Part shown: one piece after another, positions 1 to 64,000 of the stretch
Layout of the letters: each line of letters starts with the position of its first letter
Numbering within the stretch: the stretch's first letter is position 1
Virus record (IMG/VR): IMGVR_UViG_3300020185_004577
Span: 19,145-83,144 of that record
Length of the DNA stretch: 64,000 nt
Reading direction: 5' to 3' (one strand)
Origin: a virus
The notes under the pieces: generated by a model
What the model saw: only the letters and a program-made list of their open reading frames with translations
What the model was told of the DNA's origin: nothing
Databases searched by the model: none
Position numbers and translations under genes: made by a program

Positions 1-361
1 TCCTTTCTCCGTCAAGACCTTTTCTATTACTTTTTGCTATACTTAAATCTTGACATGGTGAACCACCTATTAGCAAATCTACCTTTCCATTACAAATCTC
101 TAGTATTTTTTTGTAATCTAAAGATTTAACGTCTCCCATTTGAATTATTTCAGGATGATTACTCTTAGACACTTTCATTGCATTAACATCAACCTCTGAG
201 GATATATATAAATTCACTTTTACACCCATTTCTTTTAATGCAACCATAGCACAAGAAGCTCCATCAAATAAACTAACTACATTGATTCCACTATCTTCTT
301 TTGATTTAAAACCAATTATTGATATTAATATTTTAAATATTTTATTAAGCTTACTCATCAT
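1..361 (-). CDS. DNMT3-like DNA (cytosine-5) methyltransferase, N-terminal part (cut by window edge)
   Basis: The open frame starts at ATG 361 (or 358) and runs off the left edge, giving 120 residues. It shows the SAM-binding motif I (SLFDGAS, about residues 30-36), an acidic motif II (SE near 55) and the catalytic PCQ loop in GGSPCQDLS, with Cys103 as nucleophile. These define a C5 cytosine methyltransferase. The spacing and the wording around PCQ (GGSPCxDLS followed by NRKGL) resemble eukaryotic DNMT3 more than Dcm or HhaI; phage members of this type are known. It follows the NAD gene upstream by 8 bases and is probably cotranscribed with the NAD genes. The likely role is self-methylation against host restriction, which is inference. 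The target-recognition region lies outside the window. Confidence 0.85.
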   Translation of the reverse strand, partial: MMSKLNKIFKILISIIGFKSKEDSGINVVSLFDGASCAMVALKEMGVKVNLYISSEVDVNAMKVSKSNHPEIIQMGDVKSLDYKKILEICNGKVDLLIGGSPCQDLSIAKSNRKGLDGER

Positions 362-380
362 TTATTTATTTATTTATTTA
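361..380. repeat. (TTTA)5 tetranucleotide repeat at a gene junction
   Basis: Five perfect TTTA units sit between the stop of the NMNAT fusion gene (370-372 lies inside the repeat) and the methyltransferase start at 361/358. On the coding strand this reads as TAAA units directly before ATG. A change in unit number would alter only the spacing, because every frame meets a TAA inside the repeat. Confidence 0.8.
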
Positions 381-1434
381 AATTTATTTTTTTTTTTGTT
401 TTGTAAAACTGTTTTTGCTCTAACAAATGTAAACATTCTTCTGGGACTATGTACTTCAGTTTGTCAATCCCATTTTCCTCTCTTAAAATTTGCCTTACCT
501 TAGAAGAGGATATATTTGTCTCTAGCAATCCTTCTATCTTTTTTATATTTTTGTTGATAGACTCAAATCTAACAACTTTATTTATATCATTCATATGAGC
601 ACCACCTCTTTCATAGTAAAATATAGGAAAATTATCTTCTATGTATTGTGAAGACTTTAAATTACCTATATCATACAAGTAATCTGCGCCCATAATTAAA
701 GAAAATTTGTAATCTTTATATTTTGCACTTATCTTTAGTAGAGATTCAGCAACAGAATTATTTTCATCGTTTTTATAATCCAATTTTGCTAATTTAAAAT
801 AAGGATTATCAAGTATAGCATTTTTCAAAAGTAAAATTCTACTTTTTAAACTTAACAACTCTTCACTCTTGTGATTCAAGTCATATCCTTCGTCAGAAAA
901 TAAAAACCAAACTTCATCAAAGTTATAACTATTGACAACTGTATTTGCAACAATTAAATGAGCATTATGTACTGGGTTAAATGAACCTATAAATAGACCT
1001 ATATTAGATGTTTTTTTGCTATTTTTATTACTTAAGCCCTTTATCATTACTATGTCCCTTTCTAGTTGCTGCAATATTTTAGCCTTTTTTTGCTTTAAAT
1101 CCCTTATGGAATAAGATGCTTTATTTGAAACTAATTTGCTTACTAGAAATTTAGAATTTATATTGTTAAATTTCTCAATATACTTTTTGTTAGACTCATA
1201 TAATTCATCATGCTTTTTAATTGAACTTATTATCGTAGCATGGTCTCTTCCTCCCAAAATGTTTCCAATATCACGCAAGCTAACTTTAAAGTTAGACTTT
1301 ATTATAACTGCAAAAACTCTTCTAGCATCAGCATAATCTGGCTTTCTGCTTTTTGAAATAACATCCTCTTTGGAAAGCCCAGTTTCTTTTGCAATTATGG
1401 AAAATAATAAATTTTTCTCTTTATTTGTAAGCAT
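370..1434 (-). CDS. DnaA domain IV fused to nicotinamide/nicotinate mononucleotide adenylyltransferase
   Basis: The protein has 354 residues and two recognisable parts. Residues about 8-90 match DnaA domain IV, the helix-turn-helix that reads DnaA boxes, including the signature GGRDHAT at 61-67. After a lysine-rich linker, residues 145-350 form a nucleotidyltransferase of the NadD/NadM type: GSFNPVHNAH at 150-159 is the (H/T)xxH ATP-binding motif and SSSKVR near the end is the ISSTxxR-like motif. NMNAT joins NMN or NaMN to AMP from ATP, yielding NAD(+) or its deamido form. It follows the NAMPT-like and PRPP synthetase-like genes, so it would be the last step of a nicotinamide-to-NAD pathway. 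The fusion is unusual. It recalls NadR, in which a DNA-binding repressor domain precedes NMNAT, but the DNA-binding fold here is DnaA-like. Whether the N-terminus regulates transcription or binds an origin is unknown. Confidence 0.87.
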   Translation of the reverse strand: MLTNKEKNLLFSIIAKETGLSKEDVISKSRKPDYADARRVFAVIIKSNFKVSLRDIGNILGGRDHATIISSIKKHDELYESNKKYIEKFNNINSKFLVSKLVSNKASYSIRDLKQKKAKILQQLERDIVMIKGLSNKNSKKTSNIGLFIGSFNPVHNAHLIVANTVVNSYNFDEVWFLFSDEGYDLNHKSEELLSLKSRILLLKNAILDNPYFKLAKLDYKNDENNSVAESLLKISAKYKDYKFSLIMGADYLYDIGNLKSSQYIEDNFPIFYYERGGAHMNDINKVVRFESINKNIKKIEGLLETNISSSKVRQILREENGIDKLKYIVPEECLHLLEQKQFYKTKKKINLNK

Positions 1435-1495
1435 TTATTTTTTGTTAATTGAGCTCCATACATAATGGTTTTCTCATTTTTTTATAATTAAACAA

Positions 1496-3007
1496 TTATA
1501 GGGAAACCACAAAAGTAAATGGTTTTTTAGAGTTTTGTTTATTAATTAACTCTCTAATTTCACCAATTGTTGTTGTTTTGTAAAATTTACCATCTTTGTA
1601 GATAGTGCCCAAAAGACCACACCCCTCTTCTTCAACAGTACACTGGTCTTTTAGTTTAATTTTACCTTCAGAATCTTGATAAATATGCAAATAACCTTTA
1701 GCGGATTTTTTTACACCATCATCAGTTATTGGGTCTTTAAAAATATCTCTAGACTCGCCATTAACAACAACGTGAGTGGCTTTAACTGCGCCACCCTGGC
1801 TATCTCTAGTTGCATAGCCCATTGAATATGAGCCAATGCCTAACACAACATTTGTAGACGCAAAACCTTTAGCTTCTAGTCTCACACAAATATCTTCAGC
1901 CCTTTCTAAAGTTATACTGTCTCCGTATATTGCTCCAATATGAGAGTCTAAAACCTTATAACCTTGAGAGTTGATAGTTCCTCCAAAAACATCCCAAAGA
2001 AGCTCAATAACACCTTTTGAAACAGCTTCTTCAACAGAAGTTGTAGCATCGTCTGTATAAAACAAATCAATACCACACAATATGTCAACAGGGTCTCCAG
2101 AATCAGGCCTAATAACTAACTTACCATCCCTATTCAAAATATCATCTTTAAGCTCGGTAATAAACTCGGTACAAACTTTCCACAAATCAAAAGAATCAGA
2201 AACAACTGAAAGTATACCAGTTGGATATTGCTTCATCAACCTTCTAAATGCGTTAATTTCATCTTCTTGTCCATATGCAGTCATTACTGCATGCTCAGAA
2301 GCTGGCACACTGAAGCCTATGTCTTTTGAATTGTAATAATGTTCTGCCGCTTGCAAGCAAGGTATGGTGTCTGTTCCACAAAAAGATGTTAAAAAACCTA
2401 AACCAGAACTAATTGCAGACTCTGGGTGCTGCATTCCTCTAAATGAAAAATCATGACCTTGAAAATCAACAAAAGCTAAATTTTCAGCATCAGTTTTCAT
2501 AGCGTGTTTTACCAATATTTGCTTATAAGCATAAGCCAAGGATGCTGAATGCAATGGTTTCCACAATAAAGAAGAAATCATAGTTTCTAAAAAGTTAGGT
2601 AACCAAAAAAAGTCTTTATGCGTGTTTTTTACAGTGAAAAATGGGACTTTTTCATCTATCACAGTTCCTTCTGGCAAAGACTTTACTTGTATAGGTAAAT
2701 ATCCCAAATCATGTAATGATTCAAAGTGAGAAACATCATAATCTGAGCCCAAGTAAGAAGAGAGAAAATCCTTAGCCTCTCCTACAACCTCACTTTTGGG
2801 TCTATTGAAGAAATTTTCATTATATAATTCTTCTATTTTTTGTATAGTATATTGAACACCAAAAACAACTACTTTTTTAGCCTGTTCAGGCATGTATTTT
2901 ACACTTCTAGGAGTAAAGTTTGAATAGACTTCTGTGGTTCCCTCTGGATACATTCTATGGTGACTAGTCTTGTAACCATCTGTCATTAATAGTGGATTAT
3001 TTTTCAT
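1496..3007 (-). CDS. nadV: Nicotinamide phosphoribosyltransferase (NAMPT/NadV) family
   Basis: This 503-residue protein matches full-length NAMPT, which condenses nicotinamide with PRPP to NMN. Active-site positions known from human NAMPT can be matched in order: TDGYK (Asp10, Tyr12), SFRGM (Arg190), GTDT (Asp213), PASEH (His239) and RPDSGDP (Arg300, Asp302). Length and motif spacing are normal for the family. It starts 11 bases after the stop of the PRPP synthetase-like gene, so the two are coupled, and it precedes the NMNAT fusion. In phages such enzymes belong to NAD+ reconstitution routes that counter NAD-depleting defences. A related family member (Namat of the NARP1 pathway) uses ADP-ribose pyrophosphate instead of PRPP; sequence alone does not settle the substrate, but an NMNAT next door favours ordinary NMN synthesis. 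Confidence 0.9.
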   Translation of the reverse strand: MKNNPLLMTDGYKTSHHRMYPEGTTEVYSNFTPRSVKYMPEQAKKVVVFGVQYTIQKIEELYNENFFNRPKSEVVGEAKDFLSSYLGSDYDVSHFESLHDLGYLPIQVKSLPEGTVIDEKVPFFTVKNTHKDFFWLPNFLETMISSLLWKPLHSASLAYAYKQILVKHAMKTDAENLAFVDFQGHDFSFRGMQHPESAISSGLGFLTSFCGTDTIPCLQAAEHYYNSKDIGFSVPASEHAVMTAYGQEDEINAFRRLMKQYPTGILSVVSDSFDLWKVCTEFITELKDDILNRDGKLVIRPDSGDPVDILCGIDLFYTDDATTSVEEAVSKGVIELLWDVFGGTINSQGYKVLDSHIGAIYGDSITLERAEDICVRLEAKGFASTNVVLGIGSYSMGYATRDSQGGAVKATHVVVNGESRDIFKDPITDDGVKKSAKGYLHIYQDSEGKIKLKDQCTVEEEGCGLLGTIYKDGKFYKTTTIGEIRELINKQNSKKPFTFVVSL

Positions 3008-3018
3008 TTTTATAGATT

Positions 3019-3933
3019 TTAATTATTATTATTTTTTATCTTAGGTAAATTGCCTTTTCCAATTATGAATATATCATATTGATTTAATTGATTATGCAAT
3101 GGAAACTGATTAACACTATTTGTTGTATATATTTCATCTATGTGTTCAAAAATTGTATCAAGCCCTTTAGAGAATATTCCATGCGTGATAACTAAAGCTA
3201 TTTTTGAGTTTTTGCCATAATCTCTTCTGATAACTTTAGCTAATTCTATAAAAGTTCTACCTCCATCACATATATCGTCCACTATTACAAATGTTTTATT
3301 TTCTGCATTATCAACCTCGCCACTAATTGATGTGTGAGTGATGTTGCCTTTTAGGTCTCTATTTTTAGAGCCTATTATCATATTCTTAATGTCAAATTTT
3401 TGTTGTATTTTGAAAACCTTTTTAAGCGCTCCAGCATCAGGCGATACTAATACTATTCCATCTTTAGCATTGTCAATATTTCTTAAAGCTTGATTAAATA
3501 AATATTGATTATCTCTAGATTCAAAGTTATTTATACAAGCCTCCAAAACATCTGAATGTGGGTCTAAGACTGTAACTTTTTCAAAGTTTTGTGAATTAAG
3601 TATTGGTGCTATAACTGTTTTAATATAATTGATTCCACCCTCTTCAAACTTTCTATCACTTCTACCACCAATACAATAAGGTATATATAATCTAACTTTT
3701 TTTACGCCAATTTCTTTTAAACACTGATTGGCACACACAATTAACTCTAAGTCCTTAAAACTGTTTAGTCTTGATTTAATTGTAATACCTTGGCTGTTGT
3801 TTTTTAGAGAATCAAAAGTAGAATATCCTTTCTCAACAATTTTAAGAGTTTGTTGTCCGTCTGGGAATTTTGAAATCTCATATCCACAAGAAAGTTGGTC
3901 ATTTGAGTCTACTAAGTTTAATGTTTCAGCCAT
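3019..3933 (-). CDS. prs: Ribose-phosphate pyrophosphokinase (PRPP synthetase) family
   Basis: This 304-residue protein has the two-domain phosphoribosyltransferase layout of PRPP synthetase. FPDG (23-26) opens the first domain, PYCIGGRSDR (85-94) corresponds to the ATP-contacting PYxxxxRQDR segment, DPHSD (124-128) replaces the usual DLHAxQ, SPDAG (164-168) is the second-domain loop, and DDICDGGRT (219-227) is the ribose-5-phosphate/PRPP loop (usually DDxxDTGGT). The deviations suggest a divergent phage branch. One such branch, Adps of NARP1, pyrophosphorylates ADP-ribose; that alternative cannot be excluded. It is first in the NAD operon, with a host-type promoter about 17 bases before its ATG, and would supply the co-substrate for the NAMPT-like enzyme. 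Confidence 0.85.
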   Translation of the reverse strand: MAETLNLVDSNDQLSCGYEISKFPDGQQTLKIVEKGYSTFDSLKNNSQGITIKSRLNSFKDLELIVCANQCLKEIGVKKVRLYIPYCIGGRSDRKFEEGGINYIKTVIAPILNSQNFEKVTVLDPHSDVLEACINNFESRDNQYLFNQALRNIDNAKDGIVLVSPDAGALKKVFKIQQKFDIKNMIIGSKNRDLKGNITHTSISGEVDNAENKTFVIVDDICDGGRTFIELAKVIRRDYGKNSKIALVITHGIFSKGLDTIFEHIDEIYTTNSVNQFPLHNQLNQYDIFIIGKGNLPKIKNNNN

Positions 3934-3949
3934 AATTGTTTTATATACT

Positions 3950-3981
3950 CAAATTTAAAGATAAATTAAAAGAATAGCAAA
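3950..3981 (-). promoter_or_regulatory. Bacteroidota-type promoter for the NAD operon
   Basis: On the minus strand TTTG (3981-3978) is followed after 20 bases by TAAATTTG (3957-3950), fitting the TTG/TAnnTTTG consensus of Bacteroidota housekeeping promoters. Transcription would start about 10 bases before the prs ATG at 3933. Confidence 0.5.
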
Positions 3982-4056
3982 TATGAATTCGCTATTTTCT
4001 TTGTTTTTATAGTAACGAAAAAATATTAAAAAAATTACAACAAGCTATTTATTTAT

Positions 4057-4419
4057 ATGGAATTAAATTATTTATATCATTACAAAGCAAAAGTCATAGA
4101 TGTTTATGATGGAGACACTGTTAGACTTGAAGTTCAACTTGGTTTCGGACTTACATGGAGAGGTGTGGATAACAAAGGGTTGAAAATTAGGCTATTTGGA
4201 ATAGACACTCCAGAAGTTAGAGGTAAAGAAAGGCCAGAAGGACTTATTTCTAGAGATAGATTAAGAGAGCAAATACTAGGAAAACACATAACCCTTAAAA
4301 CAATAAGAGATAAAACTGGTAAATATGGTAGATATTTAGGAGTCCTAATAAAAGAAGATGGAACCAATATGAACGAATGGCTAATTTCTGAAGGTTTGGC
4401 AGAAAGAAGAGAGTATTAA
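4057..4419 (+). CDS. Staphylococcal-nuclease-like (thermonuclease) protein
   Basis: This 120-residue protein is essentially one SNase domain. DGDT (18-21) supplies the calcium-site aspartates, IRLFGIDTPE (44-53) carries the catalytic arginine (Arg45), Asp50 and Glu53, and GRYLG supplies the second arginine (Arg92). No signal peptide is visible, so it is probably intracellular and may degrade host or unprotected DNA or RNA, which is inference. It is one of only four plus-strand genes in the window. It is transcribed away from the NAD operon and overlaps the helicase gene tail-to-tail by 4 bases (shared TTAA). A TATTTATTTATA stretch ends at its ATG and may be a start signal. Confidence 0.9.
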   Translation: MELNYLYHYKAKVIDVYDGDTVRLEVQLGFGLTWRGVDNKGLKIRLFGIDTPEVRGKERPEGLISRDRLREQILGKHITLKTIRDKTGKYGRYLGVLIKEDGTNMNEWLISEGLAERREY

Positions 4420-5879
4420 ATCTGTAGCAACATATAGTACAGCTTTTTCTTAGGTCTTGACACTGCTACATAATGAACATTTTTTTCTTCTTGATACCCA
4501 TCCATACCAGGATAAAAAGTGTAATACTCTTTTTTATCATCTGGTATCTCTATGCCATTTCTTTTTATTAAAGATTCTGGTATTGAATTAACTACAACAC
4601 AAGTATGAAACTCTTTACCTTTGGACTTATGTATTGTGGTTACAAAGTTTTTGTTTTTTTTGTTTTCTTCTATAAAATTAATCAAATCCATAACACCCCC
4701 AGAAAAATTTTCTAAAACATAGTCTAATCGCTTACGTATTAATGGGTTTATATTTCCATTTTTTATGTCTTCAACATCTTTCTCTTTTAGGTAATTAAAG
4801 TATTTTAAAGGAACTTTTCTACTGAGTAGATTGAACTCTATTAATTTAACTATAAAATTAGTCCTTGCTAGAATTACAACCTCATCTTCATTGTTAATTA
4901 ATTCAACTAACCTATCGAAGTCTATGAATTTTTCATTTATTTCACCATCAAAAGTGTGAAAAGATTTTGCGTCTAAACTTGAAAATTCATTAGAATTTGC
5001 AATTATTTGTTTAGCGCTTCTAAAATTAGTAGTCAAACTCATTTTTTCAACCTTTCTCCTTTTTTCTAAAATGTCTTCAATAGCCATACAGTTGCTGCCG
5101 CTATATCCATATATAGATTGGTTTAAGTCGCCAACCAGATAATACTTTTTAGCATTTAACTTCATGAGTATATCCATTTGAATAGTGCTAGTGTCTTGAT
5201 ATTCATCCAGAAAAAGGTAGTCATATTTGTCTTTAAACATTTTCAACCACTTGTTTTCTTTTAGTAAGTTTCTTACATCTAGCAATATATCAGAAAAGTC
5301 TCTTTTTCTTTTTTCTCTTAAGTACTTTGAATACTGAATGTAATAATCTGGTATCCTAACTTTTATTCCATCTGCTGTTTGTAATTTATATGATGAGATT
5401 TGAGAATCTAAAAAATCAGCATCATCATAGAGGTTTGAAATAATTTTATCAAATTTCAAACTCTCTTTTTGAGACGATTTGTAACTGGGTTTATTTGTAT
5501 CTTTATACCAATCTATAAATTCATAAAAATTAGTAACCTTCTTAAACTTGCCCATTCTATGTAGCATCCAAAAACAAAATGAATGTATTGTAGTTATTTT
5601 TATATCTTTGTTGTTTACCCTCTCTTTTAACTCATCTACCGCAGCATTTGTAAAACTAAAAAATATAATCCTTTTAGGGTCTACTCCTTTTTTTAAAAGA
5701 AATTTCAACCTCTGAACACAACAGAAAGACTTACCACTTCCAGCAGTAGAGGAAACTATAACAGACTTTTTACCTTCATATAGAACAAATTGTTTTTGCT
5801 CTTCTGTTAAGCTAGATAAAATATCGTTATCTTCTTTTTCTTGAAAAGCGTCTAATTGTAATTTTGAAACCTTACTCAT
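4416..5879 (-). CDS. UvrD/Rep-family superfamily 1A DNA helicase
   Basis: The protein has 487 residues. Walker A STAGSGKS is at 44-51, a TTIHSFC segment follows, FLDEYQDT is the Walker B/Q-D motif near residue 228, GDLNQSIYG is motif III, TTNFRS motif IV, TIHKSKGKEF motif V and HYVAVSRPKKKL motif VI. These are the UvrD-type 3'-5' helicase motifs in normal order. At 487 residues it is shorter than UvrD or Rep (about 670-720), so the insertions of the 1B/2B subdomains must be small. It sits at the end of a minus-strand run with the DnaQ-like exonuclease and overlaps the upstream unknown gene by 8 bases. A role in phage DNA replication or repair is likely. Confidence 0.88.
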   Translation of the reverse strand: MSKVSKLQLDAFQEKEDNDILSSLTEEQKQFVLYEGKKSVIVSSTAGSGKSFCCVQRLKFLLKKGVDPKRIIFFSFTNAAVDELKERVNNKDIKITTIHSFCFWMLHRMGKFKKVTNFYEFIDWYKDTNKPSYKSSQKESLKFDKIISNLYDDADFLDSQISSYKLQTADGIKVRIPDYYIQYSKYLREKRKRDFSDILLDVRNLLKENKWLKMFKDKYDYLFLDEYQDTSTIQMDILMKLNAKKYYLVGDLNQSIYGYSGSNCMAIEDILEKRRKVEKMSLTTNFRSAKQIIANSNEFSSLDAKSFHTFDGEINEKFIDFDRLVELINNEDEVVILARTNFIVKLIEFNLLSRKVPLKYFNYLKEKDVEDIKNGNINPLIRKRLDYVLENFSGGVMDLINFIEENKKNKNFVTTIHKSKGKEFHTCVVVNSIPESLIKRNGIEIPDDKKEYYTFYPGMDGYQEEKNVHYVAVSRPKKKLYYMLLQI

Positions 5880-6348
5880 TCCTAACGTTAATTATACCAC
5901 CTTTTTTATTTTTTTTACACCACAAAAGTAAAAAATCATCTGACAAACCTCTCATATTATTTTTCTCCAAAATTAAACCTCTGCCTTTTTTGAATATACA
6001 TTTACCTGTAAGGTTAATGTCTAAAAACCCCCTTAATTTTCCAACGGGGTACAATTCAACACCACCAACATTATTAGAACCGAACATCTTTGTGGACTCA
6101 TTAAAATGAAACTGATTTCCTAAAATTTCACAAATGAACATACTACTTGATATGGCTGAAACATCAGGTCTGAAATCTGTGTCAGACGATATTCTAAAAT
6201 AAAGTCTATTAATAGTTGTCATAAAAGTTCTATTCCATTCCAATCTACTAGCATAAGGAGTTATGTTTCTAGGTTGTGCAAAGTCATAAGAATACCAATT
6301 TTCTTCAAATAAAACTTTACAAATATTATTATTGTAGCTTGGGCTCAT
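5872..6348 (-). CDS. Hypothetical protein between exonuclease and helicase genes
   Basis: This 158-residue protein belongs to no family I recognise. It has no transmembrane segment or signal peptide. The N-terminal half contains many aromatic residues and the C-terminal third is basic and ends with a KKNKKGG stretch. Its start overlaps the exonuclease stop by 20 bases and its end overlaps the helicase start by 8 bases, so all three are translationally linked, suggesting a DNA-metabolism role. Confidence 0.75.
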   Translation of the reverse strand: MSPSYNNNICKVLFEENWYSYDFAQPRNITPYASRLEWNRTFMTTINRLYFRISSDTDFRPDVSAISSSMFICEILGNQFHFNESTKMFGSNNVGGVELYPVGKLRGFLDINLTGKCIFKKGRGLILEKNNMRGLSDDFLLLWCKKNKKGGIINVRNE

Positions 6349-7162
6349 TTTGTGTTGCTCTACTTTTCTCCATTATTTTTTCTAAAACTTTTTTTGTGTC
6401 AGTTGAAAAGTCTGACTTCATAAACCAAGTGTAATATCCTGGGTTGTGTTTTAAAACATCAGATACCGATTGGTCTTGGTATTTTCCAAAATTAAATACA
6501 GGAACATCGTTGTCGTTTAAAACAATCCTTCCAGAGTAATCTAACTGCCCTTTGAAGTTTGTAAAATCATGTAGTTTAGACATATCATTTACAATAGGTC
6601 TTTCCTCTATAGTTCCATCAGAATCTTCGTAATTAGAATCTTTGTAGTAATCCAATTGGCTTTCTAATATTTCAGCAGTAGCCCTAATATCATTCATAGC
6701 ATCATGAGCACCTTCTAAATTTTTATTACAATAAAACTTATATGCCGCCTTCAGATTTCTAGGTTCCATTTTTTGAAATATCTTCCACACGTCAATAGAG
6801 CGTCTATCATTCATGTCAAAATCAGAACCAACTCTATAGAACTCCTCTATCAACAAAGGTACATCAAATCTATTACTGTTAAAACCACACAAATCCGCAT
6901 CACCTATAAATGCTTTTATACCTTTCGATATTTGCTTAAAAGTTGGTGCATCTTTAACCATCTCATTTGTTATTCCATGAACAGCAGTAGCTTCTTCAGG
7001 GATGGGTATCATCGGATTTACCAGTCTATTTTTTTCTTCCTTTTCTCTTCCATCAGCGTAGTATTTAACAATTCCTATCTGAACTATTCTATCATTCGAA
7101 ACACTAACACCTGTTGTTTCTAAATCAAAAAATACTAAATCTTTATTTAATTTTAAATTCAT
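6329..7162 (-). CDS. DnaQ-like 3'-5' exonuclease with C-terminal DUF3820-like domain
   Basis: Residues 8-170 are a DEDDh exonuclease domain: DLETTG gives Asp13 and Glu15, NSNRFD gives Asp100 in the ExoII motif, and AHDAMND gives His153 and Asp158 in ExoIII. The C-terminal portion contains an FGKYQDQSV...YYTWF pattern like the small DUF3820/QSregVF-type domain often attached to DnaQ proteins in Bacteroidota. The enzyme would remove 3' ends of DNA or RNA. Because the phage DnaE already carries its own exonuclease, this copy is more likely a repair or nucleic-acid degradation enzyme. It is followed by the unknown 158-residue gene and the UvrD-like helicase. Confidence 0.88.
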   Translation of the reverse strand: MNLKLNKDLVFFDLETTGVSVSNDRIVQIGIVKYYADGREKEEKNRLVNPMIPIPEEATAVHGITNEMVKDAPTFKQISKGIKAFIGDADLCGFNSNRFDVPLLIEEFYRVGSDFDMNDRRSIDVWKIFQKMEPRNLKAAYKFYCNKNLEGAHDAMNDIRATAEILESQLDYYKDSNYEDSDGTIEERPIVNDMSKLHDFTNFKGQLDYSGRIVLNDNDVPVFNFGKYQDQSVSDVLKHNPGYYTWFMKSDFSTDTKKVLEKIMEKSRATQNEPKLQ

Positions 7163-7166
7163 AAGT

Positions 7167-7355
7167 TTATATTTTTTTTAAATTATCTTTATTGGCCCAA
7201 AATACTCTTTTAACTTTAACGTTGGACTCGTGTACTGTCTCTAATTTAATCATATTATGCGACAAATCTTGTTCTAACTCTCTTAAAATCACATTTTTAG
7301 ATATTGAATTTCCGTCTTCAAAAAAAATTTCTTTTTTTAATTTATATTTTGACAT
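7167..7355 (-). CDS. Small hypothetical protein downstream of the sigma factor
   Basis: This 62-residue lysine-rich protein starts 4 bases after the sigma factor stop and ends 4 bases before the exonuclease start, so it is part of the same transcript. No family is recognised. Such a small partner gene could modulate the sigma factor, but nothing in the sequence shows this. Confidence 0.65.
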   Translation of the reverse strand: MSKYKLKKEIFFEDGNSISKNVILRELEQDLSHNMIKLETVHESNVKVKRVFWANKDNLKKI

Positions 7356-7359
7356 AATT

Positions 7360-8226
7360 TTAACTCAAATGTTGCTTTAATATATTACTTCTACTCCTAT
7401 GTCTCAAAACCTTTATGGCAGAATCTTTTATTTGACGAACTCTCTCTCTTGTTAATCCAAAATATTCACCCACTTCTTCGAGTGTCATCTTTGGATATCC
7501 CATTATTCCGTAATACATACAAACAACCTCTCTCTGTCTAGGCTGTATTGTTTTAAGTGTTGAAGATAAATCTTGATGTAAAGAGTCTGAGGCCACACTT
7601 ATATCCACATCATTCATCTCTCCTTCTGAAATTTTATCATACAAACTATAACCTTCATCATCAGTTGACAGAGGAGCGTCTAAAGATGCTTGAGGCTGCG
7701 AGGAACGTAATAATCTAGATATTTTCACTACATCCTCTTGCATTATTTCAGCTATCTCTTCCTCTGTAGGCTCTCTTTGATTTCTTTGTTCAAAATCTCT
7801 AGACTCTTGCTTTAACTTATAATAAGTACTGATTTGATTTGTAGGAAGCCTAACCATTCTAGAATTATTTGCCAAAGCTTCTAGTATAGATTGTCTAATC
7901 CACCATACAGCATATGATATAAATTTAAAACCCCTTGTTTGGTCAAATCTTTCGGCAGCCTTTATTAAGCCATAATTACCTTCATTTACTAAATCTTCAA
8001 AATTTATACCCTTACCCTGATATTGTTTTGCAACACTTATAACAAATCTTAAATTGCCAGTAATTAACTTTTCTCTAGACCTTATATTACCTGCTTGTGA
8101 CTCGATGGCTAACTTATGCTCTTCTTCTTCTGTTAGTTGTTTGATTTTATTTATTTCATTTAAATATGACTTTATGGAATCAGAATCTCTATTCGTTATT
8201 TTATTAGTTATTTTCAGTTGCCTCAT
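7360..8226 (-). CDS. RpoD-like sigma-70 factor (first copy)
   Basis: This 288-residue protein opens with MRQLKI like Bacteroidota RpoD, which also lacks region 1.1. Region 2 (about 52-122) contains FVISVAKQY, DLVNEGNYGLIKAAERFD and GFKFISYAVWWIRQ, the promoter-melting and -10-reading helices. Region 3 spans about 123-185. Region 4 ends with the helix-turn-helix MTLEEVGEYFGLTRERVRQI (about 248-267). All regions are complete, so it should bind core RNA polymerase and read both promoter elements. It has a good host-type promoter just upstream. Phages usually carry short divergent sigma factors; a full housekeeping-type copy, paired with a second one next door, is unusual. It may redirect the host polymerase to phage middle or late promoters. 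Confidence 0.93.
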   Translation of the reverse strand: MRQLKITNKITNRDSDSIKSYLNEINKIKQLTEEEEHKLAIESQAGNIRSREKLITGNLRFVISVAKQYQGKGINFEDLVNEGNYGLIKAAERFDQTRGFKFISYAVWWIRQSILEALANNSRMVRLPTNQISTYYKLKQESRDFEQRNQREPTEEEIAEIMQEDVVKISRLLRSSQPQASLDAPLSTDDEGYSLYDKISEGEMNDVDISVASDSLHQDLSSTLKTIQPRQREVVCMYYGIMGYPKMTLEEVGEYFGLTRERVRQIKDSAIKVLRHRSRSNILKQHLS

Positions 8227-8279
8227 TTTAAAATTTTATTTAATTAAATTAGTTCCATTGTTAGATTTTTACGATTAAA

Positions 8280-8308
8280 CAAATATAAGAATTATTTTAA
8301 AGAACAAA
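8280..8308 (-). promoter_or_regulatory. Bacteroidota-type promoter before the first sigma factor
   Basis: On the minus strand TTTG (8308-8305) precedes TATATTTG (8287-8280) with 17 bases between. The start site would lie about 45 bases before the ATG at 8226. It sits directly after the terminator of the second sigma gene, which supports independent transcription. Confidence 0.5.
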
Positions 8309-8312
8309 AAAA

Positions 8313-8336
8313 AATACCACACAAAAGCGTGGTATT
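8313..8336 (-). terminator. Rho-independent terminator of the second sigma factor gene
   Basis: AATACCAC (8313-8320) pairs with GTGGTATT (8329-8336) around an 8-base loop; on the minus strand the hairpin is followed by a run of T. It lies 22 bases beyond the stop at 8359. Confidence 0.8.
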
Positions 8337-8358
8337 AATACTTTAAAAAGACTTTATT

Positions 8359-9222
8359 TTATAGATATTTTATGAGCAAATCTTTTGTTGAAGTGTTTTC
8401 TAACAACTTTTTCTCAGCCTTTCTTGCAATTTGCCTAATCCTCTCATTGCTATACCCTAGTTTTCTAGCAATTTCCTCTTTAGAATGCGCTTGACAATCT
8501 ATGCCATAAGTGTACCTAATGACTAAAGTTTCATTGTTCGTAAGTATTTCAAATGCTCTGTACATATCTTGTTTTAAAGAATCGTCTAACAATGAAGAGT
8601 CTGGCTTGCCCAAGCTATCATCTTCTATTAAATTCACTAAAGTTGAAGAGTTTTCATCAGAACCTACTTTTGCATCTAAAGATGAATGAAAAGAACTAGC
8701 TTGCTGTAGAAGCTTACCAGATTCAGCGTCTATATCCATATATTCACAAACTTCGAATTCTGTTGGCTCTCTTTCTAAAACTTGCTGCAAGTGCTGTACG
8801 GCTCTTATATATTTCCCAGCTTCTAAATTTTTATTAGAAGGAACTTTTATCATTCTCTTCTTTTCAGATATGGCTTGTATTATAGTTTGTCTAATCCACC
8901 AAACCGCAAAAGATATAAATTTAAAACCTCTAGTTCCATCGAATCTTTCGGCAGCCTTTATGAGTCCCAAATTACCTTCATTTATCAAATCGGCTAATGG
9001 CAATCCTGTATTTTGGTATTTTTTAGCAACACTAATTACGAATTTTAAATTTGATTGAACCAATTCTTTTAAAGCCTCTTCGTCACCTTCTTGAATCAAT
9101 TTAGAAAGCTCAAATTCTCTTTCCGGGGTTATGGAATCAAATTTATTTACATCCGTAAAGTATTGTTCTATTGATTTTTCAGTTCTGTTTGTAAGGCTTT
9201 GTTGAATTTTTAATTGTCTCAT
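8359..9222 (-). CDS. RpoD-like sigma-70 factor (second, divergent copy)
   Basis: This 287-residue paralogue of the adjacent sigma factor shares the MRQLKI start and a well-kept region 2 (LKFVISVAKKYQ, DLINEGNLGLIKAAERFD, GFKFISFAVWWIRQ). Region 3 and especially region 4 differ: the helix-turn-helix reads SKEEIARKLGYSNERIRQIA, and the segment before it has lost the usual ERE pattern, so -35 recognition probably differs. It has its own terminator. Upstream, TTG-N18-TACGTTTA (9279-9251) is a degenerate host-type promoter. A plausible division of labour is that this copy reads the TATTTATA box found before structural genes; that is inference and could equally apply to the other copy. Confidence 0.92.
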   Translation of the reverse strand: MRQLKIQQSLTNRTEKSIEQYFTDVNKFDSITPEREFELSKLIQEGDEEALKELVQSNLKFVISVAKKYQNTGLPLADLINEGNLGLIKAAERFDGTRGFKFISFAVWWIRQTIIQAISEKKRMIKVPSNKNLEAGKYIRAVQHLQQVLEREPTEFEVCEYMDIDAESGKLLQQASSFHSSLDAKVGSDENSSTLVNLIEDDSLGKPDSSLLDDSLKQDMYRAFEILTNNETLVIRYTYGIDCQAHSKEEIARKLGYSNERIRQIARKAEKKLLENTSTKDLLIKYL

Positions 9223-9279
9223 TTTCGTTTTTTTTTAAAGATTTATAACTTAAACGTAAAATGATAAAAAAAATTACAA

Positions 9280-10071
9280 TTATTTTGTTTTTTTTATTTT
9301 ATTTATTCTATCTCTTATTTTTGCACAAAGCTCTAGATTATCTTTTTCTATAGCCCCTTCCATTACTTGTTGTAAAAATTTGAGGTCGTATATGTCGTCA
9401 ATTTTGTTCTCTATTACACTTTCCAAGTTCATATAATTACCCTCTTCTCCATAAATGTCTTCAAACTTTAGGCTGGAATACATTTGTTGAATAGGCATTT
9501 CCATAAAAGACAAGCTGCTTACTATACTGTCTATAATTTTATCCCTATCTTCATTTGGTATATTTAATATATTAGAAAAATTGAACATATTACTATTGTC
9601 AAAGTTTAGTTCCTTATTTTCATAATCAGAACACATTTTTTTGAAATTAATAGGAAGGTCGTCAAAATCAAACTTACAAGACACGCTATTAAGAGTGTTG
9701 TATATACTTATGTTTTTTTTAACACTCTTTGATGTTGCAACAATATAACACCCTGTAATATCATATAATAATCCTAAATTTTTAAAAAATGAAGGTTGAG
9801 AATTCTTTTTTCTAATGTGACTCATGAAAGATTCACTATTTTCTTTAGTTCCAAACAATAAATTCATACTATTGGACTCATAATCTATACCCAACTTTTT
9901 GGACACATCTTTACAGTCTATAACAAGAAAATATTTTAAATTTTTAATACCTAACTTTGCTAAATTACCATCTGGGTTCTTTTTTATAAGCTTTTCTATC
10001 TTTTGCTTTATCATAGAAAATCTATTTAATACTTTAGCCTTTTCATAAGCTATTGGCTCAACTAATCTCAT
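9280..10071 (-). CDS. Hypothetical protein with a C-terminal UVR-like motif
   Basis: This 263-residue protein is unrecognised over most of its length. The last 35 residues match the UVR (UvrB/UvrC-type) coiled-coil pattern: LKFLQQVMEGAIEKDNLEL then CAKIRDRINK. That motif mediates protein contacts in UvrB, UvrC and clamp-adaptor proteins such as McsA. A second protein in the window (13583-15304) ends with the same kind of motif. A TATTTATA box lies 12 bases before the ATG, suggesting late or autonomous expression. Confidence 0.75.
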   Translation of the reverse strand: MRLVEPIAYEKAKVLNRFSMIKQKIEKLIKKNPDGNLAKLGIKNLKYFLVIDCKDVSKKLGIDYESNSMNLLFGTKENSESFMSHIRKKNSQPSFFKNLGLLYDITGCYIVATSKSVKKNISIYNTLNSVSCKFDFDDLPINFKKMCSDYENKELNFDNSNMFNFSNILNIPNEDRDKIIDSIVSSLSFMEMPIQQMYSSLKFEDIYGEEGNYMNLESVIENKIDDIYDLKFLQQVMEGAIEKDNLELCAKIRDRINKIKKTK

Positions 10072-10083
10072 AAATTATTTGCT

Positions 10084-10091
10084 TATAAATA
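10084..10091 (-). promoter_or_regulatory. TATTTATA box before 9280-10071
   Basis: The coding strand reads TATTTATA 12 bases before the ATG at 10071. It is one of at least eleven such boxes found near gene starts in this window. Confidence 0.4.
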
Positions 10092-10109
10092 ATATAATGT
10101 TTTTAAAAA

Positions 10110-10493
10110 TTAACTATTCCAATCCAAGTTAGAAAAAAACTCTTTTAGCTGCATAAATGATTCTTTATTTATGTTTACAGACTTTTCTATTATTTGCTTA
10201 CTTTTTTCGTCAATTTCAGCAAAATTCATAGTAAGCCTTCTATTTTCCTTGCCTTTTTCACGAGATATTATTAAATCAACCTCCAATACACTCATGGGCT
10301 GCCCAGAATCATCTGTGCTAGCAACTATTTCAATATATGTTTTTTCATTCGGAGATGAATTTTTATTGTAAACAACTTCTTCATTTACTTCATTTACAAT
10401 GTTGCTTGAGGTCTCTAAAGATTCTCCATAAGATGAGCCAGAAACTCGCTCTGTAGTCAATACGCTACCACTTTCTTCAACTATATCATTCAT
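10110..10493 (-). CDS. Hypothetical acidic protein
   Basis: This 127-residue protein has a serine- and glutamate-rich N-terminal 45 residues, probably disordered, followed by a region of beta and helical character (YIEIVASTDDSGQP, then ISREKGKENRRLTMNFAEID). I recognise no family. It lies between the UVR-motif protein and a terminator, and is probably cotranscribed with the UVR-motif gene downstream. Confidence 0.7.
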   Translation of the reverse strand: MNDIVEESGSVLTTERVSGSSYGESLETSSNIVNEVNEEVVYNKNSSPNEKTYIEIVASTDDSGQPMSVLEVDLIISREKGKENRRLTMNFAEIDEKSKQIIEKSVNINKESFMQLKEFFSNLDWNS

Positions 10494-10552
10494 AATATTA
10501 ATATTTCAATCAATATAATTTATAAAAGACAAAAGTCAATATTACTACAACA

Positions 10553-10584
10553 AAAAAGCTCTTCAATTAGTTAAAGAGCTTTTT
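10553..10584 (-). terminator. Rho-independent terminator after 10620-11147
   Basis: AAAAAGCTCTT (10553-10563) pairs perfectly with AAGAGCTTTTT (10574-10584) around a 10-base loop. It has A and T flanks on both sides and could work in both directions; for the minus strand it follows the stop at 10620. Confidence 0.8.
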
Positions 10585-10619
10585 AAAATATTGTATTTAA
10601 GTATTAAATAGTAAAATTT

Positions 10620-11147
10620 CTACTTTTTCTCAACCCAAACAACTTTACCTTCAGACATTACTGGGTTGTGTACTGCACCCTTGAAAGGCTTACCTCCTGT
10701 AAGTTCTGAATATTTAGCTTGCAATTGAGATTCATCACTTTGCATCTTTTTCTTTAATCCTTGAATTTGACTTGCAATATTAGCGATTTCTTTTTGTGCT
10801 TTTTCATATTTTGCTTTATCAGAAGCGTCTGTATATGCTTTTTTAACATCTCCTGCAGCTTTGTTTACTGCATCTTTCGCTTGGCCTGCAGCATCTTTTG
10901 CAGCATCAGCAACTTTTCCAGCGGTCTCTTTAGCTTTTCCACCTATCATTTTACCAACACCCTTAAGTCCAGCACCAATACTTCCAAACAACTCTTGAAG
11001 CTCTTCTTCAGAAATATCTTCTCCTTCATTTATTCTAGATATGGCTTCTGTTAGTTTTGCCTTTTTTTCTTTAAGAGATTGAGCCTTAATGTACTTTGAA
11101 GCCTCTTCACTTATAATAGCCTTCAATTCTTTTCTTGTTATTTTCAT
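10620..11147 (-). CDS. Small alanine/lysine-rich helical protein, possible virion protein
   Basis: The frame is open from a TTG at 11228, but ATG 11147 is the likely start: a terminator (11192-11214) lies inside the longer version and a TATTTATA box lies 28 bases before this ATG. The 175-residue product begins MKITRKELKAIISEEASKY, then LTEAISRI, then a long alanine/lysine helix with 11-residue periodic patterns (AGKVADAAKDAAGQAKDAV) like LEA or apolipoprotein-type proteins, and ends with a short folded-looking tail. The leader resembles those of several other genes here and contains [LI]xE sites of the kind cut by T4-type prohead protease. A capsid-internal protein is a reasonable guess. Confidence 0.75.
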   Translation of the reverse strand: MKITRKELKAIISEEASKYIKAQSLKEKKAKLTEAISRINEGEDISEEELQELFGSIGAGLKGVGKMIGGKAKETAGKVADAAKDAAGQAKDAVNKAAGDVKKAYTDASDKAKYEKAQKEIANIASQIQGLKKKMQSDESQLQAKYSELTGGKPFKGAVHNPVMSEGKVVWVEKK

Positions 11148-11175
11148 TATTTTGTGTTTATCTATATAAAATAAA

Positions 11176-11183
11176 TATAAATA
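11176..11183 (-). promoter_or_regulatory. TATTTATA box before 10620-11147
   Basis: The coding strand reads TATTTATA 28 bases before ATG 11147, between the upstream terminator and the gene. Confidence 0.4.
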
Positions 11184-11191
11184 AAAAAATA

Positions 11192-11214
11192 AAAAGGGGC
11201 AAAAAACCCCTTTT
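11192..11214 (-). terminator. Rho-independent terminator of the small heat-shock gene
   Basis: AAAAGGGG (11192-11199) pairs with CCCCTTTT (11207-11214); the minus strand continues into a T-rich stretch. It lies 26 bases after the Hsp20 stop. Confidence 0.8.
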
Positions 11215-11240
11215 AACACACAAATCAATTGAACAATTAA

Positions 11241-11675
11241 TTACTTAATCTCAACAGTTCTTTTTTTGTTTTTAGCAGAATTACTCTTAGGTACATTAAT
11301 GTACAAAATACCATTATCATACTTAGATGTTATCTTGTCTAAATTTGAATCCTTGGGAAGTTTAAACATTTTATCAAAAGAACTTTTTCCAAACTCTCTT
11401 AAAGAATAATTTTTTGAATCTTCACTTTCTTCATCGGTAATTTCGTATTTAACTTTTAAAATAAAGTCTTCTAATGATATATTAATTAATTTTTTGTCTA
11501 TACCAGGTATACACATTTGAATCTCTTGGAAAGATTCTTGATTCAACACATTTGACTTTACGTTATTATTTGTGAATTTAACATCTCTAAACAACTCTTC
11601 AAAAGGTGTGAAACTTTTTAGCTGAGAGTCTATGACAGACTCAATTGGCGACAGCCTTCTTTTAATTGTAAACAT
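11241..11675 (-). CDS. Small heat-shock protein, Hsp20/alpha-crystallin family
   Basis: This 144-residue protein contains an alpha-crystallin domain from about residue 45 to the end: IQMCIPGIDKKLINISLE starts the domain, FDKMFKLPKDSNLDKI and YDNGILYINVPK are the diagnostic strands, and the tail ends KRTVEIK, containing the I/V-x-I motif used in oligomer assembly. Hsp20 holds unfolding proteins in ATP-independent fashion. Hsp20 genes are known in cyanophages and some other T4-like phages, where they may protect folding of virion proteins. Its gene is monocistronic, bounded by terminators on both sides. No clear promoter was found. Confidence 0.9.
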   Translation of the reverse strand: MFTIKRRLSPIESVIDSQLKSFTPFEELFRDVKFTNNNVKSNVLNQESFQEIQMCIPGIDKKLINISLEDFILKVKYEITDEESEDSKNYSLREFGKSSFDKMFKLPKDSNLDKITSKYDNGILYINVPKSNSAKNKKRTVEIK

Positions 11676-11727
11676 ATTTTTTATTTTTTAATTTACAATT
11701 AACACTTCAAAGTTTATACCAACAAAA

Positions 11728-11760
11728 AAAACGTCAATTTTATAGACAAATTGACGTTTT
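11728..11760 (-). terminator. Strong bidirectional terminator
   Basis: AACGTCAATTT (11730-11740) pairs with AAATTGACGTT (11748-11758) around a 7-base loop, flanked by A-run and T-run. For the minus strand it follows the stop at 11793. Confidence 0.85.
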
Positions 11761-11792
11761 TTTTAAAAATATATGACAAAAAATCCGATTTT

Positions 11793-12059
11793 TTATCTCT
11801 TTTGATATTTTTTAATATTTTCTGGCCATACTATTATTTTGTTATCAGCAGACACATATCTATAGTCTAATATATTTAAAAAATAACGCTCTCCTTCATT
11901 ATTAGCTACCATAAACCTACAATCACCTTTGAACCCAGTCATTAACTTAGTTGTTGCTTCACAAAATGCTTCTTGAGTTGTGTACTCTAAGTCTATCGTT
12001 CTTACGTTATTGTTTTTTTTGTTTTTCGTTTTATTGGTAAAGTGTCCTAAAAATTCCAT
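11793..12059 (-). CDS. Small hypothetical protein with its own promoter and terminator
   Basis: This 88-residue protein has a basic, asparagine-rich N-terminus and then a compact alpha/beta-like region containing YTTQEAFCEATTKLM, GDCRFMVANNEGERY and a tryptophan near the end. No family is recognised. It is a single-gene unit: a host-type promoter (12099-12129) lies upstream and a strong terminator follows. That arrangement is typical of early host-takeover genes, which is inference only. Confidence 0.7.
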   Translation of the reverse strand: MEFLGHFTNKTKNKKNNNVRTIDLEYTTQEAFCEATTKLMTGFKGDCRFMVANNEGERYFLNILDYRYVSADNKIIVWPENIKKYQKR

Positions 12060-12098
12060 ATTAAGTTTTGTTTTTTTCTTTCTTTTAATTTATACAAC

Positions 12099-12129
12099 CA
12101 AAAATATGTAATTACATTAACGAAAGCAA
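12099..12129 (-). promoter_or_regulatory. Bacteroidota-type promoter before 11793-12059
   Basis: On the minus strand TTG (12129-12127) precedes TATTTTTG (12106-12099) with 20 bases between; the start site would be about 33 bases before the ATG. Confidence 0.4.
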
Positions 12130-12158
12130 GTTTTATTGAAAAAATAATTTATTTTTTT

Positions 12159-12623
12159 TCAATCAAATATTTTGTAGTAAAACTTAGGTAATAATATTTC
12201 TGAATCTGAATAATTTAATTTGTATTCGTACTTAATGAGTGCAACATCGAAGTCCATACGTTTAACTATAGCTCCAGTAGGGTCTAATAAATCAATTTTA
12301 CAAATATGAACATCTTTATATTCATCAATCCAATCATTTGATGTGATTGCTAACATTGATTCTATGGAGATAATATTACCTTGTTCAGGAGTATAATAAA
12401 AATGTAAAGATTTAATTCTGTCTGGGCTGATTGTTTTATCAGAATATTCATTTTGTAAAAAAACAACAAATCTATTTGCTTTATATGGTTCAAAAGAATT
12501 AAAAAGAGTTCCTTGAGTTAAACGATAAGATTCTGGGTTGTTTATATTATAGTATGCATAACCCGTATAAGGAGAAGATTCTTTTCTTTCAAGAATTAAC
12601 TTTCTTTTTCTCCTTTTATACAT
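12159..12623 (-). CDS. Hypothetical protein, possibly tail-tube-like
   Basis: This 154-residue protein has a strongly basic start (MYKRRKRKLILERKE). From about residue 50 it shows a pattern seen in phage tail-tube folds of the gp19 type: a strand NRFVVFLQ, an acidic middle, then IDLLDPTGAIVKRMDFD and a closing region rich in beta residues ending KFYYKIFD. Size (T4 gp19 is 163 residues) also fits, but the resemblance is of pattern rather than clear identity. It is preceded by the coiled-coil gene 12626-13270 with 2 bases between. Confidence 0.65.
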   Translation of the reverse strand: MYKRRKRKLILERKESSPYTGYAYYNINNPESYRLTQGTLFNSFEPYKANRFVVFLQNEYSDKTISPDRIKSLHFYYTPEQGNIISIESMLAITSNDWIDEYKDVHICKIDLLDPTGAIVKRMDFDVALIKYEYKLNYSDSEILLPKFYYKIFD

Positions 12624-12625
12624 AA

Positions 12626-13270
12626 TTAAATTCTATTCTTATATTTTAATATTTTTTGCATTTTTACAGGAGTAAGAACAAGTCCATTTTTTAGTGTTAA
12701 AGAAAATTGCTTAGCAATAGCCCTTTCTATCAAATCAAAGCTTAATCTAGTATCTCCAACCAAAAACCCTCTGTCAGTAAATTTGACAATAAATGGGAAG
12801 TTTGTTTTAGTGTCAAACCTAACTATCAAATCTTTTTTTGGTACTTTTGGCATTTCCTTAGCTGGATTAGCAACTTTTTTGCTTACAACATTGAGCTCTT
12901 TTTCTTGTTCTGTCAAAGATTCGGCTGCAGATTTCTCTGCTGTTATTTTTTGATTTTCTAAATCTGTAACTCTTTGTTTGGCAGAAGATTCTAATTCTCT
13001 AGTTAAATCCAATTGGTCTTGAGTTATCTTTACCTGCGCATCAGCCATTTTTTTATAATCGGCCCCACTAGCAGAAGTTTGAACTTGTTTGTCCATTTTT
13101 AATTTTTCTGTTAGATTTTTTATGCTTTCCGTAGTTTTTTCTAAAGTATCTTTAGCCAATTCTATTGCATCTTCTAAAGTTGCAACATTGTCAACTTTTG
13201 CATCATCTTCAGACAAATACAAAGAAGCTTCTTTTAATATAAATGAATCTATATCTCTTTTGGTAAACAT
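12626..13270 (-). CDS. Hypothetical coiled-coil protein with [LI]xE leader
   Basis: This 214-residue protein starts MFTKRDIDSFILKEASLYL, a leader resembling those of other proteins here and containing LKE followed by Ala. Residues about 30-135 are charged and heptad-like, predicted coiled coil, and the last 70 residues look folded (strands around LIVRFDTKTNFPFIVKF). I recognise no family. A TATTTATA box lies 16 bases before its ATG. It is probably cotranscribed with the tube-like gene and may be a structural or assembly protein. Confidence 0.72.
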   Translation of the reverse strand: MFTKRDIDSFILKEASLYLSEDDAKVDNVATLEDAIELAKDTLEKTTESIKNLTEKLKMDKQVQTSASGADYKKMADAQVKITQDQLDLTRELESSAKQRVTDLENQKITAEKSAAESLTEQEKELNVVSKKVANPAKEMPKVPKKDLIVRFDTKTNFPFIVKFTDRGFLVGDTRLSFDLIERAIAKQFSLTLKNGLVLTPVKMQKILKYKNRI

Positions 13271-13286
13271 GTTGTTTTGTTTTTAA

Positions 13287-13294
13287 TATAAATA
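13287..13294 (-). promoter_or_regulatory. TATTTATA box before 12626-13270
   Basis: The coding strand reads TATTTATA, preceded by AAAC, 16 bases before the ATG at 13270. Confidence 0.4.
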
Positions 13295-13310
13295 GTTTAT
13301 AAAAGTAAAA

Positions 13311-13332
13311 AAGAGCACTTAAAAGTACTCTC
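13311..13332 (-). terminator. Rho-independent terminator after 13347-13532
   Basis: On the minus strand AGAGTACTT pairs with AAGTGCTCT (13331-13312) through eight Watson-Crick pairs and one G-U pair, with a small loop formed by opening the inner pairs, followed by six T. It lies 15 bases after the stop at 13347. Confidence 0.6.
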
Positions 13333-13346
13333 TTTCATTTATTATA

Positions 13347-13532
13347 CTATTGTGCACCCATTAAATTATCATAATGTTCTTGCCAAATCTTTTCTTCTTT
13401 TCTCTTCAAATCTTCTAAGGCCTTTCTTTTTTGTTCCAAATGCTTTTGAGCCACTTTTTTTCTAGCCGCTTTTTTTTTGCCTTTTTTTACAGATAGTCTA
13501 TTTTTTGTTGCTTTATTTTTAACTTTTTTCAT
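13347..13532 (-). CDS. Small lysine/arginine-rich protein
   Basis: This 61-residue protein has a first half almost entirely basic (KKVKNKATKNRLSVKKGKKK), followed by an amphipathic helix and a short acidic/aromatic tail. The composition suggests nucleic-acid binding, for example a DNA-condensing internal protein or a ribosome-targeting factor; no family is recognised. It is followed by a terminator and lies 50 bases after the stop of the 573-residue gene. Confidence 0.65.
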   Translation of the reverse strand: MKKVKNKATKNRLSVKKGKKKAARKKVAQKHLEQKRKALEDLKRKEEKIWQEHYDNLMGAQ

Positions 13533-13582
13533 ATTGCTAAATTTTTTAATAAAATTAAATAATTTTTATACAAAGTCAACAA

Positions 13583-15304
13583 TTAAGACATTCTATTATT
13601 GATTTCATCTCTAACTTTAGCAGCTTTTTCATAATCTTCTACTTCCAAAGAAGAGGCTAAAGCATCATTAAGTTCATCAATATTCATATCTGATATGTTT
13701 TTATCAATTTGTGTCTCTTGAACTTCTGGGCTTTCTTCTACTTCAATTCTATCATCACCATCTTCGATAGCCCTTAATATATCATCTGTATTATCAGAAC
13801 CTGCATCAACTATATCTTCTGGGCTAGGTGTTTGACCATTATTTTCTTCTTGATATTCTTCAATATCTTCTTCTATCTCGTCTAACAACTCCTCAAGAGC
13901 AGAAATTCCTGCCTGGCCATCATGTAGTACTTTATCCATTAAATCCAAAAATTCGTCTGGCTCTAGCATGCCAAGCTCATATAACAAGGTGGAAACTATA
14001 GTGTAATCATTTTCTCTATCTTGAACTATATAATCGATTGCATCATGTAAGTATTTCCAAATTCTAGGGCCTAATAATTTCATCCAGTGCTCTTCTTGGT
14101 ATGAATCTGCCCTACCCAATACTGCTTTTTGCATTTTTGGGGTCATATTTTCTAAACTGTATGCAAATAAGTATTCCACCACAGATTTTGCTACTTCATG
14201 AAGTAATATGGGAAACAGATGAGCAGAGGCCTTAGCTCCAGTTACTGGTCTAGTTTGCACCTCATCTTCGCCCTCTTCACCATCTTCGTCTTGAGAGTCT
14301 TCTTCATCTCCAAATTTTAATTCTGATTTACCCATATTAGTTCTCATGCCAGTGGCTTTTGGGTCAAAACTCCAAGTCATCAACTCAACAGTTGGCATAA
14401 TTTCCATATACAAAGCAAATAACTCGGGGTCAATCGCTTCCACTTCAGCTCTTAAGTCAGATATAGTTTTGTGACTTCTATATCCTGCACCCATCGCTAA
14501 TGCGTTTTGCATAAATCTTTTGTCTAAATTCTTTTTTAATTGCTCTTGTTCTTCTGGTGTAAAATCATCTTCTATAGTTTGTTCTAACTGTTGTTGCAAA
14601 TCTTGACCAGAATCATCTTCCATATCCATGTCTGGTCCATTTTCTAAAGGCTTTAAATCGGCTTCTATTTTTTGCATGATTCTATCTTCTACACCAAAAG
14701 TACGCTTCACTACATCTAAAGCAAGTCTTTCAAGCGCTTCTTTATGTCTAGCCTCTAACATGCTAGCCATCATTGTTTTTTGCATAGCATTCATAGGAGC
14801 TATAAGCCCTGCTTCTTGTGCATTTCTTAACACCTCATTAAACTCTTCTGTTCCTAATTTTGATAAAGTCTTGAAATCTGGTTCTCCTTTTTGGAATATT
14901 TCTATATGTTTAAAAGGAGTATCTTCTGCACCCTCCTCTCCAGATAAGCCAGATTTAATTCTTGGGTGTATAAACCTTTCTCCTGAAGCCTCATCTTCTG
15001 GTCTCAATGGAGCTTCATTTATCATCCTTCTATACTTATTATACTCCTCTATTTTTTTATATTTTCTTTCTAATGTATAAACGCTTTCCATCTGAACACT
15101 TTCTGCTTTAGGCTTAGGTTTTTCCGATGGATTTGGGTCTCTATCTGGTATGCCTCTTCTTTTTTTCTTTTTCCCAGTGTCTGTATCTGTATCTGTATCT
15201 GTATCAGTATCGGGATTGGCTATTTCATTTTCTTCCATCTTTTTTTCCATAAGACGCTTAGCAATAGCTTCTTTTAAAAGTTTTTTTAAATCTTTCTTAT
15301 TCAT
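13583..15304 (-). CDS. Large acidic protein with [LI]xE leader and C-terminal UVR-like motif
   Basis: The 573-residue protein begins [20 protein letters not shown], a basic amphipathic leader with LKE then Ala, followed by an Asp-Thr repeat of six units and a KKKKRRG patch. Residues about 80-230 are helical; an acidic segment (about 320-350) precedes a well-conserved-looking helical domain (about 355-470) containing [19 protein letters not shown]. The last 33 residues match the UVR motif ([19 protein letters not shown]). The highly acidic composition would suit a scaffold or an adaptor, but I recognise no family. A TATTTATA box lies 30 bases before the ATG, and it is transcribed ahead of the small basic protein. 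Confidence 0.78.
15180..15215. repeat. TCTGTA hexanucleotide repeat encoding Asp-Thr
   Basis: Four perfect TCTGTA units followed by two degenerate ones lie inside the 573-residue gene and encode the (DT)6 stretch near residues 31-43. Because units are six bases, length changes stay in frame. Confidence 0.75.
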
Positions 15305-15334
15305 TTTTATTTATTTAATATAAAATATTACTAC

Positions 15335-15342
15335 TATAAATA
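15335..15342 (-). promoter_or_regulatory. TATTTATA box before 13583-15304
   Basis: The coding strand reads TATTTATA 30 bases before the ATG at 15304, directly downstream of the nrdA terminator. Confidence 0.4.
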
Positions 15343-15356
15343 TGATTCAAAAAAGA

Positions 15357-15385
15357 AAAAGCCCTCTGTTTAAAAGAAGGCTTTT
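15357..15385 (-). terminator. Rho-independent terminator of nrdA
   Basis: AAAAGCCCTCT (15357-15367) pairs with AGAAGGCTTTT (15375-15385), one pair being G-U on the minus strand; T-rich sequence follows on that strand. It lies 24 bases after the nrdA stop. Confidence 0.8.
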
Positions 15386-15409
15386 ACTTTATTATTTAAC
15401 TTTTATACA

Positions 15410-18067
15410 CTAACTTCCGCAAGCTTCACAATTGTCTGGATTATCTAGACTACAAGCCATTTGAGACATGGCATCCACCTCTTCTTCTGACATATCTGTG
15501 GGAGATGTGGGAGAAACAACTTCAGGTACAGATGTAGAAGATATAAATCTACCATCACTATCTATTTTTTCAACAACTTTTGTTTCTGGAATGCTGTCAA
15601 TCAGAACTTCTGAGTTTATTTCTATATTTTTAATTTCAGAGTCATCTTTTTTCTTTATTGAGTTAACGTCTGTACCTAAAGATTTTCTGGCTTCTGATTT
15701 TGCATTACTTCTAAGATAATACATACCAGTCTTTAGGCCTTTAGACCATCCATAAAATAGAGCTTTATTTACCTTTGCAACATTTGCGTCTCTTAAAAAT
15801 AGGTTCATAGATTGTGACTGGTCTATAAATGCAGCTCTATCAGCAGACATGTCTATAAGATTGCTGGCTTTCATTTCCCAAACAGTTTTATAAGTCATTT
15901 TTATTTCTTCTGGTATTTCTGCTATAGTTTGAATAGAACCATTATTTTGAATCATCTTTATTCTAATATCATCATTCCACAAGTCTATATTTATCAAATC
16001 TTCAACCAAGTGTCTGTTTACCAAAACAAACTCTCCTGACAACACATTTCTTTTATATAAATTATTTGTAAAAGGCTCAAAACACTCATTATTCCCCAAT
16101 ATTTGTGCAGTAGATGCTGTAGGCATAGGTGCTACCAGTAAAGAATTTCTAACACCATGTTTAATTACAGACTTTTTAAGTTTTGACCAATTCCAAAGGC
16201 CAGACAATTCTTCTTCTTTAATTCCCCACATATCATACTGAAATATGCCTTTAGAAACTGGAGAACCTTTAAAAGAAGAGTATGCTCCTGATGTTTCTGG
16301 AGCGTCTGCATTAATGGCGACCTCTTCTTTGTATAAAGATTTTGAAATATCGTTAGAAGCAGTCATGGCAGCAAAGTATATTGTTTCAAAAATATCTTTG
16401 TTTAATTGTTTGGCTGAATTTGACTCAAAAGGAATTCCTAAAAGAGCAAATGTATCAGCTAAGCCTTGAACGCCCAAACCTATAGGCCTATGTCTCATGT
16501 TGGACTTTTTAGTTTCTTTAGTTGGATACCAATTTGCATCTATAACTCTATTTAAATTCAAGGTTGCTTGATATGTAACATCATAAAGCTTCTTGAAATC
16601 ATAAGTTCTAAGACTCTTATCTTTGGACTTAACCTTTCCAGTTGGAATGTCTACCATTTTAGGAAGAGCTATTGAGGCCAAATTGCAAACTGCAGTTTCA
16701 TCTGGAGTACTTACCTCCATGATTTCTGTGCACAAATTAGAAGATTTAATTACTCCTATATTTTTTTGATTACTTTTGTTGTTGGCAGAATCTTTAAAAA
16801 GAACATAAGGTGTTCCAGTTTCTATTTGAGCTTCAAGTATTTTACCCCACAACTCTCTAGCTTTCATCACTTTTTTACCTCTACCTTCTGATTCATATTT
16901 TTCATAAAGTTTGGTAAATTCTAAATTTACTTCTGATTCATTTAATAGTTCACCATCTTCATTGTATTTAGGGTATACATCATATACATCTGAAAGACCT
17001 GGGCATTCGTTGGGGCACATTAAAGTCCAATTAGCATCATCTTTAACTCTTTGCATAAACAAATCAGGAGTCCACAATGCTAAAAACAAATCTCTAGCTC
17101 TTTCCTCTTCTTTTCCGTGGTTTTTTCTTAAATCAATAAAACTTTCTACGTCAAAATGCCAAGGCTCTAGATATATGGCAAACGAACCCTTTCTCTTGCC
17201 CCCTTGATTTATCCATCTAGCTACTTCATTGTAGGTTTTAAGCATAGGGAGTAGACCGTCTGAATTGCCTCCAGTGCCCTTTATATAAGAGCCTTTAGAC
17301 CTTACACCATGAACATGAAGACCTACTCCACCAGACCATTTAGATATTTTTGCCACATCCTTTAAAGTGTCGAACAAAGAATCTATATCATCCCCCTTGT
17401 TAGCAACTAAAAAACATGAAGACAATTGCGGCTTAGGAGTTCCAGAATTAAATAAAGTCGGAGTTGCATGAGTAAATTGTCCTGTAGATAGTAATTCATA
17501 AGTTTTTTGAACCTCCTTTAAGTTCTCACCCCATATGCCCAAAGAAACTCTCATGTACATATGTTGTGGTGTCTCAACAACCATTCCATTAATTTTTAAC
17601 AAATAAGACCTTTCCAGTGTTTTGAATCCAAAATATTCAAAATCCAAATCTCTATCATGAATAATCATGGATTCTATTTTCTTAGCATTTGACTTTACAA
17701 CGTTTAATAACTCTTCGGAAACCAAAGGGGCATGCTCTTTTGTTTTTGGGTCTATATTGTTATACAAGTCTTCTATGGTATCTTTAAAAGATTTTTTTGT
17801 CTCTTTTTTAACAGAAGTTAAAGCTATTCTGGCTGCAAGTATTGAGTAGTCAGGATGTATTCTAGTTAAAGATGCAGCAGTTTCTGCCGCTAAAGTATCT
17901 AATTCTCTAGTGGTAACACCATCATATACCCCTGCAATAACCTTTTTTGCAATTTCCATATAATCAACAAAATCTTGGTCTAATCCATACGTTTGTTTTT
18001 TTATTCTTGCTGATATTTTGTCAAATTTTACTGACTCTTCAGAGCCGTCTCTTTTTATTACTTTCAT
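15410..18067 (-). CDS. nrdA: Ribonucleoside-diphosphate reductase class Ia, alpha subunit
   Basis: This 885-residue protein is a complete R1. Residues 1-95 form an ATP-cone, the allosteric on/off site. The catalytic barrel holds Cys218 (QLSSCF), the NLCTE triad Asn444-Cys446-Glu448 and Cys461 (ETAVCNLAS), matching the E. coli Cys225, Asn437-Cys439-Glu441 and Cys462. The C-terminus CEACGS carries the CxxC pair that passes electrons from thioredoxin or glutaredoxin. The enzyme makes dNDPs for phage DNA synthesis together with NrdB, whose gene lies 17 bases upstream. A strong terminator follows, so nrdB-nrdA is one operon. An intact ATP-cone means the enzyme should still be dATP-sensitive. Confidence 0.97.
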   Translation of the reverse strand: MKVIKRDGSEESVKFDKISARIKKQTYGLDQDFVDYMEIAKKVIAGVYDGVTTRELDTLAAETAASLTRIHPDYSILAARIALTSVKKETKKSFKDTIEDLYNNIDPKTKEHAPLVSEELLNVVKSNAKKIESMIIHDRDLDFEYFGFKTLERSYLLKINGMVVETPQHMYMRVSLGIWGENLKEVQKTYELLSTGQFTHATPTLFNSGTPKPQLSSCFLVANKGDDIDSLFDTLKDVAKISKWSGGVGLHVHGVRSKGSYIKGTGGNSDGLLPMLKTYNEVARWINQGGKRKGSFAIYLEPWHFDVESFIDLRKNHGKEEERARDLFLALWTPDLFMQRVKDDANWTLMCPNECPGLSDVYDVYPKYNEDGELLNESEVNLEFTKLYEKYESEGRGKKVMKARELWGKILEAQIETGTPYVLFKDSANNKSNQKNIGVIKSSNLCTEIMEVSTPDETAVCNLASIALPKMVDIPTGKVKSKDKSLRTYDFKKLYDVTYQATLNLNRVIDANWYPTKETKKSNMRHRPIGLGVQGLADTFALLGIPFESNSAKQLNKDIFETIYFAAMTASNDISKSLYKEEVAINADAPETSGAYSSFKGSPVSKGIFQYDMWGIKEEELSGLWNWSKLKKSVIKHGVRNSLLVAPMPTASTAQILGNNECFEPFTNNLYKRNVLSGEFVLVNRHLVEDLINIDLWNDDIRIKMIQNNGSIQTIAEIPEEIKMTYKTVWEMKASNLIDMSADRAAFIDQSQSMNLFLRDANVAKVNKALFYGWSKGLKTGMYYLRSNAKSEARKSLGTDVNSIKKKDDSEIKNIEINSEVLIDSIPETKVVEKIDSDGRFISSTSVPEVVSPTSPTDMSEEEVDAMSQMACSLDNPDNCEACGS

Positions 18068-18084
18068 CTCTTATTTTTTTAAAA

Positions 18085-19095
18085 TTAAAACTCATCATCT
18101 CCACCATCAAAGCTGATAGTATTCTCTGTTGTATCTCCACCAACTCCAGACTTAGAATAGTCACCTACTCTTTTTTCAAAAAAGTTTGTCTTATTTTCAA
18201 GTGCTATATTTGACATAAAATCAAAAGGATTTTTAGTTCCAAAAATAGGTGTACAATTTAAATCTGACAACAATGCGTCAGCAACGTACTCTAAATATTC
18301 AGACATCAACTTTGAATTCATACCTATTAAGCTAACTGGTAAAGATTCTGTGATAAACTCTTTTTCTATTTCTAGTGCAGAGCCAATTATCTCTTTAATT
18401 CTATCCTTTGAAACTTGATTAATAACATGATTATTGTGTAAGTGTGTTGCAAAATCACAATGTAGAGCTTCATCTCTAGATATTAACTCATTAGAAAAGC
18501 TAAGCCCTGGCATCAACCCTCTGCTTTTTAGCCAAAAAATAGAACAAAAAGACCCAGAAAAGAATATTCCCTCAACAGCTGCAAACGCTATAAGCCTTTC
18601 AGCAAAACTATCTGATTCAATCCACTTTAAAGCCCACTCAGCCTTTTTCTTTACTGCTGGTATTGTGTCTAAAGCGTTAAAAAGTCTATCTTTTTCTTCT
18701 TTATTTTTTACGTAGGTATCTATAAGTAATGAATACGTTTCTGAATGTATGTTTTCCATTGAAATCTGAAATCCATAGAAAAATTTAGCTTCAGGATATT
18801 GCACTTCGCTTAAAAAGTTTTCTGCTAAATTTTCATTTACAATACCATCTGAAGCTGCGAAAAATGCTAAAACATTTTTTATGAAATATCTTTCGTTTTC
18901 ATTTAATTTTTCCCAATCTACTAAGTCTTGTTGTAAATCTATTTCTTCTGCAGTCCAAAAACTTGCCTCTGCTTTTTTGTAAAATTGCCAAATATCATCA
19001 TATTTTATAGGAAATACAACAAATCTATTAGGATTATCTTTTAGTATACTTTCTTCTAATGTACCAACTTTTCGTTCTAGCGTTTTTTCGTTCAT
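18085..19095 (-). CDS. nrdB: Ribonucleoside-diphosphate reductase class Ia, beta subunit
   Basis: This 336-residue R2 protein provides the diiron-tyrosyl radical. Ligands can be read in order: Asp83 (ASDG), Glu114 and His117 (MENIHSE), Glu175 (AVEGIFFSG), Glu209 and His212 (RDEALHCDF), with the radical tyrosine at Tyr121, almost the same numbering as E. coli (Asp84, Glu115, His118, Tyr122). The local wording ([16 protein letters not shown]) resembles the eukaryotic/Bacteroidota branch of R2. The C-terminal residues end SFDGGDDEF, the acidic/aromatic tail that docks on R1. A near-consensus host-type promoter precedes it. Confidence 0.97.
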
Positions 19096-19130
19096 ATTAT
19101 TTTTTTATTTTATTTTATTTTTAAGCAACA

Positions 19131-19161
19131 CAAATATAGTAATAGTAATTTCTTTACCAAA
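19131..19161 (-). promoter_or_regulatory. Bacteroidota-type promoter for nrdBA
   Basis: On the minus strand TTTG (19161-19158), a 19-base spacer and TATATTTG (19138-19131) form an almost ideal Bacteroidota promoter. The start site would be about 30 bases before the nrdB ATG. Confidence 0.65.
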
Positions 19162-19180
19162 ATAATTGCTATTTTTTCAC

Positions 19181-20581
19181 TTAAGATTTTGATATTTTTT
19201 CAATATCTAAACCTGCAATGTTTGAAAGTCCATAATTAGACTGATTAACATCTTGCAAAACTCTTATATCTAAATTAGAAGTGTCAAAATGTAAATCAAT
19301 TGTAAATCCATCTTCTCCATTTCTGTTTTTCAATATCATCATCTTAGCTTTGTTTACAGCCTTATCTTCTTCAGTCCTACCTATACCCAATATTAAATCA
19401 GCAGTTTGAGCTTTACCAAGACTTTCACTAATAACTCTAAGGTCAAATTTTGGAGAGTTTATAGCTTCTCTATTTGCTTGAGTTGCAGTCCATATGGGAA
19501 CATTCAACTCCATAGCCATAGCTCTCAACGTTTCATAAATGCTAGTTAAATTATATCTTCTCTCAGAATATTCTGATGTTGATTTCATTATATCCGCATA
19601 ATCCACAAAAATGACATCTGGTTTAATTCCGTGGTCTCTTTCTAATGATTGTAAGTGAGCTCTTAAGGTGTTAACAGAAGCTGTGCCAGTTGGAAACTCT
19701 TTTATAAAAAGTTGTCCCCCTTTATTTTTTATGTACTGTGATGTCTCTCTAATTTTATCCACATATTCAGTAACATATTTTAAAGGTATATTATTAAGTG
19801 CAGAATCAAATCTGTGACCTATTTTCTCCTCTTTCATTTCTAGGCTATAATAAATGGCTTTTTTACCATCCAACATTGCGTTACTGGCCAACTTTACTAG
19901 CCCCATAGATTTACCCCCTCCAGTAGGAGCTAATATAATAGCCAACTCTCCACCTGCAAGACCCCCACCTATAATATTATCTAACCCTTCCATGGCAGTT
20001 ATCGGCTCTCTACTTTCTATGACTAACCTTTTTTCTACATCATCTAAATAATTGTGACCACTACTTTTTGGCTCACCTAACTTTAGGCTATCACCTATAA
20101 TAACAGATATATTATCATAATCTTCCACCTCCCAAGCTTTTGCAGCTTTTAAGAGTCCTTTTTTTAAACCTTGTCTTTTACAAAATTCTAAAGAAACTTC
20201 TTTAACAAATTTTTGGTCGTTATGCTTATATTTTGAAACAATGTCTATTAACTCTATTAATTGCTCCTGTTGTATTCCAACCTCTTTATACTTAATTAAA
20301 CTAATTAAAGTCTCATAGTTTGGAATGAAATTATATTTTGCTATATATTTGGATATATGCTGAAACAATATCTTATGTTGTATATTGTCAAAGTGCTTAG
20401 CATACAAAATGTCTAATATTTGTTGAGAAAATTCTTCATCTTCAATAAAACACTTTATTAGCTTAGTTTGAAAAGAAGACTCTTTCATAGCCTCTTTTCT
20501 ACCCGAATAGTCATCTACATTGTCAAAAGCATCAACTATTTCATTAGCATTTATTTCTTTCGTGTTTAAATTTTCTTTCAT
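19181..20581 (-). CDS. Replicative DNA helicase, DnaB/T4 gp41 type
   Basis: This 466-residue protein has an N-terminal helical domain (to about 180) and a RecA-fold motor: Walker A APTGGGKS at 218-225, YSLEMKEEKIGHRF corresponds to DnaB motif H1a, IFVDYADI is Walker B, ATQANREA is the H3 glutamine motif, and SESLGKAQTADLILGI near the C-terminus holds motif H4. It would unwind DNA 5'-3' at the phage fork and interact with a primase; no primase gene is in the window. It follows RNase H and UvsX, as part of a T4-like replication module. A long hairpin lies in the RNA just before its start, and a TATTTATT box about 20 bases before the ATG. Confidence 0.93.
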   Translation of the reverse strand: MKENLNTKEINANEIVDAFDNVDDYSGRKEAMKESSFQTKLIKCFIEDEEFSQQILDILYAKHFDNIQHKILFQHISKYIAKYNFIPNYETLISLIKYKEVGIQQEQLIELIDIVSKYKHNDQKFVKEVSLEFCKRQGLKKGLLKAAKAWEVEDYDNISVIIGDSLKLGEPKSSGHNYLDDVEKRLVIESREPITAMEGLDNIIGGGLAGGELAIILAPTGGGKSMGLVKLASNAMLDGKKAIYYSLEMKEEKIGHRFDSALNNIPLKYVTEYVDKIRETSQYIKNKGGQLFIKEFPTGTASVNTLRAHLQSLERDHGIKPDVIFVDYADIMKSTSEYSERRYNLTSIYETLRAMAMELNVPIWTATQANREAINSPKFDLRVISESLGKAQTADLILGIGRTEEDKAVNKAKMMILKNRNGEDGFTIDLHFDTSNLDIRVLQDVNQSNYGLSNIAGLDIEKISKS

Positions 20582-20654
20582 TAGATATTTGTTGAAGTGT
20601 TAATAAATAAGTTTTTTTTTAAATCTTGTTTTTAATTTGTTTATATTTTTTTTC

Positions 20655-20693
20655 ACCATAAAGGCTGCAAAGTCTGAAAAGGACTTTTATGGT
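20655..20693 (-). promoter_or_regulatory. Hairpin in the intergenic RNA before the helicase gene
   Basis: ACCATAAA (20655-20662) pairs with TTTATGGT (20686-20693), and inside it AGTC (20671-20674) pairs with GACT (20682-20685), leaving an 8-base bulge and a 7-base loop. On the minus strand it is followed by A-rich rather than T-rich sequence, so it is not a standard terminator. It could be an RNA-processing or translational control element. Confidence 0.35.
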
Positions 20694-20700
20694 TTATAAG

Positions 20701-21741
20701 TTACTTTTTTGCCCTGTCAATTATCTTAGAAGAATATTCTTTTTCTTTAGAAATTAATCTATGAAAAGGTCTAAAAAATAAAGATAAATCATTTTTAAAA
20801 ATATGCATATTAAATCCATCCTTTACAAATAAATTCATAGCATTATTGATACCCCTTTCCTGCTCTACTGTTGGCATTATAATTATGCACTCAAGTATTT
20901 CGTTTACATCATCTATTGCCTTTTGATTAACCATAGGGCTCTTCAGGTTCATCAATTCTCTATTTAACTCAATCACCTGTCTTCCATTAATGATTTGCTC
21001 ATATATCTTTAAAGGCTTTTCCTCATACTTTTCTTCAGCCTCTTTTATAAGTTCATCTAAAGTATATCTTTCTTCAAAAAACCTGGGGAAATATGATTTC
21101 ATTTTTTTCATACCTACACCTTTTAATCCCGAAATACAGTCTGAAGTATCTCCTTCTATGCACTTAGCAAAAAGTGCATTTTTATGAGTGTAACCAAAAA
21201 TATCTTTAAAATTTTGTACAGTTATAAGTTTACCGTCAGAAGGTCTTATTACAGAAACATTCTCGCCAATTAGTTGATGAAAATCTTTGTCACTGCTGTA
21301 AATCAATACATTTTCATTTTTAGACTTATTTTTTACGTATAAACCCAAAAGGTCATCTGCCTCTACATATTCTACTTCTACCTGCCTAACACACAGCTCT
21401 TCAAGGTAGTTTTTTACTTTTACCTTTTGCTTTAAAGTACTATATTTATTTTTTCTCTCCTCATCTATTTCATCTTCTGTAAAGTAATACGATTCCTCAT
21501 CCCAAGACTTATTTCTATTTCCTTTATAAAGTGGGTATATCTTTTGTCTAAACACTCCAGACATAATACCATCCCAGAAAACTACAACTCTGTCTGGCAT
21601 TGTCTTGTCTACTATAGACCTTAGGCTATCTAAAAATCCATAAGACCCCCCACAATGCTCACCCTTGGAAAAGAGGTCTTGTCGTTTCATGAAATTTCTC
21701 TTAAGATTCCACTCCCCGTCTATTAAAAGAACTTTTCTCAT
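20701..21741 (-). CDS. rnh: 5'-3' exonuclease / RNase H of the FEN family (T4 rnh-like)
   Basis: This 346-residue protein has the PIN/FEN fold. Metal-binding acidic residues include Asp8 (LLIDGEWN), FWDG near residue 55, EYVEADDLLG and YSSDKDFHQL, followed by the helix-hairpin-helix-like SDCISGLKGVGMKK. That order is typical of T4 RNase H and the Pol I 5' nuclease. It would remove RNA primers and flaps from lagging strands, a task for which the phage family A polymerase lacks its own 5' nuclease domain. The start codon overlaps the uvsX stop by 1 base (TAATG), so the two are translationally coupled. Confidence 0.92.
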   Translation of the reverse strand: MRKVLLIDGEWNLKRNFMKRQDLFSKGEHCGGSYGFLDSLRSIVDKTMPDRVVVFWDGIMSGVFRQKIYPLYKGNRNKSWDEESYYFTEDEIDEERKNKYSTLKQKVKVKNYLEELCVRQVEVEYVEADDLLGLYVKNKSKNENVLIYSSDKDFHQLIGENVSVIRPSDGKLITVQNFKDIFGYTHKNALFAKCIEGDTSDCISGLKGVGMKKMKSYFPRFFEERYTLDELIKEAEEKYEEKPLKIYEQIINGRQVIELNRELMNLKSPMVNQKAIDDVNEILECIIIMPTVEQERGINNAMNLFVKDGFNMHIFKNDLSLFFRPFHRLISKEKEYSSKIIDRAKK

Positions 21742-22706
21742 TACTTGCCACTATACTTACTCCAGTCTTCATCAAATCTTAATTCCCAATCAGACCTATG
21801 CTCTTTTTTATAATTATTTAAGTCGGCAGTAGTATCTCTAACAAAACCATGAGCAGTACATAATATCTTATCCTTTACAGATATGTTAGTAATGTGATTT
21901 TTCTCTACAACAATAGCTGTTTTTATTGCAAAAGAAACATTAACACCTTCTTTAGTGGCGTAAACCTTGGTGGAATTAGAAAGTATGCCTCCCATTCTAA
22001 CAATCAAGCTAGCCGCCTTAGTAATTCCTTTTCCTCCATAAGGAGTTAAAGTGTTTGCAATAGTTCCTTCATATGCATGATTTACAATTAGCAAACTTGC
22101 ACTATAAGGAAAATCGGCACGTTTTGTTGCAGAAATTTGTTTTTCAATAACTCTATGTATTTGTTGAGTTAACACTTTTGCAGTTTTCATAATAGCCCCA
22201 TCTGCTTCTTTTTCAATTGCTTCCCTTTCTGCTTTACTAACTACATTTCCAATTGAGTCTATAATTACTAAAATGTCGGTAGGTAAATTACCTTCTCTTT
22301 GGTCTTTTAATCTATCTCTAACAAACTTTGTAATATCTTCAACCTCTTCAATAGAATCTACATAAAGCATGTCTTCTTGAGATATGCCCATCTCTAGAGC
22401 ATGACCCCAATTAAACTTCTTTTCTGTATTTATGAATATTGGTAAAATATCATTATCAATAGCGCCTTTAGCTGCCTCAAGAGCTAAAGTAGATTTTCCA
22501 GAATCAGGATGTCCATAAACCATAGTAACACCATACATAGGTATTCCTGGCAATTGTGTCGTATCTTGATAAGCTCTTCCTAAAGGAATCCACTCATCCT
22601 CTTTGTATATAACCTCTTCTATATCTAACTTTTGTCTATAATCAGTTATAGAAAATGTTTTTTTTGATTTTACTTTTGGTGTATCTTCTGCTTTTGATTT
22701 TGCCAT
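21741..22706 (-). CDS. uvsX: RecA-like recombinase, T4 UvsX type
   Basis: This 321-residue protein has a RecA core with Walker A GHPDSGKST at 65-73, Walker B ILVIIDSIG, and the L2-adjacent LLIVNHAYEG followed by PYGGKGI, which correspond to RecA motifs. The N-terminal extension is short and lysine-rich. At 321 residues it is smaller than T4 UvsX (391). It catalyses strand exchange, needed for recombination-dependent replication and repair. It is located between gp32 (20 bases upstream) and RNase H, matching the functional grouping of T4 recombination proteins. Confidence 0.93.
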   Translation of the reverse strand: MAKSKAEDTPKVKSKKTFSITDYRQKLDIEEVIYKEDEWIPLGRAYQDTTQLPGIPMYGVTMVYGHPDSGKSTLALEAAKGAIDNDILPIFINTEKKFNWGHALEMGISQEDMLYVDSIEEVEDITKFVRDRLKDQREGNLPTDILVIIDSIGNVVSKAEREAIEKEADGAIMKTAKVLTQQIHRVIEKQISATKRADFPYSASLLIVNHAYEGTIANTLTPYGGKGITKAASLIVRMGGILSNSTKVYATKEGVNVSFAIKTAIVVEKNHITNISVKDKILCTAHGFVRDTTADLNNYKKEHRSDWELRFDEDWSKYSGK

Positions 22707-22725
22707 TTTATTATTTTTTTATTTA

Positions 22726-23496
22726 TTAATTATTCGTATTATCTGTAGAACTTGGTGCTATAGTTGACTTGTCCAATATTTTTTTAATAGCATCATAAGG
22801 AAGTTCTATAAAAACTTCATTAATAGGCTTTACTAGACTTCTAAGTGTATTTGTCTTTTCCTCATCTGGAAGTCCGTGATGGTCTACCATTAGCGGCGAC
22901 TTAACGGGTACTGGCATTAGGTTTGCAGTGTCAGAATCAATAGGAAAAGTTATATTTATATCATTACCTTGAGATACATGAGATATATCTCCATAGTATT
23001 TGTTTTTATAAAATCCTGCAATAGAATTTAGTACAGTCTTAGAGAACCCCCACCATTTTGGCCCCTCATGCTCTTTACCTCTTATTACTACTGGCAAAAA
23101 GTGTCTGGTTTTGGCCATTTTCTTCTTTTTATCATCACTGTCTGGCTGTGTACTCAAATGCTCACAAATGGGACATGGTCTACCATACATTGATGGACAA
23201 ACAACCATTTTTGATGTACCGACATTCCAGTGAAAATCAATTTTTTGATATGCCTTACCTTCTAGTGGTGGAACTATTCTCAACTCCTCTCCTTCTTCTG
23301 GTAATTTTCCTTTTTTTGGATTATAAGTAACTTCTTTTAAGTCTACTTTTACTCGATTACTTTTGTCATTAAATGAGTTTGCTTCCTCTACATCATTTAA
23401 AAACTGCTCAACATTCATGCCTTGACTTACATGTTGACTTTTTTGATTAGCTCCCCCAAATTCTTCATTTGAGGGAACAGTGTTTCCTTCGTTCAT
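22726..23496 (-). CDS. Single-stranded DNA-binding protein, T4 gp32 type
   Basis: This 256-residue protein carries the gp32 zinc site: His89, Cys100, Cys108 and Cys111, the last three in VCPSMYGRPCPICEH. The OB-fold core surrounds it (FLPVVIRG..., PKWWGFSKTVLN). T4 gp32 ends in a long acidic tail that recruits replication proteins; here the tail is short and serine/asparagine-rich, so partner recruitment may differ. The 214-base upstream gap is unusually long for this genome, holds a TATTTATA box about 90 bases before the ATG, and has potential RNA stems just upstream of the start, recalling the autoregulated gp32 leader of T4. Confidence 0.9.
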   Translation of the reverse strand: MNEGNTVPSNEEFGGANQKSQHVSQGMNVEQFLNDVEEANSFNDKSNRVKVDLKEVTYNPKKGKLPEEGEELRIVPPLEGKAYQKIDFHWNVGTSKMVVCPSMYGRPCPICEHLSTQPDSDDKKKKMAKTRHFLPVVIRGKEHEGPKWWGFSKTVLNSIAGFYKNKYYGDISHVSQGNDINITFPIDSDTANLMPVPVKSPLMVDHHGLPDEEKTNTLRSLVKPINEVFIELPYDAIKKILDKSTIAPSSTDNTNN

Positions 23497-23519
23497 TTTT
23501 CTCTTTTTAAAGTTTTAAT

Positions 23520-23582
23520 CAGTCTAAATCGCTATCTTAAGCTTGTTGGCGACTGTGTAAATAACTCTCTATTTTTAGAGTT
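23520..23582 (-). promoter_or_regulatory. Structured leader of the gp32 gene (possible translational operator)
   Basis: Two stems can form in the 5' leader: AACTCT (23563-23568) with AGAGTT (23577-23582), and CAGTC (23520-23524) with GACTG (23551-23555), extendable by GC pairs. The second ends 24 bases before the ATG. T4 gp32 represses its own translation by binding a folded leader; analogy and position are the evidence here. Confidence 0.3.
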
Positions 23583-23586
23583 CAAT

Positions 23587-23594
23587 TATAAATA
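23587..23594 (-). promoter_or_regulatory. TATTTATA box upstream of the gp32 gene
   Basis: The coding strand reads TATTTATA, preceded by TTTC, 90 bases before the gp32 ATG. If it is a promoter, the leader would contain the stems described for 23520-23582. Confidence 0.35.
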
Positions 23595-23670
23595 GAAATA
23601 TTTTTTAATTTCTTGTACAAAGAAACATAAAAGAAGATTAAAATGCAACATATTTTAAAATAAAAATAAA

Positions 23671-23708
23671 ACACTTTTCAACAAAAATATTACAGTGTTG
23701 AAAAGTGT
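23671..23708 (-). terminator. Rho-independent terminator of the family A polymerase gene
   Basis: ACACTTTTCAAC (23671-23682) pairs perfectly with GTTGAAAAGTGT (23697-23708); the minus strand continues TTTATTTTTATTTT. The stem begins 2 bases after the stop codon. Confidence 0.85.
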
Positions 23709-23710
23709 AA

Positions 23711-25342
23711 CTATATACACTCCATATAATTTTTGCCCGATGAAAAATCAACATCAAAAACCATATCATTATACTTGGATAATATATTTGTTATTTCATC
23801 AATTGAACTCATATCGTCTGGGTGTATGTCCATAACAAAAGAATCATGAACTTGAAACATGAAAGAGGATTTACTATTTTTAAGCCATAATTTTAACTCT
23901 TGAATTTTATCAACAACTATTTCAGTGGCAGTCGATTGAACATAATTATTAAAAGCTGCATAAGACTTATTGGGCTTAATTAAAGTTCCAAAAGGATTTA
24001 TTATATATCCCAACTCTTTATATACACTGTTTATATATTCTGATGTTGTTAATATTGGAGATAAAAATAATTTTATATTATTTAAACACTCATCTACATC
24101 AACACTGTCTATTTGTGATATTATATTTTTAACTAATTTATCTCCTCCACCATAAAGAATGGCATGATTTACATCTTTTGCTACTTTTCTATGAGTTTTG
24201 GTAATTTCCACATCTAAAAACATTGATTTTGCAGCATTATAATGCAAATCAGAATTCATGTTTTTTAATATAAAATCTTCATCTCTAGACAAATACATAG
24301 AAAGCCTAGTTTCAAAAGACTTATAATCAAAAACTATAATAGTACCATTTTCATATCTAGATATTATTTGATTTCTTATAACACTATCTTTGGGTAGCAT
24401 TTGTGGATTAAAAGAATCAACACAATTTATCCTACCCGTTATAGTTCTTTTGTCAGAATACCTAAGCATTAAATATTTTTTGCCGTTTTCCCAAGTGCTT
24501 CTAACACCATTTGGAACCTTAAAGTTAGGCTCAAAATATATTTTATTAGTAGATAACCATGAAGTTATTTTATCTTTTACGGTCTGTCTCATGCAAGAGT
24601 TTAACTCATCTTTTGTAACCTCGTGATTATCTCTTATTATTTTCATTAAAATAGGTATATTTCTATACATGTTTCTTCCTAAAAACATTCTATTAAAATC
24701 TTTTGGCTCTATATAGTGTGAGTATTTAGACCAGAATATATTTTCTGTTGTCATAACATCTCTTATTTGGTCTATATAAACGTATTTAACAGAATTTTGA
24801 TAACTAAATAACGTACATTCAATTTTATTAATAAGTCCTGTTAATATTTTTCTAGAATCTTTACCCACATATTCTAAACTAGGTATACTTATAGTATAAG
24901 TATCTGATTCATTTTGAATATAGCACACATTTTTGTGAAAATATATAAAAGACCTTGAATTTTTATTTATATTTTTCAATAGAAAATCTCTTAACTCACC
25001 ATCTACTATAGCATCATATGAAATGGGTTTTTTGTGAAAAAATTTTTTTATAGAATACTCTAAAAAAGACTTTATATCAGACTTGTTCTTTTCTTCTTTT
25101 TCAGTTAAACTAAAAGTCCAAAACAAATTATCGCTTATTTTACTAGACAAAATAGACTGTTCTGGGTACATTTCTTTAACTTTATTCCATCCTAAAATTA
25201 AAGTTGGGACTACCGTCTCCAAATTGATATCTATATTATCTATTATATCTAAGGCAAAATCTCCATAATGAGCATTTATATAATCCAAATCATCTGATGA
25301 ATAAGGGAATATTTTACAAATCTTTATCAAATTATGAAGCAT
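23711..25342 (-). CDS. DNA polymerase, family A (PolA-like), polymerase domain
   Basis: This 543-residue protein has the three family A palm/fingers motifs: motif A FDYKSFETRLSMYLS near residue 340, motif B RKVAKDVNHAILYGGG near 390, and motif C QVHDSFVMDI near 497. TITGRINCVDSFNPQ precedes motif A as in Pol I. Motif B is slightly unusual (NHAILYGGG instead of NFGIIYG). The N-terminal 250 residues do not show Pol I 3'-5' exonuclease motifs, and no 5' nuclease is attached. Because the phage also encodes a DnaE-type polymerase, the roles must be divided; this one might be the repair/lagging-strand enzyme or the main replicase. A TACATTTG box (25354-25347) sits immediately before the ATG. Confidence 0.92.
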   Translation of the reverse strand: MLHNLIKICKIFPYSSDDLDYINAHYGDFALDIIDNIDINLETVVPTLILGWNKVKEMYPEQSILSSKISDNLFWTFSLTEKEEKNKSDIKSFLEYSIKKFFHKKPISYDAIVDGELRDFLLKNINKNSRSFIYFHKNVCYIQNESDTYTISIPSLEYVGKDSRKILTGLINKIECTLFSYQNSVKYVYIDQIRDVMTTENIFWSKYSHYIEPKDFNRMFLGRNMYRNIPILMKIIRDNHEVTKDELNSCMRQTVKDKITSWLSTNKIYFEPNFKVPNGVRSTWENGKKYLMLRYSDKRTITGRINCVDSFNPQMLPKDSVIRNQIISRYENGTIIVFDYKSFETRLSMYLSRDEDFILKNMNSDLHYNAAKSMFLDVEITKTHRKVAKDVNHAILYGGGDKLVKNIISQIDSVDVDECLNNIKLFLSPILTTSEYINSVYKELGYIINPFGTLIKPNKSYAAFNNYVQSTATEIVVDKIQELKLWLKNSKSSFMFQVHDSFVMDIHPDDMSSIDEITNILSKYNDMVFDVDFSSGKNYMECI

Positions 25343-25480
25343 GTGACAAATGTATAAATTATTTGTAATATAAAAAATTATAAACTTATGGTTTTATGTC
25401 TATTCTATTAAAAAAACATTTTTAATAAGTATTTTATTGACTTATGCCTCTTACTTGTTGTCAGATATATAACTACGAAT

Positions 25481-28400
25481 TTAACCTTTTTCCTTAAGTA
25501 TAGTCACTCCTTGTCCTTCAAAGTTTTTGTTAATATATTCAACAAATGCTGGAGCTCTTCCTTGAGCTCTTCTCATTCCTCCTAGTTTGTCATTAGGACT
25601 CAACTTCTTTTTTACTGCAGCAACTGTTTTGCCTGGCCCTGTGTTCAAATGATAATAAAAGAATACTGCGTTTTTTAAATCTGGGAATGTTACACCATTG
25701 TCGGGACATCCATAACCCTCCTGCCTTGTGGTATACCCAGTTTTTTTTGTTCCAAATCTTGATGTCCTTCTTCTGCCATTAAAAAAACCAACTAAAGCAG
25801 CTGTCGCTACATCTTCTTCTAACAATCTTTCAGGATACCTTATAAGGTCAACTCCTGAGTTTTTGGCAGCCTTTTCATATCCAGATTTAAACGTGATTTG
25901 ATTGTATCCTCTTCCTCTATATTTCCAACCATCACCTTTACGTGTGTTCCCATAACCATTTGTTCTTATACCTACTGGCTTTTGTGTATAAACAATATTT
26001 GCAATTTTTTCTTGATATTTGTCTGAATCAGCCTTTTTTGTTTTTGGATTAACAAAACCACCTTTTACAGGGTCGTTCTTTTTAAAATAACTCCAAACTT
26101 CTGGCAGTCTACTGGCGCTGTAAAGAAACCCTTCTGACTTTAAATCGAAACTACTTTCTTTGCTACATATAGATAATACCGATGCGATAGCAAAATTACT
26201 CGTAATACCTTCTTCTACGCATTTTTTTATAATTTTATCTATTCTTCTCTTTTTGGTGCTGCTTCTTAAGTATGATGCAACAGTTTTAGAGCCTTTATCA
26301 GTACCAGTGACTGCGTAGTCTCCACCAGTTCCGCCGCCACCACCAGCACCTCCACCATCACTAGCGGGGTCTTCTGAATTAAGCTTCTCTTGTAACTCCT
26401 TGTCTTCTGCAGCTGAACTTGTTGACGCTTTTTCTAAAGGAGCTTCTTTAGCTATTCCTGCAGCATCCTCAAAGTCTTGAAGAGTTATTGGTAGAACTCC
26501 ACCATAACTATTTCCTCCATATCTCATTTTTATTCCCGACAAATCTGTAGTCATATCGTTGGGAGTTATTTTGTGATTCACTTTAATAATTTGATATAGA
26601 CCAGTAAAAATAGTGTGATTTTCTAAAAAGAAAAACTGAAGAGGTGATATTTGGGAATTTCCAATAGTTTCAACCCCAGCCTTGTAACTTCTTCCCTCAA
26701 AAACAGAAAGTAAACTACAGTCAGTGGTTACGGTTTTATTTTTGTTATCGTTATCTACAATTGCTTGTAAATTAACTATACTTTCAGCTGTAACCTTATT
26801 TTCATCAGTGCTAACTTGTACATTTTTAATAATTTTATTTGTAGGGTCTCCAAATGCTATTGGGAAAGCTTCAACTTCAAAGGTTCTTAAATCTTTTACA
26901 GCAGACTGCTTTTTTTCCGTATCATTACCCACTAAAGTTCTACTTTCTGGTGTTGGTTGGAACATAACTTGGAAAAAGTTACCTATTCTTGGACCCATCA
27001 TTTCATGGGGTCTAAAAATGTCAGTCACTTTATCGTATCTTGCATTTCCACATATAGGGAAAAACATAAAGTTATTTTTGGTACACAATTGCTGAAACAT
27101 ATTTAATGTGGTAGTATTTGCTTTTGCCGCATAAAGTGGAGCTAAACTAATTAATGCATCTTTCACTTTAACATCACTAGCCCCAATAGCCTGAAGAGGA
27201 TAGTCATACCTAAAACCTCCACCAAGAACACTTCCATTATTCCTTTCTCTAGAAGAGGGGGTTTTAGCGGGGGGAACTTCGCTTCCATAAACTTTCTGCA
27301 TTTCTATTGCTACATTCGGAGTTAGCGTTGCTGGTTCTCCTACTTGATTTATTCTACTTCCATCACTTTTTCCTCCCAATATTTGCCACTGATGAAAAAG
27401 TGTGTGCATTTGTTTATATATCAAATCTTCATGCTCTCCAGCTTTGCCTAATATTTGTCCAAAAACTTTATCTACTTCATCTTGTATTTTTTGTATTTTA
27501 GGCAACAATCCCAAAGCTAACTTTCTCAAAAAGACTAAAGCCATCTGAGAATAATCACCCTCATCGTTGAATGCACTAATTGGATTGTTTTTATTTCGAG
27601 TAGAGCCAACTGGTGCTCTGTTTTCTTTTGCATTCAAACCTCCCGCAATTGGAGTAAATGATTGACTTGTTTCATCCCTTGATGGATATTGAGCATATGG
27701 AGCTATAATTACTGGTGTCTGTTCGACATTAATAAAGTTGCCTTGTGCTCCACCGTCTGAACTTGATTCACCATGTGTTGGTCCAAAATATTGTCGCCAA
27801 CTAAAAGTATCAGGCCTAAAATATTCGGGTACTGAGCTTCTAGTGTCTACACTACTTGCCTTTTTGTAATTATATAATGAAAAGCCAACACCGTTACCTC
27901 CATACTTTGACGAATCACCAAAACCAAAAAGAATGTCTCCTCCACCAGTGTATCCTGCCAATCTTTTGTTAAAAAAAAGAAGAAATTGATTTGTTACTTT
28001 GGCTCCATCTGGCTCTTGTTCGTCTTCTGGCACTCGTGTTGAATCTAAAGTTATTACTTTGGCCACCTCATCTTCTACAGCTTCATTATCCTTTTGTTCA
28101 TCTTCTTCTTCATCGCCTGTTGCTGTTGGCACAAGCCCCGGATTTTCTAATGCGCCACCAACTCTTGAAACATCTCCAGAATCACTAAAAACAACATATT
28201 CTGTATAATTACCTTCCTCTCGAGAGCCGAAACCTGGGGTTCCTCCATATCCAGTATGAGCAAACACAACGCCACCCATTCCTACCCACGAACCTAAGCT
28301 GGTCTTAAAATCCATACCATTACCCCAAGTAGGAGATACAGTTGTACCTTTTTTACCAAGATTTTTTTGTTTTGTAGTTTGTCCAAAAAATGCTTTTTCA

Positions 28401-30502
28401 CTGCCAATTAAATTTGCAAAAACTTCCTCAAATGTATACATTATCACACCTGCATTTTTCAATTCTGTACCAAGAGCGTTGGTTCTATTCATTACATTAT
28501 TTTTATTATCATAGAATGAACCTAATTTACTTTTCATAGAAGAATATGTAATCATTCTTACATCTGGAAAACCGTCTCTTAAAAAATTTACAATTCTTTT
28601 ACCTTGAGCCGTTGTGGTCAAAGCAGCTAATCCTGGGTTAATTACAATGCCTCGCCTCATAACTCCACCAGAGCCAAAATTCCACATGCGAACAGAATCA
28701 AGGTCAGCGTCTGGCCTTTGTATCCAAGCTCTTATTGCGATGCAAAATTCTTTTAACTTCTGCAAGCCTTCAGTGTCTAATTGAGCTAGAACAACGTCTG
28801 TAATGTTAGCCAAATCTGAACTCGCCAAACTTCTTATTTTATCATAATCTTGATTTTTCTTATAATCTCCAGTATAAAACCTAGTATTACCATTTGGCTC
28901 TAAATTACCAGGTAATGCAGGATTAAAGCTTTGAGTTAAAAAACCAGCTATACCCGCTCTTTTAACCATTATAGACGCTATCATAGACCAATCATTCTGT
29001 CCCAAATAAGGATTGTCAGCGCCTATTTCCATATTATTTATAATATGTTTTATAGTTTTGTCACCACCCTCAGCAGCTTCTTTTTGCAAAGCCCTATTTT
29101 CTGCAATACCAAAACTTATAGCTGTAATAAAATCATTAACAAACTTTTTTTCAAAATTTTCAGTACCCAAGCCTTTTGCTGGTATTTGGTTTCCCAAATC
29201 TTTTTTTCCATCTTTTGACTTATCAAATATCATAGGATAATATCTTCCTATGGTTTTATTTTCTTCTGCCTTATTTCTCTCTTCAACGTTATTAAGGTAA
29301 CCTTGCTCTCCTGCATCTATTATGTACCCCATTATATAGGCAGTGTCTCTAGCGATTCTGCTAAACACTTCAGAAATAGTCAACTTTTGCAACTCGCTTC
29401 TATTTTCTTTATAAAGATTAGCCTTTATTGCATTCTCTATTATTTCTAAATTCGAATCTATTATAGGATTAAGCTTTTTAGCTCCTGTTTTTAATTTTTC
29501 TATATCAGTATTACTTACATTACCTCCAAACTTTGGCAGCTTGATATTAGAAGCTCCTGGAGTTGAGGAAATTTTAACTTTCCAATTTTCTATATTACGT
29601 AAACTAGGACTTAAATTTTTCAATGCAGGGATTAATATTTCATCATCTTCCGTGTAAGCATTATCTTTAGGTTTAGTAATTTTTATAGGTACAAAATCAG
29701 GTATTTCACCTCTACCAGGTATTTTACTTGATATTATATTTTCTCCTCCATCTTCATTAAATGTTAATTCTCCACTTACAACGCCTTGTATTGGGTCTCT
29801 TTTGGCTAGTTGTAATTTGGCAACTATTTCATCGTACTCTTTAGTTAAATTTGCAGTCTCAACCTCTATCGTCTTACCAATGTACATCAAATCAATAATA
29901 CTTTCTGTTGCTTCTATATAAGTTTTACTATCTTTTCCTATGTTAGTGTCTAACCTATCGGCTCTCAATTTTTTAGCAGCATACAAATATAAAAACGGTA
30001 TATCTGCAAACATACCCCATTGATTAGGCACAAAAGTTGCCTTTATAGTATAACTTCCATCATCAGAATTGTATTGAGTAGATGTGGTTTTCATATTTAG
30101 CAACCATGTAACAGGAGCTCCTAAATATCCTTTAAATGTAAATACAAACTTAGGTGGAGGCCACTGAAAAAGAGCAGCATAATTAACTCCATCAGCATCG
30201 ACATCATACGTTTCTCCAAAAACTGTTTTTCCAAACAAGTCTTTAAACTCTATTTCCACAATAGGCTGAAGAGATGTATTTGTTTCAATTTTTACGTTAG
30301 TAATTCCAAAACCTATCTGCCTTCTAAAAAAACCAGTTTTAAAAGTGGGTAATCCTGTAAAGTCTTCAACTTGACTTATAAACCCAGTGTCTGGGTCTGT
30401 TACTACAGCACCTTCATTGCTTATAGTTGTCAGTCTAACATCTAAATATAAATCTCTCTCATCAAACTGTAAATCAGCTATATTTTCTGGGATTACTGGC
30501 AT
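25481..30502 (-). CDS. Giant baseplate hub / tail lysin with C-terminal GH19-type lysozyme
   Basis: This 1673-residue protein lies in the tail gene block. The N-terminal region (about 1-250) is beta-rich and starts with a segment naming itself only by position; the central region is long and structurally mixed. A flexible Gly/Ser/Asp linker lies near residue 1385 (GGGAGGGGGTGGD). The last 260 residues form a glycoside hydrolase 19/lysozyme-like domain: CSKESSF near 1449 holds the likely catalytic Glu, KYRGRGYNQITFKSGYEKA is the family's signature, and FFNGRRR and VAAVKKKLSP follow. In T4 the hub protein gp5 also contains a lysozyme that opens the cell wall for the tail tube; this protein would do the same. 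Such a large hub with the lysin at its extreme C-terminus is distinctive. Confidence 0.85.
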   Translation of the reverse strand: MPVIPENIADLQFDERDLYLDVRLTTISNEGAVVTDPDTGFISQVEDFTGLPTFKTGFFRRQIGFGITNVKIETNTSLQPIVEIEFKDLFGKTVFGETYDVDADGVNYAALFQWPPPKFVFTFKGYLGAPVTWLLNMKTTSTQYNSDDGSYTIKATFVPNQWGMFADIPFLYLYAAKKLRADRLDTNIGKDSKTYIEATESIIDLMYIGKTIEVETANLTKEYDEIVAKLQLAKRDPIQGVVSGELTFNEDGGENIISSKIPGRGEIPDFVPIKITKPKDNAYTEDDEILIPALKNLSPSLRNIENWKVKISSTPGASNIKLPKFGGNVSNTDIEKLKTGAKKLNPIIDSNLEIIENAIKANLYKENRSELQKLTISEVFSRIARDTAYIMGYIIDAGEQGYLNNVEERNKAEENKTIGRYYPMIFDKSKDGKKDLGNQIPAKGLGTENFEKKFVNDFITAISFGIAENRALQKEAAEGGDKTIKHIINNMEIGADNPYLGQNDWSMIASIMVKRAGIAGFLTQSFNPALPGNLEPNGNTRFYTGDYKKNQDYDKIRSLASSDLANITDVVLAQLDTEGLQKLKEFCIAIRAWIQRPDADLDSVRMWNFGSGGVMRRGIVINPGLAALTTTAQGKRIVNFLRDGFPDVRMITYSSMKSKLGSFYDNKNNVMNRTNALGTELKNAGVIMYTFEEVFANLIGSEKAFFGQTTKQKNLGKKGTTVSPTWGNGMDFKTSLGSWVGMGGVVFAHTGYGGTPGFGSREEGNYTEYVVFSDSGDVSRVGGALENPGLVPTATGDEEEDEQKDNEAVEDEVAKVITLDSTRVPEDEQEPDGAKVTNQFLLFFNKRLAGYTGGGDILFGFGDSSKYGGNGVGFSLYNYKKASSVDTRSSVPEYFRPDTFSWRQYFGPTHGESSSDGGAQGNFINVEQTPVIIAPYAQYPSRDETSQSFTPIAGGLNAKENRAPVGSTRNKNNPISAFNDEGDYSQMALVFLRKLALGLLPKIQKIQDEVDKVFGQILGKAGEHEDLIYKQMHTLFHQWQILGGKSDGSRINQVGEPATLTPNVAIEMQKVYGSEVPPAKTPSSRERNNGSVLGGGFRYDYPLQAIGASDVKVKDALISLAPLYAAKANTTTLNMFQQLCTKNNFMFFPICGNARYDKVTDIFRPHEMMGPRIGNFFQVMFQPTPESRTLVGNDTEKKQSAVKDLRTFEVEAFPIAFGDPTNKIIKNVQVSTDENKVTAESIVNLQAIVDNDNKNKTVTTDCSLLSVFEGRSYKAGVETIGNSQISPLQFFFLENHTIFTGLYQIIKVNHKITPNDMTTDLSGIKMRYGGNSYGGVLPITLQDFEDAAGIAKEAPLEKASTSSAAEDKELQEKLNSEDPASDGGGAGGGGGTGGDYAVTGTDKGSKTVASYLRSSTKKRRIDKIIKKCVEEGITSNFAIASVLSICSKESSFDLKSEGFLYSASRLPEVWSYFKKNDPVKGGFVNPKTKKADSDKYQEKIANIVYTQKPVGIRTNGYGNTRKGDGWKYRGRGYNQITFKSGYEKAAKNSGVDLIRYPERLLEEDVATAALVGFFNGRRRTSRFGTKKTGYTTRQEGYGCPDNGVTFPDLKNAVFFYYHLNTGPGKTVAAVKKKLSPNDKLGGMRRAQGRAPAFVEYINKNFEGQGVTILKEKG

Positions 30503-30511
30503 TTTCTGTAT

Positions 30512-30823
30512 TTAGTTTATTGATTTTTTTCTTAACAACTTACCCTCCACTTCGGTCAAAACTTCTCTTAAAGGCAGTGGGATTCGAATCACAGCTTCCT
30601 TAGGAATGTCAAATTCCATATAGTACTCTGGGTTTGCCATCAAAATAAGCCATCCGTAAGTATCATCTTCGTAAACTTCTGCAGATATTCTGTCTAATCT
30701 AGTTTTATCAGAATTATAAACCCTAAAAACATCAGTATCTCTTTCATTTATTTTTATAGGAGGCATTATCTCTGTGCCTTTTGCGTTTTTTGTCCTTAAC
30801 AACTTATATCTATCTCTTCCCAT
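30512..30823 (-). CDS. Baseplate wedge / LysM-like protein (T4 gp53-like)
   Basis: This 103-residue protein has a LysM-like pattern: TRLDRISAEVYEDDTYGWLI, then MANPEYYMEFDIPKEAVIRI and a closing IPLP. Small proteins with this pattern act as tail-tube/baseplate adaptors in myoviruses (T4 gp53, Mu gpX). It sits between the giant hub and the repeat protein, 9 bases before the hub gene, in the order expected for a baseplate block. A TATTTATT box is 21 bases before the ATG. Confidence 0.75.
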   Translation of the reverse strand: MGRDRYKLLRTKNAKGTEIMPPIKINERDTDVFRVYNSDKTRLDRISAEVYEDDTYGWLILMANPEYYMEFDIPKEAVIRIPLPLREVLTEVEGKLLRKKSIN

Positions 30824-30906
30824 TATTGTTTAATATATACTATCAATAAATATTATTAGTTATTTTTTATACAAAATAAAACAAAAAAATAAAATGTAAA
30901 CAGAAG

Positions 30907-33900
30907 TTACTTACTAACTCTTCTACTGAAATATCCTCCCACATCTGTAGATAGTGGTGGGTCTTCTCCTGCTTCTCCGCCATAAGCTCCAATTATATTA
31001 AAGGTTAACGTAACTTTGCACCACATCGGCTGAACTTTTCCACCGTCAAATGTCCATGGAGAGCTTGCATAATCGTATGCAACACTACTAACTAATATAT
31101 CATGGTCTAGCCAATCACCCAAAGTTAAATGACATACTGGCGGTCTTGAAAAAGAGAATCCAGACTGTTGTCTATCAGATAGTCTATTTCTTGCTGGTCT
31201 TGTCATTTTTGAAATAAATTCCATTCTCTTTAAGAAATCAACCTTACTACCAGAAAAATATGATGGCTGAAAAATGCTTCTCTTTTTCATTTCAGCAAGC
31301 TTGTCCATAGTGTTTTCCACAGAGCTTTCTACATAATTTTCTTCTTTTTTTGTAGTTGAAAAAGTATCAAAAAGTTTATATATATTTGTGCCTCCTGCAC
31401 TTTCTCTAAACCTCTGATTTCTTTGTGCTGCTAAATTAGCAGATTCAGCAGCTGCATCTGCCGCTTCATCCAATTCTGCAGCTTGCTCATTTAGTTCCCT
31501 ATTTTGTTCTGCTTGAAACTTTCTTCTTTCAAAGTAAGAAGCAGACTCTGGTGTAAATGGCTTCGTCCCAGGCTTTAATCTTGGTAATCTTTTTCTGTTA
31601 TTTAAGGCAGCGTTGGCTTCAGCTCTTAACTCATCTGCTTCAGCACTGTCTTGAGTTCTTATTGATGAAAATTTATTGCCAAACGATTCAGTAATCTTAC
31701 TAACTTGACCAGTTGTCTCATCGAATTTGTATCCAATATCTACCCTTTGTGCGAAATCAGTTAAAACCCAAAAAGAAACACTTCCATCCCTAGAAGAAGA
31801 GCCATATGTATATATTGGTTCTGGTCTACCTAAAAAAGAAGTAGAGTTCCATGTTGCACTGTCTCCATGGTTAAACGACTCTATATATGCAGGAAATGAC
31901 ATTGCAGAACCTTCTATTGCGGGTATTGAATAATTAGTCAAAACAAACCTTAACGTTTCGGCACCCTCTGGTGCATATGGGTTTTTAATGCTATATCTAT
32001 TATAAGATTTTTTGTAACTTCCATCTTTTTTTTTGCCTAAAACAAAAACGCTAGAAGAATTCTCAGTTCCTTGTACGTTGAAATTTTTAGCAAAAGAAAT
32101 TTTATCTTCATCAGTATTTGCAATGGTATCTATAACATGCCTAACTCCCCTTCTTCTACTTCCTCCTTTGTCAAAATCTTGTTCTATTGCATCTGAAGTG
32201 TCTGTTTGAGACACCATATTTAAGCCTGTAATTTCACCTTCAGAATCATCTAAGTTAGATGGGTTCAATGGTTTTAGTATTTTTTCGGCAGAATCAGCTA
32301 AGTAAGTTCCACCATTTTCTGAAATAACTTCTGCAGGCGTAGTGTTAGTCCTTTGTTGCAATCTTTTATTTATCCCAGTCTTGCTCAACAACTCTTGAAA
32401 ACCAGCTGAACCAAAGTTTCTCAACCCTTCTATTGCACTCTGTACTCCTTTGTCATATGTTTCACCAGGCTTACTTTGAAAAGTGTTTTGTTGTATATTG
32501 TGTAAAGAAATTAGATTAGTAACAAATCCCACACTAGATGGTGAAGAATAAAACCCTAAACCATCATCAACTCTAGATGTGTCATCAATGAGAGATGTTC
32601 CATAAGTTCCAATAATGTTTTCGCCTCCTTCTATCGTATTTAAACTATTAATAGAATTTCTTTTAGTTAAATATTCTCTACCTCCTGGACTGAGTTGATT
32701 CGATGATGTTTCATCTAAAAAATCTATAGACTCTTCATCGTCAAAAACAGATTTAATGTTTTCTTTATCACCATTTAAAAGATTTTGAGTAGCCCTAAAT
32801 ATGGCTCCTGAAATTTCCAATCTAGAAACTCCAACAAAGGTACTAGTACCCTCTAGTATTATATTTGCTCCTAAATTGAATCTACTAGGATTTTTTGCTA
32901 GTTGGTCATTTCTAAAAACTTTAGAAACTTGATTTATATCTTTAGTGTTAGAAACATTTGAAGATGTCTGGTCTTCCCTTTCTGGTTTGGCGATTACTAA
33001 TAAGTTAGTATCATTTTCTACATTGTTACTTGTGTTATTTGCCCGAAACCCTATAGAGTTGTCGCCCAAATCTTCAGGCTGAGTTATGTTACTGTATAAG
33101 TTGTTTAATCTATCTCCAGAAGAATCTTCCTCCAAATTACTATCGTTAGGTAAGTTGGCAGCTAAACTAGTTGACAAATACTGAAAACTGTCGCCAATTA
33201 ATTCAGAATTTGAGGGAACATTTGGCACTAAATTATTATCTCTAAACGCTTCTGAATCTTCCTCCAAACTTGAGTCTATTGGAGAATTAGAAGAAATGTC
33301 ATCATTTCTGAATGGAATAGAATCTTCAAATAGATTAGTATCATTTTTTTTATTTGACGAAAGGTCTTGTTGTCTAAACTCTTCAGATTCACTTTCTAAG
33401 TCAGTTTTTCTCAAATTATTATTTGACAAATCATCTTCTCTATAAGGAAAACTATCCGACTCCAAGTCACTTTTTGTAGGCGTATTGTACGAAAGGTCGT
33501 CACTTCTGTAAACGCTAGAATCAAAATCTAAATTTGAAGAAATTTTCTTATTTGCAGAAAGGTCTTGCTCTCTAAATTCTTGAGAATCATTTTTAAGATT
33601 ATTACTATTTGAAACATTACTTTGCAAATCTTCTTGCCTAAACGGTTTTGAAGTATCTTCTAAACTTGAAGTTTTTGATTCGTTTCTGGATGTGGTGTCA
33701 CTTCTAAAATTCTCTGAAACTTTTTCTAAATCGGTGTTTACAATTTTGTTTTTTGAAGTTACAGAATCTCTATATTGTGAAGATTCCACATCTAAATTCG
33801 TTTTATTTTCAGAATTTTTACTTAAAACATTAGCTCTTAACTCCTCTGAATCACTCAATAAATTACTATTTTTTGTAGTATTTTTAGTTAAAGTATCTTC

Positions 33901-34878
33901 TCTGTATTTTTCATTTTCAGATTCTGCATCATAATTTTTATCAGTGTTTTTTGACTGATTTATACTTTTATAATTAGAAGAGTCAGATTCTAAATTTGTA
34001 TTTTTTTCTCTATTGTTTTTTAATAAATTAGACCTATATAAAGAACTTTCGTTTTCTATACTGTTATTTGTTTTTAAGTTTTTGGAATTATTATTAGCTC
34101 TAATGTCTTCTGAAATAGATTCAATGCTTGCATTTTCTGATTTATTTTTTAAAATCAAATTGCTTCTACTTGATTCTGAATCGTTTAATAAATCATTAAT
34201 ACTACTTAAATTTTTTGATTCATTAACTTCTCTGGGGGTTCGTGAATCTATTTCTAAATTTGTTATTTTTTCTTTGTTATATTTAAGATTTATATCCCTA
34301 TCTACTTTACTTTGATTGTCTGAAGAAGCGATTTTATTATATGGGTCATTGTCTCTTACTAAATTTTTAGACAACAAATTATCTCTATAATCAGAAGAGA
34401 AAGAATCAATATTTAATTTTGATTCTGAATTTTTTCTAAAATTTTCATTTCTAGCTACTTTAGATATGGAGTCTACATTTTTAGATATATCATTATTTTT
34501 AAGTATTGCGCTTTTCCTAGACTCTTCTGCAAAATCTTCTAAACTCTTAGAAGATTCAACAAGCTTATTTTTAGACTCTAACCTTTTTCTTTGTAAGTCT
34601 CCACTTTCCTCTAAACTTTTTTGTTTAGAAACAAGATTTTTAGTTAAAGCTTCTCTTATTATTTGTGAATCTATTTCTAAATCGCTACTTGAAATAACAT
34701 TTTTAGAGAGATTATCTTCTCTCATTTGTGGATATATCACATCATAAATGTCTTTAGGCTTCTCTAAATTTTTAGACAACAACTTACCCCTAACTTCATT
34801 AGAATAGTCTGAAAAAAAGGCATCTAACCCAGTTCTTCTTTCAAATTCTTCAAATGTTTCATCATAAGGTACAGACAT
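30907..34878 (-). CDS. Tail/baseplate structural protein with about 29 tandem 22-residue repeats
   Basis: This 1323-residue protein has a most unusual N-terminal half. From about residue 20 to 665 a 22-residue unit recurs with consensus Lxx[DE]Sxx[YF]Rxx[DN]LxxN plus a variable polar stretch; central copies such as LESDSFPYREDDLSNNNLRK are most regular and the outer copies more worn. The C-terminal half looks like a phage tail structural domain: FVLTNYSIPAIEGSAMSF, AYIESFNHGDSATW, GRPEPIYTYGSSSRDGS and, near the end, PPVCHLTLGDWLDHDILVSS and GKVQPMWCKVTLTFNIIGAY, a layout seen in baseplate/tube-junction proteins of marine myoviruses. A coiled stretch rich in Ala/Glu lies near 1130-1180. The repeats may form an extended fibre or whisker, or bind host surface. 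Confidence 0.8.
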   Translation of the reverse strand: MSVPYDETFEEFERRTGLDAFFSDYSNEVRGKLLSKNLEKPKDIYDVIYPQMREDNLSKNVISSSDLEIDSQIIREALTKNLVSKQKSLEESGDLQRKRLESKNKLVESSKSLEDFAEESRKSAILKNNDISKNVDSISKVARNENFRKNSESKLNIDSFSSDYRDNLLSKNLVRDNDPYNKIASSDNQSKVDRDINLKYNKEKITNLEIDSRTPREVNESKNLSSINDLLNDSESSRSNLILKNKSENASIESISEDIRANNNSKNLKTNNSIENESSLYRSNLLKNNREKNTNLESDSSNYKSINQSKNTDKNYDAESENEKYREDTLTKNTTKNSNLLSDSEELRANVLSKNSENKTNLDVESSQYRDSVTSKNKIVNTDLEKVSENFRSDTTSRNESKTSSLEDTSKPFRQEDLQSNVSNSNNLKNDSQEFREQDLSANKKISSNLDFDSSVYRSDDLSYNTPTKSDLESDSFPYREDDLSNNNLRKTDLESESEEFRQQDLSSNKKNDTNLFEDSIPFRNDDISSNSPIDSSLEEDSEAFRDNNLVPNVPSNSELIGDSFQYLSTSLAANLPNDSNLEEDSSGDRLNNLYSNITQPEDLGDNSIGFRANNTSNNVENDTNLLVIAKPEREDQTSSNVSNTKDINQVSKVFRNDQLAKNPSRFNLGANIILEGTSTFVGVSRLEISGAIFRATQNLLNGDKENIKSVFDDEESIDFLDETSSNQLSPGGREYLTKRNSINSLNTIEGGENIIGTYGTSLIDDTSRVDDGLGFYSSPSSVGFVTNLISLHNIQQNTFQSKPGETYDKGVQSAIEGLRNFGSAGFQELLSKTGINKRLQQRTNTTPAEVISENGGTYLADSAEKILKPLNPSNLDDSEGEITGLNMVSQTDTSDAIEQDFDKGGSRRRGVRHVIDTIANTDEDKISFAKNFNVQGTENSSSVFVLGKKKDGSYKKSYNRYSIKNPYAPEGAETLRFVLTNYSIPAIEGSAMSFPAYIESFNHGDSATWNSTSFLGRPEPIYTYGSSSRDGSVSFWVLTDFAQRVDIGYKFDETTGQVSKITESFGNKFSSIRTQDSAEADELRAEANAALNNRKRLPRLKPGTKPFTPESASYFERRKFQAEQNRELNEQAAELDEAADAAAESANLAAQRNQRFRESAGGTNIYKLFDTFSTTKKEENYVESSVENTMDKLAEMKKRSIFQPSYFSGSKVDFLKRMEFISKMTRPARNRLSDRQQSGFSFSRPPVCHLTLGDWLDHDILVSSVAYDYASSPWTFDGGKVQPMWCKVTLTFNIIGAYGGEAGEDPPLSTDVGGYFSRRVSK
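32885..34820 (-). repeat. Array of about 29 degenerate 66-bp (22-codon) repeats
   Basis: Within the 1323-residue gene the codons for SxxYRxxDLxxN recur every 66 bases. Units differ at the DNA level, so the array is old and kept by protein selection rather than freshly duplicated. Confidence 0.85.
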
Positions 34879-34894
34879 AGTTGTGTTCTTTGTA

Positions 34895-34902
34895 TATAAA
34901 TA
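34895..34902 (-). promoter_or_regulatory. TATTTATA box before the repeat-protein gene
   Basis: The coding strand reads TATTTATA 16 bases before the ATG at 34878. Confidence 0.4.
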
Positions 34903-34931
34903 TTTTTAAATAAAAATAATGCGATTAATTA

Positions 34932-37900
34932 TTAAGTACTATGCTTAGTGTCTTTTAGAATTATTTCCTGTAAATCTTTACCATCTATTTGTAACTTTAC
35001 AACATGTGTCACTTTTGATGATTCTGCTTTATTTACTTCTGCAACAAACTTACCCATTTCAGCACCACCTTCGGCCATAATCTCTGCTAACTTTTCTAAT
35101 TTAGAAACATTCATACCTTTTACGGCAGACTCTAATTGCAATACTCCTGCAGCCATTCTTTCAATTCCATCAGCCCCCATTGCTAAATTAGGGCCAAGAC
35201 TAACCATAACACTTCTAAGCTCCCATAAAGCTTCTAACATCAATGCTATACCAAATAAAACAAATGGATTAAAGAACATTAAACCTGCAAAAGCAAAACC
35301 TATTAAAGCAGGACCTAAAGTATTCAATCCACTGGCTAGGGTTACCAATCCTTTCCAATCAGTTTCAGCCAAAGATATCAACATAGGCGCTGCCATCGCT
35401 AACATTGGTGCTGCCGCAGCCAGCATTGCAGACCCTATAAGAAGGCCTATACCTGCAGCTATAGTTCCAAAACCAAAAGAAGAAAGGGCTGCTGCGAAAG
35501 GATATAAACCACTCCAATCGGCTTCTTTAATCATTTCTAAAGGCCCTATTGCTTTCAATAAATAATCTCCTGCCATACCCATCAAAACAGCGCCAACCAA
35601 TAGTGCAACTCCTGCTATAGCTAATGCTGCAGCCCCGTAAAGTAAAAGAGGCATCCCAAACACCATAGCCCAACCTAAGGCTGTTAATGCGAGTATAACT
35701 AACATTGCAACACCAACGCCAGCAAGAACATTTACCCAATCTACTTCACTCATCATTAGTGCAGCATATGCAAAAGGTATTAATGCCACACCCATAATTG
35801 CCATCGCGGCTGCTCCCAAAAGAACATCTTTCATGCTCATTTTACCCATTATCTTAGTTGCCAACCATAAACCGCCAGCCATAATAATCATAGAAGCTGC
35901 TGCTGCAGCAAGCTGAGCACCATCAGGACTTCCTGTTGCAGCTATTCCTAACATAAATACAGCAACTGCAGCACCAATCACTGTCAATGCAAAACCAAGC
36001 ATTAAAATATCTTTCATTTTTACTCTACTAAAAGATTTTATACCCATAGCCAATTTGGCTATCCAACCTTGACCAGCCCCTCCTCCTGGTGAAGGTGGTG
36101 GCTTGGGGCCCTGAACAGCACCAGCAGCACCAGCAGCACCACCACCGCCCTTGAAAACACTTTTAATTCCTTTTAAAAATCCGCCACCTTTACTTCCTAT
36201 GGCAAAACCTCTACCTTGAGCAATTCCATTAAGATAAGCTTTAGCTGGTCCGAACAGAACTGCCATAGTTGCCATAAGAATACCAAAAACACCCTTCAAG
36301 AAAGGGCCTGCAGTATTAATTGCTTGAATCATACCTGTTAACCATTCTATAACAGGTTGGAAAAATGGCACTAAAGTGTTGATAACAGAATTCTTTAAAG
36401 CATCAACAGCATCCATAAGACCTTGATTTTGTTTAGCTTGGTCTTCTAATGTCTTTTTCTTTTTTTCTTCGGCAGCAATTGCTTCTTGAATTGAAGTTGC
36501 TGATATTTGTGAAAAATCATCAATACCTTCCATTTCACCCGTAAATTCAAGCTTGCCCCCTTCTCCAACTTTAGTCATTTGCATTAAATACGCCTTTTGC
36601 TTATCATCTAAACCATCCAAGCTCGCACCAAGACCTCCAAGTAGGTCCATTTTATTCATATCTTCTGCATTTTGACCAATCATATTAGTCAAACTTTCCA
36701 TAGATTGACCAGTTGCATCTGAAACCATTTGTAGTCTGTCAGTATCTACTGCATCAAACTCTAATTTCCCAGTTTCAGAGTTAAACGTACCTATGTCTTT
36801 ACCCATTTCACCCAACAACTTCTGAAGTTCCTCTGGACCTTTACGTGCAGCAGAAAGCAATTGCATTGGGTCTATAGCAGCAAAAGAGCCTCCTGCAAGT
36901 TGTAGTTCAGCAGCCATCTCCATAGCTCCTTCAATATTTCTTGCTCTTTTACCAGTTTCAAAAATTTCATCAACATTCATACCTAAACGCTTAGACTCTA
37001 AAACCATTTTTCTTAAAGAAGCCTCTCCTCCTGTGAAACCCATTGTACGCATTTTAGACATGTTTTTTGACATCTCTTGCATTACTTCATTTCCACTAAC
37101 ACCATAAACTCTAGCATCATTCATAGTTGCAGCCGCATCTTCCTCAAGTTGTTTGATGCCTCCACCAAATTTTACATATTCCTTTTGTAATTTAGACATT
37201 TCTGCCGTGTTTAAACCAGTTGACTTACCCAGGGCAGCCATACTCTCAGCAGCTTCTGCCAAAACTTCAAAATTTGTTGTACGAAGGTCTACACTCAATT
37301 GACCCATAGCTTCGGTAGTTTCTCCAACGCTCATTCCAAATCTGGCTGTTTCAGAAGTTAGTGCAGCCATGCCAGCAGTATTTTCACTAAAATTTATACT
37401 AGTTTTCTGTTGGGCATCTTTTATTGTTTTATCGTAATCTAAAGCCGATTTTATTAAAGAATCTAACTTAAATGATTTAGTCAAATTCTTGCCCATAGCA
37501 CTCAAACCTTTGCTGATGTCAAATGTTGTTTCTTGAACATTTTTCATTTGGTCATTAGTTATATCTAGTTGAGTATTTAAATCTTGACTCTCAGCCAAAG
37601 CATCTTGAAAAGGCTTTACTAAATTTTCTGGCAAATCTCCTTCATTAACTATTTTGTCAACCAAGTCATCTGCGCCATCCTTCATTTGGTCTAATACGCC
37701 ACTAAAAGTAGCGCCATCACCTCCAGCTTTTTCAAAAGCTTCTGCAAGTTTATCAGCCTCCTCAGTGGTTAAACCTAACTTATCAGCCAACTCTACAGAA
37801 TTATCTAAAGATATCCCTAGGTTTTCTGCTATATCATCAAAGGTTTTGTCTAAAGCAGCTGAAGCAGTTTCGGCATCAGCCTCAATAGATTGGGCCGTGG

Positions 37901-38108
37901 CTTCTAAATCTTTTAATTTCGCATTATATTCATCGGTAGTTAGGTTTCTAAAAAACTCATTTCCTCCAATACCAAGAAAAGTGCTAGACATAGAATTAAC
38001 GAAATCCTGCTGTTGCTCCATAGACTTAGCAGCTCTATCCATAGCAGCATTGTAAGCCTGAGCTCTCTTCAGAGCATCACCACTAATTCCTTTTTCGTTT
38101 GCTGCCAT
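34932..38108 (-). CDS. Tail tape measure protein
   Basis: This 1058-residue protein shows the tape-measure signature: a long, charged, helical N-terminal 570 residues rich in Ala, Glu, Lys and Met, followed by a Gly/Pro linker (GGGGAAGAAGAVQGPKPPP) and then about eight strongly hydrophobic segments (residues 680-1000, for example LAAAAASMIIMAGGLWLATK and AIAGVALLVGAVLMGMAG), ending in a short polar tail. Tape measures set tail length and often form the membrane pore for DNA entry. Using about 1.5 angstrom per residue, the tail would be near 150 nm, which is inference. It lies beside the repeat/baseplate genes. A TATTTATT box lies 19 bases before the ATG. Confidence 0.88.
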   Translation of the reverse strand: MAANEKGISGDALKRAQAYNAAMDRAAKSMEQQQDFVNSMSSTFLGIGGNEFFRNLTTDEYNAKLKDLEATAQSIEADAETASAALDKTFDDIAENLGISLDNSVELADKLGLTTEEADKLAEAFEKAGGDGATFSGVLDQMKDGADDLVDKIVNEGDLPENLVKPFQDALAESQDLNTQLDITNDQMKNVQETTFDISKGLSAMGKNLTKSFKLDSLIKSALDYDKTIKDAQQKTSINFSENTAGMAALTSETARFGMSVGETTEAMGQLSVDLRTTNFEVLAEAAESMAALGKSTGLNTAEMSKLQKEYVKFGGGIKQLEEDAAATMNDARVYGVSGNEVMQEMSKNMSKMRTMGFTGGEASLRKMVLESKRLGMNVDEIFETGKRARNIEGAMEMAAELQLAGGSFAAIDPMQLLSAARKGPEELQKLLGEMGKDIGTFNSETGKLEFDAVDTDRLQMVSDATGQSMESLTNMIGQNAEDMNKMDLLGGLGASLDGLDDKQKAYLMQMTKVGEGGKLEFTGEMEGIDDFSQISATSIQEAIAAEEKKKKTLEDQAKQNQGLMDAVDALKNSVINTLVPFFQPVIEWLTGMIQAINTAGPFLKGVFGILMATMAVLFGPAKAYLNGIAQGRGFAIGSKGGGFLKGIKSVFKGGGGAAGAAGAVQGPKPPPSPGGGAGQGWIAKLAMGIKSFSRVKMKDILMLGFALTVIGAAVAVFMLGIAATGSPDGAQLAAAAASMIIMAGGLWLATKIMGKMSMKDVLLGAAAMAIMGVALIPFAYAALMMSEVDWVNVLAGVGVAMLVILALTALGWAMVFGMPLLLYGAAALAIAGVALLVGAVLMGMAGDYLLKAIGPLEMIKEADWSGLYPFAAALSSFGFGTIAAGIGLLIGSAMLAAAAPMLAMAAPMLISLAETDWKGLVTLASGLNTLGPALIGFAFAGLMFFNPFVLFGIALMLEALWELRSVMVSLGPNLAMGADGIERMAAGVLQLESAVKGMNVSKLEKLAEIMAEGGAEMGKFVAEVNKAESSKVTHVVKLQIDGKDLQEIILKDTKHST

Positions 38109-38177
38109 TTATTAAACTTATATTACTAATAAATATAGTTCAATAAAAATAATTAATTGAAAAATAAAGTAAACAAA

Positions 38178-38201
38178 AAAGGGTAGCGATTGCTACCCTT
38201 T
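38178..38201 (-). terminator. Rho-independent terminator after 38228-38794
   Basis: AAAGGGTAGC (38178-38187) pairs perfectly with GCTACCCTTT (38192-38201) around a 4-base loop; the minus strand continues with T. It lies 27 bases after the stop. Confidence 0.88.
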
Positions 38202-38227
38202 ATATTATATAAATTAAATATATATCC

Positions 38228-38794
38228 CTACTTCTTTTTGCCTCCGTAAAAATCTCTAAGATAACTTTCTCTTTGATTATTAGTCATAGATTGCATTTGT
38301 GAATTCATCCAAGATTGTGTTGAACCTATAGCGTCATCTAAGTGATTTGTATTTGTTTTGTAATAATCCCTAGAACCACCTCTTACAATACCTCCAGCAC
38401 CAGGAATAACATTTAAAGGTCTTCCAATTGGATTTTGATTCCACCCACCAATTATCCAAATACCCCTAATGCACTGAATGATTAAATATATACAAAATAC
38501 CCCACTCATTAACGCTTTGATACTATCTCCAAAGTTGAAAAAGTCTACCAAAGAATTGAACATACTTTGATTAAACAAAAGAAATATATGTAAACCAAGA
38601 AACATAAGACCCATAACAACTACAGAAAGTGGGTTTCTCCAATTTTTATTTGGACCTGTAAAAAATAACTGAAAAATGAAAGCAATAAATGTTGCTATAA
38701 AATTAGATTTATCATTATTTTTAACATCATTAACTACTACGTCATCACCTGGGTGTTTTCCGTATCTTTTATCATATTCTTTAAACTTGCTCAT
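38228..38794 (-). CDS. Hypothetical membrane protein in the tail gene block
   Basis: This 188-residue protein has a polar start, then hydrophobic segments near residues 31-47, 57-75 and 90-112 (IATFIAFIFQLFFTG, LSVVVMGLMFLGLHIFLLF, LMSGVFCIYLIIQCIRGIW), and a polar C-terminal tail rich in Gln, Ser and Asn. It is probably an inner-membrane protein with three passes. It is located just before the tape measure and ends at a strong terminator. It could be a chaperone-like tail assembly factor, superinfection-exclusion protein or accessory lysis protein; nothing in the sequence decides this. Confidence 0.75.
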   Translation of the reverse strand: MSKFKEYDKRYGKHPGDDVVVNDVKNNDKSNFIATFIAFIFQLFFTGPNKNWRNPLSVVVMGLMFLGLHIFLLFNQSMFNSLVDFFNFGDSIKALMSGVFCIYLIIQCIRGIWIIGGWNQNPIGRPLNVIPGAGGIVRGGSRDYYKTNTNHLDDAIGSTQSWMNSQMQSMTNNQRESYLRDFYGGKKK

Positions 38795-38850
38795 AATTAT
38801 AATTTTTATCTTTATTATATAAACGAATTAATATGAAAAATATTACAATA

Positions 38851-40383
38851 TTAAATAATTTTTTTTAAGATTTTAGATATTGATAATGCAGAATCATCCT
38901 CTTTAAGATTTGCACTCACAATACTTTTGGGGGATATTTTTGGTTTAACAATTGTATTTTTAGAGGATTTTTTAGAAGTTTTCTTAACCTTTGGTTTTGA
39001 ATTTATTTCTTTTTTTATGCTATCCATATAGCGTTGAGATATAGGGTCAGAAACGATATTGTTAATGACTTGTTGTCTAAAATTAGAAAAATAAGACATT
39101 ACCCTGTCTCTCTCTGCATCTTTATCCTTAAATGATTCACCCTTTTGCTTAGGGTATATAAAAGCCAATGCTGGATAATTGCCGTAACCATCTATCCTTC
39201 CTTCATTTGCTAATCTTTTGAAAAAATTTATATACTTAAAAAACCTTTCAGAATCTATATCTTCTATAAATTTTGACACTTTTTCTGACAACTCTTTATC
39301 GTCATTTAAGTCTATTTTATATCCATTAGATGTAGTTCCGAAGCCTTTTCTTTTTGTTTTTAAAAGAAATCTACTAAGAACTTCTTCTTTTTTGGAACTA
39401 GACTCCTTACCTTTTTCCACTTCTTTTTCTTCGTAATCAGATGTTTTTACCTCTATTGATTGGACACCTTTATCTATGTTTATTATTCCCGGTATATCAA
39501 AATTGCTTCCAACAGTTATATAAGACTTTTCAAAGTCTCCAGCACTTCTATTGTAAAGTTCCCAAGAAACATCTATATCATTTATTTTCATATCCAAAGA
39601 ATCATAATCAACTCCTTTATCTATTTTAAGCAAATGTTCTATATCATTGTTGTCTACTATCTTTATTTGCAAACCTTTCTTAACTTGTATAATAGATAAC
39701 TTTTTGTGTTTAGTATTTTCTTTCGCCATTCTAAGACCCATAACAAATCCAGAACCAATAGATGAACCTCCCGACTTAAAGTCCCAAGGCTCTATTTTAT
39801 AGCCATCTGCACTTCCCAAATAATAACCATCTATCATCTGTCCGCCCGTAATGGCACCACCTTTAAAAACGCCCATAAAAGCGCCACTCAACCACTCTCC
39901 TCTAAACGTAATTAATTGCCCTTTTATTGAACCTCTAGCCTTTCTTTTAGTTTTAGTCAAACCTAAAGTCTCAGCTTTCCAAGAGCCTTTAAGTATCCAA
40001 CTTAAAGATGGAAACAGCTTTTCAACTTTTGCCTGATTTGATGTGTGAACCAAAGTTCCCTTTGCATTTGTTTCTTTCTCGTCAACCTCAAAAGCCAAAT
40101 AAGGAATTAATTCTTTGTCAATTTTTTTTGCATAATTTTCTCCAACCTTATAAAGACCCGGCTTTCCCATGACTGCCTTTTTCTCACTATCCGAACCAGT
40201 TGAGGCTACATATTTTAAGTAATTTTGATTTGGAGTCTTAGGATTAGAACCCTTTGCATCAGCGTCTGTGTAACGATTTCCACCTAATCCACTAGCAAAA
40301 GATTTTAGTTTGTGACCAATATTACCCAAAATCTCATCTAAACGCTTTTCTATATCCTCTACATTTTCTTCGTAATTTTCCAT
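38851..40383 (-). CDS. Hypothetical 510-residue protein, likely virion-associated
   Basis: This protein is not recognised. Residues about 60-300 look folded with beta character (GQLITFRGEWLSGAFMGVFK, then a Gly-rich GGSSIGSGFVMGLRM); residues 320-345 are highly charged; the region to 440 is helical; and the last 60 residues are very lysine/serine-rich, ending NLKEDDSALSISKILKKII, a terminal motif like that of other proteins here. It follows the 164-residue gene by 7 bases and lies within the tail block, so a structural or virion-packaged role is plausible. Confidence 0.75.
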   Translation of the reverse strand: MENYEENVEDIEKRLDEILGNIGHKLKSFASGLGGNRYTDADAKGSNPKTPNQNYLKYVASTGSDSEKKAVMGKPGLYKVGENYAKKIDKELIPYLAFEVDEKETNAKGTLVHTSNQAKVEKLFPSLSWILKGSWKAETLGLTKTKRKARGSIKGQLITFRGEWLSGAFMGVFKGGAITGGQMIDGYYLGSADGYKIEPWDFKSGGSSIGSGFVMGLRMAKENTKHKKLSIIQVKKGLQIKIVDNNDIEHLLKIDKGVDYDSLDMKINDIDVSWELYNRSAGDFEKSYITVGSNFDIPGIINIDKGVQSIEVKTSDYEEKEVEKGKESSSKKEEVLSRFLLKTKRKGFGTTSNGYKIDLNDDKELSEKVSKFIEDIDSERFFKYINFFKRLANEGRIDGYGNYPALAFIYPKQKGESFKDKDAERDRVMSYFSNFRQQVINNIVSDPISQRYMDSIKKEINSKPKVKKTSKKSSKNTIVKPKISPKSIVSANLKEDDSALSISKILKKII

Positions 40384-40390
40384 TGTATTA

Positions 40391-40885
40391 CTATTTAGTT
40401 TGCAACCAATTAACTACATAATTATTTGATGCTGCAATAGGATTTTTTTGAGACAATATTTTTTTGGCATCTAAAGACAAACTTCTCAAGTCTCTAATAG
40501 TACTTGAGCTTATAGCTCCATCCCGACCAGATATGTCATTAAAACCTCTTTTCATTAATGATTTGTATTTTTTAAATAAATCTTTTATTTTTTCAGAAAA
40601 AGATTCTTTATCAATGCCGAAATATGAAGATAATAAAATAGACTCAATTTTTTTAAAAGCATCTTCCATCATATTTTCACTTTCTTTATTCAAAACATTA
40701 CTCTTATCAAAAACAGGATGTTCATACCAACTTTTAACATCTCCCAAATCATTGCTAGATGACATTTTGTGTCCATTTTTGTTATTTTTTTTCAAATGTT
40801 TGAAATTTCCAAACATACCTCCAGGAGGAGCTTCATTCAAAAACGATTCTCTAACCAACTTTCTTATATAATATTTACTATCCAT
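40391..40885 (-). CDS. Hypothetical protein with LNEA leader
   Basis: This 164-residue protein starts MDSKYYIRKLVRESFLNEAP, an amphipathic basic leader ending in LNE then Ala, followed by Pro-Pro-Gly-Gly. The leader fits a T4-type prohead-protease site ([LI]xE). The rest is helical and lysine-rich. It is transcribed ahead of the 510-residue gene, whose C-terminus carries a similar motif. A TATTTATA box lies 19 bases before its ATG. Confidence 0.72.
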   Translation of the reverse strand: MDSKYYIRKLVRESFLNEAPPGGMFGNFKHLKKNNKNGHKMSSSNDLGDVKSWYEHPVFDKSNVLNKESENMMEDAFKKIESILLSSYFGIDKESFSEKIKDLFKKYKSLMKRGFNDISGRDGAISSSTIRDLRSLSLDAKKILSQKNPIAASNNYVVNWLQTK

Positions 40886-40904
40886 AATGATATGTGTGTA
40901 TAGA

Positions 40905-40912
40905 TATAAATA
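40905..40912 (-). promoter_or_regulatory. TATTTATA box before 40391-40885
   Basis: The coding strand reads TATTTATA, preceded by TTAC, 19 bases before the ATG at 40885. Confidence 0.4.
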
Positions 40913-40931
40913 GTAAAATTTTTATAAAAAA

Positions 40932-40957
40932 AAGGCTCAAAATTTAAGTTGAGCCTT
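40932..40957 (-). terminator. Rho-independent terminator after 40982-41194
   Basis: AAGGCTCAA (40932-40940) pairs with TTGAGCCTT (40949-40957) around an 8-base loop and is followed by seven T on the minus strand. It lies 24 bases after the stop. Confidence 0.85.
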
Positions 40958-40981
40958 GTGTAATATTATTTTTTGTTTTGT

Positions 40982-41194
40982 CTATCTAAAGTTTTTGACT
41001 TCTATGACACTATAAATCCAGCCACTATCAGTATTTGAGTTTAATATTTCGCACATCCTATTAACCTCTTTAATATCATTAGATTCGTAAACCTCAGAAT
41101 TTCCATCTAACATTAAAACATGAACAGGTCTTCCGTAAAGATATTTCATAGTTTTCTTTATTTGATAAGAGCTTTTTTTTGCTTTAATCAACAT
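40982..41194 (-). CDS. Small hypothetical protein
   Basis: This 70-residue protein starts with a basic stretch (KAKKSSYQIKKTMKYL) and ends with a tryptophan-containing strand. No family is recognised. It begins 4 bases after the stop of the 125-residue gene and is followed by a terminator, so the two form a small operon within the tail block. Confidence 0.65.
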   Translation of the reverse strand: MLIKAKKSSYQIKKTMKYLYGRPVHVLMLDGNSEVYESNDIKEVNRMCEILNSNTDSGWIYSVIEVKNFR

Positions 41195-41198
41195 AAGG

Positions 41199-41576
41199 CT
41201 ATTGATTAATCAAATGATAAAACTCACTCTCCTTTGCCTCAACAATAGACTTCACTTTCTCATTCAATAAACTATTTCTTGAACTAGTAAATAAATTTGC
41301 TAAAGAATCAAATTCAGACTGATTCATTGAGAAATCTTTATAATTTACAAACTCTCCAAAAACTACACCTAAAGAATAGTCATAACCAGTCGTTCCTTTT
41401 GTAGTTTCTTGTGCAGATATATAAAGAGATATTCCATCTGATATATTTAACACATAATAAGGACTTCCATCAGAACCTTCAACCAAAAATGAAGTTTCTT
41501 GACTTAATGTGTTGCACATTCTCGTCCACAATGATATTATTTGCTCTTTTCTAAGTGTTGATTTTTCGTGTCTCAT
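41199..41576 (-). CDS. Hypothetical protein
   Basis: This 125-residue protein shows a mixed alpha/beta pattern (WTRMCNTLSQETSFLVEG, then YVLNISDGISLYISAQETT) and a helical C-terminus. No family is recognised. It lies between the gp26-like genes and the 70-residue gene. Confidence 0.68.
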   Translation of the reverse strand: MRHEKSTLRKEQIISLWTRMCNTLSQETSFLVEGSDGSPYYVLNISDGISLYISAQETTKGTTGYDYSLGVVFGEFVNYKDFSMNQSEFDSLANLFTSSRNSLLNEKVKSIVEAKESEFYHLINQ

Positions 41577-41658
41577 TTTAATATAATTAATTTATACGCT
41601 AATTTACATATAATATTCTGTTTTACAAAATGTAAAAAATTTATTTTATTTGAATTAA

Positions 41659-42648
41659 CTATCTAGATTTTGACTTAGCTTCACTTCTAGCTTTGCTTGC
41701 CGCTTGTCTATCTGCTTTGTTTTTCTTTTCTACTTCCTCCTGTATTCTTTGCATTACCCACCTTCTCTCATATACAGGCATATTAAAAACATCATCTCTA
41801 GAAAATCCACCCTTTCCATAATAGGTAATTAAAAAAATCTCATCCATCATGTGTTGTCGGTATTCTGGATTTAGTCCGAAAAAATTAGTGTCTATAGGTA
41901 TTTTGTTTGAAGCAACATGTCCACAAGATGGACAAGTTGTATGTATTGTATTATCAACTCCTGGCTCTACACTATCCATGTGAGACCTTAGTTTTGCTGA
42001 ATCAGACAAAGACATTGCCTTAATTACTTTTCTAATAAAACCTTTATCTTTTATGCCGCTTATACTGGTTATCTGACTTCTATAAGTCACAGCTATTCTG
42101 TTTTCTAATTTTAAATCTCCAATTTTTTTAGACTCTTTTTCAACGGTTTTTATTATATTCCTTTCATCAGCTAATGTTTTAGGTCTAAATTTTACAATAA
42201 TTTTTTCACCTTTAATTTTCATTGTGGGCATTGTAAATTGGTATTCCAAGTTTTCGTCTGGCTGTTCTTTTATTTCTTTCATCTCTAATTCAGATAAATT
42301 AAAACTTGTTTGTGTTTCTGAATTGCAATTTCCGCACTTAAAATCAAAAGTAACTTTATCACCATAAGAAGTAGACCTTAAATAAACCATAAAAGCATCT
42401 CTATCTCCAACTAATAACTTGTCTATATTTCCGCTCCAATCTAAAAGACAAGAACTCATTAGCATTTCTAGAGCTCTACCAGAATCTATTAAAGTTGGAG
42501 AAGTTAGTAAATTTTCTTCTTTAGCAGTAACGTATTTAACTAAAAAAGTTTCCTTTTTGTCTTTATAAAAAATACCCCTTGATGGAATTGAAATCTCATC
42601 AAAGGGTACATTGTTTTCTTTTACTATGTGTTTATATGAAATGCTCAT
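41659..42648 (-). CDS. Baseplate protein of the T4 gp26 family (copy 2)
   Basis: This 329-residue protein belongs to the T4 baseplate protein family typified by gp26: an ISIPSRGIFY start followed by KYVTAKEENLL, LMSSCLLDWSG, LLVGDRDAFMVYLRSTSYGD and two zinc-type CxxC pairs (FKCGNCNSE and TTCPSCGHVA). The C-terminus is a charged KNKADRQAASKARSEA tail, longer than in its paralogue. It lies 12 bases downstream of the paralogue. Members act in baseplate hub assembly; in T4, gp26 and gp51 are catalytic/assembly factors. Two copies suggest either a heteromer or division of labour. Confidence 0.82.
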   Translation of the reverse strand: MSISYKHIVKENNVPFDEISIPSRGIFYKDKKETFLVKYVTAKEENLLTSPTLIDSGRALEMLMSSCLLDWSGNIDKLLVGDRDAFMVYLRSTSYGDKVTFDFKCGNCNSETQTSFNLSELEMKEIKEQPDENLEYQFTMPTMKIKGEKIIVKFRPKTLADERNIIKTVEKESKKIGDLKLENRIAVTYRSQITSISGIKDKGFIRKVIKAMSLSDSAKLRSHMDSVEPGVDNTIHTTCPSCGHVASNKIPIDTNFFGLNPEYRQHMMDEIFLITYYGKGGFSRDDVFNMPVYERRWVMQRIQEEVEKKNKADRQAASKARSEAKSKSR

Positions 42649-42660
42649 ATTACATATTCA

Positions 42661-43563
42661 TTAAACATTTGCGTTAGGCCAAAATAACTTAGCTGTTATA
42701 GGAATTTCTTGACGATATGGCGTCCCACAATTGTTACATTCAAAATCATGATTTAAATCAATACCAGGCTCCATATCTTTTAGATATTCTCTAAAAAAGA
42801 AACTATCTGCTATAGGCATAACTCCTATAAACTTCTTAATATACGTCTTATCTCTATTTCCATTTACATCCATGATTTGCAATAAATATCTTTCAGTAAG
42901 AACAGTAGCAACTTTAAGCCTTCCCTTAACTGTCTTTTTGCCCGTTTCATTTATTTTTTGCAACCTAGTTTCATCGGCTCCATTTAGTAGTCTAAATCTT
43001 ATGTTTGCCTTTGACTTAGGCAGCATAACACTAAAAAGTCCTTCTGAGTCTGGCTTGTCAAACACTTCTCTATTTGATAAAGAAGAAAGTAATATGGAAT
43101 TTTCATTAACCTCTGAACAATTAGGACACGTAGTTTTAGTTTCGTAATCATCTCCATAACCTGTAATTCTTAAATTAATTAGAACAGCATTTCTGTCGCC
43201 AGTAAGCATTTCATCTGCCGTTATGTCTTTATCGATAAGTGCATTTTGAAGTAATACATCTAAAACTTTACCGCTTTTTATCAAATCAGTACTTGTTAAA
43301 ATGTTTTCATCTTCTGCCGTTAAATACTTTACCTCTACTGTTTTTTTTCCATTTGGATAAAATATGCCCCCAGATGGTAAGTCAATATAATCTGTTGGAA
43401 CTTCAAATTCAGTATCAATAAACTGAGCTGGTATGTCGTGCTTTTCCGCAACTGATTGAGCTCTAGATTGAGATGTGTTATCTTGTACATTTTGAGCCTG
43501 CTGCTCTTGAGAAGGTCTAGTTCTTGATTGAACAGTTGGTTCTAAAGGATTATTTTCTTCCAT
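42661..43563 (-). CDS. Baseplate protein of the T4 gp26 family (copy 1)
   Basis: This 300-residue paralogue of the next gene has a 50-residue glutamine/serine-rich disordered start, then IDLPSGGIFYPNGKK, KYLTAEDENILTSTDLI, MLTGDRNAVLINLRITGYGD and the CxxC pairs TTCPNCSE and ECNNCGTPY. Motifs are equivalent in order and spacing to those of the neighbour. A TATTTATA box lies 28 bases before its ATG, so the pair plus the following small genes are probably one late operon. Confidence 0.82.
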   Translation of the reverse strand: MEENNPLEPTVQSRTRPSQEQQAQNVQDNTSQSRAQSVAEKHDIPAQFIDTEFEVPTDYIDLPSGGIFYPNGKKTVEVKYLTAEDENILTSTDLIKSGKVLDVLLQNALIDKDITADEMLTGDRNAVLINLRITGYGDDYETKTTCPNCSEVNENSILLSSLSNREVFDKPDSEGLFSVMLPKSKANIRFRLLNGADETRLQKINETGKKTVKGRLKVATVLTERYLLQIMDVNGNRDKTYIKKFIGVMPIADSFFFREYLKDMEPGIDLNHDFECNNCGTPYRQEIPITAKLFWPNANV

Positions 43564-43591
43564 AATTTGTTTTTATTTATTAATTAGTAAT

Positions 43592-43599
43592 TATAAATA
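43592..43599 (-). promoter_or_regulatory. TATTTATA box before the gp26-family pair
   Basis: The coding strand reads TATTTATA, preceded by ACAC, 28 bases before the ATG at 43563. Confidence 0.42.
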
Positions 43600-43659
43600 G
43601 TGTTGTCTAATTTTTATCAAAAATAAGAATGCATTATCAAAAGTAAATAGTAGTTTGTT

Positions 43660-44127
43660 ATGAATGAAGAAGAAAAAAAGAAAAAAGTAGCCTCTATATT
43701 GAGGAGAACTAAAAAAAGGTTACTGAAACCGAAAAACAAAATAAAAAAAATAAAATACCTTCAAGCTCAGTCTTATAGAATGAGCAAAAACACCACTTGG
43801 CCTGAGAGGGAATTTGAATCATTACTAAAAGAAATGGGTATAGAATATGAGTCTCAAAAAATATTGAAAGGTAAAATATTCGATTACTACATACCTTCTT
43901 GCAATATGCTATGTGAAGTTGACGGAGATTACTATCATGGTAATGAAGACAAATATAGCACTTTGAACGAAATGCAAAAAAAAATAAAACAAAACGACAG
44001 ATACAAAAACATAATATCCAAAGGTATGGGCTATGGAATATTTAGAGTTTGGGAATCTGAACTAAAGGATAACAGAGAGCTTGTAAAAGAAAGAATTAGA
44101 AATGAAATACTAATCCAAAAACTCTAA
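43660..44127 (+). CDS. Vsr-like (PD-(D/E)XK fold) endonuclease, possible free-standing homing endonuclease
   Basis: This 155-residue protein has a basic 40-residue start and then a very-short-patch-repair-like nuclease domain: WPEREFESLLKEMG, KIFDYYIPSCNMLCEVDGDY with Asp75 and Glu86/Asp88 as likely metal ligands, and YYHG giving His93, then IFRVWESEL. Relatives include Vsr mismatch endonucleases, DUF559 proteins and EDxHD-type phage homing endonucleases. The plus orientation inside a minus-strand block, and its tail-to-tail 18-base overlap with the RecD2 gene, fit a mobile free-standing endonuclease. No intron was seen. A repair role is the alternative. Confidence 0.8.
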   Translation: MNEEEKKKKVASILRRTKKRLLKPKNKIKKIKYLQAQSYRMSKNTTWPEREFESLLKEMGIEYESQKILKGKIFDYYIPSCNMLCEVDGDYYHGNEDKYSTLNEMQKKIKQNDRYKNIISKGMGYGIFRVWESELKDNRELVKERIRNEILIQKL

Positions 44128-46410
44128 CTCAGCTTCAGCCTCTTCGTAGTGTTCTTTTAAAAATGTTTTTAACGAAGTCTGTCTAGAATTTGGATTTACA
44201 TTTTCAACACCTCTATAAAAAGCTTCTCTTTCTCCTATTAAAATTGCCATTTTTCTCGCTCTAGTTATACCTGTGTATATCAAATTTCTATACAACATAA
44301 TATTGTGCTCACTAAGAACTGGCATAATTACAACCTCAAACTCAGAACCTTGAGACTTATGTATGCTAATACTATAAGCCAGCTCTATTTCTATTACATT
44401 CTGCCTTTCATACTGAACAAGTTTAGAATTATTAGAATTACCATAATCTATAATAAGGCTAGAATCTTTCGAATTTATTTTTTTTATATAACCTATATCT
44501 CCATTAAAAACATTTAAATCATAGTTATTTGAAGTTTGTATAACTCTGTCACCCTCCCTATAAGTTCTATCTCCTATTTTTATTTCTTTTTTATTTTTTG
44601 ACTCAGGATTAACCTCTTTTTGTATTCTTTTGTTTATTTCTCTAGTTCCTATAGAACCCTTATTCATAGGAGTAAGTATCTGAATTTCACACTTATTACC
44701 CATATATTTTTTAACAGTATCCTTATATAGTTTGACAATCATATCAAGAGCATTCATTCCATATCTAAAAGTTGAAAAGTCAGAAACCTTGCTTAAGCTT
44801 TTTTCCATGGAAGAATCTATAAACATACAATCAATGTCATCCTTCCATATAGAAGGGGACTTTATTGGCGTGTCTATATTTGGTGTTTCGCCCTTATTTA
44901 TTTGATGTGCGTAAGTTATGATTTTAGACTTTTCTGCTTGCCTAAAAACTTTTTGTAGATTATAAATTTGTATACAATTACTTTGAATTAAATCTGACAT
45001 TAAATTTCCAATACCTACAGATGGCAATTGGTCTTTATCTCCGACCAACAATATTTGAGTACTTGGAGATATAGCTCTAAAAAAAGAGGATGCTAATCTT
45101 ATGTCTATCATAGAAGACTCATCCAAAATAATAAAATCACAATCTAACATATCTTTTTCTGACTTTCTGAAATTACCACTACCAGCATCCCACTTTAAAA
45201 GTCTATGAATAGTTTTTGACTGAGAACCTATGACTTCAGACATTCTTTGAGCGGCTCTACCTGTTGGTGCGGCCAATAAAACCTCTTTACCCATAGACAC
45301 CAGCATGTCATATACGTATTTTACCGTTGTTGTCTTACCAACTCCTGGGCCGCCTGTTAGAACGGATAATCCATTTGATAAAACACCTATTACTGACTCA
45401 GACTGTTCTTCACTTAATTTTATGTCAGACATTTTCAACATTGAATCAAGCCTATCCTTAAGCTCTTCTTTATTGTTAGCATATATTTTTTTAGAAAGTC
45501 TAATAACTTTTTCTGCAACATATTTTTCATCATAAAAAACATCTCTTGAATAGTACCTTTTTTCTTCATTTTGATTCTCAGAAATTTTTACACAAACTAT
45601 ACTATCTGACAATTCTTCTGCTTCCAATATATTAGAAATCTTTTCTACTGAAGATATGTTTATTAATTTAAACAATTTTTTATTAATCTGTTTTTTGGTC
45701 AAATAACAATGTCCATCAGAATGATTGTTGGATAATATGTGATGTATTGCAGAAGATATTCTTTCTTCACTATCTTTCTTAAAACCTAAACTCATAGCGA
45801 GTTTATCTGCCATTGTAAAACCAAAACCGTTAATATCAGAAGATAATTTATAAGGGTTCTTTTTTATTATAGGGATGGAGCTAATTCCATATTCTTTATA
45901 AATCTTTACAGAAAAAATAGTGCTAATCATATGCTCTTGAAGGAATAGCATTATACTATTCATTTCTTGATTACTTTTCCAACTATCTTTTAATACCTTT
46001 AATTTACTTATATGTATTCCTCTCACTTCTGTAAGTCTCTCAATATTGTTTCTAAAAACATCCAAAGCTTCATCTCCAAAATATTTTACAATCTTTTTTG
46101 CAGTAACAGGCCCTATTCCTGGAAAAAATCCAGAACTTAGGTATTTTATAACAGCTTCAGTAGTTGCTGGGGGTATTTCTTGACAACAATCTGCTTTAAA
46201 CTGCTTTCCAAACTTAGGATGTTTAATCCATGAACCAGAAAATTTCATAGTAACTCCCTCAAACACTTTAGGCTGATTAACGGTTACTGTTATATTGTCT
46301 TTTATATTCTTTTCACCAACCACCTCAACGCTTAATATTCCATAACCATTTAAAGGATTATGAAATTTTATTCTTTTTATTATGCCAGTTAAATTATTTG
46401 AGTTTGTCAT
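44110..46410 (-). CDS. RecD2-like superfamily 1B DNA helicase
   Basis: This 766-residue protein has the RecD2 plan. An N-terminal OB-like region (1-90) is followed by helix-hairpin-helix motifs (GFFPGIGPVTAKKIVKYFG and RGIHISKLKVL, about 95-150). The motor has Walker A GGPGVGKTT near residue 355, APTGRAAQRM, TIHRLLKWD, ILDESSMID (Walker B), GDKDQLPSVG (motif III) and, near the C-terminus, YSISIHKSQGSEFE plus YTGITRARKM (motifs V and VI). It unwinds DNA 5'-3'. It lies in a small unit ahead of which are three unrecognised genes, and might serve the recombination role of T4 Dda. Confidence 0.92.
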   Translation of the reverse strand: MTNSNNLTGIIKRIKFHNPLNGYGILSVEVVGEKNIKDNITVTVNQPKVFEGVTMKFSGSWIKHPKFGKQFKADCCQEIPPATTEAVIKYLSSGFFPGIGPVTAKKIVKYFGDEALDVFRNNIERLTEVRGIHISKLKVLKDSWKSNQEMNSIMLFLQEHMISTIFSVKIYKEYGISSIPIIKKNPYKLSSDINGFGFTMADKLAMSLGFKKDSEERISSAIHHILSNNHSDGHCYLTKKQINKKLFKLINISSVEKISNILEAEELSDSIVCVKISENQNEEKRYYSRDVFYDEKYVAEKVIRLSKKIYANNKEELKDRLDSMLKMSDIKLSEEQSESVIGVLSNGLSVLTGGPGVGKTTTVKYVYDMLVSMGKEVLLAAPTGRAAQRMSEVIGSQSKTIHRLLKWDAGSGNFRKSEKDMLDCDFIILDESSMIDIRLASSFFRAISPSTQILLVGDKDQLPSVGIGNLMSDLIQSNCIQIYNLQKVFRQAEKSKIITYAHQINKGETPNIDTPIKSPSIWKDDIDCMFIDSSMEKSLSKVSDFSTFRYGMNALDMIVKLYKDTVKKYMGNKCEIQILTPMNKGSIGTREINKRIQKEVNPESKNKKEIKIGDRTYREGDRVIQTSNNYDLNVFNGDIGYIKKINSKDSSLIIDYGNSNNSKLVQYERQNVIEIELAYSISIHKSQGSEFEVVIMPVLSEHNIMLYRNLIYTGITRARKMAILIGEREAFYRGVENVNPNSRQTSLKTFLKEHYEEAEAELEFLD

Positions 46411-46417
46411 TTTATTT

Positions 46418-47533
46418 TTATTTAATATTAACGTCTATATCGTCTACCAAAAACATACCTAAGGATTTCATTCCTAAAATTAAATCTTCCATCATTCCTG
46501 ACAAAAACGTTTTAACGTTATCATCTTGGTTCAAATCATAATCTGAATTTTCTAAAATCTCATTTATTTTTTGGCAGTGAACCATTAATGATTTATATAA
46601 AATATTAGGATTAAAATACCAAGAAGATTTACTTTTATGATAAGACAAAACATTAGAGTTAAAAGTATCTTTTGGAAATGATACTATTCCCAAATCAGAT
46701 AATTTAGCGTATGTATTTGTAATAAAAAGACCTCCAGAGTCTATGAGATTTTTTTTATCAGAAAAATCTATTTCTATTTCTTCAGACTGTAAATCAAAAG
46801 AAAATATAGCACCAACTATTATATTATAATATAATTTATAATTTTCGGCTCCAAAAAAATCGTTTAACTTATTTATTATATTTTCAAAAAGTTCTCCTTC
46901 CAAACCCTTAACTACTAGGTTAGGCAAGTGTATTTTTTTTATTTGCAAATCTATAGATGAAGAATCACTTTTAACATTTTCTGATTTTACAATTTCTAAA
47001 ATGTTATAATCGAGTTTAGCCTTTAAAAGTCTAGACTTAACAAAATCAATTGGTTCAACCATAGATTTTAAATCATTAGTAAAAATTTTTTCATCTGAAT
47101 CATTGTCAAAAACTTTACTCATTGTATTAAAATACTTTAATTTTGATTTTGGATAACTTGATTCTGAATAATCAAAAATATATGAATAACTTTTTTCACA
47201 AACACCTGATGATTTTAGGAATTTTGAAAATATGAATACAAAAAAATCGTTTTTACTTAACTTTACATTTTTAGTTTTATTAAAACCAGAAACGTACTTA
47301 AATACATCTCTCTCCTCAAAACATGATGCCACATCAAATCCAAAAGGATATATTATATCTGTTCTTTTCTTGTTGACAATTTTATGCCTAAATCCGAAAC
47401 CATCTAACCAAAACTTATTTTTAATAATATCTGGATTCGCTTTAAAGTCTAAGTTATGTGGGAAGTATAAATTTAGCTTTCCATCTTTAACCTCATCACA
47501 AACATAATTGTGAAGTATTTTTACATCTGACAT
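46418..47533 (-). CDS. Hypothetical protein upstream of the RecD2-like helicase
   Basis: This 371-residue soluble protein is rich in Lys, Asn, Asp and aromatic residues, with no recognised motif or membrane segment. It contains several KF/YF-rich strands in the first 130 residues and a helical C-terminus ending in an acidic LVDDIDVNIK. It lies 7 bases before recD2 and 3 bases after the 119-residue gene, so it is in an operon with them; T4-style neck, tail-completion or DNA-end proteins of similar size exist, but no resemblance is strong enough to claim. Confidence 0.72.
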   Translation of the reverse strand: MSDVKILHNYVCDEVKDGKLNLYFPHNLDFKANPDIIKNKFWLDGFGFRHKIVNKKRTDIIYPFGFDVASCFEERDVFKYVSGFNKTKNVKLSKNDFFVFIFSKFLKSSGVCEKSYSYIFDYSESSYPKSKLKYFNTMSKVFDNDSDEKIFTNDLKSMVEPIDFVKSRLLKAKLDYNILEIVKSENVKSDSSSIDLQIKKIHLPNLVVKGLEGELFENIINKLNDFFGAENYKLYYNIIVGAIFSFDLQSEEIEIDFSDKKNLIDSGGLFITNTYAKLSDLGIVSFPKDTFNSNVLSYHKSKSSWYFNPNILYKSLMVHCQKINEILENSDYDLNQDDNVKTFLSGMMEDLILGMKSLGMFLVDDIDVNIK

Positions 47534-47536
47534 ATA

Positions 47537-47896
47537 TTATATATTTTCGTTATTTTCATCATTTTCACCTTCATCATGTGAGCCTAACAAACTTCTTAAA
47601 CCACCTAAATCCTGACTGCTATGAACAATAAAATTAGCAGAACCACTACATCTGTCACTAATAATTTCAGAATATTTTTTTAAACCATCAGTCAAAACAT
47701 TTTTCCATTCCTTGGTCATATCTTCTTTAATTTTTTTATTGAAAAGTTCTAACAACAGAAATCTTTTATTTGAATTATTTGAAGCAGGAATAGATTTTTT
47801 TGACTTGGAAAATGGTGATACAAAGCTCTTTTTTGACATGTCCCAAAGAGAGCTTTTGTTTTTATCTTTATCATTTTCTTCTTCACTTTTCAACAT
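47537..47896 (-). CDS. Hypothetical protein
   Basis: This 119-residue protein has a lysine/serine-rich first 45 residues and an acidic, asparagine-rich C-terminal tail (EGENDENNENI). A central helical segment (KRFLLLELFNKKIKEDMTKE) may be its folded core. It is 12 bases downstream of the 115-residue gene. No family is recognised. Confidence 0.65.
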   Translation of the reverse strand: MLKSEEENDKDKNKSSLWDMSKKSFVSPFSKSKKSIPASNNSNKRFLLLELFNKKIKEDMTKEWKNVLTDGLKKYSEIISDRCSGSANFIVHSSQDLGGLRSLLGSHDEGENDENNENI

Positions 47897-47908
47897 GTTT
47901 CCAAATTT

Positions 47909-48256
47909 TTATAAATTATCTTTTATTATCTTGTGATTTTTAACACCCTCTTTTTTAAAAGATTTTTGCTTTATCCTTTTATATTCCAAGCCCAAATCGT
48001 TGAAGTACTCTTCCATTGTTGGAAGGGCTAAACTAAAATAATCGCATATAGTTTCTTCATATTCTTTTACTTCTTCAGAATCCAAACCATGAGTGTCTAT
48101 TTCAAATCCAGACACGTATTTAACCTGCTCTTTGTCTATTTCTGAAAAAGAATTAAAAGATTCTTTAAGAAATTTAGGAGCAATAATGTTTCTTACAGAT
48201 TCTTCACCATCTTTTTTAGTGTAATCAAAAATTATTTTCCTTATAAAATCAGGCAT
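47909..48256 (-). CDS. Hypothetical protein
   Basis: This 115-residue helical, mixed-charge protein (acidic middle, basic end) is not recognised. It is the first gene of a minus-strand run through RecD2 and diverges from the holin gene; the 68-base divergent region holds a TATTTATA box reading toward the holin. Confidence 0.68.
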   Translation of the reverse strand: MPDFIRKIIFDYTKKDGEESVRNIIAPKFLKESFNSFSEIDKEQVKYVSGFEIDTHGLDSEEVKEYEETICDYFSLALPTMEEYFNDLGLEYKRIKQKSFKKEGVKNHKIIKDNL

Positions 48257-48283
48257 TGAGAGATATTTTTTAATATTATTGAC

Positions 48284-48291
48284 TATTTATA
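48284..48291 (+). promoter_or_regulatory. TATTTATA box before the holin gene (plus strand)
   Basis: The plus strand reads TATTTATA, preceded by TGAC, 33 bases before the holin ATG. Because this gene is on the opposite strand to the other examples, it supports the box being strand-specific. The reverse strand would read TATAAATA toward 48256. Confidence 0.45.
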
Positions 48292-48324
48292 TATAACAAC
48301 AAAAATACGAAAAATAATATTGAT

Positions 48325-48807
48325 ATGAAAGAGAATAAGCTAATTTTAGGCTTTGGTAGCGTGAAAGAGCTGATGGATTCTGCTCTTGGATTAAAAAACT
48401 CATTTGTAAACTTCATACTTGCTGGGTGTACAGCTTTAACATCATTTATAACACAATACATATGGGATGACGCTTCTGCAGTATACTTTATGTTATTTTT
48501 AATTTTAATAGATGCAGGTACTGGTGTTTGGAAATCAATCATACGTAGAAGCTTTAGTAGTAGTAAGTTACCTAGAGTTTTTGTTATTTCAATAATATAC
48601 GTTTTAATGCTTGCAATAAGTTGGAATGCCGCAAAGCATTCAGACTTATTTGTGTGGCTACCAGGCATGGTTTATGGAGGACTAATAGGAACTCCATTAG
48701 TTTCTATATATGAAAACTTTGCAGAGTTAGGATATGTACCTAAAGGTCTTATTTATGATATTAAAGAAAAAATAAAAAATTACTTTAATAAAAAATATAA
48801 AAACTAA
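48325..48807 (+). CDS. Phage holin (phage_holin_4 / toxin-secretion lysis holin type)
   Basis: This 160-residue protein has hydrophobic segments near residues 27-45, 50-68, 83-100 and 108-125. The second contains LFLILIDAGTGVWKS, the DxxTGxxKA-like signature of the holin_4 family, followed by the basic loop RRSFSSSKLPR. It ends with a lysine-rich tail. It would form the membrane pores that release endolysin or trigger lysis timing. No separate endolysin gene is beside it; the only muralytic domain in the window is fused to the tail hub. It is a plus-strand gene that overlaps dnaE tail-to-tail by 4 bases, and has its own TATTTATA box. Confidence 0.85.
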   Translation: MKENKLILGFGSVKELMDSALGLKNSFVNFILAGCTALTSFITQYIWDDASAVYFMLFLILIDAGTGVWKSIIRRSFSSSKLPRVFVISIIYVLMLAISWNAAKHSDLFVWLPGMVYGGLIGTPLVSIYENFAELGYVPKGLIYDIKEKIKNYFNKKYKN

Positions 48808-51800
48808 TATACTCTTCTGAATTGACATCCATCTTGAAATTTTAACCAGTTTCTATCTTTAGAAAACTTGGTCAAATATATACCCCCTTTTTCTACTAAA
48901 TCTTTTATTCTGTCATAAGCATCCGACCAAACTACCATTTTTACAGAAGTGCCCCCATCGCTAAGTTCAAGTGACCAATATTTTTTATTATTTTTAGAAA
49001 TTTTTTCTAAAACGTCTTTTATTACAAAATAATAATATTTATTTGGGTTGTCAAAAGAAGTTACTGCTTCAATAGTAAAATCGTACTCTTCTTTAAATTG
49101 TTGTTTTATTTTAGATATTTTATTAAACAGTTGTAAGTCCAAAATACAAACATCCATAAAATCCTTATACTTTACATCCTTAGGGGTTGGCTCAAACTTT
49201 TCCTTAAGACTTTCTTCTATAATGTCAAATCTATTTTGTCCAAACAAATCCATTTGCATAGTATTACTTTTTATTTTGAACTTACGAAATTCCATCAACT
49301 CGTCTCTAGAGTCTGACCAATCGTCAAAAACTCCAGCCTTTAAACATGCTTCAAAATTTGCCTTATTAAATTTAGAAAACTTATGCATAAAAAATTTATC
49401 CTTACCCACATTGGCAATGTCTACCTTTTGTAACTCCTCATAAGCAATCTCTCCCATTCCATTTATACTAGAGAAGCCCATTAAAATAGTTTCTTCGTCT
49501 AACATGCCCCACTCCCAGCTTGACTTCCTATTAGGAGGTAAAACCTTAATCCCTTTAGTGAATGCACCCATTATAGCAGAAGACAACCATGATTCATCAT
49601 CTTTAGCATGATTGAGCAATGCGGTATAAAATTCTGTAGGATAGTACCTTTTCATGAATAATGTTTGCATAGCCACATAACTATAACTTACTGAATGTGA
49701 GCGATTAAAAGAGTATCCTAAATACTTTACCAACCACTCTTCTATATCTTTGACTTCATTTTCTTTAAGACCTTTTTCCTTACATCCTGACTTGAACTTT
49801 TCCCAAAGCACTAAATATTCCTTATAATTCTTGTTGTTATATTCTTTTTCTTCTAACACATCTCCAGATAAGTTTTTCTTTATGATTTTAGAAGCTTTAT
49901 CCATTACCTTTCTTAAATTATCGCCTTCTCCCAAAGTCATTCCAGCCAACTCATGTGCTATAAACATTAATTGCTCTTGAAATATAAGTACACCATTAGT
50001 GTTTCTAAGTAAAGGTTCTAGAGAAGGATGTACTAAACTTATCTCTTCTGGATTTTTCTTATTTCTAATATATTCTTCATGAGCACCCACACCCATAGGG
50101 CCAGGTCTATATAGAGCATTTGCGGCAACCATTTCCTCAAAGCTTTCTATATGCATTCTCTTTATAAGTTTGGACATACCATCAGATTCAAACTGAAATA
50201 CACCCTGATTGTTTCCGCTTCTAATTTCTTCGAATAAATCTGAATTATCTAAATCAACATATTTTACCTGCTCAGAAACATCTATGCCCCTATTTTCTTT
50301 AACTAACTTTATGGCCTCTTTAAGTATGTTTAGTGTGGTTAAGTTCAATCTGTCCAACTTTAATATTCCTAAATCAGACAAATCTTTACCACTGCCAGAT
50401 TCTTGAAAACCAGAAACAGTTACTCCTTTTACCATATTTACAGGCATATACTCCCAAACAGGACCAGGTGTTATAACTATACCAGCCGCATGTTTACCTA
50501 GGTTCCTAACTTGACCTTGTAGTGTTAGGGTTGTCTCTATTGTCTTTTTATTATTGGGATTTTCTATCCATTTTTTAACTAAATCAGATGCTTCTGGTGT
50601 GTTTGGGTGCTGTTCTAGCCAATCTTTTAAATCACCATCATATTTCATAAACATTTTAGGCATCTCTTTTGTAACAGCGAATATTTCAGAATCAAAACCA
50701 GCATCTCCTCCAAAAGCTTTAACAACATCTTTTATACATCCTTTCTCATTAAATGTGGAAAATGTTATAACTGGGAAAACGCATTCCTTTCCATATTTGT
50801 TATACAAAAACTCATCAGTCTTTACATCTGAACCAGTCTCAAAGTCTATGTCAATATCGGGAGGCGAGTTTCTGGCTGGGTTCAAGAATCTCTCAAAATA
50901 TAAATCAAATCTTAATGGGTCAATTTTAGTTATGTCTAAACACCAAGATAAAAGACTTCCTGCAGCACTACCTCTGCCTGGGCCAACTTCTATATCATTG
51001 TCAGCACAAAATCTTATCAACTCCCAAACCACAAGAAAATAATCTAACATTTTCTTTTCTTTTATGACGCCTAATTCATAGTCTAACCTCTCTCTATATT
51101 GAACCACTTTGTCATCATCTATTTCAATTGGCCCACGCTTCCTATATATGTTAAGCTTTTGATTGAGCTTAGCATGTGACAATCTTCTTATAATCTCTTC
51201 TCCATCATTGGTCTTAAAAAAATCGTAAACATCTTTTGTGGGCTTATAATTAGGATATTTCTCTACGTCTGTTTCAAATTCAAAATTACATATAGAAGCA
51301 ATTTTTTCACTTGTAATCATACACATTTTCAAAAATTCTTCACTATAATTAAACTCATAATCTTTATTAATTTCTAATAGCTGTACTTCGTCAACATAGT
51401 ACATATCTCTACTATCTTTAGTTCTAGCTTTTTTTATAGACCTTTTTTGGTTTATTGAAATCAAAACATCTTGAAGTACTTTGTCTTTTTTTTCTGGGTA
51501 ATATATATCATTAGAAACTATTATGGCCATGCTATACTTGTCAGACATGTTTATTATAAAATCATTATAATTCCTTTGTATTTCATTGTCTTCTAAAGAT
51601 ATTTCAGCTATATAAGATTTTTTACCAAATACATTTAACATGTTTACTAAATAATCTTCCGCCTCTTTGTATTTGCCCATTTGTAAATACTTTGATATAG
51701 TTCCATTTTTAGATGATGTTGTCAATATTAGACCCTCTTTATTCTCTAGAATCCATGAAGTTTTTATTCTAGGAACTCTATAAAAACCTTCTGCAAATGA

Positions 51801-52787
51801 TAAGTAATTTATTTTGTTAATATTAACAAAACCTTCTTTGTTTGTGACAATTATTTTTTGAAGAACATTTTTGTCTTGTTGCTTAGGCTCATAATCACCA
51901 CCTATACTATCATTTAAATGAAATTCACAACCTATTATTGGTTTTATATCTTTTGATTTACATTTTTGATAAAAAGAAAAAGCACCAGACAAGCTACCCT
52001 TATCTGTTAAAACTAAAGATTTATGATTGTATTTTTTGGCTAAATTAATGTAGTCAGAAGTAGAACCAGCACCCTCTAAAACAGAGTGATAAGTATGAAC
52101 CCCAAAATTAACCATAGAAAAATCTTTATCAAATTCTCCATTTTTCATTTTCCACTTATGAATCATGTTTTTTTCAGAATTTTCTGAAAAAATATAATTT
52201 CTAAAATCTTCACCAAAACCTAATGCACCAATTCTTCTAAGTTCAAAGAAACATCTAGCTAGAGCTTCCACATCAACTAAAGCGTCATGTGCGTCTTCGA
52301 ATGTTTTGTTAAAAAGCTTTTTGTGTAACTCGGTAAGAGTTGGAGGCTTTAACCCCATCTTACCTTGTATTCTGCAAAAATCTATAGTAGAATTCATAGT
52401 ACAAACATTAACTATGTCTCTCATTGAGTTTTTCATTTTTAATCTAAAAAACTCAGAGGCCGTGACTTTATTGTCAAAGCTGATGTTGTGAGCAACTATA
52501 AAGCTAGAATTTTCTATATCTTTAGAAAAAGCCTGCAAAACCTCTCTTATAGGCTGTCCTTCCCTATTGGCTCTATCGTTAGTTATCCTATGAATTCTAA
52601 TACTTTCATCAGGTATAACAAAACCATCTGGTTTTACTATCCTATTATTAGAGCCTATAACCTTTCCATTTATGTCATAAACCTTCCATGCTAACTGCAC
52701 TATCCTAGGCCAGTTGTCAGTGTCGCTAATAGGTGCACTAAAATCTTCAGGCAACCCAGTTGTTTCTGTGTCAAATACTATAAACAT
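48804..52787 (-). CDS. dnaE: DNA polymerase III alpha subunit with N-terminal DnaQ exonuclease
   Basis: A TTG at 52796 is in frame, but ATG 52787 (MFIVFDTETTGL) matches the start of Bacteroidota DnaE proteins, giving 1327 residues. Residues 1-190 are a DEDDh proofreading exonuclease (FDTETTG, then AHNISFD and AHDALVD). From about 225 follows a PHP domain (FGVHTYHSVLEGAGS, KPIIGCEFHL), then the polymerase core: GPGRGSAAGSLLSW and PDIDIDFE near residue 644 hold catalytic aspartates, with HAAGIVI and YRPGPMG further on. The C-terminal region has an OB-like fold (SLELSDGGTSVKMVVW). The exonuclease-PHP-Pol layout is that of flavobacterial host DnaE, so the gene was probably acquired from a host. 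A host-type promoter touches the start codon. Confidence 0.94.
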   Translation of the reverse strand: MFIVFDTETTGLPEDFSAPISDTDNWPRIVQLAWKVYDINGKVIGSNNRIVKPDGFVIPDESIRIHRITNDRANREGQPIREVLQAFSKDIENSSFIVAHNISFDNKVTASEFFRLKMKNSMRDIVNVCTMNSTIDFCRIQGKMGLKPPTLTELHKKLFNKTFEDAHDALVDVEALARCFFELRRIGALGFGEDFRNYIFSENSEKNMIHKWKMKNGEFDKDFSMVNFGVHTYHSVLEGAGSTSDYINLAKKYNHKSLVLTDKGSLSGAFSFYQKCKSKDIKPIIGCEFHLNDSIGGDYEPKQQDKNVLQKIIVTNKEGFVNINKINYLSFAEGFYRVPRIKTSWILENKEGLILTTSSKNGTISKYLQMGKYKEAEDYLVNMLNVFGKKSYIAEISLEDNEIQRNYNDFIINMSDKYSMAIIVSNDIYYPEKKDKVLQDVLISINQKRSIKKARTKDSRDMYYVDEVQLLEINKDYEFNYSEEFLKMCMITSEKIASICNFEFETDVEKYPNYKPTKDVYDFFKTNDGEEIIRRLSHAKLNQKLNIYRKRGPIEIDDDKVVQYRERLDYELGVIKEKKMLDYFLVVWELIRFCADNDIEVGPGRGSAAGSLLSWCLDITKIDPLRFDLYFERFLNPARNSPPDIDIDFETGSDVKTDEFLYNKYGKECVFPVITFSTFNEKGCIKDVVKAFGGDAGFDSEIFAVTKEMPKMFMKYDGDLKDWLEQHPNTPEASDLVKKWIENPNNKKTIETTLTLQGQVRNLGKHAAGIVITPGPVWEYMPVNMVKGVTVSGFQESGSGKDLSDLGILKLDRLNLTTLNILKEAIKLVKENRGIDVSEQVKYVDLDNSDLFEEIRSGNNQGVFQFESDGMSKLIKRMHIESFEEMVAANALYRPGPMGVGAHEEYIRNKKNPEEISLVHPSLEPLLRNTNGVLIFQEQLMFIAHELAGMTLGEGDNLRKVMDKASKIIKKNLSGDVLEEKEYNNKNYKEYLVLWEKFKSGCKEKGLKENEVKDIEEWLVKYLGYSFNRSHSVSYSYVAMQTLFMKRYYPTEFYTALLNHAKDDESWLSSAIMGAFTKGIKVLPPNRKSSWEWGMLDEETILMGFSSINGMGEIAYEELQKVDIANVGKDKFFMHKFSKFNKANFEACLKAGVFDDWSDSRDELMEFRKFKIKSNTMQMDLFGQNRFDIIEESLKEKFEPTPKDVKYKDFMDVCILDLQLFNKISKIKQQFKEEYDFTIEAVTSFDNPNKYYYFVIKDVLEKISKNNKKYWSLELSDGGTSVKMVVWSDAYDRIKDLVEKGGIYLTKFSKDRNWLKFQDGCQFRRVY

Positions 52788-52793
52788 ATGATA

Positions 52794-52824
52794 CAAATAT
52801 AATAATTATAATTTTTCAGTACAA
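52794..52824 (-). promoter_or_regulatory. Bacteroidota-type promoter touching the dnaE start
   Basis: On the minus strand TTG (52824-52822) precedes TATATTTG (52801-52794) with 20 bases between. The box ends 6 bases before ATG 52787, so the transcript would be leaderless or nearly so. Confidence 0.5.
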
Positions 52825-52846
52825 TTTTTTTGTAATATTTATTATT

Positions 52847-53455
52847 ATGAACTTAATATCTAAAAAAGAATTTAAAAAATTAAGCACAGAAGAGCAAAAA
52901 AAATTTTTAGAATACCTAATATATTTAAAAGGTGGAGTAGATGAATATTTTTTTAAGCAAATGAGCAAAAGTCAGCAACAAGACTACATAGAAAATAGAA
53001 TCAAAAGTGCTGATTGGTTAGACGATTATGAATTCACCATTATGTCTAATGACCAAAAACAAAGATATATATACAGAAAGAGATTTTTAACTAATAATGA
53101 ATTTTTAAAACTAAACGATACCCTACAAGAATATTATTTACAAATGGCATCTTATATTAAATTACAATTAAGTGATAATGAGTTTAATATATTAAGTCCA
53201 AAAATGAAAAAAATATATTGTAATTTTACATTTGAATTCCCTTTAGTTTTAGATGTAGAAAAAGTTGATTATTTGAGCAAAAAAAATCAAAAAAGATATG
53301 TTCAAAAACAAATAGAAAGAGGAATCTCTTTTTCGAAAAAACAATACAACACACTTCCTGTTGACGCCAAAAAAGAATATGATAAACTAAAAAACTCTAA
53401 CTTGAATGAAGCTAGAGTTTTTGTTAGAAAAATCATAAAAGAGTTCTTAAACTAA
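52847..53455 (+). CDS. Helical-repeat protein of seven ~27-residue units
   Basis: This 202-residue plus-strand protein is built from about seven units with consensus [EY]FxxLSxxxQKxY followed by a helical stretch: examples are EFKKLSTEEQKKF, FFKQMSKSQQQDY, EFTIMSNDQKQRY, EFNILSPKMKKIY and DYLSKKNQKRY. It ends LNEARVFVRKIIKEFLN, which resembles the leader/terminal motif of several minus-strand proteins. It has no known family. It overlaps the 99-residue gene tail-to-tail by 4 bases, next to portal, and begins 59 bases from dnaE. The terminal motif suggests it may be packaged or bound to the prohead; a DNA- or protein-binding role is possible. Confidence 0.75.
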   Translation: MNLISKKEFKKLSTEEQKKFLEYLIYLKGGVDEYFFKQMSKSQQQDYIENRIKSADWLDDYEFTIMSNDQKQRYIYRKRFLTNNEFLKLNDTLQEYYLQMASYIKLQLSDNEFNILSPKMKKIYCNFTFEFPLVLDVEKVDYLSKKNQKRYVQKQIERGISFSKKQYNTLPVDAKKEYDKLKNSNLNEARVFVRKIIKEFLN

Positions 53456-53751
53456 GAGTAATCACTTTGGTTATCTTGTCTTTGTTTCAGTATACTAGAC
53501 CTAAGTTCTACGCAAAGTTTTCTTATTTCATTTAAATCATTTCTCGCATCTATTGAGGCGTCAACAGTACCTTTAAACATGAACTTGTAAAGTCTGGGCT
53601 CTGTTTTTTCAATTAAAAACTTTATTTTTTGAAAAATTTCATCAATATTATACTCATCATCTTCAATGCTTTTATTAATTGAAGAATTTGAACCAGTCTT
53701 CAAACCCAGTCTTTTATCTCTTATTTGCTTTTTTAAATCATCGTAACTCAT
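53452..53751 (-). CDS. Hypothetical protein downstream of portal
   Basis: This 99-residue helical protein has a basic first 20 residues and a C-terminal region (NDLNEIRKLCVELRSSILKQRQ) typical of a single amphipathic helix. No family is recognised. It begins 17 bases after the portal stop, so it is cotranscribed; a head or neck accessory role is possible by position. Confidence 0.68.
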   Translation of the reverse strand: MSYDDLKKQIRDKRLGLKTGSNSSINKSIEDDEYNIDEIFQKIKFLIEKTEPRLYKFMFKGTVDASIDARNDLNEIRKLCVELRSSILKQRQDNQSDYS

Positions 53752-53768
53752 AAAATATTTTTTAATAA

Positions 53769-55598
53769 TTAATCATTAGAACCAACACTATTTCCTTCAT
53801 TAAGCAAGTCGTTTCCATCACTATCTAAACCTGTTTGTTCATTTATATTATTTAATTTAGCAGTTATTGAATCCATTAATGTCTTTGTTTTTGTATTCAA
53901 ACTTTTATTTTTTTTATTTAAAATATCTGACTTATCAACATCACTAACAGCATCATCTATAGCATCAACTCTTATGACATTATTTTCTTGCTCTAAAAAT
54001 AAAAAATTCTCCTCCAATGGCTCATCACCAGCGGGCTCGTCCACCTCAGGTTCAGAGCCAGACATGTCGTCACCAGTATCGGTGGATGATGGTGCTGATG
54101 CGCCTTCACCATCTGGTGATTCTTTAAATTTGTCATCTATATCAGAAAAAATACCAGTTTGCATATATTCCTCTGGTGCCGTCTCTATTTCAGAGAACAT
54201 TTTTTTCTCTACTTTTTTCTGTCTTAATATTTGTTTTATTTCCGCTTTAGAGAATCCCATAACAAACTCCATTGCCCAAGTATAAGAAACTGGTGATGTA
54301 GGCTCTGCTGTATACATTTCCTTAAAAACTTCAAGCCTTGCTTTCATTGTCTCCAATTTTAAAAGCTCTTGCTGAGTTGATGGATTTGTTAACTTTAAGT
54401 CAAAATTATCCATGTCATCTTCAAAGCCTAACAAAAACAAATGAACGTTTGCAATTCTTCTAAGCTCAATTATAACATTTTCTTGTATTCTGTTTATAGT
54501 TCTACTAAACCTTAAATCAGCTTGAGATAAGGCTGAACCACCAGGCATTGATTCTGCATAATTAAGGTAAGGCTTAGGAACTTTTAATGCTGCAAAAAGC
54601 TTATTTTGTAAATATTCAACATCTTGTATTTCTCCCAAATTTGAAGCACCAGGTAAAGTTTCTATCCTAGAAGATTTGTCTCCTCTAATGGGTAAAAAAT
54701 AATCCTCCTCCATAGTTAAAGGATTATACTTTAAATTCATTTGTCCTGTCTTCTGGTCTACAATAGGAGATTTTTTTAACTCTCTTTTAATTCTCTCAAC
54801 ATATTGTTGCACGTCAGCAGACTCTAAATTACCAACCTCAATATAGTGAACCCTTCTTTCTGGAGCTCTAATAATTCTATAAACTAACATAGCATCTTCT
54901 GCCAACTGAAGTTGTTTCCACAATTTTCTAGCTGGGTCTAACACACTCCTTCCGTATGGTAATTTGGTACCATCAGAAACTAATCTAAAATGAGCTATTT
55001 GAAACTCTTCGAAATACATATTATTAATATCCCACTTAAATCTAGAAGAGTTTACATTACCGTCAAAAGCTTCTTCTCTATGAATTTCTGCAACTGGCAA
55101 CATTCTGACATCATAAATACCTTCTTGTTGGTCTATTTCCAACTTAGCAAAAGCGTCTCCAAACTTAATCATCTCTCTAATCCAAAATGTTAAGTTATAT
55201 TCTATGTTTAATCTGCCGTGAAACAAATCTTTTAATACTGTTTTTATTCTATCATTTTCTGAATATATTGACAATATATCACCCCTCTCGTCTCTGGTTA
55301 CAGTTTCATCAGTTATAATATCTAATGCGGCAGACACCTCTGGAGACATGTCCATTGCTCTGTAGTCATTATATGCGCCAAGTCTGTCCGTGTCGTAATA
55401 TACACTTCTAGAGTATATATCTTGAGCAATCTTTTGAGACTGAACGTCCAAAAAGTCTTGTTGCCTTTGTTGTACTGGTGTTGACTGTGGACTAGAAATG
55501 TTTCCAGAAATAACTTGCTTCTCTTGAGGCAATGGTCTGGAGGTTCTTCCTCTCTTCAATCTATCCAGTAGATTTATAAATACACTTTCTTCTGCCAT
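53769..55598 (-). CDS. Portal protein, T4 gp20 type
   Basis: This 609-residue protein resembles myovirus gp20 portals. Recognisable segments are YNDYRAMDMSPEVSAALDIITDE (the early conserved helix), RMLPVAEIHREE, YGRSVLDPARKLWKQLQLAEDAM, RAPERRVHYIEVGNL and GGSALSQADLRFSRTINRIQ, in the family's order. It forms the dodecameric ring for DNA packaging and tail joining. The C-terminal 110 residues are acidic and disordered and end LLNEGNSVGSND, with an [LI]xE site. It lies 9 bases downstream of the small terminase-like ATPase gene, giving the standard terminase-portal order. A TATTTATT box lies 11 bases before the ATG. Confidence 0.95.
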   Translation of the reverse strand: MAEESVFINLLDRLKRGRTSRPLPQEKQVISGNISSPQSTPVQQRQQDFLDVQSQKIAQDIYSRSVYYDTDRLGAYNDYRAMDMSPEVSAALDIITDETVTRDERGDILSIYSENDRIKTVLKDLFHGRLNIEYNLTFWIREMIKFGDAFAKLEIDQQEGIYDVRMLPVAEIHREEAFDGNVNSSRFKWDINNMYFEEFQIAHFRLVSDGTKLPYGRSVLDPARKLWKQLQLAEDAMLVYRIIRAPERRVHYIEVGNLESADVQQYVERIKRELKKSPIVDQKTGQMNLKYNPLTMEEDYFLPIRGDKSSRIETLPGASNLGEIQDVEYLQNKLFAALKVPKPYLNYAESMPGGSALSQADLRFSRTINRIQENVIIELRRIANVHLFLLGFEDDMDNFDLKLTNPSTQQELLKLETMKARLEVFKEMYTAEPTSPVSYTWAMEFVMGFSKAEIKQILRQKKVEKKMFSEIETAPEEYMQTGIFSDIDDKFKESPDGEGASAPSSTDTGDDMSGSEPEVDEPAGDEPLEENFLFLEQENNVIRVDAIDDAVSDVDKSDILNKKNKSLNTKTKTLMDSITAKLNNINEQTGLDSDGNDLLNEGNSVGSND

Positions 55599-55607
55599 GT
55601 TTTTTTA

Positions 55608-56303
55608 TTAATAAATATTAAGTTTTTCTTTTTTAAGCTCTGTAGAAGGTTTTTTATAACACCTTAAACTAACCGAATGAGGTATTCGACCATTAACTGT
55701 ACTTACATTTAGAGCATCTTTTTTTTCTATAAGTAAATCTTTTTTATAAAATTCTAAAGCATTATTTAATTTAAAGTGAAAATTTTCAAAATTTAAATCA
55801 CTTATTCCTCCAAGTGAAGATATACATATTAACTTTCCTTTGCTTGTTAATGCTTGTGATGCATAAGTCAATATATGTTCTAAATTTTTATGATAAGCAG
55901 CTTCATCTATAATGATAACATCAAACTTAGCCCCTCTTAACTTGTAGTAATCTTGTATAACCTTAAAATAAGCACCTTCTAAATACAAATCTTTTCTATT
56001 AACTCTTAAATTATTTTCATAATAACCTCTCAATAAAAATCCTAATTTTTTTAAAAAATTTTCTGAAGTATCGCTATCAAAACTAAAATAAGCTATACTT
56101 TTTTTATCATTTGAAAGTTTCATTAATGAAGCTACATAATACAAAATAACAGTAGTTATGCCTGCCTGTCTTGGTTTAATTACAGAAACTACATCACTAT
56201 TTATAATCGCATTTAGAATTGATTTTTGATTTAAATCAAAAACAGACTTTAAGTGATTTTTCTGACTCAAACAATCTTTTATTTTATTTAATATACTTGT
56301 CAT
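55608..56303 (-). CDS. Terminase-like ATPase domain protein without nuclease
   Basis: This 231-residue protein contains only the motor half of a large terminase: Walker A-like KPRQAGITT at 43-51, Walker B VIIIDEAAY at about 129-137 and the coupling motif ISSLGG at 161-166, each corresponding to a motif of the adjacent gp17 (KSRQMGLSV, LILDETAF, ISTPKGTG). No nuclease domain follows; the C-terminal 60 residues are basic and unrelated to RNase H fold. It may be a degenerate duplicate, a packaging regulator, or a separate motor. It sits between the real terminase and portal, and is unbroken, which argues for retained function. Confidence 0.82.
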   Translation of the reverse strand: MTSILNKIKDCLSQKNHLKSVFDLNQKSILNAIINSDVVSVIKPRQAGITTVILYYVASLMKLSNDKKSIAYFSFDSDTSENFLKKLGFLLRGYYENNLRVNRKDLYLEGAYFKVIQDYYKLRGAKFDVIIIDEAAYHKNLEHILTYASQALTSKGKLICISSLGGISDLNFENFHFKLNNALEFYKKDLLIEKKDALNVSTVNGRIPHSVSLRCYKKPSTELKKEKLNIY

Positions 56304-56343
56304 TTTATGACAATAAAAGACTTTTTTTAAAAAAGTAAATAGA

Positions 56344-58005
56344 TTATACTTTTATTGGCCCATAAAGCCAAGAAGTATCATTAAAATCATCATCATCATC
56401 CCAATTTTCTTTTGTTGAACCATCTAAACTTAAAGAGCTAACATCTTTTTGACTAAAACTTATCATATCTAACATTTCTTTAGTCTTCTTCTTGTTCCAA
56501 AATACAGACTCAAACTCCGTATCTCTAATTAACAAAGCAATAGCAAGACCAAATATTAAGTCATCATTAAATCCATTTTCATGCTCAGCTTTATCTCCTT
56601 TATATATGAATGTTTCAAATTCAATGAGTAATCTTGGAGAATTTATTTTAATTTCCATCTCTCTCATGTACTTAACTAGAGAGCTCATAAGTAATGGTCT
56701 AGTTTTTACAGTAGTCTGAAACCCTGGTACGTCTGTATCTTTATCAACAACATAGTTATGAGTTCTGTTGTATAGTTTAACTGCAGATTTAGATATATAC
56801 ATTCTATCTTTTGGATATTTTAAAGTATTTTTTAGCATCAAAGTTGTTGCCAAACCAAAACTGTTGCACTCTACAGCCATAAATGCGTTATTATAATCGC
56901 TTCCAACCTTATAAAGTAGTTCCGCAAATACATCAGGAACTATTTTTCCTTGGTACTCTGCAACTTGTTCCAAACTATCAGCGTCTATTACTTGAACGGT
57001 AGAGTAATCGGCACCATCTCCCCTTCCAACATCAGCTCCTATTATATAATTGCCATCTTCTTTTGGTTTTTTCCACACATGAAAAGATGTTACATAATCA
57101 CAAAATCTATTATCATTCTTCTTAAAATCGTAGTAACATATAGGTTTTTTATCACCTATATCTTTTACATATTTTTGTATTATTGAATTATCTATAACAA
57201 CAGCGGTTGAACCTTCAAATGACAAATCTAGCTCTTGTGCTATTTTAATTGTGTTATGATGCATCCTTTGGCACTCACCTTCGTACCAAGGACTCCATGG
57301 ATATTCTTTTCCATCAGAATCTACACGAGTCTCTAAACCCTTAGATAATATAGGGTGTATAGACCAGTGAAGTTTAATTGGATTAAAGTTTCCCTTACCC
57401 TTATTTGCCTGAGTCCAAGTTTGATGATATAAGTTACCAGTACCTTTTGGTGTAGAAATCATAATACACTTACCTTGTGTTGCAGCTAAAGCCAATCCAG
57501 CACCCATCCATATATCTTGAGCATGTTCAATAAATGCAGTTTCATCTAATATTAAGCAAGTTAAAGACTCCCCTCTACCAGCTTGCTTGCTACTAGCCAC
57601 AGCCTTAACCCATGAACCATTTGAAAATGCTATTTGTTTAGTGTTGTTGATTAACCTTTCTTCTGGCAACATCCAATCGGGTAGTCTGTCCAAAAATTGT
57701 CTAACTGTATTTAAAAACCTAACCGCACCATTTCCGTTGTCGGCAACTACCAATATTCTTTCATCAGGACAGAAGACTAATCTCCAAGCAACATATAGCG
57801 CAGATATAACAGAAAGCCCCATCTGTCTAGATTTTAACACTATTGAATTTTGGTTATCATTAAATTGATTTAAACACATTTCTTGATATGGAAAACATGT
57901 CATTTTTCCAATTTGCTGTTTTTCCATGTCAAAAACATAACCATATGAGTTAGCAAAATGTACAGGGCTTTTTACGCAATTAACGTATTCTTCAATATAA
58001 TTCAT
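56344..58005 (-). CDS. Large terminase subunit, T4 gp17 type
   Basis: This 553-residue protein has the two-domain layout. In the ATPase, Walker A KSRQMGLS is at 58-65, Walker B LILDE at 151-155 and the coupling motif ISTPKGTG at 183-190. The RNase H-like nuclease has Asp325 (IIGADVGRGDGAD), Glu379 (FMAVECNSFG) and Asp481/Asp482 (FNDDLIFGLAIAL). The enzyme translocates DNA into the prohead and cuts it into genome lengths. No small terminase is recognised nearby. It precedes the nuclease-less terminase-like gene and portal. A TATTTATA box is 15 bases before its ATG. Confidence 0.97.
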   Translation of the reverse strand: MNYIEEYVNCVKSPVHFANSYGYVFDMEKQQIGKMTCFPYQEMCLNQFNDNQNSIVLKSRQMGLSVISALYVAWRLVFCPDERILVVADNGNGAVRFLNTVRQFLDRLPDWMLPEERLINNTKQIAFSNGSWVKAVASSKQAGRGESLTCLILDETAFIEHAQDIWMGAGLALAATQGKCIMISTPKGTGNLYHQTWTQANKGKGNFNPIKLHWSIHPILSKGLETRVDSDGKEYPWSPWYEGECQRMHHNTIKIAQELDLSFEGSTAVVIDNSIIQKYVKDIGDKKPICYYDFKKNDNRFCDYVTSFHVWKKPKEDGNYIIGADVGRGDGADYSTVQVIDADSLEQVAEYQGKIVPDVFAELLYKVGSDYNNAFMAVECNSFGLATTLMLKNTLKYPKDRMYISKSAVKLYNRTHNYVVDKDTDVPGFQTTVKTRPLLMSSLVKYMREMEIKINSPRLLIEFETFIYKGDKAEHENGFNDDLIFGLAIALLIRDTEFESVFWNKKKTKEMLDMISFSQKDVSSLSLDGSTKENWDDDDDFNDTSWLYGPIKV

Positions 58006-58020
58006 AATAACACTTATTAT

Positions 58021-58028
58021 TATAAATA
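58021..58028 (-). promoter_or_regulatory. TATTTATA box before the large terminase gene
   Basis: The coding strand reads TATTTATA, preceded by TTAG, 15 bases before the ATG at 58005. Confidence 0.42.
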
Positions 58029-58071
58029 CTAAGTAATTATTAAAATACTACAGAGGCCCTGAAACGTATTT

Positions 58072-58611
58072 TTAATCCATAATTCCAGAGGTTGTGTTAG
58101 ATAAATTTTTTATTGTTCTAGGCTCTAATGTTACAGATAGTTGTTTTTTAACATTTTTATTTCTGTAATAGAATATGGGACTTCTTGGTATGCAAGATAT
58201 TAAATTTATTTTTACTCTTTTTTTAAAACTTTTATTTATAGCATAAACATGTATATCTTTGGCTTTTTTATTAAAAATGTTTTGTTCGTAATACTTGTTT
58301 TTTTTATTATAAAAACCATATATCCAATCACTTATTTCAGAACCATCTGTAGAGCCATTATTGCTAATAATATGAAATTTATAACTGTACTCTTTATATA
58401 TTTCTGGAATATATGATGAATTTATTAAACGATTATAATCTATTGCAATCGCTAAAACTTGACTATTTGTATTAGAATATGGTTCAAAATCAATAATAAC
58501 ATAATTTTCCCATAAAATATCCATTGTTGAATCAAATTTTTCAACTAATAAGTTGCTTGTTGTATATAAGTCTTTATATAAAGGAAGAAAAGATAAACTT
58601 GAATATGCCAT
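58072..58611 (-). CDS. Hypothetical protein between tail-fibre genes and terminase
   Basis: This 179-residue protein has many aromatic residues and an apparent beta-rich central part (NYVIIDFEPYSNTNSQVLAI, then YSYKFHIISNNGSTDG) and a basic C-terminal third. No family is recognised. It is transcribed just before the large terminase gene. By position it could be a neck/head completion protein or a small terminase replacement, but no helix-turn-helix is visible. Confidence 0.68.
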   Translation of the reverse strand: MAYSSLSFLPLYKDLYTTSNLLVEKFDSTMDILWENYVIIDFEPYSNTNSQVLAIAIDYNRLINSSYIPEIYKEYSYKFHIISNNGSTDGSEISDWIYGFYNKKNKYYEQNIFNKKAKDIHVYAINKSFKKRVKINLISCIPRSPIFYYRNKNVKKQLSVTLEPRTIKNLSNTTSGIMD

Positions 58612-58650
58612 CTATTAAAAATAGATAATATTATTAAAAAGTAAACAAAA

Positions 58651-58968
58651 CTACAATCCTACATATATTGTTGGAGAAGGATTAATTTCGGAATCAGTTT
58701 TAACGTTATATATTTCAGAAACATAAACAACACTAGTTGTATCATTTTCTACATTCAACTGATAAGTTCCTAAAGTAGATGCGGACCATGAAATTGAATA
58801 TATGCCTTCTGATGGACTTGAGAGAAATGAATTAACAGTAACGCCAGTATTTACAACTCCATTAGTATATACAGTTGAACTAAAAGTTGCTGGCGTAACT
58901 GGTGTGTTCGTTGTGGGATTAAACGACCTTACCAATTCGTATACTGTTTGACCTGTTGTTATGTTCAT
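58651..58968 (-). CDS. Small Ig-like beta-sandwich protein
   Basis: This 105-residue protein has threonine- and valine-rich strands and a pattern typical of bacterial Ig-like/tail accessory modules: TPATFSSTVYTNGVVNTGVT, then GIYSISWSASTLGTYQLNVE with the conserved Trp and Tyr. Such proteins decorate phage capsids or tail fibres, often binding carbohydrates. It belongs to the tail-fibre group and has a TATTTATA box 3 bases before its ATG. Confidence 0.72.
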   Translation of the reverse strand: MNITTGQTVYELVRSFNPTTNTPVTPATFSSTVYTNGVVNTGVTVNSFLSSPSEGIYSISWSASTLGTYQLNVENDTTSVVYVSEIYNVKTDSEINPSPTIYVGL

Positions 58969-58971
58969 GTA

Positions 58972-58979
58972 TATAAATA
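58972..58979 (-). promoter_or_regulatory. TATTTATA box adjoining the Ig-like gene start
   Basis: The coding strand reads TATTTATA 3 bases before the ATG at 58968. If it is a promoter, the transcript would be leaderless; this is the closest spacing of all examples. Confidence 0.3.
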
Positions 58980-59013
58980 TTATGTTTTTTTAATTTTACA
59001 CATTTTAAATAGC

Positions 59014-59508
59014 CTACTTTAAAATATACCAATTACCTCTAGTTTTTGTATAGGTTTTTTCTATATTCTCTGTTTTAAAATATTTACCCCTATTCTCTAT
59101 AGCCCTACATCTCCTACCACATATAAAAAGACACCCTTTTGGAACCATGTCCCAAACTTTATTACCTATCTCTCTAGGAATACCTTCATTGGCGAAAAAA
59201 ACTATAGTCGCATCCGATATGTCAATATCCAAAAAGTCATAATTTAAAAACGTTATATTTTTTAAATTAGTTTTAGATAAACTCCCAACTGAAGTGTTGT
59301 ATCTTTCTTTATGAAGTTCTATACCAAAAACTTTATTTACATTGGTTAACATAGATACGTTAATACACAAGTCTCCATTACCAGAACCTAAATCATAAAA
59401 TACGCCATTTGGATTATTAAAGTATTCGTTAAAAATATTTATTATTTTTTTAGTGCCTTCAATAGTTATTTCTCCATACACACTACCAGGGAATGTTTGT
59501 TCCTCCAC
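59014..59508 (-). CDS. DOT1-like class I SAM-dependent methyltransferase
   Basis: This 164-residue protein starts at GTG 59508, immediately after the stop of the fibre gene, because the next ATG lies beyond motif I. It shows SVYGEITIEGTKKI followed by FYDLGSGNGDLCIN (SAM motif I at 39-45), FGIELHKERY with acidic Glu64 (motif II), and VFFANEGIP (104-112) at the position of the DOT1 NFxF motif. The YGE plus DLGSGxG arrangement is typical of DOT1-like lysine methyltransferases. In a tail-fibre operon the substrate might be a fibre protein, LPS or a host component; that is speculation. Confidence 0.78.
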   Translation of the reverse strand: MEEQTFPGSVYGEITIEGTKKIINIFNEYFNNPNGVFYDLGSGNGDLCINVSMLTNVNKVFGIELHKERYNTSVGSLSKTNLKNITFLNYDFLDIDISDATIVFFANEGIPREIGNKVWDMVPKGCLFICGRRCRAIENRGKYFKTENIEKTYTKTRGNWYILK

Positions 59509-60975
59509 CTATTCTCTAATTAGTATTTTATAACCTGTAACTAACATGTCATCATCACTAGAGGTGTTTTCTACCCACAACTCTATATAATCATTTGTAT
59601 TAATTAATGTTCCATATACCAAACCTAAACCACCCTCAATATCATCCAAATCTCTTAGTGGTGTTTCGCTGGCTGGTATGACTGAACCATTTAATGCTAT
59701 ATAGAATACATAATCATCAGTACCCTTACCTTGTTTTAGGAAAGTTAGTGTTATGTGGATTGATAGGTATAATTGTTTTGTACCAGTATATGTTGCCCTA
59801 CCAGCACTTGTAACATCAAACCTAACTCCAGCCTGTTGAACAGCACCACCCCCAGAATTTACAATTACGGGTGTATTTACAGATAGAGATGTGTCAGTTG
59901 TATTTCCAACTAAGGTATATATAGTACCAGCTTTAGAATCTAACAGACCTTGATTTGAATAAATATCATAAGTAGTTGTGGAAGTATATGAATAATCAGG
60001 TAGTGCGGCTGAAATAACTGGTAAAAAAACTTCCCCAGTTGTAAGACCAGCATTTATAAAAGCATTTGAGGATATTGTAGCAAACCCTGTTGTGGAACCT
60101 GTAGAAACCTCAATACCATTTTGAGTTTGTTGTGGGTGTATTATACAACCATTAATATTTACAGCTCCAAATGATGCTAAATTATTAGATTGAAATTCAA
60201 TCATAGATACTGTAGACCATCCTGATGGTGTAGGTATTGTAGACTCATCAAACCATCTAATTAATTCACAAGATGTAATTTCCACTTTAGATGCGTCTCT
60301 AAACCTTAAACCAAAATTAACTGCTTTAATATAAAAGAATAAACAGTTAGTTACATCAATTAAATCATAACCGTTTATATCCCAAACATCATAAACTCCC
60401 CTAAATTGACAATTATTAATTGTAAGGACTTTAAGTCTATTATTGTTATATCCTGATACTGAAATGTTTGTGGCACTTAAAATGCTATTTCCTGGTAATG
60501 CGCTTGATACCTTAATTCCCTGTAAGTTAAAATTACAGTCTGTAAGCGTTAAAAAAGCGCCTGTGCCAGCCCAAACTATCTCATCAACATCCCTGTTAAA
60601 TCCTATAAATTCTACGCCCTCAACATTACAAGTGTGATTTGTAGAAGTTGTAACTTGGCCCCTAATTATATAAGTGGTATTAGATTCCAATGCCGTTGGG
60701 ATATCTGAAGCTTGAGTCACTTCTTTCATTGTTCTGCCATTTACAATTCTAGATTCAGAGCCTCCAGACCAAGTTAGGCTATCTGTAATAATTGCTACTC
60801 TATTTGTTCCAATAGTATTGTTCTGAGTATATATGCTAGGCGTACTTGTTAAATTACTTCCATCACCATAAAATGTACCCCCAGATATGCTTGTAGAGCT
60901 TATAGTTGTGGCAGATATAGTTGTCCCAGTAATGCCGCCTTCAGAAAGTATGTTTGATGTTATAAAAGTTCCCAT
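59509..60975 (-). CDS. Tail fibre/spike protein with beta-helix-like region
   Basis: The 488-residue protein begins with a short fibre leader (TISATTISSTSISGGTFYGD, then GSNL) shared with the neighbouring fibre gene. Residues about 90-330 are rich in Asn, Thr, Ser and hydrophobic residues with repeated short strands (LTLTDCNFNLQGI, LTINNCQFRG, VEITSCELIRW, VNINGCIIHP), the spacing of a right-handed parallel beta-helix as in spikes. The C-terminal 150 residues look like a compact beta domain (TKQLYLSIHITLTFLKQGKG, then TNDYIELWVEN), often receptor-binding or trimerising. It is 10 bases downstream of the large repeat fibre gene. Confidence 0.8.
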   Translation of the reverse strand: MGTFITSNILSEGGITGTTISATTISSTSISGGTFYGDGSNLTSTPSIYTQNNTIGTNRVAIITDSLTWSGGSESRIVNGRTMKEVTQASDIPTALESNTTYIIRGQVTTSTNHTCNVEGVEFIGFNRDVDEIVWAGTGAFLTLTDCNFNLQGIKVSSALPGNSILSATNISVSGYNNNRLKVLTINNCQFRGVYDVWDINGYDLIDVTNCLFFYIKAVNFGLRFRDASKVEITSCELIRWFDESTIPTPSGWSTVSMIEFQSNNLASFGAVNINGCIIHPQQTQNGIEVSTGSTTGFATISSNAFINAGLTTGEVFLPVISAALPDYSYTSTTTYDIYSNQGLLDSKAGTIYTLVGNTTDTSLSVNTPVIVNSGGGAVQQAGVRFDVTSAGRATYTGTKQLYLSIHITLTFLKQGKGTDDYVFYIALNGSVIPASETPLRDLDDIEGGLGLVYGTLINTNDYIELWVENTSSDDDMLVTGYKILIRE

Positions 60976-60985
60976 ATATTATAAT

Positions 60986-63900
60986 TTATTGTTCTCCATA
61001 TTTTATTGTAGACCAGTCTACGTCATCTGAAAAAGAAGTGCTAGAATTTGCGTTTATAATAAAGCTAGCAGCAGTCTTACTTTGAAAAGTAAAATTCCTA
61101 TTTACGCTACCTGTAATACTAACACTATAATCTGAATCTGGGTATGGAGTTGTAAATGTTACTTTTAATGTTAGAGGGGTTCCTGTAAAATCTACACCCC
61201 TAACCGTCCCAGACTTTATACCTAAATCTAATCCTAATTTAATTTGATTTGCAGAAGGATTGGATAATACAACATTTGTACCACCAGTCAATTTAAAAAC
61301 TTCAGTACCATCGTTTCTTGTTAATGTGGCTTGATTACTAGCGAATGTTGTTCCAGATGTATATGTATCTTCAAAAGGTAGAGTTCTAGGTATGCCATCA
61401 GAATCTTTATAGAATAACCCTATAGTACCATCATTACTGTTATTTGTTGCTGATATTGAAACGGTACCGCCAGTAACATATGTGTTAGTAACTCCTGTTA
61501 CATTTACAAAGTTTCCATCATTTCTTAGTAATGCGATAGTATTTGTAGAATCTATATAAGTTCCCCCAACCACAAAAGTATTTGTGTCAGGAGTGATTCC
61601 ACTAACTGGGCGGTATTCCACTTCACCCGTAATATTATTTCTTACTAGTACATCAGTTGCGGAATTATTAAGAGTTGGCGTGGTTGTTAAGAATGCGGTT
61701 TGTGCTGACAATACACCATCTACAATGGTATCACTATTTATGTACGTGTCATAACCAGCGTTACCAACAAATACTCTATCTTGATTGTCTACACCTATTA
61801 GGGATACATTGACATCAGCAACCGTTCTACCTTGTAAGAAATAAGAATTATCTCTTAAATTAATATGTCCATTAAATACATTTATTGCTGAGTTTGATGT
61901 AATAGTAGTTGCTGTCAGCGCATTAAGTGTTGTATCAACTGTAACATCTAAATCACCATTAATGGTTAAGCCACTAACTTGATTAATTGTAGAACTAAAC
62001 GAACCACCATTATCATCAGTTATTGTAAATGTATTGTTATTATTATATGTGAATCCTGTAGTGGTTATACCAACATCAGTCTTTAGAACCTCTTGTGGTG
62101 TATCATCACCGTTACCAACCCATAAATAATCAGTTGTTAAGTTTGGTAAACCAGCCGTTCTAGAGGTGTTGAATATAAATAATTGACCATCATTAACACC
62201 AACCTTTAATACCTTAGCAACTCTTTGTATTTGTGTATTTGTTCCAGATGGTCTAAACTTAGTTAATCCACCATCAGTTTTTGCCATATAAAGGACATCA
62301 TTTATAGCCCAAGTCTCACCAAATGGATTAATTACGGTTGTAGCACTTGTTGTATCTATACCAGTTAACTTACCGAAAGTAATTAAAGGATAAACACCAG
62401 CGTTATCAAAATCCTCACCTGTAAAACCAATCACAGGCATTGTTGATGCGGTTATTGAGTTTGCTAACTCAACTTCATGTATATCACTATCAAAACCAAC
62501 AATATAAACTGGACACCCCTTATCAATAGTTCCCACAGAACCTTTTTTACCCCATATTGTTACATTACCTGTTGATACGTATTCTTCACCAGTAACCCAC
62601 AGATTATTCGTAACATCAAAATAAAGTATTCGACCTTGATATGTGTTGTCAGGTGTTGTAGGGATATTTGATGTTACGTCATCTAAATCAGTTAAAGTTA
62701 GTCCCGTATAAGTAGTTGCAGACAAAATACCGTCAATCGTTAATCCAGTTAATGTGTTAATTGATGCAGATATGTCCATACCATCATTTCTACTTATTGT
62801 AAACGTATTAGCATTGTCATATGTAAATCCAGTGACATAAGTGTTTCCTGTTGTAAAAGCAGATAAAGCAGGGCTTAAGTCTACATTATAAAAATTAGAA
62901 CCTTGTATGTTGTTGTTAAATTCTATTACATTTCCATTAAGGTTTGCAGCATTTGTATAACTGTCTGTCATGCCAGTAGTGAAACCACTAACATTAAAAG
63001 TTCCTCCGCTAGAGTTTGTATAAGTAACAATTCCAGTAGAAGAACTATAAACACCACTAACAACAAAAATATCAGAAGCTAATACTGACAAATCAGTATT
63101 TAAAACACTTCCATTATTTAAAGAAGAGGTTAATATGTAATTGGAATCATCAAAAGTTTGACCCGTTAAATAAAAATCAGTTATTCCTGATAAATTAGAA
63201 CCGTCTCCAAAATAAGTAGTTGCAGAAACTGATTGAAAACTAGAAACCCCAGACACGCTTATGTTGTCTACGGTTAACCCAGTAATATTTACTGTAGGAT
63301 TGTTTCCTGTTCCTCCTGTGAATGTGTTTATTCCACTAGATACTCTTGTAATATCGTTACCGTCTGCTGTTGTGAGGAATATATCAGAAAGGTCAGTTGA
63401 ACCAGAATATATAGTTCCACCACTTAATGTTGTTGCAGAGACAGAGCTTAAAGAAATATCATCATCAAGATTAACAATAGGATTGTTTGCAGTTCCACCA
63501 GTTGATATGTTTATTCCACCAGATACTCTTGTAATATCGTTTCCGTCAGCCGTGGTTAAGAAAATATCGTATAAATCAGTTGAACCAGAATATATAGTTC
63601 CACCGCTTAGTGTATTTCCAGAAACGGAATTTAATAAGATGTCATCATCAAGATTGACAATCGGATTGTTTGCAGTTCCACCAGTTGATATGTTTATTCC
63701 ACCAGATACTCTTGTAATATCGTTACCGTCTGCTGTTGTGAGGAATATATCAGAAAGGTCAGTTGAACCAGAATATATAGTTCCACCACTTAATGTTGTT
63801 GCAGAGACAGAGCTTAAAGAAATATCATCATCAAGATTAACAATAGGATTGTTTGCAGTTCCACCAGTTGATATGTTTATTCCACCAGATACTCTTGTAA

Positions 63901-64000
63901 TATCGTTTCCGTCAGCCGTGGTTAAGAAAATATCGTATAAATCAGTTGAACCAGAATATATAGTTCCACCGCTTAGTGTATTTCCAGAAACGGAATTTAA
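60986..64000 (-). CDS. Long tail-fibre-like protein with tandem repeats (5' end beyond window)
   Basis: The frame is open from 64000 to the stop at 60986 without interruption; a GTG at 63256 that could be taken as a start is inside the protein, since in-frame codons continue upstream (reading NNPTVNITGLTVDNISVSGV). Visible length is about 1004 residues. The N-terminal portion visible here contains 61-residue tandem units (STTLSGGTIYSGSTDLSDIF-like modules), the middle has fibre motifs such as ATTYFGDGSNLSGI, and residues near 215-365 contain a compact domain (GTIDKGCPVYIVGFDS, PVIGFTGEDFDNAG) of the kind found in phage head/tail fibre decoration proteins. The C-terminus is a beta domain ending SFSDDVDWSTIKYGEQ. 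Host recognition is the likely role. Confidence 0.82.
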   Translation of the reverse strand, partial: LNSVSGNTLSGGTIYSGSTDLYDIFLTTADGNDITRVSGGINISTGGTANNPIVNLDDDISLSSVSATTLSGGTIYSGSTDLSDIFLTTADGNDITRVSGGINISTGGTANNPIVNLDDDILLNSVSGNTLSGGTIYSGSTDLYDIFLTTADGNDITRVSGGINISTGGTANNPIVNLDDDISLSSVSATTLSGGTIYSGSTDLSDIFLTTADGNDITRVSSGINTFTGGTGNNPTVNITGLTVDNISVSGVSSFQSVSATTYFGDGSNLSGITDFYLTGQTFDDSNYILTSSLNNGSVLNTDLSVLASDIFVVSGVYSSSTGIVTYTNSSGGTFNVSGFTTGMTDSYTNAANLNGNVIEFNNNIQGSNFYNVDLSPALSAFTTGNTYVTGFTYDNANTFTISRNDGMDISASINTLTGLTIDGILSATTYTGLTLTDLDDVTSNIPTTPDNTYQGRILYFDVTNNLWVTGEEYVSTGNVTIWGKKGSVGTIDKGCPVYIVGFDSDIHEVELANSITASTMPVIGFTGEDFDNAGVYPLITFGKLTGIDTTSATTVINPFGETWAINDVLYMAKTDGGLTKFRPSGTNTQIQRVAKVLKVGVNDGQLFIFNTSRTAGLPNLTTDYLWVGNGDDTPQEVLKTDVGITTTGFTYNNNNTFTITDDNGGSFSSTINQVSGLTINGDLDVTVDTTLNALTATTITSNSAINVFNGHINLRDNSYFLQGRTVADVNVSLIGVDNQDRVFVGNAGYDTYINSDTIVDGVLSAQTAFLTTTPTLNNSATDVLVRNNITGEVEYRPVSGITPDTNTFVVGGTYIDSTNTIALLRNDGNFVNVTGVTNTYVTGGTVSISATNNSNDGTIGLFYKDSDGIPRTLPFEDTYTSGTTFASNQATLTRNDGTEVFKLTGGTNVVLSNPSANQIKLGLDLGIKSGTVRGVDFTGTPLTLKVTFTTPYPDSDYSVSITGSVNRNFTFQSKTAASFIINANSSTSFSDDVDWSTIKYGEQ
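63290..64000 (-). repeat. Tandem 366-bp repeat (two alternating 183-bp subunits), running off the window
   Basis: Bases 63344-63634 recur at 63710-64000 without a difference that I could find (offset 366). Each 366-bp unit consists of two related 183-bp (61-codon) subunits, so the order is A-B-A-B. The repeat preserves the frame of the fibre gene. Confidence 0.9.

Follow-up and report, generated by a model that had tools for sequence, protein, structure and literature searches.

A DnaA domain IV-NadD fusion protein encoded beside a candidate Adps and Namat pair in two phage contigs

The window, which is the whole 64,000-nucleotide stretch of DNA that was analysed, corresponds to positions 19145-83144 of an 83,144-base IMG/VR record (IMGVR_UViG_3300020185_004577). 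Its open reading frames include four adjoining genes on the minus strand, in the order Prs-like, NAMPT-like, NMNAT-like and C5 DNA methyltransferase, and the identical order is found in a second phage contig, IMGVR_UViG_3300024273_002055 (L003). The gene run described in the initial annotation is borne out: these are real, adjoining genes on a single strand, with minus-strand open reading frames at 3019-3933, 1496-3007 and 370-1434 and the methyltransferase from 361; all parts of this locus described below lie on the same strand. A Bacteroidota-type promoter, TTTG-N20-TAAATTTG, is located 16 nt upstream of the start codon of the Prs-like gene (3950..3981) and is the same letter for letter in the second contig. 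We take this form to be that of Bacteroidota promoters. Sites of the form TTTG-N18-21-TAnnTTTG number 12 in the contig, against a mean of 5.2 over 30 simulated sequences, none of which had more than 9, and because of this excess the earlier description of the element as a host-type promoter is plausible.

Two sigma-70-type factors, both starting MRQLKI, are encoded side by side on the minus strand (7360-8226 and 8359-9222), and Flavobacterium phages are found among the relatives of the phage's terminase. As these two observations agree with the promoter form, we infer a Bacteroidota host. In the same phage, genes for DnaJ, a ClpP-like protease and a ClpA/ClpB-like AAA+ protein lie near one another (L002:13080-17568).

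The Prs-like protein (304 aa, 3019..3933) matches PHROG 619 (2.2e-65) and scores 101 bits against the TIGR01251 Prs model, under the 113-bit cut-off. In the tree that the initial annotation had proposed as a check, it clusters with sequences that are paired with Namat-type proteins, among them SPbetaL1 Adps and those of Felixounavirus, and away from E. coli-type Prs, although the solved Prs 4twb is placed between the two groups and the deep nodes are weak (e.g. 0.22). The unusual motifs pointed out earlier, DPHSD and DDICDGGRT, are present. DDICDGGRTF (residues 219-228, 3250..3279), which stands where Prs has the phosphate loop DDMIDTGGTL, is identical in the Felixounavirus Alf5 partner, and the segments DPHSDV, SPDAGALKK, DDICDGGRTF and THGIFSKG are wholly or mostly common to Alf5, whereas the E. 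coli Prs counterparts differ (DLHAEQ, SPDIGGVVR and DDMIDTGGTL). Given the Prs score under the cut-off, the grouping with Namat partners and the shared motifs, the protein is best read as Adps, the ADP-ribose pyrophosphokinase of NARP1, though its identity to the experimentally tested SPbetaL1 Adps is only 31%. The earlier aside that its substrate could be ADP-ribose is supported by the same tree grouping and by the altered phosphate-loop motifs.

For the NAMPT-like protein (503 aa, 1496..3007), the best solved-structure matches are 9w5x and 9w5w, whose sequence is identical to that of the SPbetaL1 protein, and SPbetaL1 is the source of the crystallised Namat, nicotinamide ADP-ribose transferase (PMC12774641). 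Identity is 51% to SPbetaL1 Namat, compared with 34% to the Nampt of Xanthomonas (Xcc) and 33% to human Nampt. According to the published definition of the selectivity clamp, the selectivity-clamp loop (SCL) has Arg, Lys or Tyr as its third residue, and its fourth residue stacks if it is Lys or Tyr (PMC12774641). In the NAMPT-like protein, the SCL is TPRSVKYM (2891..2914), in which K37 aligns to R40 of SPbetaL1 and is followed by Y38, and the selectivity-clamp helix (SCH) motif GSYSMGYATRD (residues 392-402, 1802..1834) carries the defining aromatics (PMC12774641) as Tyr and Tyr at motif positions 3 and 7. These clamp residues are shared with nearly all Namat-type relatives compared, while the aromatic pair is absent from the Nampts of human, Xcc and phages Bajun, Karma, Margaery and D490. 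The inner positions of the SCH read SMG, in place of the TYQ of most Namats. In the corresponding tree, the protein and SPbetaL1 Namat group together, and a long branch of 1.24 substitutions per site separates them from the Nampts of human, Xcc, Bajun, Karma, Margaery and D490; the phylogeny proposed earlier thus speaks for the Namat alternative and against Nampt. As Namat specificity residues (K37-Y38 and GSYSMGYATRD) are present instead of Nampt features, the protein is best called a Namat with a predicted full adenine-binding selectivity clamp.

Counted singly, whatever their neighbours, genes with NAMPT-like matches occur in 1,939 of 50,697 phage records, true Nampts included, and those with Prs-like matches in 1,433 of the same records. 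As read here, the NAMPT-like gene of an ICP1 isolate (L105, 2971-4467) is interrupted early on by an in-frame stop, and its annotation in the record is shorter, with a start at 3148.

The two core genes differ in their closest relatives. The Adps gene (3019-3933) is 82% identical to its counterparts in L084 and L085, its closest relatives, and 74% identical to that of the second phage (L003:3542-4471); the NAMPT-like gene beside it is nearer to that of L003 (89%) than to those of L084 and L085 (58%). In L084 and L085, the Prs-like genes pair with an undoubted Namat-type protein of a different lineage, with the motif GSYTYQYNTRD, which also favours the Adps reading. Furthermore, synonymous divergence from L003 is greater in the Adps gene than in the neighbouring NAMPT-like and fusion genes. 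In combination, the pairing of the relatives with another Namat lineage and the higher synonymous divergence suggest that the Adps gene was likely exchanged by recombination.

The third gene, previously described as NMNAT-like, does encode an adenylyltransferase, but one of the NadD type, and the earlier description missed its fusion to domain IV of DnaA. Matches to PF08299 (2.9e-16) and PF01467 (2e-13) lie in one open reading frame of 354 aa (370..1434). The DnaA domain IV spans residues 12-74 (1213..1401), with the signature GGRDHAT at 61-67 and a PF08299 (Bac_DnaA_C) score of 59.7 bits against a cut-off of 31.5, and the NadD-type domain spans residues 145-344 (403..1002), with GSFNPVHNAH, GAD and ISSSKVR kept. 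The second phage encodes a fusion of the same architecture with 84% identity, and between the two, dN/dS is 0.08 in DnaA domain IV, 0.05 in the linker and 0.09 in the NadD domain; the fusion protein is under purifying selection along its whole length. An assembly artefact is ruled out by the recurrence of the fusion in a second independent assembly with purifying selection throughout. In an AlphaFold2 model, pLDDT averages 64.2, with some segments of the NadD core at about 84, low values in the linker and low to moderate values in DnaA domain IV, and Foldseek matched the model to NadD of B. anthracis and B. subtilis. Beyond these two viruses, no DnaA domain IV-NadD fusion was found in searches of phages, plasmids and IMG/VR contigs and in one GTDB scan, of which those based on patterns extend chiefly to close relatives; the sole match of the GTDB scan with the fusion was a NadD in a Clostridia genome. 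Of 27 related contigs, 20 have PF01467 matches, many of which sit inside larger proteins. The possibility that an adenylyltransferase regularly accompanies NARP1 was rejected, as the three PF01467 proteins that were read (L124, L125 and L133) are not NadD and many of the matches belong to larger proteins.

The NadD domain resembles bacterial NadD, the NaMN adenylyltransferase, in its fold and in keeping the HxxH, GAD and SSSxxR motifs; it differs in the DnaA domain IV at its N-terminus and in the residue after GAD. In NadD, the aromatic residue at this position stacks on the pyridine ring. Among seven compared NadDs, it is Trp in six and Phe in L136, whereas it is Leu259 in the fusion and also Leu in L003. 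In addition, no NadE was found in the contigs, which may be incomplete, while NadE is encoded in all four NadD-bearing viral contigs (L135:680-5782, L136:934-5444, L137:2995-4381 and L138:661-3235). Because Leu replaces the aromatic and NadE was found in those four contigs but not here, the fusion is unlikely to serve a Preiss-Handler route, and NMN is a possible substrate. Three of the four contigs with NadD and NadE (L135, L136 and L138) also encode a nicotinate phosphoribosyltransferase; L135 has an ADP-ribose diphosphatase-like Nudix gene as well, and in L138 NadD and NadE are fused. These Preiss-Handler contigs (L135-L138) could represent an additional type of NAD+ pathway in phages.

With respect to the two core enzymes, the locus shares with NARP1 of SPbetaL1, Bas63 and DyoEdafos the Adps and Namat gene pair, the SPbetaL1 gene order, the Namat clamp residues and the Adps-type motifs, and differs in the fusion and C5 methyltransferase genes that follow and in its SCH (GSYSMGYATRD rather than GSFTYQYNTRD). 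It is very likely, judging from sequence, that the pair is the core of NARP1, a known and widespread system. The initial annotation had proposed NAD+ reconstitution against NAD-destroying defences, and the Adps and Namat features place it in the right field. TIR/SIR2-type NADase defences would release ADP-ribose and nicotinamide; Adps (3019-3933) would pyrophosphorylate ADP-ribose to ADPR-PP, and Namat (1496-3007) would join ADPR-PP and nicotinamide to form NAD+, as predicted from homology and specificity residues, with experiments on relatives only. NARP1 relatives can save cells or phages exposed to NADase defences (PMC12774641; PMC13232231). In two relatives, genes near the pair fit with a supply of ADP-ribose: an ADP-ribosylglycohydrolase gene sits between the NAMPT-like and Prs-like genes of one (L064:7313-8062), and a Macro-domain gene lies downstream of the pair in the other (L062:8129-9125). 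The latter region also holds a weak NMNAT-like open reading frame (phmmer 3.7e-6 to Bajun NMNAT), which has no Pfam match.

The main route proposed earlier, from ribose-5-phosphate through PRPP and NMN to NAD+ by three enzymes, is not favoured, since both core proteins have Adps and Namat features, and Adps and Namat yield NAD+ without an adenylyltransferase. Such canonical salvage (Prs, Nampt and NMNAT, that is, NARP2 with a PRPP supply) would account for the presence of all three enzyme folds in pathway order, and phages with Nampt and NMNAT exist. Furthermore, SPbetaL1 Namat also makes NMN from PRPP in vitro (PMC12774641), which would make an adenylyltransferase useful, and as no NadE was found, the NadD domain is not obviously a Preiss-Handler enzyme. 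Against this, the core enzymes lack Prs and Nampt features, the adenylyltransferase has the NadD fold with NaMN enzymes as its closest solved relatives, and it is absent from nearly all other phages of the clade that were examined. The clamp residues and the Prs-like and NAMPT-like trees rule out the PRPP and NMN route as the main reading, and canonical salvage is distinctly unlikely overall. Of the earlier suggestion that the locus combines elements of NARP1 and NARP2, the presence of an adenylyltransferase stands. As in Brevundimonas phage Bajun and Vibrio phages phiGrn1 and phiSt2, a NAMPT-like and a nucleotide adenylyltransferase gene occur together, but the Namat clamp is absent in Bajun, and the neighbouring gene there encodes an NMNAT/Nudix enzyme rather than a NadD-fold protein fused to DnaA domain IV. 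That the operon is a general NAD+ supply for phage metabolism and not a counter-defence is highly improbable: the phage has apparent genes for ribonucleotide reductase subunits, recognised from the starts of open reading frames, but the NARP1 relatives counter NADase defences (PMC12774641; PMC13232231).

In the fusion, a DNA-binding domain would be joined to an adenylyltransferase with intact catalytic motifs. This arrangement resembles NadR, which consists of an HTH repressor, an NMN adenylyltransferase and a ribosylnicotinamide kinase, and differs in having DnaA domain IV in place of the HTH, a NadD-type in place of the NadR-type adenylyltransferase, and no kinase domain. The favoured reading is a possible combination of regulator and enzyme akin to NadR, in which the fusion would adenylate a mononucleotide, NMN (available from PRPP through Namat) in preference to NaMN, and would read the pyridine-nucleotide state while bound to DNA. 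In its full form the proposal is tentative: within a NARP1 operon, the phage would have built a NadR analogue able to sense pyridine nucleotides, with a substrate preference shifted from NaMN to NMN, and through it NAD+ rescue would be tied to the DNA of phage or host. If Namat already makes NAD+, the adenylyltransferase would be redundant, and no operator emerged among DnaA boxes. Exact DnaA boxes are not enriched in the contig (2 versus 1.1 expected) and form no cluster beyond simulation, and the one that precedes the operon shows no conservation; DnaA boxes were thus rejected as operator or origin.

The fusion might instead act in replication or genome targeting, with DnaA domain IV bringing it to origins of the host or the phage, and NadD supplying or sensing NAD(H) locally or serving as a mere scaffold. 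We take R399, R407, P423, D433, H434 and T435 of E. coli DnaA to be DnaA-box contacts. The positions aligned to R399, R407, D433 and H434 are kept, which, like the purifying selection over the whole protein, suits such a factor, but P423 and T435 have other residues at their aligned positions, the contig shows no cluster of DnaA boxes, and the place in a NARP1 operon favours a role in NAD+ metabolism; this alternative is unlikely.

The C5-cytosine DNA methyltransferase gene (PF00145, 3.3e-39) runs off the edge of the window (1..361) and is complete in the upstream stretch L002 (18474-19505, 343 aa). In either phage it is the next gene after the fusion, and nothing beyond this adjacency ties it to NAD+. 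The earlier notion of a combined counter-defence island finds no support beyond co-transcription by position; the methyltransferase probably has a separate job, genome protection, within the same transcription unit.

Taken as a whole, the best explanation, namely a Bacteroidota tailed phage that carries a NARP1 counter-defence operon with an added gene, a NadR-like fusion included, is reasonably probable. The core of NARP1 is already known, and the new part is the fusion, found here in only two viruses. NARP1 is a general phage answer to NAD-depleting immunity, and the locus suggests that Adps moves between phages with different Namat lineages. If a NARP1 operon does hold a DNA-binding adenylyltransferase, NAD+ rescue would be linked to gene regulation or replication, and DnaA domain IV would be a module reused on a metabolic enzyme.
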